The notes beneath the pieces were generated by a model. It saw nothing but the letters and a program-made list of their open reading frames with translations. It was not told where the DNA came from and searched no databases. A DNA stretch of 64,000 bases. Origin: Amphibalanus amphitrite. Taxonomy: Eukaryota > Arthropoda > Thecostraca > Balanomorpha > Balanidae. Where the stretch lies: contig NW_024883086.1 in the NCBI RefSeq assembly GCF_019059575.1, positions 1 through 64,000 of the forward strand, in the 5' to 3' direction. Position 1 is the stretch's first letter; every line of letters begins with the position of its first letter. Below are positions 1 through 64,000 of the stretch, piece after piece. The translations under genes and the position numbers were made by a program.

Positions 1-1394
1 AGCAGCCCTCTACTGTAAGGTGTTTTGAGCTATCGCCAAAAGTCGTGAGTGGAGCGCTACTGACTCCTCCGGTCGGCCGCCGGGGGTAAGGAGGCGTGCA
101 GGGTATCGGAAAACCACCTAATACTTTGCGAATTTTGCCGATAAAAATACGTTTCTTATGCCAACTTGTAGCCAAAAGACTACTGAATCTCAACCAGTCG
201 TATCCTTGCACTAAATGGCTTGGTTTAGACGACGATAGGTCTGAAAAGAAAAGGTCCCATGTATTCTCTATGGGCCGCGAGGCCGTTGGCACCAAGTTTC
301 GGGAAGTGCCCTCGCCACAACCGCACGTGCAGATTTGGTCACGTGACCAAGCGCATTTGCCGCCACTGTATTTATATACACTGTGCCTTATGTGTCGTGA
401 GCCACGGCAATGAACCACCCTGCGCCATCTCACACGCAAGCCAATTTCAAGCGCTGCTCAAGAGAGCCATTGTACGTAACATATTTCACTCACGCAAACG
501 CGCGATGCTACCTACGCATAGCTGATGCCACTTTTGGATGAAGTATTGATTTACAAAAATATGTCTATTTGGCACGATTAATGTGACAGAAACAGTGGCA
601 TGAACAGACTTTCACCTCCATAAAATGCAATTTATACTCGACTTGGGCATTGGAACGGGAAGTTATTACAAGCATGGGCCCCACCAACACCTGCAAATGA
701 ACCATGGTTGTGTGATGCATCACTATGGAACTCAATCGCTAAAGCAAACGGTGAAGTATGCATATAATTGAATAAGAAAATTTGATGCTATGGGTAACAT
801 GTAAATAAAACATGGTAAATATCCTAAAAATCAACAGGTCTGGCAGCGCCATTTATGGCACAACAGCAATAATTGAATGAGTAAGTTTTTACCATAAATG
901 GGAATGTCCCTATACCACTCCATACCATCAAACACCGACCAAGAATGCGTTTTTGCCTCTGGCAGCTAAGTCTCACTGCCCCACCCGGTCTCAGGCTGCA
1001 GGTGCCCGTGCAGTACGGTTAATCCGATCATACCTATCGATCTTAGCTCGCCGGCGAGGTAAGCCGTCACAGCAGAGACTTGGTGGCTACCCTGATACGC
1101 ACTCCAGAGCCTCGATGGCGATTTGTTCGGTTTGTTTCGCAGAGAATGTTATAAGTGTTGTGTAAATACAGGTTAAGCCTAGATGCAAAAATGATAACGG
1201 TGTCTGTGAGCCTTTCTGTAATCTGTATCCTTCTTAAGAAATCATGGATAATAACATAAATGGACACAACTGGGAACAAAGAAGAAAAAGAATAATAATA
1301 AGCGATCATTTTTCTCACAGGCAAAACACAAAACGAGACATTTGTTTCAATGTCCTTGCGGTATTGTGCCTATTGCAAAAAAAAAAAACAAATG
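1..1394. other. No recognised feature
   Basis: I see no convincing gene or repeat structure here. One pyrimidine-rich acceptor-like site ends at 965 and is followed by 18 open codons and a stop (966-1022), but nothing else supports it as an exon. The short open frames show no protein-like character that I recognise. Confidence 0.5.
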
Positions 1395-2013
1395 TTGCTT
1401 AAAGGGACCCTCCCACCAGGGCTGCGGAGTCGATGGATTTTCGGCGACTCCGACTCCGACTCCGACTCCGGCTTTCAAAAACCAGCTCCGACTCCGACTC
1501 CGACTCCGGGCAGAATTGTCGACTCCGACCGACTCCAACTCCCGACTCCGACTCCGCAGACCTAGCAGGGCTGCGGAGTCGACAGATTTTCGGTGACTCC
1601 GACTCCGACTCCGGCTCGGGTTTCTAAAATCGACTCCGACTCCGACTCCGACTCCGGTCACAACTGTCGACTCCGACCGACTCCGACTCCGACTCCGACT
1701 CCGACTCCGACTCCGCAGCCCTGCCTCCCACCTTCAAAAAAGTTAATGAATTGGCATGAAAGTGATGTCGCTCGGTTCAGAAAGAGCAAAAACGAATATC
1801 TACCAAATTTCATCGAAAAATATTCACCGGTTTTCAAGATATAAGACTTTTACTTTTGTTTACTTTTTGGGATCTCCGCTGTTCCTAGCGAATTTATTTG
1901 AAAGTGCGGCATTTGTTGCGCGCTAAGCAGCATATACCACCGCGTGCTACAAAACGTTTTAGTCAAACATTTAAAAATCGTTAGATATCTGCGCTGACGT
2001 CACACATTCAGAC
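1395..2013. repeat. Dispersed repeat R, copy 1 (interrupted by a hAT-type insertion)
   Basis: The flanks of the insertion at 1417-1723 match a second locus at 39690-40511 in the same orientation. Shared segments include the stretch around TTAATGAATTGGCAT, a segment reading AATATCTACCAAATTT, one reading GCAGCATATACCACC, and the right end GCGCTGACGTCACACATTC. Similarity stops just after the CACATTCAGA motif (about 2013 here, about 40511 in copy 2). The left edge near 1395 is less certain. Family unknown. Confidence 0.7.
1409..1731. mobile_element. hAT-type MITE made of (GACTCC)n hexamers, with 8-bp target duplication
   Basis: The element proper is 1417-1723. It begins CAGGGCTGCGGAGTCG and ends with the exact reverse complement of those 16 bases. 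CCTCCCAC lies immediately outside each end (1409-1416 and 1724-1731), a perfect 8-bp duplication. A CAGGG..CCCTG terminus with an 8-bp duplication is the signature of hAT transposons. The interior is two tandem ~150-bp modules; a second CAGGGCTGCGGAGTCG starts at 1566. Both modules are dominated by GACTCC hexamers. No transposase is present, so it is non-autonomous. Confidence 0.85.
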
Positions 2014-3365
2014 TTGTCAGTGTTTTTTTATCTATAAATGATATCACTCATTAGTCATTACCGACAGCTACTCGGTCGAAGCGGGATATCCACCGCAAAG
2101 CGGTAGGTAATTATGCCATTAGTTCCTGACCTCGGCACGAACGGCAGGGTTTTCAGTTATATCCACAGCGGAACGGCTGCAGTAAAGCCACCAAAACCAC
2201 CTTCCGTATACAGGATGTAACGCATCGACACAAACACTTCAGGATAGGCTAGAACGTGGTGCTTGGTATCACCTCGACCCAAGATCAATACTCAGTCAGC
2301 TTTGTCGCAAAAGGTCACTTACGGCACAAACTAGCAAGAGCGCACGGTGCTGATTTTGGGAGCGCACACCAGCTGAGTCTGGCTCAAGTCGGTTGTGACT
2401 GTGGGTGCTTGATGGGTTGAGGAGGGATTGTGAGTGGGTGGGTAGGGGTTACGTGGTGGTGGCTAGAGGATTAGGATGGGGGTGGGGTGGGGATCTGGTT
2501 TGCAAAGTGCACCACCTGGGCAGAGCCACGACGTGACATGGGACTTGCGGTGCCACATTGGAGGAGGATTTCCCGGAAACGGCACCGCTCGAGCGCGCCG
2601 TTCAGTTTCGGGAGGTTTTACTAAGAAACTCAGTGGTAGTCAAGAGTACGATAGTACGAAGTACTGTTGGAAATGAAGACAGGTGTGGGTATGGGCGGGC
2701 GACCCATCCTACATGAAGCTGCAATTATGTGAAATATGAAATGTTAGAAACGTGCTACCAACGACACCAGCAAACAAATAACGAAACCAAGTACGGAAAT
2801 TGGGCAGAGTGCATGAGGCTGAGGGTAAAAATTGCACGAAGCTGGTAAATTATTATGTCATGTAATCATGAACGTGAAACCTGAGCACAATATATTAAAC
2901 CCGAGCCAACAATACATCAGATGATTTCAAGTAATATTTCAAATAATAACTTGACAACACCTCACCAATGCCCGCCTCCGTTTTCCTGTGAAACCCCCGT
3001 GAATCTCCCCTGTGGAAGCCGCTGTGAGTGTGGACATCACTCATCCACATCCCCCACCACACGTCCGGTGTGCCACATTCCACATCCACGTCCACATCCA
3101 TGTATGCCAGCTCGGGTGTGCGGGGCTCTGAGGTACGGCGCCCGTTGGGAGGTAGCCCATCTGAAATTCCACACCTCACAGACGTCACGTCGGCCAGCGG
3201 TGATGAATTAAAACCGCCCCCTGATGGACATTGCCCAACCGCGGCCGGAGCAGCGGATATCACAGTGTGTCTGCAGGGGAGCCGTCAGAATTGGGTGTTG
3301 CAGACTTTGGTACGTTCATGTACCGCAATGCGCAATGTTGGATTGTTACCTGAAATGAGCTTGCA
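2014..3365. other. No recognised gene
   Basis: Non-repetitive sequence with a G-rich stretch around 2400-2500. No splice-bordered open frame or element terminus was identified. Confidence 0.4.
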
Positions 3366-3649
3366 CACTGAGAAAAAAATTGACTCCATATGGGTCAAAA
3401 CTCTTGAAAATGCTCCCCTGAAAACTCCTTAAAACCATTGATAACTCCCTTTCCAGCAGAGTTATTGAGTGTGTTCTAGGGTAACTTTGAGCCTTCCTCA
3501 TTTTGCGGAAGAGTTTTCAAGAGTTCTTAAAGGATGACGAAATGACTCCATGTGTGACACCCCATAACTCTGTGACGCAACTCTCCATTACTCCCGAAAA
3601 ACCTTTCCCGAACGTTCCGACAGGAGTAAAAGGGGAGTTACGAAGGGGT

Positions 3650-3816
3650 TTTAGCATACGTCGCGAGGCTGCCGGTGGCCGCCATCTTTTGCGCGTAGTA
3701 CACAGCACGTTGTGCGGGGCGGCGGGCGAGGTGTTAGTGAAGAGCGTGTTGACTTAGACGGACCTGACCTATACAGTGACCGTGACGGATAATTGGACCT
3801 TACTTTGGATTTAAAG
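3650..3816 (+). promoter_or_regulatory. CpG-rich promoter-like patch with possible untranslated first exon
   Basis: A GC- and CpG-rich stretch holds a GCCGCCATCTT motif, which matches the YY1-type core AAGATGGCGGC. It ends in a good splice donor, AAAG|GTAAGC, at 3816/3817. The frame that would match the exon at 4931 is open only for the last 10 codons and has no ATG, so any exon ending here is probably 5' untranslated. The intron to the next exon would be 1,114 bp. Both pieces lie between the inverted arms of the 3366-5729 element, which suggests they belong to that element's own or captured gene. Confidence 0.35.
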
Positions 3817-4639
3817 GTAAGCAAGCTTAGCTGTATTTCCCATCATGCTTTTATAGTGTAAAGTGTTATAATGCTGTGATGAGAACATATGGTAACCCCA
3901 TGTTCTTGATGGGCTGGAATGGTCTCTGTAAGGGTATTTGATTTGTTTTGTTCCTGAGTGAGATAAAGATCGGAAACAGCATGCTCTGAGGTTCTAGGTA
4001 TTTGCAAATATCATACATTATTTCCCTCGAATAAAATGGAAAGTTAGGATTACACAAGCTTTACACGTCATGGATCCTATTGTTATTGCCCAATTATTTT
4101 AATATCCATACCAATGACAAATCTCAAATTTGAAGGGCTTTCGAAGCAGAGCCAGAAAATTAAACTATCTTGGCATAAAAGCCTTGATTTAGACCCTATA
4201 TAAAAAAAAATCAGTTACCTACTTACCTACCCTGCCACTGCCCATGAATTATGAAAACCACCGACAAACCAGCATGTTTAAATAAATTTTGTCTAAATTG
4301 TTGTATGTTTTTAGAAAGTGTCCATAATTGAATTTCGTTCTTTAATGTTGACATGGGTACCTATGCAGCGTATAACGTCCTTAGCTTATTTTTAGCGACC
4401 TGCTCAACTTTTTGAGCGTTCAAGTAGGCACGTTTTATAGCATTGCCCTACTGTGTCTGCAACTAAGATGGAGGCTATTAACTTGCCCTTTAGACTTTCA
4501 CTGAAACTTTATCAAAATTGTAGTGCATAAAAAGTATGCTAACTTTGCAATCTCTTGCTTTCATTATTTTGACATCATGTGCCGAAATGCAGTATCAGTG
4601 CCAACACGTCAGGTCGCGTATGTCTCGTCTCGTCCATCT

Positions 4640-4890
4640 TGTCTCATCTGCCTACCTCTCAGTCTCCTCCCTCATTTCTTCCTTCCATCTTTCCTCGCTT
4701 CCTTCCTCACTCCCTCTTTCCCTCCCCTCTCTCTCCCTTTCTTTCTCCCTCTCTCCCTCCCTTCCTTCCTTCCTTCTTTTCCTTCCTTCCTTCCTTCCTT
4801 CCTTCATCCCTCCCCTCCTTCCCTCCCTTTCTCCTTCACTATTTCCCTCCTTCTTTTTTTCTTTCTCCTCCATTTCCTCCCACGCAATGT
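4640..4890 (+). repeat. Polypyrimidine (CCTT/CTCC)n tract
   Basis: About 250 bases are almost pure C and T, including runs of CCTT. It lies about 40-290 bases upstream of the splice acceptor at 4930. Homopurine/homopyrimidine tracts of this length can form triplex DNA. The apparent Ser/Leu/Phe-rich open frames are low-complexity artefacts. Confidence 0.85.
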
Positions 4891-4930
4891 TAAGTGTACC
4901 TATAATTTCATGGTTATTAACATTTTGCAG

Positions 4931-5076
4931 GGGATGAGCTGAAGAGCCTGCAGCGCATCCCGCAAGACACGTCGGAAGCCAACGGAGGCCAGCCAAATAT
5001 CCATCCCACCATCGTGAAAGGAGAGCCGGACGAAGAAGACGCAGTATTCGTCGAAGCCCAGGAGGTGGTAGGGTAG
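4931..5076 (+). CDS. Probable 3'-terminal coding exon of an unrecognised acidic protein
   Basis: A splice acceptor (ATTTTGCAG) ends at 4930. Two bases complete a split codon, then 47 codons run open to TAG at 5074-5076. The peptide begins DELKSLQRIPQD and ends in an acidic tail containing IVKGEPDEED. VKGE fits the psi-K-x-E SUMO-acceptor pattern, and tails like this are common in arthropod transcription-factor-like proteins, but I recognise no domain. No poly(A) signal is obvious; about 250 bases of untranslated sequence follow before the right arm of the surrounding inverted-repeat element. It may be the last exon of that element's own gene after internal deletion, or of a captured host gene. 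Upstream coding exons were not found. Confidence 0.45.
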
Positions 5077-5729
5077 CGGCACCACCAGACCAAGCATTCC
5101 TGCTGTGGTAGGCCGCCTTTTGGATTCTTAACATCCAAAGTCGCGACCGTGAAGCATATGGAGTGAGATCCCCGGAGAGCGTGCCGCGGCGGGATGTCGA
5201 AAGCGTTTGTTAATTTTTTAAGCATCCCACCTATGAATACACTTGAATACACATTTCTTGAAATATATTTTTATCTGTGCTTCGGTACACGAGCTTTGGG
5301 TGTTTACGCTATTCGTCCAATATTTATTTTCGGGGGGGGGGGGGGGGCAGGGGCTGGACTGGAGTGATGGGAAGTTTGGGTGAGTTTGATGGGGAGTAAC
5401 AAGAGGTATACCATGAAGATGTAAACGGAGTTTTGGGGAATAATGGAATGGAGTAATCGGGAGTAATTATGAGGCAGTAGGAGAGTCATTGAGAGTAATG
5501 GAAGGGAGTTTCAGGGAGTATGTTGTTTGTTTTGATAGGGTAAAGGAGAGTAAGGAAGAGTTTTCTAAAACGGTAGGGAGAGTTACAGAGAGTTTCTCGA
5601 GGGAAGTTTTGGGGTGTAATGGAGAGTTTTGGAAGGGGTGTAATGAGGAGTACCACCTGGGAGTTTTGGGGTGTCGTTTTGGTGAACTCCCCCTGGGGGT
5701 GTCATGCGGAGTCAGGATTTTTCTCAGTG

Positions 5730-7842
5730 CATACCGGTGGTTGGTTGCTGTTTGGTCTGATACAAAAAGACAAGACATATTTTTTATGTAATGCAAAATT
5801 TACTAGATGAACCATAGGGGTCATGACAAATATAATAATAGACCATATAACAGGCTTCTAAGAATTACTAATAAGAATTATATATAATGCTTCTAAGAAT
5901 TACCCTGGATCCGTCAGTGAGACTGCACAACCTCCTAGAAGTGTGCTCCCAGCCCACGTCACACCAGGGCCTAGTCAGGTCTGTACATAATGCGTCAATC
6001 TTCGGCCCGGGTTGGCACAAGGATGGGAAAACGAGCATGCATATCGGCTGAATTGAGAATGGTAGTTCCGTGGGGGGCGGTCGATCACGTTTAGAGAATG
6101 GCGGAAACCCACTCGAGTGTGCTTAGGAACAAAATTATGGAATATGAAAAATATCGAAAGTAACAATCACAAGCAAAACTATGGAAGTCAAAAGTAAAAA
6201 TATGGAAAGTCACGACTACGAGTACTTCTGCGCGTGTCTTAAATAAAAGACTCAGATTCTAGGATGAATACATTCCCCTCCAATTGAAGCAGACATATCT
6301 CAGACGTAGGGTTACTCATTTTAGGTCCATTTCACGGAATATATTGGAATGCAATATCACGTATTCAATACTCATACTCCCAAGAGAGCATTTCCTACAT
6401 CGCCCCCACACACTGAAGTTGCAAACAAGGCCCTATATAGGCATACCTTGCAACATACCTAAAGGACAAACACATCCGGTCAGCAACATTCATCACCCTC
6501 CACAACATTCGAGATGCTCTAAACTGGCGTTGACAAGTGTTCAGAGCGCTCTTAATTTCCCTGGCGACCACTCGACCCGATCGTCGCGGTAAATTCGAGT
6601 TGCTCAGGCTACCAAAAACAACCGGAAAACGCACTTCGCGGCGCACTTACCAAAATAAGGGACGGCATTAGTTGCTAAAAATGATCACAAAGTGAGCGTA
6701 TGGGAATATGTGGTATTTAGTACAGTAAAAGCGTGTGCATAAATTATAAGAGGATGAGTCATATTACGTCAATTCTACGCCCCGCTGGTAAGGACTGCAG
6801 CAGAAATATACGCTGCAGAAAACACTGCCAAACCCAGCGCTTATGTCAATAGTTCTGAATGATAACCTATTTTCATTTTGCTGATGTTTGTCAATTTAGG
6901 AAGGATAATTCAGCGTTGAGCACAGCACTAACGAAGTTTCTTGTTGTGGTTCAAGTTATTCAAACGTTAGCAACAACTTCGCTAAGCTTACATAAACGAA
7001 AACTTCGTGAAACTTTTCTCTTATTCCTGCTTTCATTCAGTCGGACACAAATGCCCGCATCAAAACATATGAAAATGCGTGTCTCAACTGTTTCATTATC
7101 CGATGAAAACAGTAAAAACGAGCGACTTTCAATCACATGCATAAAACCATCCAGTATCTCTAAATTCCTGTTCCCCAGGAATTTTACTGAATGTCGCCTG
7201 TCGCCAGATCGCCTTTATGATCCCCGGTCAGATTGACAAGACATAATCCTGTTCTGTCGATCCGCGCGCGGCGCTATCGACCAATCATCATGCCGCGAGC
7301 GCGCTATGAACCAATCACCGTCCAGAAATCAATGGCCAATAAAACGCCCCCATCGACTGCTGGACAGAAGATCGTCGGACGCAGGAATTTCACCAAAGTG
7401 AGGCGTCGGCGAGGTCCAATTTCAGACAGAGTGGTCAAGGAAAGGTCCTCACTCATTGTGGATAAGCCATGAAAGTATTTGACGAAATTCATCCCAGTTA
7501 TGCGCGGAATGGAGCACCATTTGGCTGGCTCGTATAAGTTTAGCGGTTACGAATGCTGGCCATTTGGATGCTGGATAGATCCTCGCTGGATCAATTTCGA
7601 CAAATTGCATGCAATGTACGGTTTTACTGCACCGTTTCTTATAAAACAAGCTATGAAATGCTTCTCTACATGCGTTTATAGAAAAAAAGATCATCAATTT
7701 AAAGTAAGGCCACTGTGACTTATAGTGTGCGCAGCACGAGCGACCACCCTATCCCATAATTATTATCAACCGCAATGAATTTAATCCGCATTTCAAATGT
7801 GCCAGCTGTCAGCGCGTGTGACACGCTGCGCTGCTTTGTTCA
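5730..7842. other. No recognised feature
   Basis: No splice-bordered coding frame or element terminus was found. Short open frames around 6284-6650 and 6859-7236 have no recognisable protein character. Confidence 0.4.
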
Positions 7843-10274
7843 CTGTTCATTAGGCCCCGTCAAACTTTCTAAAGTTTTTGGAAGACCAGCTCCCCTGGTG
7901 TTTTCCCATTGCTTGTTGGCCCAATAAAAGGTATGCAAAATTTCAGCTTCCTAGCTCAACGTTTGCGTCTGCCTCAAAGGCCTCGAAGTTTGCCCCATAG
8001 GGCATAATGGAGACTGCAATGCCGGTGTTAGCTGCATTGTCCTGGCAGCGGCGTTCATTGGCACAATATCGCCACGAATCAACTGCTGCCCAAGCAAGAG
8101 ATGAACCAAACTAGTCTTTGCCATGCCCCCCCCCCACTCACACCCCTCCCCCTCCTTACCCCCTGATTTTGTAATGCATCGTTTGATTTCCATGCATTGT
8201 TCACGATCACTTTATCTGTTTTTTTTTTTTTCAGGATGCCTAAATGCTGATTGAGACAAATATATTAGTACCTAGCTTTAACATTCATGTGCATATGTAT
8301 ATTAATTTCGACTTAATACTGCGGCGGCGGCAAACAGATAACTACGAACGACAACAGCAGCAGGAGACCAATTGACGGCGGGCACGGCACTGGTGACGGT
8401 GACGGGTACCGGTGTCACCCACTATGGTCGAGTCTGCGTGTCCGGTGTCGTGGCTTACCTACAAGCACGAAGGTTCTCTTGCGCGGCTTTTTGGAAAACT
8501 CTGCAGTGCGGTCTAGGAGTGAACTCTGCAGTTTTCAAAAACTCGTCATTTCTTTCCATGCAACGACATAATATGAGGACGCCTTTAGGGCCCAAAGGGG
8601 CGCCCCAAATTTAAAGGTACAGGAAAATGGGCTTGACCTTAAATGCCCGCGTATGCTGGATACGCCTCTGCTCTGGAGGCTGAGGGGCGCCATGTTTTTT
8701 TTCGTAATGGGGCGCCCAATCGCCTGTGATCTTTAATGGGGCGCCTGTTAAGCTTTGCAGATCAGCATCCGTGGTGTTGACTTGTGTGCCGAGTGCTCTG
8801 CCCCCTGGAAGGGGCGCCATCGTTCAGAGGGGCGCCGAATGTTCTTGAGAGGTGCCAGTAATATTGAATGGGGGCGCCGGATGTTCTGGAGGGGCGTCAA
8901 TGATATTGAATGGTGCGCCAGATGCTCTGAATGGGACGCCAGCGATAATGAATGGGGCGCCCACTCGCCCGTGAACTTCAATGGGGTGCCTGATACGTGA
9001 GACGAGTCGGTGGTGTTGAATGGCGTGCCAAGTGATCAAGAAGTCACTCGGCTTCTTGATCAAGTGACTTCTTGATCACTTGGCACGCCATTCAACACCA
9101 CCGACTCGTATCACGTATCAGGCACCCCATTGAAGTTCACGGGCGAGTGGGCGCCCCATTCATTATCGCTGGCGTCCCATTCAGAGCATCTGGCGCACCA
9201 TTCAATATCACTGACGCCCCTCCAGAACATCCGGCGCCCCCATTGAATATTACTGGCACATCTCAAGAACATTCGGCGCCCCTCTGAACGATGGCGCCCC
9301 TTCCAGAGGGCAGAGCACTCGGCACACAAGTCAACACCACGGATGCTGATCTGCAAAGCGTAACACGCGCCCCATTAAAGATCACAGGCGATTGGGCGCC
9401 CCATTAAGAAAAAAAAAACATGGCGCCCCTCAGCCTCCAGAGCAGAGGCGTATCCAGCATACGCGGGCATTCAGGTCAAGCCCATTGTCCTGTACCTTTA
9501 AATTTGGGGCGCCCCCTTTGGCCCTAAAGGCGTCCTCATATTATGTCGTTGCATGGAAAGAAATGACGAGTTTTTTTTTTAAAATTGCGGAGTTCACTCC
9601 TAGACCGCACTGCAGAGTTTTCCAAAAAGCCGCGCAGGAGAACCTTCGTGCTTGTAGGTAAGCCACGACACCGGACACGCAGACTCGACCATAGTGGGTG
9701 ACACCGGTACCCGTCACCGTCACCAGTGCCGTGTCCGCCGTCAATTGGTCTCCTGCTGCTGTTGTCGTTCGTAATTATCTGTTTGCCGCCGCCGCAGTAT
9801 TGAGTCGAAAGTAATATACATATGCACATGCATGTTAAAGCTAGGTACTAATATATTAGTCTCAATCAGCATTTAGGCATCGTGAAAAAAAAAACAAACA
9901 GATAAAGTGATCGTGAACAATGCATGGAAATCAAACGATGCATTACAAAATCAGGGGGGTAAGGAGGGGGAGGGGTGTGAGTGGGGGGGGGCATGGCAAA
10001 GACTAGTTTGGTTCATCTCTTGCTTGGGCAGCAGTTGATTCGTGGCGATATTGTGCCAATGAACGCCGCTGCCAGGACAATGCAGCTAACACCGGCATTG
10101 CAGTCTCCATTATGCCCTATGGGGCAAACTTCGAGGCCTTTGAGGCAGACGCAAACGTTGAGCTAGGAAGCTGAAATTTTGCATACTTCTTATTGGGCCA
10201 ACAAGCAATGGGAAAACACCAGGGGAGCTGGTCTTCCAAAAACTTTATAAAATTTGACGGGGCCTACTGTTCAT
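7843..10274. mobile_element. 2.4-kb palindromic hAT-type foldback element with 8-bp target duplication
   Basis: The element is 7851-10266. It starts TAGGCCCCGTCAAA and ends in the reverse complement, and CTGTTCAT lies on both outer sides (7843-7850 and 10267-10274). The two ~1.2-kb arms are near-identical inverted copies meeting at about 9058, where short CTTGATCA-type repeats form the loop. Each arm contains the same outer unique block, a poly-C/poly-G tract, a poly-T/poly-A run, a CGG-rich block and a GGCGCC-rich minisatellite. The TAG-type terminus and 8-bp duplication fit hAT. No transposase frame is present. Open frames appear in mirrored pairs because the arms are copies. Confidence 0.85.
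8585..9535. repeat. GGGGCGCC-rich degenerate minisatellite in mirrored arms
   Basis: Within the palindrome, roughly 25-35-bp units carrying GGGGCGCC plus an ATGTTCT- or AATATTGAATG-like segment repeat loosely along each arm, in opposite orientations on either side of 9058. This is part of the surrounding element, not an independent insertion. Confidence 0.65.
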
Positions 10275-10648
<374 letters not shown>

Positions 10649-13499
10649 AAGAAAAAAAGAGCATAGAGAGATGGAGCGGAAAAGACGGACAGGAAAAAAC
10701 AGAGGACTGAGAAAAGACAGAGTGGGGACCGACCAGTTTCGGGCCACTGACCACCGAAAAACAGGACGACTGACCGCGGACAATGGTCCGTCGGACCGTG
10801 GACCGTAACCTCCCGTCCCCTCTCCCCACGACGAGAGTTGCCAGGCAGAGACAGAGATTGGGTCACTTTGACTGACGACCCCTCGCCAAGGCGCAGGTCC
10901 CACGTTACGGTACGAGAGATACGGGCATTTGTGTCGGACCCTCCCTCGGCAAAAAAAGGACGGATAAAACATGGGAAAAAGGAGGGGAATGACAGAGAAG
11001 GATGCGGATAAGCCTAATCCACCGGCAGGGAGGGCGGCGCTCAGAGTTCAATTGTTAGAGAGCCAGAGTGGATGTCCCTGGAATTTAAGGCGTGTCGACT
11101 GTAAGACGAATGGAGCGCACATGTGGGTGTCACAGAAGTGAACTCACAAGAATGCGGATCATGTCAGCTAATATTAGCTCTCTGCAATGTTTGCAATACT
11201 GGTCGAGAATCCGCAGAAGGTATGTAGTAATTGAAGGCGGCGGAGCGCGTAAGATAAACATTTCTTACATTTCTATATGCGTACAACGGTGTTTGGTTTT
11301 CTTGTTATCCGTGAAAGAACACTTCAACAGCAAGGTCGAGAGCCGCACTAGGCGGAGGAACGCACATTGTTAAAAGTAATCAAGTCGACATGAGAGTGCA
11401 GAGTGAATACAGGTTCCGCCGACACCCTAAATGTAACGCCAGGATTGTACACTTAGTCAGCCCGATTTCGATGAAGAGAAAAGCAAACAGCGTGTAGTCC
11501 ATGGCTTTGCATGAAGTGAGTGCATTTGAATCGTGAGCGAGTACTGTCCGTTACGTAAAACATTTTAACGGAAAAATATTTAACACAATGGCAGTATCCG
11601 CCTGCCTCGGACAATCGCAAACCTAGTTCAACATAGACGGATTTAGTATGCAACTGATATGATATGCAACTGATACCAAACGTTTTTAGGCATGAGCATG
11701 TTCTGGACACGCTTGCCGAACGATGAGACATCAATTTCAGAGAGAATCAATCACAAAATCAATTAGAATTCCGGTAAAATCTCCCGAACAATAGACGAAC
11801 ACCATCAGAAAGATAAACGTTGGCTTGGTTCAACGAACGTGACAAAAAGGCGCGCCACTTCATCTTTTCCGTAAATAAGTACGCAGTCACGAGACCATAA
11901 GATCGCGAGATAGCAATTACGACCTCCCGCCCACTCACTTCTTTAACCTATTCACCACCCAAACCAATCGTGACAAGCGTCCAAACGCGGCTCCTCTCGC
12001 GTCGGAGATGAAACGCGCGATACGAGACATTCTTCACGTCGAGAAATCTGCAAACAAAGCGGCTGCAGACGAGCGCTGTTGTGTTAGACAATCAAAGATG
12101 CTACGCCCACCCTGTCGACAGAAGGAAATCCCCAGAAAATCGGTTGGAAGAGATGGCATCTACGCTTTGTCTGAAATTCAGAACTGACGGAGATGCTACA
12201 ATAAGAAAAGGCGAATGGAATTTTAGAAGTACGAGTAGATGTCCCGTGGACACGAATCGAGAAAAAGGGTGGCCTATGCGATGTTTTAAAGTCAATTTTT
12301 CCATTGCAATGCATACGCCTCTTAGAAGCTGGCAAGTTACGAAGGACAGCTCAAGTGATGGATACGAAATGCTAACGACGGTTAGTGAAATAGTGACCTG
12401 TGATACGATTATAGAACCTATCGTAAAGACAATACCGTCCATTGGCGCCGAAATTTGACGAGGGACACATGCTCACCTAACGGTACAAACTACAAAGCAC
12501 CAGTTAGCCCGCCGAGCACGAAACCTATTCAGGACGGCACACAAATATAACGTGCTAGACAACCTTTTGGAAGCGTAATGACGTTGTTCTTTTCCGCAGA
12601 CCTGTACGATACGATCTACACGAGCGAATGGCAAAGTTCCCGATTCCTAAGAGCGATGACACTTCATTTCACCGCAGTATTTCACCAATAGCTCGCTAGT
12701 TTCCTCACACTGCCGACACCCCTCATCACAGCCACCCCCAAAGCAAATTATCTGGCATTAATCCGTATTTAATATCTACCCACCACCGCTTGGCTTTCAC
12801 TCCTCCCTGAAAATCGCGAAGTCTTAGCGGCTGTCTCAACTAGACGTGCGTACCATAACCACCTCGTAAAACCATCACCCACCTGGTCTAGGCGGATCCA
12901 TGACAGCTCTTCGACCAGCTGACAGCAGAACTCGGCAGCCACAGCGAAAATCCTGGCCGGCTCTGCAGCCAAATTACCGGCCAACGACCACCGCAAGTCA
13001 CGAAGCGCGAAACGGAGATCCCGCTCCTAGGTGGTCGAAGGTAGATGACTGGGTTTTTCGTCTTTTGCGTGGTGGAGAAAGAGTCACTGGGGCCTCCTTC
13101 GGGAGGGAAGGCGAGGGGTTTCTACGGGGATTTTTGGCTTCTGCTTGGTTAGCGTTTCGTGCGTGCCATCATTAGCGTTCAGAGTCCGACACGCAAATGT
13201 CCGATGGGTGTTTCCGCAAATGTTCCGGTAAAGGCGTTCGGAAAAGTCCAGACTTTTCTAGACTGGAGAAGATCTCGCTCAGGAACATCCACGCATAAAG
13301 CTAGTGAAGAGACGCATAAAACTAATGCCAACGATCAGCCACCACAATTTAATTTATGCGTGGTGAATTAAACGGCAAGTTGGTCTCTTGGGTAACTAGT
13401 GTAAGTACGTGACCACAACACTTCTCGTACCACTATCGGCTATCGCAATGTGTAATGCACAACCAAGCCGCTGCAGTCACGCCATGCTGCTGTATCGAC
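10649..13499. other. No confident gene
   Basis: Unique-looking sequence. An ATG-started 91-codon plus-strand frame (12900-13175) and a minus-strand acceptor/donor-like pair at about 12870-12970 overlap each other. Neither has recognisable domain content, so I call neither. Confidence 0.35.
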
Positions 13500-13960
13500 G
13501 TTACACTTGCACGCTCACGTGTCACGCTTGCCACATGTCACTCGCATATCCTCCAAGTCCAAAACTCACCACGCACTTTCGCATTCCACGCACTGCACTT
13601 AAGCCACCGCCACAACGCGCAGCTTGTGCGTTCTCACCGATTACTGACTCGCCTGCGACCACCTGGCGTCCGCTCACGGCAGCCAGCAGCCACTTCCTTT
13701 CCCGTCGGCACCTGACCGCAACTGGCCCCGGCCGCCAACAGGTAAAACCGGGTTCCGCAGTCAGCACCGCACGCCCGCCCTCCCACGCTCGCGATAACAC
13801 CGTTCGAATCGGCCGCCGCACACCAGCGCCACCTACGTCACCACGCGCTTTGCAACGTTGTCATAGCAACGGATAAATCGCACGTGCTCCTGTGCGCGCG
13901 GGCGCTTCGCTACTGCGCGATATCGCGAATTGTGTGCGATCCAGGCCCGTAGCGTGTTGG
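13500..13960. promoter_or_regulatory. CpG-rich promoter-like region with X-box-like site
   Basis: GC-rich and CpG-dense compared with its neighbours. At 13857-13870 it holds GTTGTCATAGCAAC, an inverted-repeat site close to the RFX X-box consensus (GTYRCC, 1-3 bp spacer, RGYRAC). A CACGTG E-box lies just downstream (about 13881-13886). X-boxes in animal promoters are often associated with ciliary genes regulated by RFX factors. I could not assign a transcript on either strand. The 155-codon open frame over this patch is probably a by-product of high GC. Confidence 0.4.
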
Positions 13961-16595
13961 AGTCGCCGGGCCCACTATACAACTTCCCGCTGCGAGCAGG
14001 CACCGGTGGCCGCGTCCAGGTGTGTCACGTGCAAGAAGGGCCTATGTTGAGGGGCCATACAGGTAGCGGGAAGTCCTTGTTACGTGAGACGCCTGGGGCG
14101 CCGCACAGTGGACAAAAAGGGGGATGGGACGGCTTAGTCATCACCCATGTGTGACCGGGAGAGGGGAGGGGGTCAATGGTCATGAAAGGAGCAAAGGGAG
14201 AGGGAGGGAGTGCAGCCGGGAACGGAGGGGAAAACTGAAGGTCCTATTGTCTTTTTGATGAGTCATTTATGGGAGTTCTATGTCGTCACGGTGTTTTCCG
14301 TTTGTTTTCCCGATAACCATATGCAGAAATTCGGAGAATGACAGGCATACATTTACGAGTTACCAGTGAATATTGAAGAGCTGACTACATAATAAATCGA
14401 GACAGCGTTATGAAAACAAATGAAGGGCAACTGAAGGTATTGGCTATTTTTGGAACGGGTTGCAATCGCAAAAAAAAACTTCAGGAAAACAAGACAAGGA
14501 ATGGACTGGAGAAAATGCCAGGAAGAAGCCAAATATTTGCGAAAAGAGGTGAATTTATCTGAATAAAGGGGTGAAATGAAATGAAGATGTGCAATGATAT
14601 GCTTAAAACGTATAGCTATCACCGAATTGCTTCAAAATTTCACATCTGCACTTCAAAAGCAGGCAATCAGAAACAAATGTTAAAATTCACCAGACCGTAC
14701 GATTATGAGACGTTACATGCCAGTACAGCTTATTTGTTCTTCATCACTCTTATATGGCCTTGCTTCATCAAGTGTTCCGTTACGGTACTCTGAGTCTTCG
14801 TTCAAAAGATAAATGAATCATCATCCATCAGGCTTGTTTTGCCACGTGAAACGATCATATTAGTCTGATCAATAGCACCTATCACCAGCGAAATGCGACC
14901 CAGTAAGTATCGGAACGTGTTCGGTACTTGGCCGCTGCTCATACGTCAGCAAATGTCCAGCGCTTTCCAGCCAATGCCTGGCCAGTAGCCGTTAGCGCGG
15001 TGTGCAATGCAAGTTGATTACAAACAAAACTGAACACGCCAGCACTGTATCGGCAGATAAAGCACTAAAGGACGATTCATATTATGCTGCGTCTGCATCG
15101 ATCTATGCTGAAGAGATACTGTCTAGACGTAATAACCGCTGTATTGACTGCCAACCAAGCTAAATTTAGTTACAGTTGCGTCCGACAGCTTTTCAATAAA
15201 TCGATGGTATTGAGTAGATGCTATCTCGTAACATCGGCATTGCCATACCGAACAGAACAGGGCTAAAGGTGGAACAAAAAACATTGACGTAGGGCCAGAC
15301 CATGTCACAGTGTGCATTTAGCATGCATCGAGCCTCACAATAAATATACCTAAGAACGACGTAACGCCAAATAGGTTTCGCTTTGCCGCTTTTACGCAAG
15401 CAATGGTACCGTGTTTGACGATCCCGCGTTTTAAATTCATCAACAAATACAACTCTGAATCTTTTTTTTTTGCTCCGCCAGCCTAAAGCCAGTCTGGAGC
15501 CGGGAGTCATTACATCTGGCAATTTTGGCCAGGAACAAAGTTTTACGTTAAGCCGGTTTATGTGAACACATTCATCCGAATTATTCGATTCGAATTAGCA
15601 ACATACTAATCCGCTAAGATGCACTCATGACACACTTGACCGTTACTATGCAACATTTCATCGAACTCTGCATAATCCTCCGTATCCGACGTAACGGTAC
15701 AAGCCGTTTTGAACGGCGCATAACCAGAGCTGACATTTCATGCAGTGCAAATCATATATTCATTGGATTATTGCGGCCTGACGTAAAAAGGTGTGGCCCC
15801 TGACAAAGAAGCTTACTTGGATGAAAATGTGAAACTCAAAGAGGCCGACGGCTTACTGGGCAAACGGATTTTCTGTCACGTTTTGCAAGCATGCCAAATG
15901 CTGGGTAGATAATTCCAAGAGCTGGGCAATGGGCATGACAGCTACAAAAACATTCTACAATATTGCATGACTCATAACATAAAAACAAAGTTCAGCTTGA
16001 ATTCCATGGTAATACGCATGGACATCGCTTTGTTCCTGAAGGATATCCAGTAAATGGCCTTAGACAAGATTTCAGATGTTTCCGCCGTGAACCTCTCATG
16101 GCAGAATGAGCTTTTTCTACACAGATGATTAAATGCCCGTAACAAAATGGGCTTATGTAACATATATTACCTCGTCTTTGAAACGTCACTTGCAGGACAA
16201 GTTTGTTCCCTTCTTCGAATAAACGAATAATGTGATTCAGATCAAAGCCTATAAAGGGACAAAATCAAACCTTACAATCCATTCGCTTTTACTTTTGATT
16301 GTAGTTCTCTGCTGAATGACTCAACACCCTCAGAATTTCGTTTGAGTTTCACATGGCATCGGTAGTAAGAAGCATCACTTGACACTCAGAAACAAAACAG
16401 TTTTAGGTGAGAATGACTCTCCTCTGAAAAGCTATATTAGAACTTATTTTTCAGCCTGTGTTGTGTAATTGTATCAATAAGACGCCTCGTACTCTACCTT
16501 GGTTCCCTGAAATATCTAAATATCTAAATATATGGGCTATCTAAATATAAAAAAAAATAATATCTAAAAATATGGCCTTGGAAATATCCCTATAG
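13961..16595. other. No recognised feature
   Basis: Moderately AT-rich unique sequence. No exon-like open frame with both splice borders and no repeat boundary was recognised. Confidence 0.4.
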
Positions 16596-16792
16596 AACAC
16601 TTCATTGCCATCTTCGTCGAAAATAGTTCTCAGCCTTCGTGCTGCTGACGGCACGGTAGACTCCACCAAAGGAAAACAATCAGCGACCGAAAGAGAACCG
16701 ATAGGATTTCGCCGGATTTTCGTCAGTAATTCCGACAGATTCCGGCAATCCTGGCAAATTCCCGCCTTAGGTGGCCGCATCCGCGATGGGAG
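16596..16792 (+). CDS. Possible internal exon (unknown protein); strand ambiguous
   Basis: On the plus strand, 65 codons plus 2 bases run open between an acceptor-like CCTATAG (ending 16595) and a strong donor GGGAG|GTAAGTG (16792/16793). The peptide is basic and Ser-rich, with IGFRRIFVSNSDRFRQ near its middle. Ending with two bases, it is phase-compatible with the exon at 19192, which starts with one. Against this, the opposite strand has an ATG-started 79-codon frame over the same bases (16541-16780) with a natural-looking sequence ending FDEDGNEVFYRDISKAIF. The donor and phase agreement slightly favour the plus strand. No domain recognised. Confidence 0.3.
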
Positions 16793-17067
16793 GTAAGTGA
16801 TTTTCCTTCAGATACTAAACGGTTCCGAGATAGCTCTATTTAGAGCAGGTAGGTAACGCGAGAAAATGTCAACAAGCCTGCTGAAAAGGGCAAATTCTGT
16901 AGTGTTTCGATGAATAAGCACGTAACGCTAGTGAATACTTTACCAATGGTGGCTGCTGACGAAGTAAAAGGTAAAATATTGAGGAGGAAATTTTATAAGA
17001 AGTCATCATGTTATTCTAAAAAATGTCATATTTGGATTGTAGCTTCGTGCCTTACAACCCATTAGCT

Positions 17068-18270
17068 TTAACCCGCGCCCGGCTGGGGGTCCTGGATTTC
17101 CACGCCATGCTGGGGGGGGGGTTTGAACACCCCCCCCCCTTCTAACTCGGCTCCTGGGCCACGTAGCGATACGCGGAAGGCGGCGTTCGAAAGAGCGTCA
17201 AAAATAATGAGGAAATCACTTCAGTCAATTTTTTGGTCAGGTCAAAGGTCAGGTCACCAGAGGTCATTAAAGGCAAAATTTCGCCGATTTCCAGGTCGAA
17301 TGTCGAAAATTTCCAAGAAGCCAACGCATAACTCGGGAACCAATAGAGCTACAGCCCCGCGGAAAAGCGCATTCGATAGCCCTATTAACGCTCTTTCTGA
17401 GTAATTTTCTCAGATTTGACCTAACGTCAACGGTTTTGCCTGCAGGGGGCAAAAACTGCAAAAATAGCCGATTTTTTCGGAAACAGTTTTTCTGCGATAA
17501 CTTTTGACCCAAGCCTTGTACGAGCTTACTTTTACCGGCATCGTGTTCCTCTCGTCAAGACGCATCGAATGAACAATAACTTGACCTTGAAAGGTCAACT
17601 TGAAAATTTGACCTCAGGTCAAGGTCATGACCTGACCGGAAAGGGTCATGCTGCATATCAGTCGATCCGTATCGTCAAGCTGAACACATCTAAGGCGTTT
17701 TCATCGCTCTAGCATGCCTCTCTCAAAAGTTATTTGCGAAAAAAACTGTTAGATACCATTCGTGACCTAAGATGACCTCAGGGCATAAACAGGGGTCACG
17801 GACACCATTTTCATGTTCAGTGTGTCTAAACCACTTGTAATGCAGTGTTTGGGAGTGTTTATAATGTCTTTCGGCCAAAAGAGGCGCATTTCAATTTTCT
17901 CCCATTGACTTATAATGGGGAGGTCGCAAAATTGACCTGACCTTAGGTCATCGATATCAAAATTCTGAGATATACATTTTGTACATGCTATTGCTCTTAG
18001 CAATCGCTGAAAGTGTCAAAGCGATCGGTCACTCGGTGTAGCTATGGCAGACATTGAAACTTTTTATGAGGTGAGGTCACTTCAAGTGACCTTGTGACCT
18101 GACCTTGAATGCCCTTGGTCTGAAATTTTCACAACATGTGTAGAATTGATGTATGATAAGGTGTACCAAAAACGGCGGCGGGAGCGCCACCGTTTTTGAG
18201 ATATTCGCGAAAAAACACAAGGGGGGGGGGTGTTCAAACACCCCCCCCCCCCCAGCAGGGCGCGGGTTAA
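17068..18270. mobile_element. TTAA-flanked element F1 (piggyBac-like ends, G/C hairpins)
   Basis: TTAA at 17068-17071 and 18267-18270 flank matching inverted termini: CCCGCGCCCGGCTGGGGG on the left, CCCGCGCCCTGCTGGGGG read inward on the right. TTAA targets and termini starting CCC are the hallmark of piggyBac transposons. Just inside each end a G run and a C run (with TTTGAACA or TGTTCAAACA between) can form a hairpin. The interior has many AGGTCA/TGACCT motifs and no transposase. It lies in the putative intron between the 16.6-kb and 19.2-kb exons. Confidence 0.75.
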
Positions 18271-19191
18271 CTAATTCGACAATGCTTTAGAAAACGCACG
18301 ATCCAAATTTCTCGGAGAAAGCGGCAAGCAGTAGTTACACTGTAACTGAGCCCAGTGGGAACACCGGTATAATCACTAATTTCCGCTGGCCTCGACCCCG
18401 AACCGTGGACGGACACACGCGGGTTAACCATGGGAACCTATTCAAATTGGCCGCGCTGCCTGCCCGCCCGTCAACTCCCCCAACGGCTGGAGACTTCCGC
18501 TATACTGGGGTCACAGCTGAGCGGGGGGGGGGGAGGGAGGGGAGAGGACGGTCGAAATCGGGCGACATTACACAGCATCTTGTGCCGCACACCTTCCCCA
18601 AACGCAAGTGACGGGTAACTCACATGTAACGTACGAACACATCCGCATCTTCAACCAATAAAAAATAGTTCCGCTAGCGACACACTTGAGGGTCGGACAC
18701 TGGCTGTGAAGGAACACAGGGCCCATAATTATTACGCAAGGCGATGGCTATTGCGAAGTTTTATCCAATGTGTGTTTTTGATGCGTGTATTTTGCTGATG
18801 TGTGTGCTGTGTGCGGACAATAAAGACCTCGCGGAATACACCAATCACCGATGGAAAACTGTCCTTTGATTGGTCTCAAAGGTCAGGGATACAAGGTTAC
18901 ATCACACACTGGATTATCTACGCATTGTCTGATTCCTGTCTTTCACGCGACGTTTGTAGTAAAACAGACGGTGCGCCAATCTGGCGAAGCACAACAATGC
19001 CCAAAAAACTTTTGTAAATAGTTAATTCGTCAGTGATGGAAAAACAGCCTGTGATAGAGAATATAATTATTTTGTTGAAATAGTGAAGATCATTTACATA
19101 GAGGAGTAAAATACCATCAAAATGATGTGTCTGCGCGCAAGCACATCAATTCAAGTAATTGAAGTATATTTTCTGTATTTATAATTTTCAG
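18271..19191. other. No recognised feature (putative intron or intergenic)
   Basis: No element termini or credible open frame. It contains a G-rich stretch around 18525-18545 and ends at a pyrimidine-rich splice acceptor (TATAATTTTCAG, ending 19191). Confidence 0.35.
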
Positions 19192-19288
19192 CCAATCGTC
19201 AATTTTTACAGGACCTCCTATAAATTTCGGCATTGGACCCGGCGGAACCAATCCCTTCAGTTTCGGGCACCCAAGCCCAGCGCAATGA
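19192..19288 (+). CDS. Probable 3'-terminal coding exon of an unrecognised Gly/Pro-rich protein
   Basis: A strong acceptor (polypyrimidine tract plus TTTTCAG) ends at 19191. One base completes a split codon, then 31 codons lead to TGA at 19286-19288. The tail, with GPPINFGIGPGGTNPFSFGH, is Gly/Pro/Phe-rich and looks like a real C-terminus. A second acceptor, TTTTTACAG ending 19211, would keep the same frame but needs a different upstream phase. The +1 start fits the exon ending at 16792. A poly(A) signal is found 430 bases downstream. Function unknown. Confidence 0.4.
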
Positions 19289-19719
19289 AAGCATACCGAG
19301 CTGACGACGGCTGACTCAGTCGCGTTGTTAAGCTGTTCATGACACTTAACAACCCGTTTACAGCTGGTTTTACGGCCCATCTAATTCCACCAAGCCGATA
19401 GTTTAACCCACAGACAGCGCTTCCACGAAATCTTTCGGTTCTGCATTTAACATTCCAGGAGGTAGTGAGGCTGAAAACGAGTCTTACGGCGCGCGAGGTA
19501 CAGCTAATGTTTAAAATTTTACGCTGAAAGACACAAATGCGTCGCAATTCGTACACCATTTACGCCCAGGCGCTTCCTAGCTGAGCGCCTGACAACTTAG
19601 GAAATGAGCGCATTATTCTGGAGCCACCAGTTTCATTATCCAATTAGGTTCCGCAATCTGCAATAACTTCTAAGCAAAAGCGCTAAACCCACTCAGGGTT
19701 GCAATCCATTTCAATGAAA

Positions 19720-19725
19720 AATAAA
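19720..19725 (+). terminator. AATAAA polyadenylation signal
   Basis: A canonical hexamer downstream of the stop at 19288 on the same strand. The hexamer is common by chance in AT-rich sequence, so the link to that exon is tentative. Confidence 0.25.
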
Positions 19726-19729
19726 GTAA

Positions 19730-21537
19730 ATAGCAAAACAAATGAATATAAACACAAAGTGCGACAATGTCCACCAAAGGCTCAATAATATCTTCACTTC
19801 ACCGGAAATCATATAAAAAGAAGCATAACCGTACCAGCCTTGAGCCACCTCTCCTACCGAAAAAAAACTATCCCTACCGCATCAGAACGCTCGTCGTCGA
19901 CCACAAACACCATTCTGTTGACCGTGGCGTTGCGTGCTCACTCCGGGGAGTAAACATACTCCCCTAGACCGGTCGGTAGGCACCACTCTCATCAGCCAGG
20001 GGGCTCTCAATCACTGGAGCAACGCTTTGGCGAGCGGGAGGGACACTATGGGGAAGCTCTAGGTATGAGCTCAGTGTTCCAGGGACGTCGTGAGGACGTT
20101 CTGTGGGGAGTTCTGGGGACGCTGAGGACGTCTAGAGGAGGGTTGAACAGCTTTAGAGTGTTCTGCAGACACGGATGGAGGGTGGAGGAAGGAGCGTGTG
20201 GAGGACAGGTGTGTGTGTGGGGGGGGGGGGAGGCGGGGGGAGGGTAAAGGCGTGTCGATGACGATTTTGGGAACAACAAGGATATAAATAAAGCGTTTTG
20301 TAATTACTCCATGACGACAATCAATGTCTAAAATGTCACGATTCATCCTGAACATAGTCTTGCAGGTTTGAAGCATGTTTTGATAAATTTTGGTAGTTTC
20401 TGAAAACGTGCAGTACGAGTACGTTAGCAAAGACAATGTAATTAAGTTAAAATCACCTAAAAGTTCAGCACTGAAAACGTTTTGAGAATGGTCCAGGGAT
20501 TTTGAAAATGTTTCGCTAATGTTTTCTTGAAAGGTCCGGGACCACCCTGAAGCGTTTTGAGGTTCCGTCACGCCAGCGGTGCCGCCCCTTGTGTTGGCGG
20601 TATTGACTACGAATGGTGCGCTCTTTGGCGACGAAGTGCTATGAATGAGCCTCTGCATTATACATCAAATGTATACTGATGAACCGCAGGAAACGGGGAC
20701 ATTCTGGTGAAAGCCGCCATTCCCGAAAGTCAAGTAGTACATCTGCATAGTTGCGAAAGGTGGTTTAGTTCGCAACTCTGCCCTTGCGTTGGATACGCTT
20801 AATTAAAAGATAAATTTAGTGAGAACGGTAGTTGACTCAACTTACGGCAGAATATACGGTACATTACATGCAAAGGCAAAGTATGTTGTGATTATCAAAA
20901 TTAAATTATGTAATTATTGTGGTGATTATTACAATATTGAATGCGTTTGGTGACATACACAAATTGAACACCGAAATTCAACAATTCATTCAACAATTTG
21001 GTACTAAACACGAAACCTCTTCACATTCCTTGTTGCTCATCAAAGTGTTATCAAATCGCGTTTTATTCCATGAGGGAAATAAAACGACACGAAAACCATA
21101 GTGAGCACAAAGACGTCGAGCCCCACGACCGCCTACCCCTGCAGACGTAGAGCCCCAATGCCACCCACGAGCATCGTTTCAATGTCACCGATCTAAGTTT
21201 CTTATAACACATTCCACCACAAGATGCTGATCCCACAGAGGCGTCCAAACGAAACTGTCACAGTACGCAGCCATGCAGAAAACCCGACCTCTGACAGCTT
21301 TAACCTTGGCTCTAAGCCCCATGACAGGAGGGATTTAAGCCGAGACAGTGGGCGTCTAAATTGTAATGGGAGCAATGGCGTCTCATTTTGGGTGCATTAC
21401 ACCCGGCAGGGGTGAAAATGAATACGATAGATTCAATATGTATTGTGAGAAACACTTTGTAGAAGCGAGATAAAGTGTAATTATTCATAAGTGAGACTGA
21501 AGAGTCATGTCTTAATAGTTAATACCCAGGTAAATGC
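19730..21537. other. No confident gene; one long minus-strand frame of unclear status
   Basis: An ATG-started 195-codon minus-strand frame spans 20071-20658. Its second half is Pro/His/Ser-rich and reads across a purine-rich, G-run-bearing stretch (about 20090-20245). No domain is recognisable, and codon quality is poor after about residue 130. I treat it as probably non-coding repeat-derived sequence. Confidence 0.35.
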
Positions 21538-21654
21538 TTATTTGAAATTGTTTTAATGGACTTTCACTGGGTAGTGGGTAAAAGTTACTATTATTGGTCA
21601 ATAATAACTTTTACCCACTACCCAGTGAAAGTCCGTTAAAACAATTTCAAATAA
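21538..21654. mobile_element. 117-bp hairpin MITE
   Basis: Two ~57-base arms are nearly perfect inverted copies (outer ends TTATTTGAAATTG and its complement) around a centre at 21596. A compact hairpin of this kind is typical of a MITE. No clear target duplication was found. Confidence 0.75.
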
Positions 21655-22433
21655 TTATTCATTCTAAAAGTGGCATACGTTATACATTATACAACTCATC
21701 TGTCTTTCCCGTAGCGTTAAAATACATTCCAAACGGAATGTGCCAATAAGAGTTCAATTTCAACGTCGCATTCCAGAAGGCAGCATCCGTTTTACATGTC
21801 TGATAGAGGCTACCAATTAGCCTTACGATGTGACATAAACCTTAGCAAATGCGTCCTCTACGGCTTCCAGCACGGTTCATTTATGCGGGATGTTTTGAAA
21901 TGATCTACGGTCATATCGTAAATCTCTATTGATAGTATAATATGCCAGGGCAGCTAGAACATACAAGTGCCGTCAATCATGGTATGTCCAGCACAGGCGT
22001 TACGTAAAACGAGACGTTGAAATATGCGTGTTTACAGATCCCGGTAACAGTTAATATGGAATATGGATGATAAATTTGAATAGCTGTTGTGAAGTACGGC
22101 AAAATAGCTTTGTTGTCGTCTTCAGGACATTGAACTTTGAGCTCATGTCGTCGCTATAGTTCATCGCACGAAATAAGAGGATGTAGCCTGATCCCAAGTC
22201 CAGTGGAACCAGGCTAGGATCTCAAAGACTCACAATGTCATTTTGTTGCTATGGCGTTGTGAGTAAAATAGTGTACAAAATGTGTCACTTTAAACCCCTT
22301 CGAATCAAAACGGGAGCATGCGATTAGTCAGGTGACGAACGAAACTCTTTTTTACTACGAAATTTCAAGATATGTAACTCAAGCACCGATCAGCCTGGTT
22401 CCGACAGCACCCAAATCCCGCAGCTCCACTGAC
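21655..22433. other. No recognised feature
   Basis: Unique sequence, presumably intron or downstream sequence of the minus-strand gene whose exon ends at 22434. No exon-like frame detected. Confidence 0.35.
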
Positions 22434-22627
22434 CTAGTTTGTCCTTGTAGAGCCTGCGGCGGATCCCGGGCGACTCGGCGCTGCCTTTCCGCGACTGTGA
22501 TTGGCTGGCCGGCTTCGGAGGGCTGTCGGAGCTGTCTTCTGGTTGGCTGCGAGGTGGGCTGGGCCGGTTCAAGCTGTCTATGGATGTGGAGCGTCGCAGC
22601 GGTGTAGGACTGCAGTCGGCACTAGAG
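22434..22627 (-). CDS. Internal exon of an unidentified Ser/Pro-rich protein (downstream of the 24.06-24.23 kb exon)
   Basis: On the minus strand, the acceptor TTGTTGTGCTGCAG precedes 22627 and the donor ACTAG|GTCAGT follows 22434. The 194-nt exon is one base, 64 open codons, one base. The peptide is disordered-looking and rich in Ser, Pro and Arg. It includes PLRRSTSIDSLNRPSPPR, where RRSTSID resembles a basophilic-kinase/14-3-3 type phosphosite, and near its end SPGIRRRLYKDKL. Its first base completes the codon left by the exon at 24059-24230 (GA + C = Asp), so the two exons join in frame across a 1,431-bp intron. I cannot name the gene. Upstream and downstream exons were not located in the window. 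Confidence 0.6.
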
Positions 22628-24058
22628 CTGCAGCACAACAAACACGCAAGCCCCGTCAGTCGGATGTTAACATGTAAGTGCCCACAACAAAGGTTGAGAA
22701 CGATTTTTAAAGCAAGAACACAATTGGATATATAGGCACTATATAGCAACAGGCCTCGATAAAAAATGAAACATTCAGTAGATGCATAAACATTATAATT
22801 TTATCCGCAAGGACTCCATGTAATTTGGCCCATAAAGCATCGATATAATTAGCAAACGAGCGTATTCCTTTGTTGCAACTGAAACCTAAAGCACCGACAC
22901 CACTTGGACTCTGTTATAACGGGAATTGTAAGTACAACGTCTTAGCTAGCTTGATCACGCAGAACCGTCGCATGGGAGACCGCTAAGCACAAATTCGAAA
23001 TCGCTTTATAAAACGACTTCGGCAAAGGTACATTTCATTAATTCGTTGGAACATATGGCTAAAGGTGCACAAAAGAAGCCTCAGGCCAGATAAAAATACG
23101 AAATAAGTTGAGAAACACACTCATTTCATTTGATCAAGCCAGACAACAAATGAATATTCAAATATGGGAGCTATTGGTCCTTCCTCCACATAGAAACATG
23201 AATCTAAATGAACTTTCATATTTCTTGTTGAGATCGTTACAGGGGAGGGTAGGACATATTTCAAAAAATGACCGTCAACATATTTCAAATTACGGACGGC
23301 TAGAGCCAAACACGCATAATAAAAATTCAAACATTCCGATAAAACATAAAAATACCACGGGCACTCCCGAAACGACTGCATACCTTCTCGATGACACCAC
23401 CATTTGAATAATTCGAAAAATACCGACCCTACCAATATTTCATTAATCAAACGTCAGAGTGCTCTGACGCATGTAGCTCTGTCCCCCAGAGTTGATTAAT
23501 TTCACCGCCCTTCCGGACCGCTTGCGTTACGGTTTACGTGTCGCCACCAAACGCAATCTCGGTGTCGCCTTCGCTAAATCTTCGCCCGGAGTTGAGCCCA
23601 GGTGAGCCGAGTTGAGTAAGCGACGCAGCAAACTTGGCCGCAAACGCTGCGTTCAATTAGAGCCGGAGGTTTGACGCAATAGCTACCGGGAAAGGTTGAC
23701 AAGATTTGACGTAGGAAGGCGAACACCAAAGTTGTTGAGCCGTAGCCCAAGAACCGGACTTCGATTGAAAATTTTGTTCGCATTATTTGAATGACGGCAG
23801 TTGCAATTTGATGATTTTCGCTTGATTATTGGTGATCTATGAGCCACGATTATTCATTTGAAAACAAATTCAGAAACCACTGCGGGCGGCGCTCGGCCAC
23901 TGCCCACTTCAAGTGGACACCTAAAATGCGTATGGCCCGTTTGTACCTTTTGTGCGCCATAATCCCATGCACCCATCCCATGCTCGTCAAACATACATTT
24001 ACTGTCGGTTTTGCCATCTGCATCAAACTGGGAAAAATAAATGGTCAGCGTCACTCAC
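22628..24058 (-). other. Putative intron of the minus-strand gene
   Basis: 1,431 bp between two phase-compatible exons, with GT at the minus-strand 5' end (GTGAGTGACG) and AG at the 3' end. A short hairpin lies at about 23453-23472. No transposon ends were recognised inside. Confidence 0.45.
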
Positions 24059-24230
24059 TCGTTGAGGCTAGTCCACGATGGCCGATCAGGGCTCAACAGT
24101 CTCGATAACGCACTGATCCGAGAGTCCGTGTTGGGAACCCGCAGCAGCGCCGGACTCGGCGGGTTGCGCAGGCTGAAGTTTCGAACTCCGCCGATAGGTG
24201 ACGCAGTATTCGATATCGCATGACGACCGT
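24059..24230 (-). CDS. Internal exon of an unidentified Ser/Pro-rich protein (upstream partner of 22.43-22.63 kb)
   Basis: On the minus strand, a strong acceptor (CTTGTTCCTTGCTTTCCAG) precedes 24230 and a consensus donor (AACGA|GTGAGT) follows 24059. The 172 nt are 2 + 56 codons + 2, open throughout. The peptide contains GGVRNFSLRNPPSPALLRV, then SRISALSRLLSPDRPSW, and has the repeated SP/LL character of a disordered signalling-protein region. Splice borders, an open frame and phase agreement with the next exon make this a credible host-gene exon. The upstream exon must end with one base of a split codon. No domain is visible, so no function is assigned. Confidence 0.6.
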
Positions 24231-24441
24231 CTGGAAAGCAAGGAACAAGCCGGGGTTAACCGTTAAACACACGTTCATTGACTGGCAGATCCAGGGGGAT
24301 ATTGAAGGGGGGATATAAGGGGCGCTTAGGACAGAGTCCAAAAGGGTTAGTAAAATAATTTTCCAAATATTCAGCAAAATTAACATTATTAGCGATGACC
24401 TTACGTCTGGGGCGTTCCACGACAAATCGACAAATAAAAAA

Positions 24442-25398
24442 TTAACCCTCGCACGACCAGGCCATTTCTCATAACACGAACGACCAGGGGGGGGGGGGAA
24501 GGGGTTGTTACGACCCCCCCTGGCGTTTCGAAACGGAAGGTCGTAGAGCTTAGCGGAAAAAACCAACGGATTGCTCTCAACGAGATCTCGCGATTGGTGG
24601 TATATTTTTTGGTCCTAGGTCAACATTTGACCTACTTATGACCGGTCAAAGGTCAAATTTTCCGAAAAAATCAAACTTTTTCAACTTTGCGCAACGATTG
24701 CGGCAAAACGGTGAGAGATATTAACTTCAAACCTTCAACAACGTATTCCCCACTCAATTCTGCATCATATATGGTGTTTTTCACTTCTCACTTTTCACTT
24801 TCACTTCTCAGAAATGGCGGCGTACGCTGTACCACATATGACGTCATAACTCCGTGACCTGACCTGACCCGGTCAAGTTTCTTGCACCACACGATGGCCA
24901 ATACTTGCCCCAACATGCATGGGAAGTTTCATGACGATCCATCAAACAATGTGGATAGCATCAGCAGAAAACCTCGGGACTCGGTACACACTTCGTGAAA
25001 ATCCGGCCGGAGGCTGTACCTCTTATGACGTCATAACTCCGTGACCTGACCTGACCCGGTCAATTTTCTTGCACCACACGATAGCCAATGCTTGCCCCAA
25101 CATGCATGGGAAGTTTCATCATGATCCATCAAACAATGTGGGTATCACCGGCAGAAAACCTAGGGATTCGGCGCACATGTTTGGTAACTGTCGGCCGGAG
25201 GCTGTACCTCTTATGACGTCATAACTCCGTGACCTGACATGACCCGATCAATTTTTTTTCGGCAAAAGATGCGCAAAGGTTGCCCCAGAGGGTATTGAAA
25301 ATTTCAGCCCGCTACGACAAGCCGTTTAGCGTGCACTTCGAAAAAACCTCAGGGGGGGGGGGTTGATACAACCCCCCCCCTAGGCGTTCTAGGGTTAA
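24442..25398. mobile_element. TTAA-flanked element F2 (G/C-hairpin family)
   Basis: TTAA at 24442-24445 and 25395-25398 flank termini beginning CCCTCGCACGACC on the left and CCCTAGAACGCCTAGGGG (inward) on the right, which are imperfect inverted repeats. G-run/C-run hairpins lie inside both ends (about 24486-24530 and 25352-25380). The interior carries many TGACCT motifs and a ~187-bp direct repeat. No transposase. Confidence 0.65.
24838..25260. repeat. ~187-bp tandem repeat inside F2
   Basis: A block starting ATGACGTCATAACTCCGTGA occurs at 24838, 25025 and about 25213. The first two full units share the CTTGCACCACACGAT, AACATGCATGGGAAG and GATCCATCAAACAATGTGG segments. The third unit is truncated. 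Confidence 0.85.
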
Positions 25399-25779
25399 AT
25401 TTGCACCCTCATATTTTATTTTTCGTTGAAAACTGGTGTAAGGGGTTGTGATGGGCGGGGAAGCCAGCTGTGGCAAGGATTTTTTTCTCCGAACAACGGT
25501 TTCCGAGATATAGCCTCGGGCAATTCCTGGAGGTCGCGCTGCAGCTCTATGTTTGGCGGCCTATAACTAAAAAACTATTGGTTTTCTACGACAAAAACTT
25601 TATATGGTTCAACTCACAATCAGACGACAAACATTTTGGCTATCTCGTATTTTCATTTTTCGAAAATTTTGATCACGTGACCTTTTGACCTATTTTTCGA
25701 AGAGTGACCTTGATATTTTCCCCACTGAAAGTTGCAATTTTGTCTGATGACGATTAAAGCCTTATCGATTGTCACTCAT

Positions 25780-26530
25780 ATGCGAAAATAAAAAAAGTGG
25801 ATATCGCCCTGCGTTGACCTCAGGTCAGGTCATTTTTATGACCTGTCCATTATTACGAGCAGGAGCGACAGTGAGATCTCGAGAATAAATCAAGATAGCG
25901 ACAAGCGGTAAGCGTTGCAGGGTACAAACGGATAAGGTCTATAATTTTAACTGAGGTCATTTTCAGGTCAGGTCAAAGATGACGTCACAGGAGCAAAAAG
26001 GAAGTCAAAATTGCGGCACTACATATATATGAAGTTTTTCTCGAATAACTTTCAAGGTATCCCAGCTAGGAACAAACCAATAGCACCATCGTGATCCTCT
26101 CGTCGATCCGCATCGAAACATATGTATGTTGACCTCGAAAGGTCGAAAGGTCAAAAGTTGACCTTAGGTCACGTGACGAGCGGGAGCGACAGCGAGATCT
26201 CGAGAATAAAGCAAGATAGCGACAAGCGGTAAACGGTGCAGGGTACACACGGATAAGGTCTATAATTTTTACACAGGTCATTTTCAGGTCAGGTCAAAGA
26301 TGACGTCACAGGAGCAAAAAGGAAGTCGAAATTGCGGCACTACATATATATGAAGTTTTTCTCGAATAACTTTCAAGGTGTCCCAGCTAGGAACAAACTA
26401 ATAGCACCATCGTGATCCTCTCGTCGATCCGCATCGAAAGATATGTATGTTGACCTCGAAAGGTCGAAAGGTCAAAAGTTGACCTAAGGTCACGTGACCT
26501 AAGGGCACTTGTCGATTTGCAGGGCACTTG
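25780..26530. repeat. 321-bp tandem duplication, TGACCT-rich module
   Basis: Two direct copies offset by 321 bp (about 25858-26178 and 26179-26500) are ~95% alike. They share GAGATCTCGAGAATAAA, AGATAGCGACAAGCGGTAA, AAAGATGACGTCACAGGAGC and TTCTCGAATAACTTTCAAGG. Related text appears inverted at about 35905-36070 and in part at 33950, so this module belongs to the TTAA/G-hairpin family even though no poly-G ends are found here. Confidence 0.8.
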
Positions 26531-26954
26531 TCGATTTGTCGTGGAACGTCTGAATCCACATCGAGCTCTGTCAGTGGCAATCACATCGACGTCAGTTCAA
26601 TTTAGCAGCAACATGTCAAGGTTTTGGTCTAGATTTAGGGCTTTCCACAAAAATATAGAAATAGACTAGTGCCGAGTTATCTGTGAAAAAGTGACTCTTG
26701 TTCATTGCTCATGTAGGGAAGGAAATCAATGATCCAATATATATATTTTTTTTAATCAACGCCTCCTTTTGTCCAGTTAGAACTTAAATCATAAAGAGCT
26801 TCACTTGGATAGCGTGTTTTTATGCTTATAAAATGTCAGTCCTATCTTTTCAAACTAACTTGACGCACTCCTTTCCCCATATCTTCCGGTAATACGAAGT
26901 CATACGCGCTACAATGAAAGCCTTTCTGCATACCTAAACGTTTTCTTGTGCATA
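26531..26954. other. No recognised feature
   Basis: AT-rich intergenic sequence without recognised repeats or coding frames. Confidence 0.35.
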
Positions 26955-27445
26955 CACTGAGAAAAATAAAAACTCCCTATAAAAAAATAAAGGGAGTTTT
27001 AAGGGTGTATACACTCTCTAAAAGACCCTTTTACGGGTCACATGACTCTTGAAAGTGAGTTTTATTCCTATGACGACTCTTTTCAAGGTGTATTTTCAGA
27101 GTGTCAAGGAGAAATAGGGGAGTCATGGAGGGTGTCAACACCTTATCCATTAAAGGGTGTATTTTTGACACCCTTTAAAAACCCCCTTCACAGAGTCCGT
27201 TATATTTTCTAGGAGTTTTTTATAGGGTGTCAAGCGGATGAGGGTGTTTTAAGGGGTGTATATATTAAACCTTTTAAAAGGGTGTATTTTTGATACCCTA
27301 TAAAATTCTCTTTACAGAGTACAATATACTTTTAAGGGTATTTTATAGCGTGTCAAGCGAAGACGATGGTGTTTTAAGGGGTGTATATTTTACCCCCGAA
27401 AAAGTGTATTTTTGAAACCATACAAAACTCCCTTTACAGAGTCCA
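26955..27445. mobile_element. Fragment of a CACTGAG-terminus element
   Basis: It starts CACTGAGAAAAATAAAAACTCC at 26955, the same terminus as 3366. It continues with loosely periodic motifs (GGGTGTATTTTTGA, ACACCCTTTAAAAA, TTTACAGAGTCC) for ~480 bp. No inverse end was found, so it is truncated or joined to the next element at about 27450. Confidence 0.5.
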
Positions 27446-27462
27446 TTAACTTTCGCATCATG

Positions 27463-27680
27463 GGCGGGGCATTTCTCATAACACGGAGAGTTGGGTTGAT
27501 ACGACCCCCCAGTACGTATACCTAGGATTCAGCTAAGGGGGCAGAGGAATCCCGGGCCCCCTCCACAGAGGACCCCCTCCAAAGAGTCCCCTCCACAGAG
27601 GGCCCCACCCATGACAGAAGGCCCTCACCTATAATAGAGGGCCCCCTCCACTGAGGAGTCAGAGGGGCCGCGGTCAGACA
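27463..27680. repeat. Remnant of F-family end followed by CCCTCCACAGAGGGCC repeats
   Basis: 27473-27510 matches the left end of F2 (GGCATTTCTCATAACACG and TTGATACGACCCCCC) without the long G run. It is followed by degenerate repeats of CCCTCCACAGAGG to about 27660, similar in style to the 36.4-37.7 kb array. Confidence 0.5.
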
Positions 27681-28779
27681 CAGACACCAGCGGCCATCCA
27701 CAGGCGGCCCCAGGCAGCAAGAAGGACCCTGCAGCTGTCAGTCCGGTCAGAGGGCCCCAGGGCAGGGGCGCGGGAACTACTTTCAGACTGGGGGGGGGCA
27801 CACCATAATAGAGATCAGCCTGGGGTACCCCCAACTCTAGTTTTCTCACCGGTTTAAGGCCACTGATTTTTCGTCCCTTGGCTTTGTCAACAAAAAGGAA
27901 ACATTTGCAAAAAAAGTGCAGTATTTCGTCTCAAAGTTGTGGGCGCACCGCCCCTGCACGGCCCCAGAGTTGGGGGGGGGGGGGGGAAGCTGCTATGGAG
28001 GACCCCGACCGTCCCAACGTGACCCCAGGGACTCCTGCGAATTTCCCTAGACTCTGACGCGACTCCGGCCAACGTGGGGCCCCCGGCCCGCGGGGCCCCG
28101 ACTCCATCCCGGGCCCCGAAAACACTGTGGGGGCTCCGGTCCACCCCCCCTTTAGTACGTCCCTGTTTTCGCTTGCTTTTTTTACCAGCATCTGTCGTCT
28201 CAGTTGTATTGGCCACATGATGGTTGCATGTGACAAGCGCTGAACTATTTGCTGGCCAATTCCCCCCGATATTATTGGCTAATTTTTAGCTCTACCTATT
28301 TGAATTTACATTATAATTTTAAATGAACTTTTCATTTATATTTATTTCAAAAATATTTTATTATTGAAAGTGAGATATATGGTAAAAGCGATAATTTATT
28401 TTAAAAACATTTGTTATATCAGGCGGCGCTGCGTGACGCTAGTTTCCGATTTGTTGTGATGGGTTGTGTCGCGACACGTGTTTGTTGTGGCGGGTTGATC
28501 GAAGAATGAGATCTATAAGATTGAACCGCTGAAGAAAGGTACGTATTTCACTTGTCATGCTATTTGTCCTGTTTTTTTCGCATTAGATCAAGATCATTCA
28601 ATTCGCCTGTCAAATGATTGTTAAGCACGCCGCCTCTCAGTGCTGGTGCCAGTGCCCAGACTGGAAAACATCCATACACTACGCCGGACGCCCGTGAGAC
28701 CCTCATGTGCCGAAATTCGATGCAAGCAATTTTGCGGTGAAATTTCTGCATCATTTGCCCTGAAAGTTGGGTGCATACT
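27681..28779. other. No confident gene; GC-rich then AT-rich stretch
   Basis: A GC-rich block with a G run at about 27973-27988 is followed by AT-rich sequence. At about 28430-28540 a small CpG-containing stretch ends in a donor-like GAAAG|GTACGT, which could mark an untranslated first exon on the plus strand. No partner exon was found. Confidence 0.3.
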
Positions 28780-28939
28780 CAGTGGCGGATCCAGGGGGGG
28801 GGGCAAAATGGGCATTTGCCCCCCCAAACGGCATGATTTTAACATTACGCCTATGGACGATGCATGGAAAGAATCAATAAATTTTTATGGTTTGCCCCCC
28901 CCCCCAAACCTCTGAGCTGGATCCGCCTCTGTGCCTACT
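28772..28939. mobile_element. 152-bp hAT-type MITE with G/C-run ends
   Basis: The element is 28780-28931, from CAGTGGCGGATCCAGG to its inverse (CTGGATCCGCCTCTG). The flanks TGCATACT (28772-28779) and TGCCTACT (28932-28939) agree at 7 of 8 positions, as expected for an ageing 8-bp hAT duplication. G and C runs inside both ends could pair. Confidence 0.75.
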
Positions 28940-29348
28940 TGTGCCGAAGTAAGCCACTTCTACATAACAATAAAGCATGTGCACATCTACCTACCGACGA
29001 AGGCTATGTCAACCAGGAATGTTCGGGGGCCTCGGACGCTCTCCCCTGTTTGAGAATCTGAATCAGTTGATGTTCCCATGAAGACCCAATACCACAATGC
29101 GCGTGTCACACTAGCGTCATGCTGTGGCAAGTTCAGACCCTCTTCAGACCAGCTCGCAGGGCGAGTCTGCTGCTAGATTGACCAGCGTGCTGAAATATCT
29201 GGTGACCACCATTCGCAGTAAAATTTGGTAAATGTCAAGATAAAGTCCTGAGTAGATTTCAAGGATAATTTTTTCATATTCTTACAGTATTTGACATCCT
29301 AAATCCAAAAATGATCTTATATGCCTAGCAAATAAAAGAAAAAATCAA
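28940..29348. other. No recognised feature
   Basis: Unique sequence with no recognisable open frame or repeat. Confidence 0.35.
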
Positions 29349-29484
29349 ACCTGACCTAACCTTACCTACTTACCTATAAACTACCAACCCACACCCTACA
29401 AACCTACAACCTAACAACCTACAACCTACCAACCGACAACCCTAAACCTACAAACCTACAACCTAACCTAACCTAAAACCTAAC
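29349..29484. repeat. Degenerate CCTAA/CCTACAA-rich tract
   Basis: About 135 bases of variants such as AACCTAACCTAACCTAA, ACCTACAACCTA and ACCTACTTACCT. CCTAA is the complement of the arthropod telomere repeat TTAGG. Shorter related patches lie at about 30540-30595 (opposite strand) and 30725-30790. It may be an old interstitial telomere-like tract or simply a simple repeat. Confidence 0.6.
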
Positions 29485-30859
29485 ATTTCTGTTGTTGCAT
29501 GTTTGTATCAACAGTGTCACAATTGTAGTTAGGAGCTCAGCTTGAAAAATACCTAAAATTCTGCTGCAGCCCTGCGCCAAAAAATTCAGCGGCCACCATG
29601 CACTGAATTTGGTGCATGTGAAATTATGCCAGACATGCGCTCAATTTTTCGGCGCAATCCCACCACTACGCCGGAGATATTTGGCATAATGTGTATTTTC
29701 CCAGTCTGGCTCAGTGCCAGAATGTGACACGGTTCTTATTTAGTTTAGAGCCTAGGGTGCAAAATGGCTATTTGGTATTGTAGTTTTTTTCTTCAAAGTT
29801 CGACCCTCATTGTAAGCGTCTTCTGAACACAGCATGAAAATTGCTGACTGATTTAACTGAGAAAACTGGTGAGTGCACTTTGTATCAGTATTGGAGCTAT
29901 GAATAATAATTTCAAAATAAGATTTTAACAATGATAAAATGCTGTTATGTTAATCAAAGTGTGGCTAACCAATAAGTATCCCTGCAAGGTTGTAAATGTA
30001 AATACGAGATGCAATTCTGGGAAAATAGGAACCAAACAGTGACTCAAAATTACATTTTTACTTGGGTGTCAGAGGGGAAAATTATTCAGTGGACAGGGGA
30101 AGAGGGTGGAAAATTTTGGGTCCGGCAAACCTAAAAAAAAACAGATGGTGGTAAAAATGGAAGGAAAATGAATTGATAGCATGCATTTCCTCACAAATGC
30201 AGTAGGATGTACCTTCTAATGTGTGAATCAATATGTTGTTTAGACCATCTATGGAAATGCTCTTTTTTATTGAAGTTGAGAGTGGAAAATTGTCTTCTTT
30301 TGAATGTCATTTCCCACAGAAATCAACTAGTTCTAGGACACTGGAGTCTGGAACCAGGTAGAAATAATTTTGATTAAAGTTGATCGTCTGTGAAATAAAT
30401 GTGCGCCATCCAGTTTTCTCAGTAATTCAGCCAGCAATTCTCGTGCTGTGTTCAAAGAGACGATTACAGTGATGGTTGAACTTAGTACATATACAAAAGG
30501 TCTGCATAGGTTTAAGCATGGATGAAGTATCCATCCATGGCTTAAGGTTGTGAGGTTGTAGGTTGGTGGGTTGTAGGTATGTAGGTTGGGTATTACTATA
30601 GCAGGCATCTTACATGCTGCCAACTGTTTGAAGAAAGTTGCTTGGCTTCAGTTCTTGAGATACTTATATGAAATTGATCATAAAAGTCTCCTAATTATTC
30701 ATTTTTTAGAATTAGGTAAACAATCAAACTTCACCTAAGCTTACCTTCTAACATACAACCTAACAAACTACAAACTTAACATCTACAATGCGTAGGTAAC
30801 TTAAAATGATATTCATGTAAATGTCTCAAGAACTGGATCATAGAGACTTTTCACAAAGT
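29485..30859. other. No recognised feature
   Basis: Unique AT-rich sequence. Only the short GTTGTAGGTTGG-type patch near 30550 stands out. Confidence 0.35.
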
Positions 30860-31102
30860 GTAGTTTAGTTTTCAAATGACCTTTTCCTCGATAATTAATT
30901 GAAAATGCAATAAAAAACAAATATATTGTTTGGCAAATTTTCGAACGCAGTTCATTCTCAAGCCACATGAAACAATTGACAATTGTTTCATGTGGCTTGA
31001 TAATGAACTGTTGTTCGAAAATTTGCCAAACAATATAATATTTGCTTTTTATTGCATTTTCAATTAATTATCGAGGAAAAGGTCATTTGAAAACCAAACT
31101 AC
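30860..31102. mobile_element. 243-bp hairpin MITE
   Basis: Two ~115-base arms, outer ends GTAGTTTAGTTTTCAAATG and its near-complement, are inverted around an ACAATTGACAATTGT centre. Inside the ends is TGACCTTTTCCTCGA, which is shared with the hairpin at 43507-43749. Confidence 0.8.
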
Positions 31103-31340
31103 ATATATCAAGATGTTCCTCGCTAGAGCACTGCATACTATTTCTTCATGCTTTTCACAAAGCATTGACTGCATGTAAGATGCCTGCTACACATGTACGT
31201 TAGTTTATGCTTGGGTAAATGTATGAAGGTTGTGACTGACAAAATATGTAGACTATGATGATGTCACTGGACATATGCTCCTAGTCCTCCAGTTTCCTTT
31301 GACTAGACTCAGTTTTATGCTCATTTATGTCAGTCTAGTG

Positions 31341-31467
31341 TCTACACCTTTCTAGGCGCAAGTTCAAAAAGGTAAAGACCAAATTCAAAAAGTTTATGTT
31401 CGAAATGCACGTGAACGTTTTGAATTTGGTCTTTAACTTTTTGAAATTGCGCATAAAAAGGTGTAGA
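31341..31467. mobile_element. 127-bp hairpin element
   Basis: TCTACACCTTTCTAGGCGCA...AAGACCAAATTCAAAA on the left is mirrored by TTTTGAATTTGGTCTTTAA...AAAAAGGTGTAGA on the right, with a few mismatches. No clear target duplication. Confidence 0.65.
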
Positions 31468-31800
31468 TGTATTCTTTTTTTTTTTTTTACTTATTTGTAT
31501 TTGTTTCAACATTCCCAGATCTGGGCCCGTATTCAGGTCGACGGCGTAACTTAAGTTTTACTTAAGTTGCGCAAATGCGTAAGTAGTTTTTGTATTCAGG
31601 TTGACGGCCTAAGTATCATTTTGGCGTAAGTACATACTTAAGTAAAAATTGTTCAATTCCAGACAACTTACGTAAATCTTGCATTTTGGTATTCAGGTCG
31701 AACGGCGCACGTAAGTGAGGCGTATATTTGGCATTCATGTCAAATCTACTTACGATTGGCGTAAGTATGTCCATTTGTTTATCATTGTGAAGTTACGTGT

Positions 31801-32795
31801 GCTCCGGAGGACACGTAAGTCATTTTTTGAATAGAATAGAAGCTTGAATCACGCATTTATGAATGTATGTGCATGCATTCATGCATGCATGTTTGATGAC
31901 GTAGCTTCGTAGCTAATTAGTTACATATTACTTAATAAACTTTCACTCGTTTTTATCTTAAAATCTTAAAAATATATCTTAAAATGTATACACATATTAA
32001 AATAAATATATATATTACATATATAAAAAATATATACACATATTATGACGTCTTTTCCGGCCGACGTATGGTGGCTAGGAAATTCATTTGTTGAGACACG
32101 AGCCGGTGTCAAATTAACAGTGTAAAATTTTTCCGGTATTAGCCTGGAAAATCACAGTTAATGAAATCTGCTAATTTTTCATCCTGGCTCATAATTTTCA
32201 TCTTTCAACACAAATGCACCAAATCCTTATTCAAATCGGTTAAAATGTCCCAAAATAATGTTAGAAGGTTAAAAACTGCACCTATCATGAAAACCACAAA
32301 AAATATACATGATAAATTATACGCACCTTCCTTTCCAATCAGTAATGATAGTAATGACAATGACACATGGAAATATCTCAGCACAGTGTATGTATCATGC
32401 GCTTCGTGATTGCCTCGATTAAAAAAAGAAACAGAACAATAAAAAGGTGTAGGTAAGTGCAGATAAATACACTCGATAATACAATATTATCAATCAAATA
32501 ATGTCTAAAAATTAAAATTAAATTAATTTATTGCTTTTGTATAAACATTCCCTGAAGAATTGCATTAAACTAGTTCTACAACTGAATGATGAAATTAGGA
32601 TGAAAAAGCATAAAAAAGGCCAGGCTGAGGATGAAATTTTCCAGGTAACCGCGGGGATCTCTCACGCCTTCATGAAGTTTCCAAATCATCTGCTGTTTGG
32701 ATTAGCATGTTAAATGGATCGTTCTCCATGTTTGCTGAAGATATAATCGAAAAATCTTGAATATTAGGGAAATTATAGCTGTTTTCTTACAGAGT
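31801..32795. other. AT-rich stretch, nothing recognised
   Basis: Strongly AT-rich with TATATA clusters near 32000-32040. No credible coding frame. Confidence 0.35.
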
Positions 32796-32996
32796 GTCCG
32801 AGGATGAAAAATTCTTCGATTTTTAGTCACCAGTCGAGAATGCTTGTAGGGAGTCTAGTCAGTATTTTTATGACTGTAATGCATTTTTTAGAAGATAAGA
32901 CACTGGACTTCGTTATAAGATACATACAAACTCTTAGATTGCTGTTGATATAAAAATATTGCCTTTCGAAAATGAACAAAAATTTCATCCTCGGAC
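32796..32996. mobile_element. 201-bp MITE-like element
   Basis: Inverted termini GTCCGAGGATGAAA at 32796 and TTTCATCCTCGGAC ending 32996. The interior is AT-rich and non-coding. No unambiguous target duplication. Confidence 0.55.
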
Positions 32997-33867
32997 TGGT
33001 GTCCAGGCTGCAACATGGACGCAAGCTATCTCATGATTTGATGAAAGATATGGCAAATACTATACATATGTGACAGCCTCTATCATTTTTGAACTGTGTG
33101 GTGCAAGTTTCTTCCGATTTGATGCCATGCAGGCTGGGTAATGTCTCGAGGGAAATTGCACCTCTTACGGTGTCGGGGGCCGGGTTCGGTTTAATGCAAC
33201 GCAATTATTTAGTAGCCGCATTTGCTGGCGCCAGCGTGACAAACTACGGCGCAAACAACGCGTCGCGTGCCTTTCGTTTTCAGAGAGGGTAATGATCAGG
33301 ATATATATAAGCAACGTAATGATAATGCGTCGCTGGGTAGCTCTCTGAAACCTGGTAGGTATTTTTATTTTCAGAATTATTTTAATTTTACATTGTGAAG
33401 AAGTTTTTCACCTTCAACTCGAGCACTATCCTCTCTGAACAGAGAAGATGGTGCTGATTGTTGCCCATAACTTGTGAATAATGACCATAGGTCCATACTG
33501 ATACGATGAAATTTTAGCCCATTTGCTTATATTTTCAACGTGTGCCCATCTAAAACAATGTTTCTGCATTTATTTGATGAGTCTGTCCTGATTATCATCT
33601 TTTCAAAAAACTGTCCCCATTTCTGCTTGTACCTGGATACCTACCTTCTTACCCAATGACTCGGATATGATGATATCAGACATGCAGTCTTGTCAAACCA
33701 TGTGCTAGGTAGCTAATTTTGAGAATGAATTGACTGCAGGAATATTCATTCATAAAAATCATCATTGCATGTTAAGATCGGTCAATTTTTTTCTTCACTG
33801 ACTGGTAAAAAACAAAACTTTTTTCATCTGCACAGGTAACGGTGAAGTAAAAATTTTACACTGCAAA
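32997..33867. other. No recognised feature
   Basis: Unique sequence without a supported exon or element. Confidence 0.35.
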
Positions 33868-35817
33868 TTAACCGGCGCCCCGTTGGGGTCTGCCGAGCCA
33901 CGCGCCCTGCTGGGGGGGGGCAATTTGCCCCCTAAGATCTTGAGAACCACGCGACATAGCGACAAGCGGCAAACGGTGTTGGATAGCCCCAACAGGGGCC
34001 TATCTTGTGACGCAAGTTCATTGACCTAGGTCAAACCGATGACGTCACAGGTCAGGTCAAATGTCGAATTTTCACCGTTTACAGGCATTTCAAGAAATGC
34101 GTTGTAAAATCGAGTAAAATGCATTTCATTGAAGATCATCGATGGAAAAATGTTCGACAAAGCCACAATCTTGGGGAAATTTTCTGGACCTGGAAACAGC
34201 TCTCAAACGAAAGGAGAAACATGGAAAACGATACAGGAAGAAATGCAGGCGGCAACCGCGATCAGCCGTACCACTGATGACTTGAAAAAGAAGTGGAACG
34301 ACTTGAAGCTTCAAGCCAAGAAAGATGTAGGCAGGTACAAGGCCGAAACAAAGAAAACCGGCGGAGGACCTCCACCGCCACCTCCCAACAGCCTGAGCAT
34401 TAAGATAGTTGAAGTGATCGGGGAGGAGGCAGTTGACGGTGTAGTGGGGGGCGTGGACACGTCGGAAACTGTGGAAGATGTAACCAACGGCGACCATCCA
34501 AGCACTTCGCAGCTTCCACCGAAGAAACGTCCGCGAAGGGGGGAAGGGGAAGAACACCGGTCCCGGGTGGAAGCTATGCTGGCGGTCCAGAAAGATATTC
34601 TGGAGGAGCTGAAGAAAATCACTGAAGAACAGCGCCTGCAAAGCTTCGCCCTTAAGCGAATCGCATCGGTGATGGAATGGCGACTGGGTGCAGGAGACTG
34701 TGCTCCAACTATGTCCCACACCAGCCTGTAAATGAGAGCGGGCGGAAAGCTTGTTTGAGATTGTTACTACGTGTCGTACCTACATGTTTCGTCTATTTCT
34801 CTGGAATACAACAAGCCATACTCGTATTTAGCTGACTTATCACGCGCATTGGAAGAGTTCGGAGAACTACGGCCATTGAAGGGGAGGGGGGGGGGGGACG
34901 AATGTCGACCCCTAAGATCTCAGCTTCTATGGAAGCTTTAGAGACGAAATTTGGAGGATGCATGTGGGGGCGGGGGAACCCTACTGTGCCCATTGACATC
35001 AAAACTACAAATGTTCAAATGGACAATGGTTGCCAAATTCGACATTATCTCCAAAAAATATCCTAGTACCTAACATGATGGGCTCGAAAAGTGAACTAAG
35101 GTCGTCTTAGGTCAAGGACATTGACCTGATCTTCACTTGACCTTGGCACAGGACACCACAGGTCATGGGAGGTCCCCTACAGTTTGTTCGACAACGACTT
35201 TAGATAGAGATAGGCTAGAGCAGTGAAAGTACCTCAGATGTGTTCAGCTCAACTATACGGATCGACTGATATGCAAAAATACCTTTTTTGGTCAGGTCAT
35301 GAGATTGACATGAGGTCAACTTTTCAAAATGACCTGTCAATGTCAAATTAGAGTGAATTTGACTCGACGGCTCGACGAGAGGAACACGATGCTAGTAAAA
35401 GTAATGTCGTTACTCTCTTGAGTCAACAGTTTTTACCGAAAACTTTTTTTTATAAAAATGATTATTTTTAGTTTTTTTGCCCTATGGAGGCTTAACTGTT
35501 GACCTGAAGTCAAATCTTAGGGCACAATCTAGGCGTTAAAAAGGCTATCGAATGCGCTTTCCTGCGGCTCTGTAGCTCCTCTATTGGTGGTCCAGAATTA
35601 TGCGTCGGTTTTTCGAAAATTGTTTGAAATAGGCGAAATTTGACCTTTGATGACCTCTGCTGACCTGACTTTTGACCTGACCTTAACATGCCAGTGGTAT
35701 TTCCTTGCTTATTTTTGCTGCTCTTCCAGGAGCCAAGTTAGACGGGGGCCTACAAACGCCTCCCCCCCCCCCCAGCACGAGACGGAAAACTCAGACCACC
35801 AGCACGGCGAGGGTTAA
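33868..35817. mobile_element. TTAA-flanked element F3 containing a Myb/SANT-like ORF
   Basis: TTAA at 33868-33871 and 35814-35817 flank CCGGCGCCCCGTTGG on the left and, read inward, CCCTCGCCGTGCTGG on the right. G-run/C-run tracts sit inside both ends (about 33911-33920 and 35761-35773), with a further G run at about 34886. The right half has many TGACCT motifs. A protein-coding frame lies at 34150-34731. The ends are less similar to each other than in F1 or F5, so this could be a composite of two copies. Confidence 0.55.
34150..34731 (+). CDS. Myb/SANT-like DNA-binding protein of the PIF/Harbinger-associated type (N-terminally short)
   Basis: 193 codons from ATG to TAA. Residues ~1-60 (GKFSGPG, then ETWKTIQEEM, then DDLKKKWNDLKLQAKK) match the later helices of the trihelix-like Myb/SANT domain in Harbinger accessory proteins and relatives such as NAIF1. 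The family's TGGGPPPPP linker follows, then IGEEAVDGVVGGVDTSET, a basic KKRPRRG stretch (likely nuclear signal) and a coiled-coil-like C-terminal helix (LAVQKDILEELKKITEEQ). The first helix with its leading Trp is absent: an in-frame stop lies at 34105-34107 and no homologous residues precede it. The gene is therefore 5'-truncated or has an upstream exon I could not find. In this family the protein binds DNA and imports the Harbinger transposase; no transposase is present here. Confidence 0.75.
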   Translation: MFDKATILGKFSGPGNSSQTKGETWKTIQEEMQAATAISRTTDDLKKKWNDLKLQAKKDVGRYKAETKKTGGGPPPPPPNSLSIKIVEVIGEEAVDGVVGGVDTSETVEDVTNGDHPSTSQLPPKKRPRRGEGEEHRSRVEAMLAVQKDILEELKKITEEQRLQSFALKRIASVMEWRLGAGDCAPTMSHTSL

Positions 35818-35835
35818 CCCTAGGGTTTCCTAGGG

Positions 35836-36148
35836 TTAACCCTCGCTCTAGGAAACCCTAGGGCTTCCTAGGGTTTCGGCGAGGGTTTCCTAGCTCGGCC
35901 ACTTCGAAAGTTATTCGAGAAAAAAATCTCTTCATATCAGGCGCCGCCATTTTGACCTCTGTGACGTCATCTTTGACCTGACCTGAAAATGACCTTTGTA
36001 AAAATTGTAGACCCTGCCCGTGCGCACCCCATGCCGTTTACCACTTGTCGCTATCTTGCTTCGTTTTCGAGATTTCAGGGGGGCGGTCATCCGCCCCCCC
36101 CCCCGTCGGTTCTAAGTTGGCGCAGACCCCCGTCGGTGCGCGGTTTAA
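35836..36148. mobile_element. Short TTAA-flanked element F4
   Basis: TTAA at 35836-35839 and 36145-36148 flank CCCTCGCTCTAGG on the left and, inward, ACCGCGCACCGACGG on the right. It contains a GGGGGGCGG...CCGCCCCCCC hairpin near 36077-36104 and an inverted copy of the 25.86-26.5 kb module (TCGAAAGTTATTCGAGAAA; GACGTCATCTTTGACCTGA). Immediately to the left, CCTAGGGTTTCCTAGGG repeats link it to the right end of F3. Confidence 0.55.
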
Positions 36149-36212
36149 GCTGCGAATGGATGCTTGGTGAGAATGCATTTATCACAATTTAGCCATAATG
36201 GTGTTAGTCCGG

Positions 36213-36320
36213 CAGTGGCGGTCGCAGGGGGGGGGCCATCAGGGCCATGGCCCCCCCCCCCCAAAGGCAAATCAGGGGGGGCCATCATATCATTTGCCCC
36301 CCCCCCCCAAACAACCGATG
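36213..36320. repeat. G/C-run hairpin repeat fragment (CAGTGGCGGTCGCAGG end)
   Basis: It begins CAGTGGCGGTCGCAGGGGG, like the hAT-type MITE at 28780, and continues with alternating G and C runs around CCATCAGGGCCATGGCC. No inverse end could be assigned. Confidence 0.45.
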
Positions 36321-36399
36321 GGCCCCCATGGGCGTATGGGGCCCTGGCCCGTATTCGATTGTCACGAGGCTCGAGAAACCCACGCCAGCTATTAACAGC

Positions 36400-37720
36400 T
36401 CCTATACCGGTCTTTGAGGGTCCTACACTCACCTCTGAGGGCCCTTCAGTGGCGGTCAAGCGCCCACATTGACCGCTGAGGACCCACGTCGACCTCTGAG
36501 GGCCCTCCACTGGCCTTTAAGGGCCCCTAAACCGGTCTCAGGGGCCCAACCGGCGGCTGAGGGCCTCACACAGGCTCTGGTGGCCTCATTTCTGTCTCAA
36601 GACTAGCCTTTAATTGCCTCTGAGGGCCCCGCACTGGATTCTGTAGACCCGATGTCGGCCACTAAGAGCCCGGATCGACCTCTGAGGGCCCCTCTTGGTC
36701 TTTGAGGGCCCTCCGCTGGTCTCTGGGGTCCAACGCCGGCCTATGCCGGTCTTTTAGGGCCCCACACTGACCTCTAAGGGCTCCATGCTAGCCTATAAGG
36801 ACCCACATTAGCCTCTGAGGCCCCCCGCACTGGATTCTGAGGACCCAATGCCAGCCTCCAAGGGCCCGCATCGGCCTCTGAGGGCCCATCTTGGCCTTTA
36901 AGGGCCCTCCGCTGGCCTCTGGGGTCCAACGCCAGCACATGCCGGTCTTTTAGGGCCCCACACTGACCTCTGAGGGCCCTATGCTGGCTTGTAAGGACAC
37001 ATATTAGCCTCTATGGGCCCCGCACTGGATTTTGAAGACCCGATGCCGGCCTCTAAGGGCCCGCATCGGCCTCTGAGGGCCCATCTTGGCCTTTGAGGGC
37101 CCTCTGCTGGCCTCTGGGGTTCAACGCCGGCCCATGCCAGTCTTTCCGGGCCCCATTCTGACCTCTGAGGGCCCCATGCTGGGCTGTAAGGGCGCACATT
37201 AGCCTCTGAGGGCCCCGCACTGGATTCTGAACACCCGATGCCGGCCTCTTAGGGCCCGCATCACCTTTGAGGGCCCATCTTTGGCCTTTGAGGCTGGCCT
37301 CTGCAGTCCAACGCCGACCCATGCCGGTCTTTTAGGGCCTCACGGCGGCCACGCTGACCTCTGAGGGCCCCATGCTGGCCTGTAAGGACCCACATTAGCA
37401 TCTGAGTGCCCAAGTCGGTCTCTGATGGTCTCAAACTGCCCTTTGCAGGCCCTGTACTGGTCTCTGAGGGCCCTAAACTGGCCTCTATATGCCCCCAACT
37501 GGCCTATGAGGTCTCTACACCGGCCACTGATGGCCGTTTATGTTCTATGGGGGCCCAAGACTTACCTTTGGGCGCCACGCATTTGCTTCTGAGGGCCCAC
37601 ATCAGCCTCTGGGGCCCCATCTGGGGCCTTTGAGGCCCTTCGCTGACCCTTGGGTCCAACGCCGGCCTCTGGGGGTCTGACACTGTTCTCTAAGGGCCAC
37701 ATTGCAGCCTCTATGCGATA
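36400..37720. repeat. Degenerate ~27-bp tandem repeats in a ~195-bp higher-order unit
   Basis: Units around CCTCTGAGGGCCC recur about every 25-30 bp for 1.3 kb. The longer block GCACTGGATTCTG..GACCCGATGCCGGCC recurs near 36632, 36827, 37022 and 37217, which is 195 bp each time. A minisatellite has therefore been amplified in seven-unit blocks. Open frames on either strand are repeat artefacts. Confidence 0.85.
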
Positions 37721-37944
37721 GGTATCGCCGAAGCGTTATCCATGGGCCTATTAGTGTAGGAACCACGGGTGCAGTGGGTGAAGTTGCACCGAAATAAACA
37801 TGAAACACTTTTGTCACTCAGTCCGGCCTACGAAATAAACATGAAACACTTCTGTCACTTTGTCACTAAGGAATTCAAGCAATGTCGATGGTAATAGCAA
37901 ATAAAGCAATCGAGTTTCCATCCATAGCCAATGGGAAAATACCG
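37721..37944. other. No recognised feature
   Basis: Contains a short direct duplication around GAAATAAACATGAAACACTT (37793 and 37831). Confidence 0.4.
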
Positions 37945-38379
37945 TAGGTAGATTATTTACTTACGCATTAACTTAAGTATGTCAACCTGAATACCAACTG
38001 GCGTAGGTTTTACTTAAGTTTTTGACCAGAATACCAAACTTACTTACGCTGTTCGACCTGAATACCAAATGGCGTAAGTAGATGGCTTCGGCGCAAATAA
38101 TACTTAAGTATGTCAACCTGAATACAAATTTTGTACTTACGCAAAAATATGTACTTACGCCGTCGACCTGAATACGGGCCCTGGAGTATGCTGTCAAGAT
38201 TGGCAGGAAATCAGCGCAATGCGAGTGGGCACCTCCCCATTCTGAGTGTGCTGAGTGGCTGGAAATCCCAGCTGTGACTGCTGCGGGAGCATGACTGCTG
38301 TCGGCTTGAACTGCACACCGTGGATGCCTGGGGTAGGTATGTATACGTGTTGGTACAATTTCTCACTGCCTTATCCGGA

Positions 38380-39612
38380 TTAACCCGCGACCGCCTGGGG
38401 GGGGGGGTTGGATCCGACCCCCCCCCCTCCGTTTTTCTTGAATAACTCAAGAACCGCTTACGCTATCAACTTGAAACTTGGCATACCTTCTTCCCCATCA
38501 ATTTGACGTCTTCTGTGTAATTTTTAAGAAAAAATTTCATTTTTTTTTAGATATATCGATTTTAGTGATGTAACTACATGGCGTTTTTAGTCAAAAAGTG
38601 GTAAATGTTTAAAAAATCGCCAAAAATCAGGGTTTAAAGCAATTTGCAAATTAAGGACATGAATAAACGCAGCTTAACGAGTTCTTTAAAATGGCTATCT
38701 CGGATTTTCCATAAAATGCGTTTTTCACCCCTAAAAATTCAAAAAACTACATTTTTTGGAAAACAGCTAATAAAATCCAAAATTTTGAGAATTTCCAAAA
38801 AACCGGAATATATGTTATAGAGCTCTGTTAGAACATTAGATGTCCCAAATTTCAACTTTCTATCTTGATTTTTGACCCCCAAATTGTAAAAAATAGCTCC
38901 AACATGCATAGGGCATGGTGACGTCATAAGCATTTTCGTGAATTAGAGGCACTTCTGAACATCGCATGTGAAAACAAATGGCACCACTAGATTCCTGGGA
39001 CAAAGCTCGTCTAGAAAAGTGCATTTTTATGTCAAAAATAAAAAGTTGAAAAATTGACCTTTTTTCTCAGCCCTCGTTTAGTTATGTATGGTATAAACGA
39101 TTTTTTATGCTTTCAATGCACACTTATCACCAGCACAGTGACTTGGGGTCACATATAACCATTACCATCGGATTCGGCGTGAAAAATAAGCCATAAAACA
39201 TGTGTCGCACGCCCATGTAGCAGAAAGTGAAAACCGTGACCTTTCGTGACCTGACCTGACCTTGACCCGTACTTAGTATGACCCCTATACGCACATGGTA
39301 CCTTCACTAGGCCTTTGAGGTCATTTTTGGTGAGTTTAGAGCAGCAGCTATCGATTCCGCTGTCCGTAAGCCTAATCATGCAAAACCCCAGAATTTGACC
39401 TTTGACCTGACCTTGACCCGAAAGTTGACCTCAATCTTAAAATCTTAAGAGTGCTTTGGGAAGGTCTCGTAGAGACCTTTCGAACGCCGCCTCGCGGGGC
39501 TCGATGCGACCATTGGTTCTCGAGATAACAGGGGGGGGGGGGTCGGATCCGACCCCCCCCCCCCCCCCAGGCTGTCGTGGGTACGGAAATAGCCCAGGCG
39601 GTGACGGGTTAA
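38380..39612. mobile_element. TTAA-flanked element F5
   Basis: TTAA at 38380-38383 and 39609-39612. Termini are CCCGCGACCGCCTGGG on the left and CCCGTCACCGCCTGGG inward on the right, 14 of 16 identical. G/C-run hairpins with GGATCC between sit inside both ends (38397-38428 and 39531-39569). The interior shares AACTTGGCATACC with the 40.66-kb fragment and carries GACCTGACCTGACCTTGACC near 39245. No transposase. Confidence 0.8.
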
Positions 39613-39689
39613 TGTAATAGGGACAAACTGCTCTTCCCCCAGCATCGATTAGTTGCTTCAGAATAGGAAGTCAAATCAACAATTTTTAT

Positions 39690-40511
39690 TTGAGAAAACT
39701 GCTTTTAAATTGAACTTTCAACCTTCAAAACTGTTAATGAGTTGGCATAAAATGATGTCCCATCAGGGGGTGTGGAGCTGGAGCTGCCGGAGCGGGCACA
39801 ATTTGTCCGGAGCCGGAGCCTTGAAACAATATAGTCCGAAGCCGGAGCCGTCAAAGAAGGGGCAACTCCCGCTCTTTTTTAAGAGGAAAAAAATAATTGA
39901 CCTAGTTCGGTTTGGCAGTACAAGGCAGTAAAACATGTGGTACGTCACGGGCCATCACGTGAAAAAAAAAACTGAATACGTATCCCCAGTGTTCCACAGT
40001 ACGCAATCAACCTCCCAGTCCTGTCTGCTCCTCCATCCCCACGTCTACTGCATGCCCAGAACCTGCGGACCGGTCATCAGGTGACGGCCATTGTTTCGCA
40101 TAAGGGATGTACTGAGTCGGAGCGGCGGAGCCGGCCCATTTTACTCTAAACCGGAACCGCCATGACATTTCACCCGGAGTCGGAGCCGATTGTTTTCTCC
40201 GAAGCCGAAGCCGTCTCAAATTTCCACGGCTCCGCATCCCTATGTCCCATGGTTCAGAGTGAGTAAAATGAATATCTACCAAATTTAATTGAAAAATATT
40301 CACCGGGTTTTAAGATATTAGACAATTACTTAATACTTTTCTTTATTATTCGGAGGTACACTGTTCCTACGTCATTTGGACGCAATAATTTGGTATCTTC
40401 GAAGTGCGGCAGTTGTTGCGCGCGCAGCAGCATATACCACCACTGCTTTACAAAGAAGTTTATATGATATTTTGAAATCACTAGATCTGCGCTGACGTCA
40501 CACATTCAGAG
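39690..40511. repeat. Dispersed repeat R, copy 2 (interrupted by another hAT-type MITE)
   Basis: It aligns with 1395-2013 outside the two insertions. It is empty at the site where copy 1 carries 1417-1723, and occupied (39764-40242) where copy 1 reads straight through GATGTCGCTCGGTTCAG. It ends at the same CACATTCAGA point. Confidence 0.75.
39756..40250. mobile_element. hAT-type MITE made of (GGAGCC)n hexamers, 8-bp target duplication
   Basis: The element is 39764-40242. TGTCCCAT lies on both sides (39756-39763 and 40243-40250). It starts CAGGGGGTGTGGAGCTGG and, read inward from the right, TAGGGATGCGGAGCCGTGG. These resemble the ends of 1417-1723, and the interior is likewise rich in a GGAGYC hexamer (GGAGCCGGAGCC). 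Same family as the 1.4-kb element, non-autonomous. Confidence 0.8.
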
Positions 40512-40659
40512 GGGGTATTCAAATGCATTAGCTCCTCTTAATCCAAAGTACTGCAACTTTGAAATTAAATATTCTTGATTTAAGGTGTTTCTCGATGTTG
40601 CGAGCGCCGAAACCGGTGATTGTGAGCCAGGGATCTTAATTTGGCTATCCCAAATTAAA

Positions 40660-41175
40660 AACTAATAAACCTCGGTCGAGGGGAGGGGGGTGTTGCCCCC
40701 CCCCCCTCCCCCATAGGGTTTTATTTTGCGATAGCTCCAAACACGCTGGTGATAAGAGCTGAAACTTGGCATACCTGACCTTTGATTCAAGCCGAATCTT
40801 TTGACACCAACCGCATCTTCAGGTCAGGTCAGGTCACTGACCTATGACGTCATACGTGAACCTCTGCACGGTCTTCAGATGTCGCAACTTCGCAACGCCC
40901 TCAGTGCCAGAGGAGCTTTCACAGGGAGATGTAGCTTTTAGGACCTAATATCCATCAGAGGTCTCACAACTTGTATATCTCGGATTTTTCCTAAAGTTCA
41001 CATGAGGTCAGGTCGGTCACGGACCTCACCATTACAAGTCAATGGGGAAAAATGAAAACTGCTATTTTGGCGCCGGTTTGAACGATCTCAAACTAGCTCA
41101 ACCACACAGAATCGTGGTTCCATGCACTCCTTGCAAGTTGCGATGCTTCACTTTTGCATTGTTGACCTTGCGTGA
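40660..41175. mobile_element. Partial F-family element
   Basis: A left-end-like G/C hairpin (GGGGAGGGGGGTGTTGCCCCCC at about 40680-40706) is followed by GAAACTTGGCATACCTG and many AGGTCA/TGACCT motifs to about 41170. No TTAA pair or right-hand G/C end was identified. Confidence 0.5.
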
Positions 41176-41482
41176 CGTCATTTATGACGACACTAGGGTC
41201 ATTTCATTATAGCTATTAAATATTGGCGTGAAAATTCCTAGAGTTAATCGTCGGCATGTGTTTTCTAAAGCAGTTTGATGGCCACCTGTATTCCTAATCC
41301 TCTCATTCAAAGAAATCGGATCTACCTTAATTTTATCTTCAAGGTTAACCCTAACCAGAATTCCCATTTGACGTCGCGCTGGTTATCGGCGTTTACCATG
41401 TGAGTGTTCAGGACATTTTCTTGTCATTTCCCTTTGTTCGGTTATATCCTTGCCCCTTGTTGTCACGTTCACTTCAGTGCTG

Positions 41483-41726
41483 AAGGCCTGGCTTTTTACT
41501 ATGCGTTTTCTGCGTGCGTTTTTTGCGGGTTTGCGTTTGTTATAAATAATATAACTTTTACATTAGTTATATACAAAAGTTATTATAACTCTTACATTAA
41601 CTAAAATTTAATATAAAAAAACATCACAAAAACGTAATATCGTTGTTTTTTCCAGAACGATATTACGTAAAATACGCAAACCCGCAAAAAAACGCACGCA
41701 GAAAACGCATAGTGTAGCCAGGCCTT
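41483..41726. mobile_element. 244-bp inverted-repeat MITE
   Basis: AAGGCCTGGCT..ACTATGCGTTTTCTGCGTGC on the left is mirrored by the right end (GCGTTTT/GCAGAAAACGCATAGTGTAGCCAGGCCTT). Arms are ~57 bp around an AT-rich centre. No definite target duplication. Confidence 0.7.
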
Positions 41727-41802
41727 TACTTGATTATTTCTCCCGGGCGACACAGGATGCATGGTGTACTCTAAAACGACTGTGATATTCCCCTCCTTTC
41801 AG

Positions 41803-41948
41803 ATTTGGAGCTATGCCAGTATTTGGCTGAGGCTTCGAAGTGTTGGGGCCTTGGAAGATGTGACGCAGCCGTGTGAGGGACGGCCGGCCATCCTTGAAAT
41901 CGACGAGATCTTTCAGCTGGATATAGAAGACGCTAACATACATAGTAG
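41803..41948 (+). CDS. Candidate internal exon, unknown acidic peptide
   Basis: A strong acceptor (TTCCCCTCCTTTCAG) ends at 41802 and a moderate donor (AGTAG|GTGAAG) follows 41948. Between them lie 48 open codons plus two bases. The peptide has an aromatic start (IWSYASIWLRLRS) and an acidic end (GRPAILEIDEIFQLDIEDAN). The EIDE core is faintly like the first catalytic region of IS1595/Merlin-type transposases (G.P...EIDE..F), but I would not assign it on this alone. It lies 77 bp from a MITE. No partner exon was found. Confidence 0.3.
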
Positions 41949-41959
41949 GTGAAGGCACG

Positions 41960-42339
41960 AGAAATACGCTTCTCCTATGACAGAGGCGCCTTTTCCCGTT
42001 CTGTTTTTCATTAGCGCTTTCACACGAAAGTGAAATAGTTTTGTGCTATTTGTTAAAAATGGCCAAAAACTGAACGCAAGGTCATGTAGGTCATAGTAGT
42101 CTTCTAGCCCAGTGAGAGTGCGTGCGAGACTGAGGGCTGTTGACAAATCATAATCAAGACAGAGCGCGGAGCGACTGTCCGCGTCTATCGAGTGCGTCTC
42201 TTGCAAATGGGCTATAGGTCTGTGCATGTACATGTGAAGCTGCTCTGCGGTCGGCGCGATTGGTTATAAATAAATTGACTTGCATTCAATTGAACTCTTT
42301 ACATTTTGAACTCAGCTGATGGACATATATTTTGGATGG
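41960..42339. other. No recognised feature
   Basis: A 106-codon minus-strand frame (41913-42233) crosses this stretch, but it has no recognisable domain and overlaps the better-supported exon on the other strand. Confidence 0.3.
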
Positions 42340-42462
<123 letters not shown>

Positions 42463-42479
42463 GTGATTTTCTGCCTTTT

Positions 42480-42894
42480 GAAAATGGGGTGTACAAAAAT
42501 TAACTTACTCCTTTAAGGGAGTACTTTTTACTCTTTTGAGGGAGTATTTTTTACACCCTCTGACGATCCGGCAGAAAACCACTCCCAAAAAAATCACTCC
42601 CTAAATGGGGTCAAATGACTCCTCGGTAAACTCCTATTAAAACTCCCTCAAACGAGTAAAAAATATCCCCTAAATAGGATAAAAAATATTCCCTAAAAGG
42701 AGTCACCTCTCCTGGGGAGTATTTTTTACTCTTCTTAAGGGTCGTTTTTACTCTTTTTATAGAGTATTTTTTACTCCTTCTTTGGAGTTTTGATAGGAGT
42801 TTATCGTGGAGTCATTTTGACCCCATTTAGGGCGTGATTTTTTTGGGAGTGGTTTTCTGCCGGATCAAAAAGGGTGTCATTTTTTTTCTCAGTG
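42480..42894. mobile_element. Foldback element with TTTTTCTCAGTG right terminus
   Basis: The right end TTTTTTCTCAGTG (ending 42894) is the inverse of the CACTGAGAAAAA termini at 3366 and 26955. 42563-42622 and 42808-42866 are ~60-bp inverted copies with GATCCGGCAGAAAACCACTC at the outer edge. The space between is full of GAGTATTTTTTACTC-type motifs. The left terminal CACTGAG is missing. Confidence 0.65.
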
Positions 42895-43506
42895 TAGGTA
42901 TGCACTTTTATCATTTGTTCATCACGGGCGAAAATGAGCTGATTCCTGCGTGTTATGGGTCATTTATAGATATACGGTACTGAAGGCACTCCCATAACTT
43001 CCGGTGAATAATAAATAGCCAAACATGAAACAACACCCTGTAACCCAAATCACCCGGCCCCTGGCTTTAAGGAGACAAATATTTATGACCAAAGCCCACA
43101 CCAGCACCACAAATATACAATATAAGATAACTGACGGTCACGTCACAAGGAGTAATTTCCAGCGGCAGCAGTCGATTGGCATTGGTATATTGGACAACTC
43201 AAGACAAATCGCGCACGGCTTATCCCTTAGGTGGTCTGTGTGTAGCGAGTAACGCTAACAATAGGCTAGCATTGCGAAATAGCGTGGGGTAATATGCTCG
43301 TTTATAGGGAGCAGACAGCGATTACGTCAAATGAGCCACATATAGCACATAACAATGGCAATTGTTTAACTATGGTATTTTTATTTCTATTTGTAACAAC
43401 AACGTAGCAGGACTCTCTCTCTACGCACATTGCCTCAGAGATCAATGAAAAAGCATTGTCGATGAAATAAATGGTGTGAAGTGCTTTAGCGAGGAACATA
43501 GCGAGA
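42895..43506. other. No recognised feature
   Basis: Unique sequence. Short frames on both strands lack exon borders. Confidence 0.35.
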
Positions 43507-43749
43507 ATAGATACGTGAAGAATCATTGACCTTTTCCTCGAAAATGTAAAAACAATGCCAAAAGTTATATTGAATGCGGTGAGCTTTCGGCTACAAGCCT
43601 CGTCAAACCAACAAAATGACACGAATGGTATCGTGTCATTTTGTTGGTTTGACGAAGGCTTGTAGCCGAAAGCTCGCCGCATTCAATATAACTTTTGGCA
43701 TTGTTTTTACATTTTCGAGGAAAAGGTCAATGATTCTTCACGTATCTAT
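43507..43749. mobile_element. 243-bp hairpin MITE
   Basis: Two ~118-base arms, outer ends ATAGATACGTGAAGAATC and complement, are nearly identical inverted copies with a 4-5-base loop near 43628. The subterminal motif TTGACCTTTTCCTCGA and the total length match the 30860-31102 hairpin, although the remainder differs. Confidence 0.85.
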
Positions 43750-44067
43750 AAAAAGCATTGCCCTATTATGTAACGCATAGCTATTCAGACAAATTTACAT
43801 ATCCGGATAGGTCACAATTTCACAAAGCATCCACAAATGTCAAGTTAAGTGGTTCCGGAAATATCAATATTGCATAAAATTACAATAACATCATGACCGT
43901 CACATTCTCCTACTATTATAAGCGTAAGGAATGGCCCCCTTGGGGTACGTTCCCTATAATCAGACTGAGAAATGCGTAACCATACATTATCATACAAAAT
44001 TCCACAGAATTGGACCTTACCAACCAACCAGCAGATCTGACATAGTGGTACGTCCCTTTATCCCTAT
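43750..44067. other. No recognised feature
   Basis: Unique sequence between two MITEs, with no supported coding frame. Confidence 0.35.
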
Positions 44068-44345
44068 GTTGCAACTAGTGATGTCAATTACGGAAAATCG
44101 TGATACCGAAACCAAACCAAATACCAACTATATCCATGGAAAAATACCGAAACCAAACCGAGATGGGAATATGAGGAATATACCAACTTTTTACCAAATT
44201 CTCAGCCTCTTTTACATTAGTGAGGATTCAAAATACCAACAAACTACCAAATGCACTCGCCTTGAAATACCAAATACCAATTTGGTATCGGTTTGGTATC
44301 GGTATACCAAAAAGTTGGTATCCGATTGACATCTCTAGTTGCAAC
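44068..44345. mobile_element. 262-bp hAT-type MITE with GGTATCGGTTTGG interior
   Basis: The element is 44076-44337. GTTGCAAC lies on both sides (44068-44075 and 44338-44345), a perfect 8-bp duplication. It starts TAGTGATGTCAATTACGG and, inward from the right, TAGAGATGTCAATCGG. The interior is a run of ATACCAAA/ACCGAAACCAAACC on the left and its complement (TTTGGTATCGG) on the right. Confidence 0.85.
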
Positions 44346-44701
44346 GTATGCAGTGAACGTACCCTTTTATAAGCACGTTCCAAGTAAGTGCAGTGGTTCG
44401 CTTTGCCTGTCAGGGCCCTAAGGCCAAATCATTAGCTCGGACTCTCGCAAACCGTTCTGTTCCCACTCCACCCCTCCCCACCCCGCACCATTCCCCGCCC
44501 CGACACGGTGCCCGCTAGCTCAACATGCCCCCAGGGCCTAAACAGCTGACTGTCAATCGACCGTTGATGGTCACGGGGTGATTGGCTTATGTACTCGTAG
44601 GTTCTGTGGGTTGTTTCTAAGCTGCGTGTCATAAATCATTTGGCAGGGCCGCAGGAACAAATGCATGCGGTGGTAAAAAGTAAACATTGGGAAACATGGC
44701 A

Positions 44702-44748
44702 AGAGGAGAGGAGAGGAGAGGAGAGGAGAGGAGAGGAGAGGAGAGGAT
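44702..44748. repeat. (AGGAG)n microsatellite
   Basis: About nine uninterrupted pentamers GGAGA/AGGAG, continuing as imperfect purine-rich sequence to about 44800. Confidence 0.95.
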
Positions 44749-44799
44749 GGGAGAGGGAGGGACAGGACAGGAGAGGGTGAAAGAAGAGAGGAACGAGGC

Positions 44800-45244
44800 A
44801 GAGAGGACATGGTGGGAGAAGGAAAGCAAAAAGCGAAGAGTGGTTTCTACCACCGGAGCAAATGCTCCATTGAGTCCACTGACTGAGGCAAGGCTATAGA
44901 ACGACTGAGGTAATTTGGTGGTGTCGGCGTCCGACTGGCACGATTCAGCTGTGAACGACTCTGTAAAAAGGAGTTATGAGCAGGCGAGCTGCTGGTCTTT
45001 TCACGCAAATTTAGACTGATTTCGTCTACACTGATGCGTTGGTTGACTAACACACCACTTCGGTGTGATGCTTGCATGCCTTATTACCTATAGTAAAGAG
45101 AAAACAATTATAAACTTTATCCACCACCTATGCAAGGTTTGATCGATCGTTCAATCATTAGATATCACGCAAAGTCAAGTATGTAGTATAGTTAGTGAAA
45201 TAAGAAAGTGCGAGACTCGATCAATCATCACGGAAAATGATAAG
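44800..45244. other. No recognised feature
   Basis: Unique sequence between the microsatellite and the 3' end of the minus-strand LINE. Confidence 0.35.
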
Positions 45245-45607
45245 TCCATTTATTGCTCAGTTTATATTCGTTCGTGTCTTGCTAATGGAAATGGCATACA
45301 ATTCCTGAAAATTCGTCATTAGTGGAAGTAAATAAAAGCCAAAAGTTACGTTTGAAGTGCGCTGTATTAACTGTATTAACATTAAATGTCCGTCCGTGTT
45401 CCCACAGTTTTTCAGGACATTTTAAACATGGTAGAGTTGTACACGGCAGTAATGTAAACACAAATTTCCACACAGATGTACACGGCAAGGTGCCAACTTA
45501 CGGTAACATACACTACATGGCGCACAGCAAGGCACAGAGTACACACTACACATTACACAGTATACGCGATCCGTGATACTATCCCTGAGCAAGTGAGCTG
45601 GTATGGT

Positions 45608-46747
45608 TCACGCGTTTTTGCACCTAAGTTTTTTCCTGAATTCTTTTTCTGACGCTGTTTGTGTAGTTTCTATTGGAAGTCGATTCCATTCAGTTGCGGC
45701 TCGGTACGGGAAAGATCGTTGTGTAATAGACAGACGCACTTTTGGAAGGTGGAGCCGATTGGTACATGCCAGGCGGGTCACTCGAGTGGTTATGTCTGAT
45801 CTTTGGTGAAACATCCTTTTTAGAGCTTTGGGGGCGTCGCAGTTATTCAAAGCGCGAAATACTTTTAAACAATCACGCTCCTTGATGAGCTCTTCAATTG
45901 TTGGCCACTGAAGCGCACTTAGGATGGGTGTGATGTGCTCATGGCGGCGTGTTCCGGTTACTACACGGGCTGCGAAGTTTATTACTTTCTGAACGCGAGA
46001 TATTTGGTTTTTGCAGGCCCCACCCCAAACTGGCAAGCAGTACAATATCTGGGAAAAGACGTGTGCCTGGATAATCAGAATAAGAGCCTCAGCAGAAAAG
46101 TGACGCCGGAACCTGTTTAAGGACGATAGAATAGAGTAGCAGCGTCGTAAAACTTCTGTAATGTGTTTTTGCCAGGATAACGTTTGGTCTATTTTCACTC
46201 CCAATACTTTAATGTTGTCTGAAGGTTCAAGCGAACTTTCACAGAAGTCAAGTTTGAAATCAGAGACTCTCTGCAAAGCTGATGATGTGCCGATTAGAAT
46301 GAAATCAGTTTTGGCTACGTTCATTTTAAATGAGTTGGTAGTGAACCATGTCTGCACTGAGGCCATTGAAGATTCCAAACGCCTTTTGAACTGGATGAGA
46401 CTTTCGCTGTCTGTCGGCGAGCTGTCCAAAAGCTGAGTGTCATCTGCATAGCATATAACGCGGCCATGAGGTATACAATTTGGTAGGTCAGCTGTGACTA
46501 GACTGAAGAGAACAGGTCCCAGGATTGATCCTTGTGGGACACCGAATTTCACGGGAAGAACCTCAGAACCACCTCGAACCATTTGACCACGACCGCTCAG
46601 ATAACTTTTGAACCAGTGTGATGGGACGCCGTGCCACGCTAGTTTCATCAAAAGAATTTCATGATTGACGCTGTCGAACGCTTTGCTCAGGTCTATTGCT
46701 GTTATTGAAGCAATATGGCCCCTATCGATTTGATCAGTAGTCCAGGC
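45608..46747 (-). CDS. Reverse transcriptase, C-terminal two-thirds (CR1/L2-type LINE)
   Basis: About 380 codons on the minus strand, open to a stop at the 45608 end. Motifs in order: AIDLSKAFDSVNHEILL (RT domain A), FGVPQGSILGPVLFSL (domain B), CYADDTQLL (catalytic YADD box), NVAKTDFI (domain D) and KVLGVKIDQTLSWQKHI (domain E). The thumb and C-terminal region typical of CR1/L2-like LINEs follow, with FRKKLRCKNA at the end. The catalytic residues appear intact. The missing N-terminal part lies at 55111-55710 beyond the insertion. A 3' untranslated region of ~360 bp follows. Confidence 0.9.
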   Translation of the reverse strand, partial: AWTTDQIDRGHIASITAIDLSKAFDSVNHEILLMKLAWHGVPSHWFKSYLSGRGQMVRGGSEVLPVKFGVPQGSILGPVLFSLVTADLPNCIPHGRVICYADDTQLLDSSPTDSESLIQFKRRLESSMASVQTWFTTNSFKMNVAKTDFILIGTSSALQRVSDFKLDFCESSLEPSDNIKVLGVKIDQTLSWQKHITEVLRRCYSILSSLNRFRRHFSAEALILIIQAHVFSQILYCLPVWGGACKNQISRVQKVINFAARVVTGTRRHEHITPILSALQWPTIEELIKERDCLKVFRALNNCDAPKALKRMFHQRSDITTRVTRLACTNRLHLPKVRLSITQRSFPYRAATEWNRLPIETTQTASEKEFRKKLRCKNA

Positions 46748-46748
46748 C

Positions 46749-47432
46749 AGGCCAGGCCAGCGTTATACCGACTGTGAATTCTTGCAGAGGCAGTTAGATG
46801 AGCTATGTTACTGGTCACGGAAGTGGGGCCTAACACTGAATCCTGCTAAATGTAAGATCTTGACTCTTTCTCTGCGACGTCACCCAGTAACATTTGCATA
46901 TACCATAGGAGGCGCAGCACTTGAAAGAGTCAGTGAAATGCGCGATTTGGGTGTTATCTTGGATGAAAAACTGACGTTTGGCAGCGAGATCGATCGTGTT
47001 GTTCGCCAAGCTAATAGAGCATTAGGGCTCCTAATCAGGTCCTTCCAAACAGGAAAGCATGGAAGATCGCTGTATCGTTGTGATTACAGAGCTATCATCC
47101 GCACATATTGTGCCAATGTAAGGCCTATCTTGGAATACGGCAGCGTTATCTGGGGAGGAGCTGCGGCCACCCATCTAAATCGCCTCGAACGTGTACAGAC
47201 GAAATTTCTTATGTGGCTTTGTGGTCGATGTCGTATTGCCGATGCGCAACTTAACTCTGCTAACCTTTCGAAACATTTTCATCTGATGTCTCTGGCTGCA
47301 CGGCGGCAGCAGCACGACCTGATGTTTATCCGGAATATTCACAGACAGGACATCGATTCGGCTTACCTGCTAAACAGCATGCCTCTATGTATACCACCTC
47401 GCTCATTGCGCCAGCGCAACCTGTTCCATGTA
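46749..47432 (+). CDS. Reverse transcriptase thumb/C-terminal region of Jockey-type LINE (part 1)
   Basis: About 228 open codons starting inside the protein just downstream of where the catalytic FADD/YADD box should be, so the copy is dead on arrival. Visible motifs are CYWSRKWGLTLNPAKCKIL (domain D region), MRDLGVILDEKLTF (domain E) and the C-terminal VRPILEYGSVIWGG and ERVQTKFL segments. The frame reaches LRQRNLFHV, then enters the inserted element and stops within a few codons. The natural continuation is at 54807-54974. Confidence 0.85.
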
Positions 47433-47579
47433 ACGTTCATCAATTGAGCAGCAGATTGATATTCGCGAATATCAAACTAAAAATTCGATATTCGGACGGG
47501 GAACGCAATAACTCAAGAACCAGTGAACCGATTTTGATGAAAATGCCCTCATTCGATTCCTCGTTCCTTATTGCAGGTT

Positions 47580-50500
47580 GACAGCGATTTCCAGGTCACA
47601 AGGTCATAACCTTCAAGGTCAAGGTCAAGGTCAAAGGACGGGGAACGCTCTACAGCCTAAAGTTCCCGTCCGATTGGCTTGTAAATGGTCTCAATCGATT
47701 CCTCGACCCCGATTCCAGGTTGACAGCGATTTCCAGGTCACTAGGTCATGACCTTCAAGGTCAAGGTCAAGGTCAAAGGACGGGGAACGCTCTACAGCCT
47801 AAAGTTACCGTCCGATTGGCTTATAAATGGTCTCAATCGATTCCTCGACCCCGATTCAAGGTTGACAGCGATTTCCAGGTCACTAGGTCATGACCTTCAA
47901 GGTCAAGGTCAAGGTCAAAGGACGGGGAACGCTCTACAGCCTAAAGTTACCGTCCGATTGGCTTGTTAATGGTCTCAATCGATTCCTCGACCCCGATTCC
48001 AGGTTGACAGCGATTTCCAGGTCACTAGGTCATGACCTTCAAGGTCAAGGTCAAGGTCAAAGGACGGGGAACGCTCTACAGCCTAAAGTTACCGTCCGAT
48101 TGGCTTGTTAATGGTCTCAATCGATTCCTCGACCCCGATTCCAGGTTGACAGCGATTTTCAGGTCACTAGGTCATGACCTTCAAGGTCAAGGTCAAGGTC
48201 AAAGGACGGGGAACGCTCTACAGCCTAAAGTTACCGTCCGATTGGCTTGTTAATGGTCTCAATCGATTCCTCGACCCCGATTCCAGGTTGACAGCGATTT
48301 CAAGGTCACTAGGTCATGACCTTCAAGGTCAAGGTCAAGGTCAAAGGACGGGGAACGCTCTACAGCCTAAAGTTACCGTCCGATTGGCTTGTTAATGGTC
48401 TCAATCGATTCCTCGACCCCGATTCCAGGTTGACAGCGATTTCCAGGTCACTAGGTCATGACCTTCAAGGTCAAGGTCAAGGTCAAAGGACGGGGAACGC
48501 TCTACAGCCTAAAGTTACCGTCCGATTGGCTTGTAAATGGTCTCAATCGATTCCTCGACCCCGATTCCAGGTTGACAGCGATTTCCAGGTCACTAGGTCA
48601 TGACCTTCAAGGTCAAGGTCAAGGTCAAAGGACGGGGAACGCTCTACAGGCTAAAGTTACCGTCCGATTGGCTTGTAAATGGTCTCAATCGATTCCTCGA
48701 CCCCGATTCCAGGTTGACAGCGATTTCCAGGTCACTAGGTCATGACCTTCGAGGTCAAGGTCAAGGTCAAAGGACGGGGAACGCTCTACAACCTAAAGTT
48801 ACCGTCCGATTGGCTTGTTAATGGTCTCAATCGATTCCTCGACCCCGATTCCAGGTTGACAGCGATTTCCAGGTCACTAGGTCATGACCTTCAAGGTCAA
48901 GGTCAAGGTCAAAGGACGGGGAACGCTCTACAGCCTAAAGTTACCGTCCGATTGGCTTGTTAATGGTCTCAATCGATTCCTCGACCCCGATTCCAGGTTG
49001 ACAGCGATTTCCAGGTCACTAGGTCATGACCTTCAAGGTCAAGGTCAAGGTCAAAGGACGGGGAACGCTCTACAGCCTAAAGTTACCGTCCGATTGGCTT
49101 ATAAATGGTCTCAATCGATTCCTCGACCCCGATTCCAGGTAGACAGCGATTTCCAGGTCACTAGGTCATGACCTTCAAGGTCAAGGCCAAGGTCAAAGGA
49201 TGGGGAACGCTCTACAGCCTAAAGTTACCGTCCGATTGGCTTGCTAATGGTCTCAATCGATTCCTCGACCCCGATTCCAGGTTGACAGCGATTTCCAGGT
49301 CACTAGGTCATGACCTTCAAGGTCAAGGTCAAGGTCAAAGGACGGGGAACGCTCTACAGCCTAAAGTTACCGTCCGATTGGCTTGTTAATGGTCTCAATC
49401 GATTCCTCGACCCCGATTCCAGGTTGACAGCGATTTCCAGGTCACTAGGTCATGACCTTCAAGGTCAAGGTCAAGGCCAAAGGACGGGGAACGCTCTACA
49501 GCCTAAAGTTATCTTCCGATTAGCTTGTAAATGGTCTCAATCGATTCCTCGACCCCGATTCCAGGTTGACAGCGATTTCCAGGTCACTAGATCATGACCT
49601 TCAAGGTCAAGGTCAAGGTCAAAGGACGGGGAACGCTCTACAGCCTAAAGTTACCGTCCGATTGGCTTATAAATGGTCTCAATCGATTCCTCGACCCCGA
49701 TTCCAGGTTGACAGCGATTTCCAGGTCACTAGGTCATGAACTTCAAGGTCAAGGTCAAGGTCAAAGGACGGGGAACGCTCTACAGCCTAAAGTTACCGTC
49801 CGATTGGCTTGTAAATGGTCTCAATCGATTCCTCGACCCCAATTCCAGGCTGACAGCGATTTCCAGGTCACTAGGTCATGACCTTCAAGGTCAAGGTCAA
49901 GGTTCGCGAATATCAAACTAAAAATTCGATATTCGGACGGGGAACGCAATAACTCAAGAACCAGTGAACCGACTTTGATGAAAAGACCCTCATTCGATTC
50001 CTCGTTCCTCATTGCAGGTTGACAGCGATTTCCAGGTCACTAGGTCATGACCTTCAAGGTCAAGGTCAAGGTCAAAGGACGGGGAACGCTCTACAGCCTA
50101 AAGTTACCGTCCGATTGGCTTATAAATGGTCTCAATCGATTCCTCGACCCCGATTCCAGGTTGACAGCGATTTTCAGGTCACTAGGTCATGACCTTCAAG
50201 GTCAAGGTCAAGGTCAAAGGACGGGGAACGCTCTACAGCCTAAAGTTACCGTCCGATTGGCTTGTTAATGGTCTCAATCGATTCCTCGACCCCGATTCCA
50301 GGTTGACAGCGATTTCAAGGTCACTAGGTCATGACCTTTAAGGTCAAGGTCAAGGTCAAAGGACGGGGAACGCTCTACAGCCTAAAGTTACCGTCCGATT
50401 GGCTTGTTAATGGTCTCAATCGATTCCTCGACCCCGATTCCAGGTTGACAGCGATTTCCAGGTCACTAGGTCATGACCTTCAAGGTCAAGGTCAAGGTCA

Positions 50501-52840
50501 AAGGACGGGGAACGCTCTACAGCCTAAAGTTACCGTCCGATTGGCTTGTAAATGGTCTCAATCGATTCCTCGACCCCGATTCCACGTTGACAGCGATTTC
50601 CAGGTCACTAGGTCATGACCTTCAAGGTCAAGGTCAAGGTCAAAGGACGGGGAACGCTCTACAGCCTAAAGTTACCGTCCGATTGGCTTGTAAATGGTCT
50701 CAATCGATTCCTCGACCCCGATTCAAGGTTGACAGCGATTTCCAGGTCACTAGGTCATGACCTTCAAGGTCAAGGTCAAGGTCAAAGGACGGGGAACGCT
50801 CTACAGCCTAAAGTTACCGTCCGATTGGCTTGTAAATGGTCTCAATCGATTCCTCGACCCCAATTCCAGGTTGACAGCGATTTCCAGGTCACTAGGTCAT
50901 GACCTTCAAGGTCAAGGTCAAGGTTCGCGAATATCAAACTAAAAATTCGATATTCGGACGGGGAACGCAATAACTCAAGAACCAGTGAACCGATTTTGAT
51001 GAAAAGACCCTCATTCGATTCCTCGTTCCTCATTGCAGGTTGACAGCGATTTCCAGGTCACTAGGTCATGACCTTCAAGGTCAAGGTCAAGGTCAAAGGA
51101 CGGGGAACGCTCTACAGGCTAAAGTTACCGTCCGATTGGCTTGTAAATGGTCTCAATCGATTCCTCGACCCCGATTCCAGGTTGACAGCGATTTCCAGGT
51201 CACTAGGTCATGACCTTCAAGGTCAAGGTCAAGGTTCGCGAATATCAAACTAAAAATTCGATATTCGGACGGGGAACGCAATAACTCAAGAACCAGTGAA
51301 CCGATTTTGATGAAAAGACCCTCATTCGATTCCTCGTTCCTCATTGCAGGTTGACAGCGATTTCCAGGTCACTAGGTCATGACCTTCAAGGTCAAGGTCA
51401 AGGTCAAAGGACGGGGAACGCTCTACAGGCTAAAGTTACCGTCCGATTGGCTTGTAAATGGTCTCAATCGATTCCTCGACCCCGATTCCAGGTTGACAGC
51501 GATTTCCAGGTCACTAGGTCATGACCTTCGAGGTCAAGGTCAAGGTCAAAGGACGGGGAACGCTCTACAACCTAAAGTTACCGTCCGATTGGCTTGTTAA
51601 TGGTCTCAATCGATTCCTCGACCCCGATTCCAGGTTGACAGCGATTTCCAGGTCACTAGGTCATGACCTTCAAGGTCAAGGTCAAGGTCAAAGGACGGGG
51701 AACGCTCTACAACCTAAAGTTACCGTCCGATTAGCTTGTAAATGGTCTCAATCGATTCCTCGACCCCGATTCCAGGTTGACAGCGATTTCCAGGTCACTA
51801 GGTCATGACCTTCAAGGTCAAGGTCAAGGTCAAAGGACGGGGAACGCTCTACAGCCTAAAGTTACCGTCCGATTGGCTTATAAATGGTCTCAATCGATTC
51901 CTCGACCCCGATTCCAGGTTGACAGCGATTTCCAGGTCACTAGGTCATGACCTTCAAGGTCAAGGTCAAGGTTCGCGAATATCAAACTAAAAATTCGATA
52001 TTCGGACGGGGAACGCAATAACTCAAGAACCAGTGAACCCATTTTGATGAAAAGACCCTCATTCGATTCCTCGTTCCTCATTGCAGGTTGACAGCGATTT
52101 CCAGGTCACTAGGTCATGACCTTCAAGGTCAAGGTCAAGGTCAAAGGACGGGGAACGCTCTACAGGCTCAAGTTACCGTCCGATTGGCTTGTAAATGGTC
52201 TCAATCGATTCCTCGACCCCGATTCCAGGTTGACAGCGATTTCCAGGTCACTAGGTCATGACCTTCAAGGTCAAGGTCAAAGGACGGGGAACGCTCTACA
52301 ACCTAAAGTTACCGTCCGATTGGCTTGCTAATGGTCTCAATCGATTCCTCGACCCCGATTCCAGGTTGACAGCGATTTCCAGGTCACTAGGTCATGACCT
52401 TCAAGGTCAAGGTCAAGGTCAAAGGACGGGGAACGCTCTACAGCCTAAAGTTACCGTCCGATTAGCTTGTAAATGGTCTCAATCGATTCCTCGACCCCGA
52501 TTCCAGGTTGACAGCGATTTCCAGGTCACTAGGTCATGACCTTCAAGGTCAAGGTCAAGGTCAAAGGACGGGGAACGCTCTACAGCCTAAAGTTACCGTC
52601 CGATTGGCTTGTAAATGGTCTCAATCGATTCCTTGACCCCGATTCCAGGTTGACAGCGATTTCCAGGTCACTATGTCATGACCTTCAAGGTCAAGGTAAA
52701 GTTCAAAGGACGGGGAACGCTCTACAGCGTAAAGTTACCGTCCGATTGGCTTGTAAATGGTCTCAATCGATTCCCCGACCCCGATTCCTGATTGACTGCG
52801 ATTTCTAGGTCACTAGGTCATGACCTTCATGGTCATTTTC
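47580..52840 (+). repeat. 142-bp satellite array, left arm
   Basis: About 32 copies of a 142-bp unit (A), with four interspersed 169-bp variant units (B) at about 49902, 50923, 51233 and 51972 and a terminal B copy at 47460-47610. One A unit is shortened by 6 bp (52258). Each A unit contains AGGTCACTAGGTCATGACCT and then three AAGGTCA copies. Apparent 60-95-residue frames recur every 142 bp in rotating frames (142 is not a multiple of 3) and are not genes. Confidence 0.95.
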
Positions 52841-53030
52841 ATTAACAGCAGATTCGCGACCTTGTCATGACCTTGAAGGTCATGACCTAGTGACCTGGAA
52901 ATCGCTGTCAACCTGGAATCGGGGTCGAGGAATCGATTGATGCCATTTACAAGCCAATCGGGTGGTAACTTTAGGCTGTAGAGCGTTCCCCTTCATTGAC
53001 CTTGTATTCGCGAATCTGTTAATGTAAATG
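52841..53030. repeat. Central inversion junction of the satellite element
   Basis: CATTAACAGCAGATTCGCGA (about 52842) and its near-inverse ATTCGCGAATCTGTTAATG (about 53007-53025) bracket one reverse-oriented, damaged A unit. Repeats to the left run forward and those to the right run in reverse. The bracketing text resembles the terminal AGCAGATTGATATTCGCGA motif of the element. Confidence 0.75.
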
Positions 53031-54660
53031 ACCTTGAAGGTCATGACCTAGTGACCTAGAAATCGCTGTCGACCTGGAATCGGGGTCGGGGAATCGATTG
53101 AGACCATTTACAAGCCAATATGACGGTAACTTTAGGCTGTAGAGCGTTCCCCGTCCTTTGATTTTGACCTTGACCTTGAAGGTCATGACCTAGTGACCTG
53201 GAAATCGCTGTCAACCTGGTATCGGGGTCGGGGAATCGATTGAGACCATTTACAAGCCAATCGGACGGTAACTTTAGGCTGTAGAGCGTTCCCCGTCCTT
53301 TGACCTTGACCTTGACTTTGAAGGTCATGACCTAGTGACCTGGAAATCGCTGTCAACCTGGAATCGGGGTCGAGGAATCGATTGAGACCATTTACAAGCC
53401 AATCAGATGGTAACTTTAGGCTGTAGAGCGTTCCCCGTCCTTTGACCTTGACCTTGACCTTGAAGGTCATGACCTAGTGACCTGGAAATCGCTGTCAACC
53501 TGCAATAAGGAACGAGGAATCGAATGAGGACATTTTCATCAAAATCGGTTCACTGGTTCTTGAGTTATTGCGTTCCCCGTCCGAATATCGAATTTTTAGT
53601 TTGATATTCGCGAACCTTGACCTTGACCTTGAAGGTCATGACCTAGTGACCTGGAAATCGCTGTCAACCTGGAATTGGGGTCGAGGAATCGATTGAGACC
53701 ATTTACAAGCCAATCGGACGGTAACTTTAGGCTGTAGAGCGTTCCCCGTCCTTTGACCTTGACCTTGACCTTGAAAGTCATGACCTAGTGACCTGGAAAT
53801 CGCTGTCAACCTGGAATCGGGGTCGAGGAATCGATTGAGACCATTTACAAGCCAATCGGACGGTAACTTTAGGCTGTAGAGCGTTCCCCGTCCTTTGACC
53901 TTGACCTTGACCTTGAAGGTCATGACCTAGTGACCTGGAAATCGCTGTCACCCTGGAATCGGGGTCGAGGAATCGATTGAGACCATTTACAAGCCAATCG
54001 GACGGTAACTTTAGGCTGTAGAGCGTTCCCCGTCCTTTGACCTTGACCTTGACCTTGAAGGTCATGACCTAGTGACCTGGAAATCGCTGTCACCCTGGAA
54101 TCGGGGTCGAGGAATCGATTGAGACCATTTACAAGCCAATCGGACGGTAACTTTAGGCTGTAGAGCGTTCCCCGTCCTTTGACCTTGACCTTGACCTTGA
54201 AGGTCATGACCTAGTGACCTGGAAATCGCTGTCAACCTGGAATCGGTGTCGAGGAATCGATTGAGACCATTAACAAGCCAATCGGACGGTAACTTTAGGC
54301 TGTAGAGCGTTCCCCGTCCTTTGACCTTGACCTTGACCTTGAAGGTCATGACCTAGTGACCTGGAAATCGCTGTCAACCTGAAATCGGGGTCGAGGAATC
54401 GATTGAGACCATTAACAAGCCAATCGGACGGTAACTTTAGGCTGTAGAGCGTTCCCCGTCCTTTGACCTTGACCTTGACCTTGAAGGTCATGACCTAGTG
54501 ACCTGGAAATCGCTGTCAACCTGGAATCGGGGTCGAGGAATCGATTGAGACCATTTACAAGCCAATCGGACGGTAACTTTAGGCTGTAGAGCGTTCCCCG
54601 TCCTTTGACCTTGACCTTGACCTTGAAGATCATGACCTAGTGACCTGGAAATCGCTGTCA
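53031..54660 (-). repeat. 142-bp satellite array, right arm (inverted)
   Basis: About 10-11 A units plus B-type units at about 53500-53615 and 54655-54780, all in the orientation opposite to the left arm. The right arm is ~1.8 kb against ~5.4 kb on the left, so the two arms have changed copy number independently. Confidence 0.95.
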
Positions 54661-54806
54661 ACCTGCAATAAGGAACGAGGAATCGAATGAGGGCATTTTC
54701 ATCAAAATCGGTTCACTGGTTCTTGAGTTATTGCGTTCCCCGTCCGAATATCGAATTTTTAGTTTGATATTCGCGAATATCAATCTGCTGCTCAATTGAT
54801 GGACGT

Positions 54807-54974
54807 TTCCATGTACCGTACGCGCGGGTGACCACTGTTAAGCAGGGACTATTTTGTCGCATTCCGCGAACGTGCAACACATTTCTTAACGAGCAGCGTG
54901 AGGCAGACGTTTGGCACCTGAGCGCCCTGCAGTGGAAGAAACTGGTCGTGGCATATTGTCGAATGCATTGCTGA
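54807..54974 (+). CDS. C-terminal end of the Jockey-type LINE ORF (part 2)
   Basis: 55 codons from the restored FHV to TGA at 54972-54974. The segment FHVPYARVTTVKQGLFCRIP continues directly from LRQRNLFHV at 47432 when the 7.4-kb element and one 9-bp copy are removed. The final residues are ...YCRMHC. This continuity is the best proof that 47433-54806 is an insertion. Confidence 0.85.
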   Translation, partial: FHVPYARVTTVKQGLFCRIPRTCNTFLNEQREADVWHLSALQWKKLVVAYCRMHC

Positions 54975-55110
54975 TCCATTTTAGTGTATGTATCTTATTA
55001 TGTGTATTTTTAACCCATTTTAACTTGTTGTCTGAAATGTGTACTTCACTCGTCAATGGGCCCACCATATCCCGTGAGTGTTTATGTAATAAACTAAACT
55101 AAACTAAACA

Positions 55111-55710
55111 GGCAATGGTCTCGAGGATGGCGTCTTCCGTTGAATGGCCCTTGCGGTAAGCGTACTGGCTGTTACCTAGTAAATCATTTTCTTTGAGATA
55201 GTGGGTTAATTGGGTGCACACGACACGCTCAGCGATTTTCGACATGACTGGCAGAAGTGAAATTGGACGATAGTTGCTAGCGCGACTGTGATCACCATTC
55301 TTATGTAAAGGAACTACACACGCTATTTTCCACTTTTCTGGAAATATGCCGCTTGATATTGAAGTGTTAATGATATGAAGGAGCAGCGGACCGATCACAG
55401 CAAAACAACGACGAATGGCCAGGATGGGGACTCCATCCAGTCCGACAGCTTTCGAATTGCTCATCAGACGCACCGCTGTTGACAGCTCAGGTAGAGTAGC
55501 GGGCTGAAGCTCAAAGCTTGTGGCACACACCACAGGGGGACGTATCTGGGGATCGACATACGTGTCATCCTGTCTGCGAGGTAAGAGTTCTGCTGCAATG
55601 TTAGAGCCTACATTCGCAAAATACGCATTAAACATGTCGGCCTGTTTTGAATCAAGGTTGCTATCTAGACAGTTGCCGCTCGTGTTTTTTACATACTGAT
55701 TAAACTTCGA
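55111..55710 (-). CDS. Reverse transcriptase, N-terminal part (CR1/L2-type LINE)
   Basis: About 200 open codons on the minus strand, bounded by a stop at 55711-55713. Motifs include SNSKAVGLDGVPI (an equivalent of the K..G.DgI motif), WKIACVVPLHKNGDHSRASN, NYRPISLLPVMSKIAERVV (domain 1) and AYRKGHSTEDAILETIA (domain 2). These match the canonical start of LINE reverse transcriptases. The endonuclease domain is missing, so the element is 5'-truncated near 55710. Confidence 0.9.
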
Positions 55711-55713
55711 TTA

Positions 55714-56525
55714 ACAACAATTCAAAATATTGCCCAGTAATGTAAACAAACACTCACATTTAATCATGACGTGAGTCAAACAAAACTAATTGTTAAAACA
55801 GCTTCTACATAATCGCTGCTCTTGTTATGCATAAAGCAACATATTTCCAAGTAAGGCTGTAGCAATAACAAGTGGTAGTATTCACACATGCATTGTTTCG
55901 TTCATATGCATGACTACATTATAACCAACAGACCAAAGCTATCAAAGTTGCATGTAATATTCTGAGTGCACTAACTACAAGACACTGACACATCTTTATA
56001 AATATTTACGCTTTCATTAGAGTTAAAGAAAGCAATAACACCAAACGAAACACAAAAGGACCAGTCATACATGTATATATAAAACTGTTTTATGACGTTG
56101 CACAGCCACCCCATTTCTAAGACGCCTTTTTTGACAGGAGACAAATGTAGCGCAATGTTAGCCATCGCGACGCAGCTGGTTTCTGCCGCCGCCGAATACC
56201 ACTCTTATCAAAAGCAGGAACAGCAGAGCGGATAGAACACTTCCTGTTAGTGCTCCCTGGCGATGGCTAGTAATCGCTGTTACTGTGGCGAAACGTAGCG
56301 AAAGGTTACGTGCCATTCATGTTAATTAATTCGGTGAATGAATGTGATGAATGCCTTATTAGGGGTAGTAATAAGAGGCGAATAATGATCGGAATAATTG
56401 TGTAGCATTTGATTTAATCGCTAAGTGTGATTTGGAAAGCAATTTCAAAAAGGTAAACTTGGCCTCGGTGGTTAGGAAAAGAGTCCAGGGTAAATTATAA
56501 CGTAATACTTTTCATCTACAATTGC
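55714..56525. other. No recognised feature
   Basis: Unique sequence between the nested LINEs and the hAT-type element. Confidence 0.35.
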
Positions 56526-57427
56526 ATTTATATTAGAGTTCTGCACGGCTGCAATTTTCCACAGCCTAGCCGCCCCGCAGCCGTGGCTCCACAGCCACAG
56601 CCGCCCACAGCCGTGGCAAACTGTGGGCAGCCAGCCGTCAGCCGGCCGTGGATACTTTCAATGAAATGCAACCAAATAGTATATAATAAGTTGTTTTTAG
56701 TTGAAACATATAGCCAAAAGCACATTGCAATGGGCTATAGATTCTCAAGCTCATGAAGCATCATAGGTTAAGTGGTTGTGTACCTGGCTTTAGGCGGAAG
56801 GCCTGAAGCCTGATGCGCATCGCATGCCTACACAAGCCCTTGCAAGGGGTTAAGAAAGATGGGTAGGTAGGTACCTACATCAACAGAAAACATAAACAAC
56901 GAACCAGAATAGAAGCAATAGCAGTGTAGACATCTAATGCCAAATCCTGAAGCATGGCTGTGGGACAGAACAACAGACCCTGATGCTTTTCATTATCAAT
57001 GTTAGGTATGGAAAATGAAACTGAAGTTGATGGACTGTCAAAAAGTGATTGTCTAGTCAAAACTCTTGCTTCTTTCTTACCTTGCATATTTTCTGGGGTG
57101 TGATATGCCAGGCTTGAAGCAGCCTTCTGAGCAAGTCTCAAACTATTTTGATATGCAAGGCATCAAAACACTAGTGAGCATCCAAGAAAGAAAAACATTC
57201 ATCTATTTTGATTTTTCCAAATAATGATCTTCGCTCAAATCCCCAAGGACGTGCGAGCCACAATTGCCTCTTTCAATCAAAAAATTTCACTTGAGTTTTT
57301 ATTGACGTCAATAGCAAAGAAGTGGCGATAAATTGTTTTGTGTCACTATAAACAGCCATAAAAATTATAACCAATAAATAATAATACTAAACAGTAGAAG
57401 ACTTGCTCTAAAAAAAAAAAGATTAAT

Positions 57428-57870
57428 TAGTGTCATGCGGGGCAGCTGATGTGGATAGCGCAGGTGTAGTTACCTACCACCTACCTTGGTTGTTTTCTCT
57501 TTTGGCGGAAACACGGTCTCAACTTCCCCTCCTCGCTCGCCCAGGTGTCTGTGTCTGCCGATTCCTTCTTGCGTAGCTGAAAGACGCCTCCACCCCACCC
57601 ACCTGGACACCACCTGCCGACCTCCACCTGTACACAGACGCCTCCACCCTGGGCTTTGGCGGCTGCTGCGACGGCGCTTGGTTCTCATACATCCTTTTGG
57701 CGGTCCTTTGGCGTCTTTCAGCTACGCAAGAAGGAATCGGCAGACACAGACACCTGGGCGAGCGAGGAGGGGAAGTTGAGACCGTGTTTCCGCCAAAAGA
57801 GAAAACAACCAAGGTAGGTGGTAGGTAACTACACCTGCGCTATCCACATCAGCTGCCCCGCATGACACTA
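57428..57870. mobile_element. Foldback element E1 with TA target, carrying a retroelement RNase H fragment
   Basis: The element is 57430-57868, with TA on each side (57428-57429 and 57869-57870). The ~155-bp arms (GTGTCATGCGGGGCAGCTG and complement) are nearly identical. The ~130-bp loop carries a coding fragment. TA duplications suit the Tc1/mariner/pogo group, but a TA alone is weak evidence. Confidence 0.65.
57616..57723 (+). pseudogene. Fragment of a retrotransposon RNase H domain in the E1 loop
   Basis: Plus-strand codons read ADLHLYTDASTLGFGGC and then GAWFSYI. The YTDAS.LG.G pattern is the start of the RNase H domain of reverse-transcribing retroelements, with the first catalytic Asp in TDAS, and WF follows as in DIRS/Ngaro-like and LTR elements. 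Only ~35 residues remain before the frame runs into the right foldback arm. It is a captured fragment without function of its own. Confidence 0.6.
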
Positions 57871-58424
57871 ATGGGACCGTATTAGAGCCGGCGATAATCA
57901 CGGAACATTAGTGTCGGGGCAGACTGCGGCGGGGCAGACTGCGGCGGGGCAGACTGCGGCGACCCCTAGGAAGAACAACTAGGGAGAACAACATGCGACA
58001 GAGCATGTTACCACGACAATGGAAGAATGTAGTGTAGTACCCCTCCCCGGGCCCGCCGCGGGCTGGCAGCGGCGGCCGGAGCCGGTCCGACCGACCTTTA
58101 GCCGGCCGGGTCAGGTAACCGGGACGGCCGCGCCGCAGCGCCGCGCCCGGGCCGGCCGGGAGACGGAGTCGGGTGCCCGCCGGCGAGCCGTCGGCAAGGG
58201 CGCGGGGCACATTAGTCGAGTTGAATGTTCACTGTTCAGTTTTGAGTGCGAGTGATGTATGTGTGAATCGATATGTGAGCAGCAAAATCCAACAAGAAAA
58301 CAAAATCCGTGAAAGAAAGGCAACGCTGGCAAACATCACCACCATAGTCTTCCTACGCCGAACAGGTTCCACACCAACTAGCATCAGCGAGAGTAAAACT
58401 AGGATCCTAACAGTGTGGGGCCAT

Positions 58425-59760
58425 CGCAGACAGCCGTCCATGTCTGCAGGTGAGGCTATCGCGGACAGCCACGCACGTCTGCAGGTGAGACTATCGCGGA
58501 CAGCCGTGCATGTCGGCATGTGAGGCTATCGTGGACAGCCTGACGTGTTACAATGTGGGGCCATCGCGGACAGCCGTCCATGTCTGCAGGTGAGGCTATC
58601 GCGGACAGCCGAGCACGTCTGCAGGTGAGACTATCGCGGACAGCCGTGCATGTCGGAATGTGAGGCTATCGCGGACAGCCGTGCCTTTTTTAGGTGAGGC
58701 TATCGCGGACAGCCGTGCACGTCTGCAGGTGAGACTATCGCGGACAGCTGTGCATGTTTGCAGGTGAGGCTATCGCGGACAGCCGTGCTTTTTTCTAGCT
58801 CCGCTATTGCGGACAGCCGTGCATGTCTGGAGGCGAGGTCTCGGACAGCCTTGCATGTATGTAGGTAGGGCTATCGCGGACAGCCTGACGTGTCACAATG
58901 TGAGGCCATCGCGGACAGCCGGCCATGTCTGCAGGTGAGGCTATCGCGGACAACCGTGCCTTTTTTAGGTGAGGCTATCGCGGACAGCCTGACGTGTCAC
59001 AATGTGGGGCCAACGCGGACAGCCGTCCATGTCTGCAGGTGAGGCTAACGCGGACAGCCGTGCATGTCTGCAGGTGAGGCTATCGCGGACAGCCGTGCCT
59101 GTTTGTAGGTGAGGCTATCGCGGACAGCCTGACGGGTTACAATGTGGGGCCATCGCGGACAGCCGTCCATGTCTGCAGGTGAGGCTATCGCGGACAGCCG
59201 CGCCTTTTTGTAGGTGAGGCTATCGCGGACAGCCGGACGTTACAATGTGGGGCCATCGCGGACAGCCGGCCATGTCTGCAGGTGAGGCCATCGCGGACAG
59301 CCGTGCATGTCTGCAGGTGAGGCTATCGCGGACAGCCGTGCCTTTTTGTAGGTGAGGCTATCGCGGACAGCCTGACGTGTTACAATGTGGGGCCGTCGCG
59401 GACAGCCGTTCATGTCTGCAGGTGAGGCTATCGCGGACAGCCACGCACGTCTGCAGGTGAGACTATCGCGGACAGCTGTGTATGTCGGCATGTGAGGCTA
59501 TTGCGGACAGCCGTCCATGTCTGCAGGTGAGGCTATCGCGGACAGCCGCGCACGTCTGCAGGACAGCCGTGCATGTCTGCAGGTGAGGCTATCGCGGACA
59601 GCCGTGCACGTCTGCAGGTGAGACTATCGCGGACAGCCGTGCATGTCGGTATGTGAGGCTATCGCGGACAGCCGTGCATGTCTGCAGGTGAGGCTATCGC
59701 GGACATCCGTGCCGTGCATGTGTGTAGATGCAGCTATCACAAACAGCCCTTGATGTCTGT
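58425..59760. repeat. ~35-bp minisatellite (GTGAGGCTATCGCGGACAGC units)
   Basis: About 38 imperfect units built of GAGGCTATCGCGGACAGCC plus GTGCATGTCTGCAG or CTGACGTGTTACAATGTGG variants. The variants alternate, which suggests amplification of multi-unit blocks. Spacing and strand composition are not CRISPR-like: there are no unique spacers. Confidence 0.9.
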
Positions 59761-60967
59761 AGGGGAGTCTAAGTGGACAGGTGAGGGAATGGGACAAGGC
59801 CACTACTGCAAACAGGCGCCGCCGGAGGCGGTGTCTGCCGACCTTTATTATTTCTCAGCCTTGGCGCCGGGTCGGAAATGCATCTTTGCGTCACAGTCTG
59901 GCGCTGCCAACTGGTGTCAGGTAGGTGCGCGTTCCGTGTAGGTATACGGTCGGTGGACAGGCCCATGGCAGCAATGCAGCATAGGAGCAGGCATACGTGC
60001 ATCCACAGAGTGGCACATTGCCAGCAGTGACCTGACCCCCAGTCGGTCCGCTGCAGACCGGTGCAAGGCAACACCCCCGATCAACGGCAGTCCGACCGCC
60101 GGCCACAGGCCCGTCACGGCCTTGTCAAGGGCAGCTGACGTCACGCCGGATGAGTCACCCGGCCGCCCCCCGGTGCGGAGGACGGTCAAGTGTCACACGC
60201 CCGCGCCTGCGCCGCTGGCAACCACGTGACCATCAGTAGCTATCGTTGCTGCCGCCGCCCGCGGCGCTACCAGCGTTGGAAATGCCACCTAGAGCTGACG
60301 TCACGATCACGCAATGGCTGGTCGGACCCGCCAAGATGGCGTCAGGGCGACAGGGCATTGGGCGTAGGCCATGGACATCAATACTGATGCCAGGCAAGCA
60401 AAGAGTATATAGGGCTAAAAATGCATGGCAGGCTAAGAACGTCAATGACTGGGGCCAGGCAAGCAATGACATGGGTGGAAAGAACCATTGTAGGTACGGA
60501 AGAGGAGGTCATCCTGGTTGGCCGGGCACAAGATAAATGTACAGAAAGTCACAGGTTCATACACTGAGCAAATCACACCGGAGTGAGCTGCTCCCCAGGC
60601 ACATTGCAGGTGGTGAGACACCTGATTGCAGTCAGTGTAGGGCTCGTTATGGTCAGTAATGTGGCGCACGGCGCCCGGCCTCGGCTAGGGGGGGGGGGCG
60701 ATGGGGGCAAACTCTTATCATGTATGCTATATTGAATCGCCGTTAGCGATCACATGAGTGAGTAAGGTGCAAGTGGCAATCACCACCGGCGTGTTATGGG
60801 ACGCGGCGAGGAACGGGCGAGACAAAATGGCGCCCGGCGCCGGGGGGGGGGTAATCTCCCCATGCACGCGGTGAAAGCCGTCGACAGACCTAGCTAGGTA
60901 GCAGGGAATGTCCAGTAACATACCTGCAGTTTTTCGCCGGCGAGGGGCCATCGCGACCACAGTAGTA
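59761..60967. other. GC-rich unique core of E2
   Basis: CpG-containing sequence with promoter-type motifs (TGACGTCA near 60296, CCAAGATGGCGTC near 60331) and a G run near 60688. No exon with both splice borders was found. Confidence 0.35.
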
Positions 60968-61492
60968 TCCTAGTTTTACTCTCGCTGATGCTAGTTGGTG
61001 TGGAACCTGTTCGGCGTAGGAAGACTATGGTGGTGATGTTTGCCAGCGTTGCCTTTCTTTCACGGATTTTGTTTTCTTGTTGGATTTTGCTGCTCACATA
61101 TCGATTCACACATACATACATCACTCGCACTCAAAACTGAACAGTGAACATTCAACTCGACTAATGTGCCCCGCGCCCTTGCCGACGGCTCGCCGGCGGG
61201 CACCCGACTCCGTCTCCCGGCCGGCCCGGGCGCGGCGCTGCGGCGCGGCCGTCCCGGTTACCTGACCCGGCCGGCTAAAGGTCGGTCGGACCGGCTCCAG
61301 CCGCCGCTGCCAGCCCGCGGCGGGCCCGGGGAGGGGTACTACACTACATTCTTCCATTGTCGTGGTAACATGCTCTGTCGCATGTTGTTCTCCCTAGTTG
61401 TTCTTCCTAGGGGTCGCCGCAGTCTGCCCCGCCGCAGTCTGCCCCGACACTAATGTTCCGTGATTATCGCCGGCTCTAATACGGTCCCATTA

Positions 61493-62312
61493 TCAAATTT
61501 TAACGTTTTCAGAAGAAGACGTCATTTTATTAGTAAAGTCAACAGCTCGCGTAAGAAATATTGTGTTCAGGGTTTTCACCGTCATGTGAATTACGTGTTC
61601 AGGGTTTTCACCATCATGTGAATTAACCGTAAGTAAGGTTCATGCTCACTTATAATCTAATTCCATTGGCTTCGTTGATCAGCATTTTCTGTTAGCGGTC
61701 ACTCACACACCAGTTAGAACATAAAGCACCAGTTTTATATTATGTAATTGGACTTGCCGAAAATCCAGAAATACATCTAAGAGTTATTTTAGATAATATT
61801 TTATGAAGCCTTTACCTGCCTTTACCTAGACGTGATTTCTTTTTCTATTACCTGAAAGAATTATTGAACGCTCGTCTTCAATAGCTGTAAGGTGCTCTCC
61901 TAAGGACCAGGTGAGATTGATTTGAGAGGGATGTGACAATGCAACATATTGCATTTTCTGAAACTGTCAAGCTCTTGATGATGAAGGAACAATCGGTACC
62001 TATAATTAGTATTCTGTACCAGGGTGCAAACTCCCCTACAGCAAATGGTAAAACCATTACAGGTTTTCAAAGGCTTCACCACTTTCAATGTTGCTGGGCA
62101 TCCTTTTTATGATTTTTTACAGGCTAGACTGCTTATCAGAATGTAAGATTGAGGATTTAAAATTTTATATTTGAGTACCTAAGATTGAGCTTGAAATCTC
62201 ACAGCCGTGGCCACAGCCGTAGCCGTGTTCTTGGAGATATTTGCAGCCGCCCCGGCCCACACCCGTGGGGCTGCAGCCAGCCGCGGCTGCAGCCGGCCGG
62301 TGCAGACCTCTA
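61493..62312. other. Right-hand own sequence of the hAT-type element
   Basis: Includes a 31-bp direct duplication (GTGTTCAGGGTTTTCACC at about 61562 and 61593) and the CACAGCCGTGGCC-rich terminal block at 62200-62300. No transposase motifs. Confidence 0.5.
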
Positions 62313-62320
62313 ATTTATAT

Positions 62321-64000
62321 ATTCCACATTTTTAGACATTTAGCGTGTCCACGTCAAACTAATGAACCCTTCTGCAGAAACTTAGCTGGAGTGGAGCCTA
62401 AATAACATGGGACTATCACTAATACACGCTCTCAAGCCGAGCTAGGCCGGTAGTTTCAAAGCAGCTCTCCTGGTTCCCTCGCCACCCGGGTTCATGGAAG
62501 CTCTAATCTTTTCTCTGCAAAGGCGGGAAGACCTCCAATCGTAATGTTTGGTTGGATAATGAAAATTGTTCTGACCCTCCTGACCTGGCGTCTGGGTCTC
62601 TTTCAGTACGAGCTTTTATATAGTCCGACGAAAAGGGTTCATTTCAGAATCATAGGCTTGCACGAAATGAGCCGAATGAATGGTGTTGAATTGCGCAAAA
62701 TATTCATTGAAACTCTAAAGACCAATAGGTATTATTTCAATAGTATCTTATTTCATTCATAATAAAAAAGCATTGAACAGTTTTCGCTTTAAAAACACAT
62801 TTCGAAGTCGCAGCTGCTTGCTGTTGCATATTTAATTCGTGCTCTTTCTGCACCGATAAAACATTTAATACGATTCTAAGGGTAATAAAGAACCCATTAA
62901 GGACATTGTTTTATTATTTACGTTTCTGTACTACGCAGAAATTTCATTGGAATCCACTGCACTCATTTTTAAGTTGATGAAAGCGCAATAAGGAAATATT
63001 CAAAACCGTCCTAGAGAAATGAGCTTTCATGATATGATCAGCTCACTACTTTAGCAAGACCTTGAGCAAAACATTGTGTTCGCTAATATTTCATTCCTAA
63101 CAGCAATGCTGTTGATGTACGATTGCTCTGTGCAACCAACACACTAACACAGTCACAGTAACTAGGCAAATTGCAGCTGATATGCATCATCAAGTGATCA
63201 TTAATGCATGCATTATTATATAACGCTTGTAGCATGGCAGAAAAAAACGTTTCTTGCAAATAATTTACGTAAAATATCCCTGGATAACACTACAAAGGTT
63301 GCATAATTTCATAAGAACACAAATTATACGTTGACAAACCACAAAGACAATCCAGACTATAAAGTCTGTTCCATATCAAGCTTGCAGTCGGAGTTTCTTC
63401 GGCAGATCGCTCCTCCGCTCAAGAATTTGCGTCTTAAAATGTAAGAGCTGTATATACAGAAATCACGCAATGCTTTCAGCAGAGCACTTCGGCTGCAAGC
63501 TTGAAACGGAACAGAGATTCCAGACTGCCTTGTGCCAATCTAGATAGGCCACTGACCATGTGCTATATGCCACACATTCGCATATCTTTCTGAACCATAT
63601 AACGAACGGACAGTAAGACAGATAGTCCACACATGCCCATCCGCTCTCGCATTATCTCTCCATTCTGCTGACAGGTCATCAGCAGTCCGTGTGATAAATG
63701 ATCAGAATATGATCATCGCTGGCGTACTATATCGATGGAAAAGCTCAAGCCTTTGACCGTATCATCGATAGAGTAACATTAAACAGAAACGGCGCTCAGT
63801 TACAAATGGCAGCGGTTAGTGTAACCAAAGGGATCACAGACTTCCAACTCAGCATCGTGTATGTATAATTTCAGTGCAATGTCAGCTATGTCAGCCATTA
63901 CCACACAATATCCCACTTTCGCTACAGATCAGCCAACATAATACCAACCAAAGATCGACAACACACAATGACGAATAATTAAATTGAAACGAACACCGTG
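62321..64000. other. No recognised feature
   Basis: AT-rich unique sequence to the window end. No supported exon, RNA gene or element border. Confidence 0.4.

Follow-up and report, generated by a model that had tools for sequence, protein, structure and literature searches.

Foldback elements with tandemly repeated arms

The closest relative in print of the element described here appears to be Tetris of Drosophila virilis, and such elements, including Tetris, Tm1 and Galileo, are already known. Tetris is a foldback element with TIR-220 tandem repeats (PMC4079207, drawn on here and below in part). Like the element in our window (the whole 64,000-nucleotide stretch of Amphibalanus amphitrite DNA that was analysed), it is non-autonomous, has no transposase in the portion of its description used here, makes 8–10-bp target duplications, carries within its terminal inverted repeats tandem repeats similar to the terminal domain that flanks them, and has grown long arrays (up to 66 copies) inside the element (PMC4079207). 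Tetris has three structurally complete copies, whereas here there are 35 facing pairs of termini, with 19 copies read; its terminal repeats reach 1.7 kb, compared with arms of up to about 6 kb here; and it possesses a middle domain, of which the present element has almost none, and a flanking domain reaching 866 bp, where here about 30 bp of terminal sequence precede the first unit (PMC4079207). The Tetris authors suggested that larger arrays may have disrupted transposition, but here long arrays stand at sites with intact duplications (PMC4079207). The window element is notable for its scale and freshness.

The FB elements of Drosophila, for which the partner FB-NOF is known, have inverted arms of tandem repeats and 9-bp duplications as here, with different repeat units. 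Helitrons and Helentrons are a different element class and are not known to have target duplications or terminal inverted repeats of this kind, whereas the window element has both 9-bp duplications and inverted termini. The Helentron-borne arrays of Crassostrea gigas resemble it, according to part of their description, in being satellite-like arrays dispersed within a mobile element (PMC7492417). Rehavkus, as excerpted, combines 9-bp duplications with a minisatellite in a MULE-related element; there the minisatellite precedes the 3' end of an element that has coding sequence, whereas here the repeats occupy both arms and there is no long open frame (PMC6446971). Tm1, a Mutator/foldback element of root-knot nematodes, likewise has composite terminal repeats that vary in length and include tandem repeats, and 8–10-bp duplications that are mostly 9-bp; it differs in its 14-bp repeats and in having a copy with a transposase, and the portion of the account used describes elements of about 1–2.6 kb and no large arrays (PMC3169594). 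Galileo, of the P superfamily, has long, internally repeated terminal repeats with unequal unit numbers at the two ends of a copy, and its tandem units contain additional transposase-binding sites; it differs in its P-type transposase, and its F subfamily has two or three ~210 bp units per terminal repeat, compared with 4–40 per arm here (PMC3573991 and PMC3688188, both in part).

The element and its insertion site

The 7.4-kb stretch detailed in Table 1 is a real foldback-type mobile element, made up almost wholly of two facing satellite-like arrays. The initial annotation had given it inverted termini of ~41 bp with one mismatch; the ends are indeed inverted, but their length was understated. 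They pair with one mismatch over the first 167 bp and five over the first 260 bp, and inverted repeats of 1.2–1.7 kb at 96–98% extend through the arms. As annotated, a 142/169-bp tandem repeat runs through nearly the whole interior, with no step larger than 215 bp between unit matches. The units lie in the + orientation up to about 52830 and in the − orientation from about 53030, an inversion that is absent from the initial annotation. The conserved termini of the family are ACGTCCATCAATTGAGCAGCAGATTGATATTCGCGAATATC. Scans of the window for tRNA and Rfam families gave no matches.

Table 1. Positions of the element, its parts and the interrupted frame in the window.
Feature	Positions	Strand	Remarks
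LINE-like frame, 5' part, interrupted	46734–47432	+	
Target duplication, left copy, 9 bp	47424–47432	.	TTCCATGTA; flanks joined at a single copy match six LINE-like paralogues
Foldback element, 7,374 bp	47433–54806	.	longest open frame within is 103 aa
Left terminal 115 bp	47433–47547	+	terminus and first 169-type sequence; used to compare ends across copies
16-bp palindrome	47458–47473		GATATTCGCGAATATC; inside left terminal 115 bp
Left arm	47433–52830	+	tandem 142-bp units with 169-bp units interspersed
Internal 169-bp unit (example)	49903–50071	+	repeats subterminal end sequence TTCGCGAATATCAAACTAAAAATTCGATATTCGG
Further internal 169-bp units	starts near 50924, 51235, 51972	+	
Turn-around	52831–53032	.	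short inverted segments (CATTTTCATTAACAGCAGATTCGCGA and near mirror) flanking one inverted unit
Right arm	53033–54806	-	left-arm units, inverted
Further internal 169-bp unit	about 53446–53614	-	
Right terminal 115 bp	54692–54806	-	inverted
Target duplication, right copy, 9 bp	54807–54815	.	TTCCATGTA
LINE-like frame, 3' continuation	54816–54974	+	up to stop

The element precisely interrupted a pre-existing sequence. The perfect 9-bp target duplication reported for it is present at both borders and occurs nowhere else on either strand of the window. The claim that a LINE-like frame reads through once the element is removed also holds, as the open frame is 285 aa long when the flanks are joined at one copy of the duplication, compared with 237 aa when interrupted. 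Two things underlie the LINE label: the repetition of the frame in the genome, and an RVT_1 match that stays below threshold (E 0.0082; 16.3 bits, where the cut-off is 29.6). At six other genomic places the frame is uninterrupted over all 300 joined bases at 99–100%. Over 668 bases the flanking frame matches its nearest sisters at 99% (as rounded by the tool), a divergence of ~1%. Uninterrupted sites were found for other copies as well: the target site of L010 in the flank of L026 (119/120) and, less exactly, in that of L011, and the target site of L018 in the flank of L024, with more changes.

Copies elsewhere and the source of the transposase

A genome search with the element end had been set in advance as a test, with termini confined to this one locus, or other copies devoid of target duplications, counting against transposition. 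A 39-bp query beginning 5 bp inside the end gave 92 matches at up to 3 mismatches in the 807.6-Mb genome (64 of them exact), and a control gave 0. Chance can be dismissed on these counts, and because the joined flanks are uninterrupted at six places. Seventy of the termini form 35 inward-facing pairs spanning 2.6–20.7 kb; the other 22 have no partner within 25 kb. Exact searches for the ends in viral and prokaryote contigs gave 0 matches.

Twenty elements were examined, namely the window copy and 19 fetched ones. The fully read copies came from the best 40 of 260 candidate matches to the first 100 bases of the window element and are therefore biased towards young ones. Both ends were present in 19 of the 20, one of them completed with L055; in L028, about 20 kb of sequence contains no right end. 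All 19 complete copies have target duplications: 15 are exactly 9 bp, and in the other four, L011, L015, L021 and L025, they are shorter or imperfect (two of 8 bp, one of 7–8 bp and one with a 1-base indel). Neither of the outcomes set in advance as counting against transposition was observed. In 17 of the 19 the two copies of the duplication are identical. The 36 ends of 18 copies differ on average by 1.57 bases of 115. Every complete copy mapped by unit (18/18) has a single switch from a + to a − array. As in foldbacks generally, long terminal inverted repeats make up much of each mapped copy, and the arms contain tandem subrepeats whose number varies between arms and copies. Among the irregular cases, unit matches in L016 are interrupted for 1,022 bp, and L050–L052 have divergent ends without a recognised partner.

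With foldback copies at dozens of other sites, the window array most likely arrived by transposition. The family provides a well-replicated case in which DNA transposition explains dispersed satellite-like arrays, complete with exact target duplications and with sites found uninterrupted elsewhere. We read it, with a probability of roughly 0.9, as a foldback DNA transposon that is non-autonomous and that a Mutator-like (MULE) transposase most likely mobilised in trans. Since neither a MULE profile search nor a 22-bp end search allowing different interiors found a transposase for the family, the superfamily assignment comes from duplication length, which is within the 8–10 bp of Mutator-like elements, and from architecture; it is the 9-bp duplication together with the foldback form that points to a Mutator-like source. 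There were at least 111 MULE-domain matches (best 150 of 204 candidates scored), none inside an element; among the matches listed, the one closest to a terminus lies 3.4 kb beyond it, on C1453. The pair C44, with ends 17.3 kb apart, was a promising candidate for an autonomous copy, but the part read contains the array and the beginning of an apparent piggyBac-type frame, judged by eye.

The transposase may instead belong to another superfamily leaving 8–9-bp duplications, of which Merlin is one candidate and a P-element relative like that of Galileo another. The failure to find a MULE domain alongside these ends would suit such a source, which we consider possible but doubtful, because the duplications are exactly 9 bp in 15 of 19 copies, because most foldbacks seem Mutator-related according to the part of the Tetris paper drawn on (PMC4079207), and because a Mutator-type transposase is encoded by Tm1, which also makes 9-bp duplications (PMC3169594, in part).

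Origin and remodelling of the arrays

The 169-bp unit is a repeat of the element's own subterminal sequence. There are 1,303 unit matches in the genome, 685 of them in loci chosen by their termini. Of the 1,303, 100 were listed with their places, and each of these is either enclosed by a terminal pair or no more than 5 kb from a terminus; no free arrays without termini were seen among these 100. Because the unit repeats subterminal sequence and no free arrays were seen among the places located, the element is probably a foldback transposon with end-related tandem arms, not a satellite that gained ends. The initial annotation's mobile satellite bounded by terminal inverted repeats is supported as to mobility, with a change in its framing.

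We propose that a transposase would bind the terminus and the subterminal block, that this block was duplicated in tandem to give the 169-bp units, and that these may have drifted to give the 142-bp unit. Arrays would then grow and shrink within each copy through unequal exchange or slippage, with partial copying between the two arms, and each new insertion would take the current arrays to a new site. As transposition would carry the arrays on and exchange would remodel them, the repeat would be dispersed by the former and remodelled locally by the latter. The family would also allow asking whether extra end-like units aid mobility.

Transposition of the whole palindrome is supported by a centre common to six sites. 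Six places carry this 40-bp centre, four of them exactly and two with a single mismatch; it occurs in both orientations, always between paired termini, and four of the six copies were read. Its recurrence indicates that the palindrome spreads as a unit, which supports the annotated transposition of the array as a single element, though copies differ in how many units they have and in what order. The centre-sharing copies differ in array length (3.7, 6.2, 8.5 and 11.6 kb), and collinearity outward from the centre is convincing for 1–3 units only. Exact unit runs common to different copies average 0.44, compared with 0.43 in shuffled arrays, and the longest is 3; the long collinear arrays expected in this comparison were not seen. 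Long arrays are thus not transmitted unchanged, and array length and unit order change fast. Across copies the terminus and turn-around are nearly unchanged, while unit order is lost within a few units. Having 35 facing pairs with near-identical ends and different arrays would allow measuring tandem-array change per transposition.

Remodelling is also visible within copies. An 11-unit block is present twice in L027, and one unit variant has three genomic occurrences, all in the window copy. Copying from arm to arm is indicated by mirrored windows of the two arms, identical in 17% of same-copy comparisons versus 3.8% of different-copy ones; in a permutation test the mean mismatch gave P 0.007, and register length was not significant (P 0.188).

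It is also conceivable that what inserted was a short terminal-repeat element whose array lengthened later in place, so that the long array itself never moved. The unequal lengths around a common centre, the block duplications and private variants, and a facing pair of termini only 618 bp apart (C13) would fit such growth, and the unchanged duplications (17/19) are too short to date insertions against 2–3% unit divergence. Dating by exact duplications was in fact rejected as circular, the exact ones having been chosen, and 9 bp each cannot separate 0% from 2–3%. We nevertheless consider growth in place improbable. Unit divergence is 2.9% within copies and 3.3% between them (481 units), unlike growth from one or a few units; the window-copy units differ among themselves by 2.36%, more than the divergence of about 1% in the flanking frame, so that much of the array's diversity appears to be older than the insertion; and both arms were already in all 18 mapped copies.

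Under our preferred reading, transposition of the arrays, an array several kilobases long would be able to travel with the element. We venture further, and only tentatively, that the satellite-like family owes its whole genomic distribution to one transposon family, that transposition or the ensuing gap repair re-sizes the arrays, and that copies of up to 11.6 kb are still mobile. If true, the mobility of copies of that length, which were fully read, would be contrary to the suggestion made for Tetris.

A conventional satellite that had spread through unequal exchange, and whose inverted junctions were incidental, would account for the tandem 142/169-bp organisation and for block duplications, which are typical of such exchange, but is hardly credible given 9-bp duplications with uninterrupted sites, 35 facing pairs of conserved ends and the confinement of the listed unit places to the vicinity of termini. 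Chimeric fold-back reads could have given false palindromes in assembly, as the head-to-head form of all 18 mapped copies might suggest, but this is extremely unlikely since the two flanks differ and join to independently assembled uninterrupted sites, the arms are unequal in length, and one centre is common to six places.

Large near-palindromes at dozens of places are likely to be sites of genome rearrangement. The turn-around of the window copy had been considered as a unique one common to L014, which was ruled out when its 25-mer CATTTTCATTAACAGCAGATTCGCGA was found 31 times on 10 contigs, all terminus-bearing; it is a third unit type, not a lineage mark.

The foldback element in the window

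The 9-bp target duplication claimed in the initial annotation, TTCCATGTA, is present at both edges of the window element. The inverted termini had been put at about 41 bp, but they do not stop there. Paired, the two ends have 1 mismatch over their first 167 bp and 5 over their first 260 bp, and the element consists of two arrays inverted relative to each other, its arms carrying inverted repeats as long as 1,683 bp (96–98% identity). Such an architecture is the hallmark of foldback elements.

Insertion into a LINE-like frame is borne out: flanks joined at one copy of the duplication leave 285 aa open, as against 237 aa with the insertion in place. The sole library match of this frame is to RVT_1 (E 0.0082), and since this falls under the curated cut-off, the LINE label rests on that match together with the repetition of the sequence in the genome. 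Elsewhere in the genome the uninterrupted target is present six times, aligning with the joined flanks along their full 300 bases at 99–100%, and these six places are 97–99% identical to the window left flank across 668 bases. One opposite-strand reverse-transcriptase fragment lies on each side of the frame, which makes this region a nest of retroelements.

Features of the window element, its surroundings and other inverted-end structures
Feature	Position	Details
Target duplication TTCCATGTA	47424-47432 and 54807-54815	two copies bounding 7,374 bp
142-bp arrays	47541-52835 and 53029-54698	Tandem Repeats Finder
Unit anchors	47576 to 52792 (+); 54663 down to 52911 (-)	
Reverse-transcriptase fragment	45608-46762 (-)	E 2.1e-24
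Reverse-transcriptase fragment	55099-55710 (-)	E 1e-06, just under cut-off
Element-like structure	57869-61492	inverted ends 57869-58409 and 60963-61492, roughly 530-540 bp, 99-100%
35-bp tandem array	58415-59712	within the 57869-61492 structure
Second array-bearing structure	24413-26548	perfect 21-bp inverted ends CGTTCCACGACAAATCGACAA

Copies of the family in the genome

The initial annotation proposed searching the genome with the element end and with the repeat unit. In the 807.55-Mb assembly (2,644 contigs, the window included), a 39-bp terminus query starting 5 bp inside the end, with up to 3 mismatches allowed, gave 92 matches, 64 of them without mismatch, and the control gave 0. With partners required to lie within 25 kb of each other, these form 35 inward-facing pairs of length 2.6–20.7 kb (median 5.6 kb); 22 of the 92 are partnerless at that distance. 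We examined 20 elements, the window element and 19 other loci, which lean young, having been picked from the top-scoring matches to the window element's end. Both ends lie within the retrieved stretch in 18; the copy on contig C1612 has both once a 601-base adjoining piece is added, and in locus L028 the right end was looked for and is absent within about 20 kb. Elsewhere, two ends face each other at C13:1947723-1948340 with a spacing of only 618 bp, which may be a short copy of the family. In L052 (C663:82785-92784) two diverged ends point the same way at a distance of 6.7 kb and may come from an older related family.

Target duplications accompany the other copies as well. They are exact 9-bp repeats in 15 of the 19 complete copies, 8 bp in L015 and L025, 7–8 bp in L011, and 9 bp with a one-base indel in L021. 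The two copies of the duplication are identical in 17 of the 19, although they are too short to weigh much on array timing. The L010 target occurs without an insertion in sequence flanking L026 on the right (119/120 bases), and again in that flanking L011 on the left, there with small indels and a single mismatch within the duplication. The L018 target, with more changes, likewise occurs without an insertion in sequence flanking L024 on the right. L021 (on C159) and the C1612 copy (near 97558 and 107225) are opposite-orientation insertions two bases apart in what, read by eye, is nearly the same target word, TTATAGAGTTCAGTG, which may reflect a repeat common to both sites or preferential targeting.

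A + array followed by a - array with a single switch is found in 18/18 copies mapped by unit, with 20 to 80 units each. The largest step between unit matches is at most 330 bp in 17 of them, the exception being one 1,022-bp step in L016. Stop-to-stop open frames reach a maximum of 96–181 aa, depending on the copy. By eye, the subterminal sequence TTCGCGAATATCAAACTAAAAATTCGATATTCGG of the end is repeated in the 169-bp unit, with which the 142-bp unit has its GGACGGGGAACGC start and a CGATTCCTCG...GTTGACAGCGATTTCC part in common. The element end also contains a perfect 16-bp palindrome, GATATTCGCGAATATC. The relation of end to unit is of the same kind as in Tetris, whose flanking domain is described as resembling its repeat (37 bp at about 80%; PMC4079207). 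In Galileo, transposase-binding sites are reported inside tandem units of the terminal repeats (PMC3688188), and the units here are putative transposase-binding sites.

A 46-bp query taken from the 142-bp unit has 1,303 genomic matches, 653 forward and 650 reverse. Among the 100 listed, on C4, C13, C20, C28, C33, C44 and C48, every one is enclosed by paired termini or has a terminus no more than 5 kb away, and it is likely that all arrays of the repeat sit in elements. A separate count found 685 unit matches inside the examined loci, themselves selected by termini.

Probable transmission and remodelling of the arrays

L015, L025, L019 and L026 have a 40-bp centre in common, in opposite orientations. 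Genome-wide it has six occurrences, four of them exact and two differing at one base; the ones on C346 and C75 are known by coordinates only. Every one is inside a terminal pair, so the palindrome spreads as one piece. The original claim that the array transposed as a unit is supported for the palindrome as a whole; the order and number of units are not kept. The four read members of this lineage range from 3.7 to 11.6 kb.

Simple unchanged transmission is opposed by exact unit runs between copies no longer than in shuffled arrays, and by alignment outward from the common centre that convinces over one to three units only. Array growth after insertion should give more uniform units than are seen. 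Unit divergence (481 units) is 2.9% within a copy and 3.3% between copies, with means per copy of 1.8–6.8%, and the window element, at 2.36%, has units more diverged than its flanking frame, whose closest sister sequences differ from it by about 1% (99% identity, rounded). The divergence of the units is suggestive evidence against such growth, not decisive.

The best reading is whole-palindrome transposition with rapid remodelling inside copies, partly between arms. An 11-unit block is present twice in L027, with similar duplications in L015 and L019, and one unit variant has three genomic occurrences, all within the window element. At mirrored arm positions, identical windows make up 17% in the same copy versus 3.8% in different copies; by mean mismatch the arms of one copy are more alike (P 0.007, 1,000 permutations), and register length is not significant (P 0.188).

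Relationship to other foldback elements

That foldback elements can have arms of tandem repeats, and that they are linked to satellites, is established already (PMC4079207, PMC3169594, PMC3573991, PMC6446971, PMC12628747, PMC3688188, PMC13359780). In the literature searched, we met no family with this many complete copies bearing several-kb arrays on both arms. For Tetris, its authors raise the possibility that transposition was disrupted by larger arrays (PMC4079207). The present copies argue against this holding in general, provided that their arrays did not grow after insertion.

Assignment to the Mutator-like (MULE) superfamily is drawn from the 9-bp duplication, from the statement that foldbacks mostly seem to belong to Mutator (PMC4079207, Discussion) and from the Mutator-type transposase described for Tm1 (PMC3169594). 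The foldback form is also reported in the P superfamily, in Galileo (PMC3573991). None of at least 111 genomic MULE-domain matches (150 of 204 candidates scored) falls inside an element; the closest of those listed lies 3.4 kb beyond a terminus on C1453, followed by one 7.8 kb away from the C1612 element. Relaxing the end query to 22 bp gave 97 matches and turned up no further element containing a MULE match. The MULE population of this genome is large and varied, with at least 14 of the matches in uninterrupted open frames of at least 450 aa.

Two other structures in the window have inverted ends. That at 57869-61492 has no 6–12-bp duplication beside its ends. The ends of that at 24413-26548 enclose 187-bp and 321-bp tandem repeats, and ACGTCTG occurs near both ends, not flush with them.
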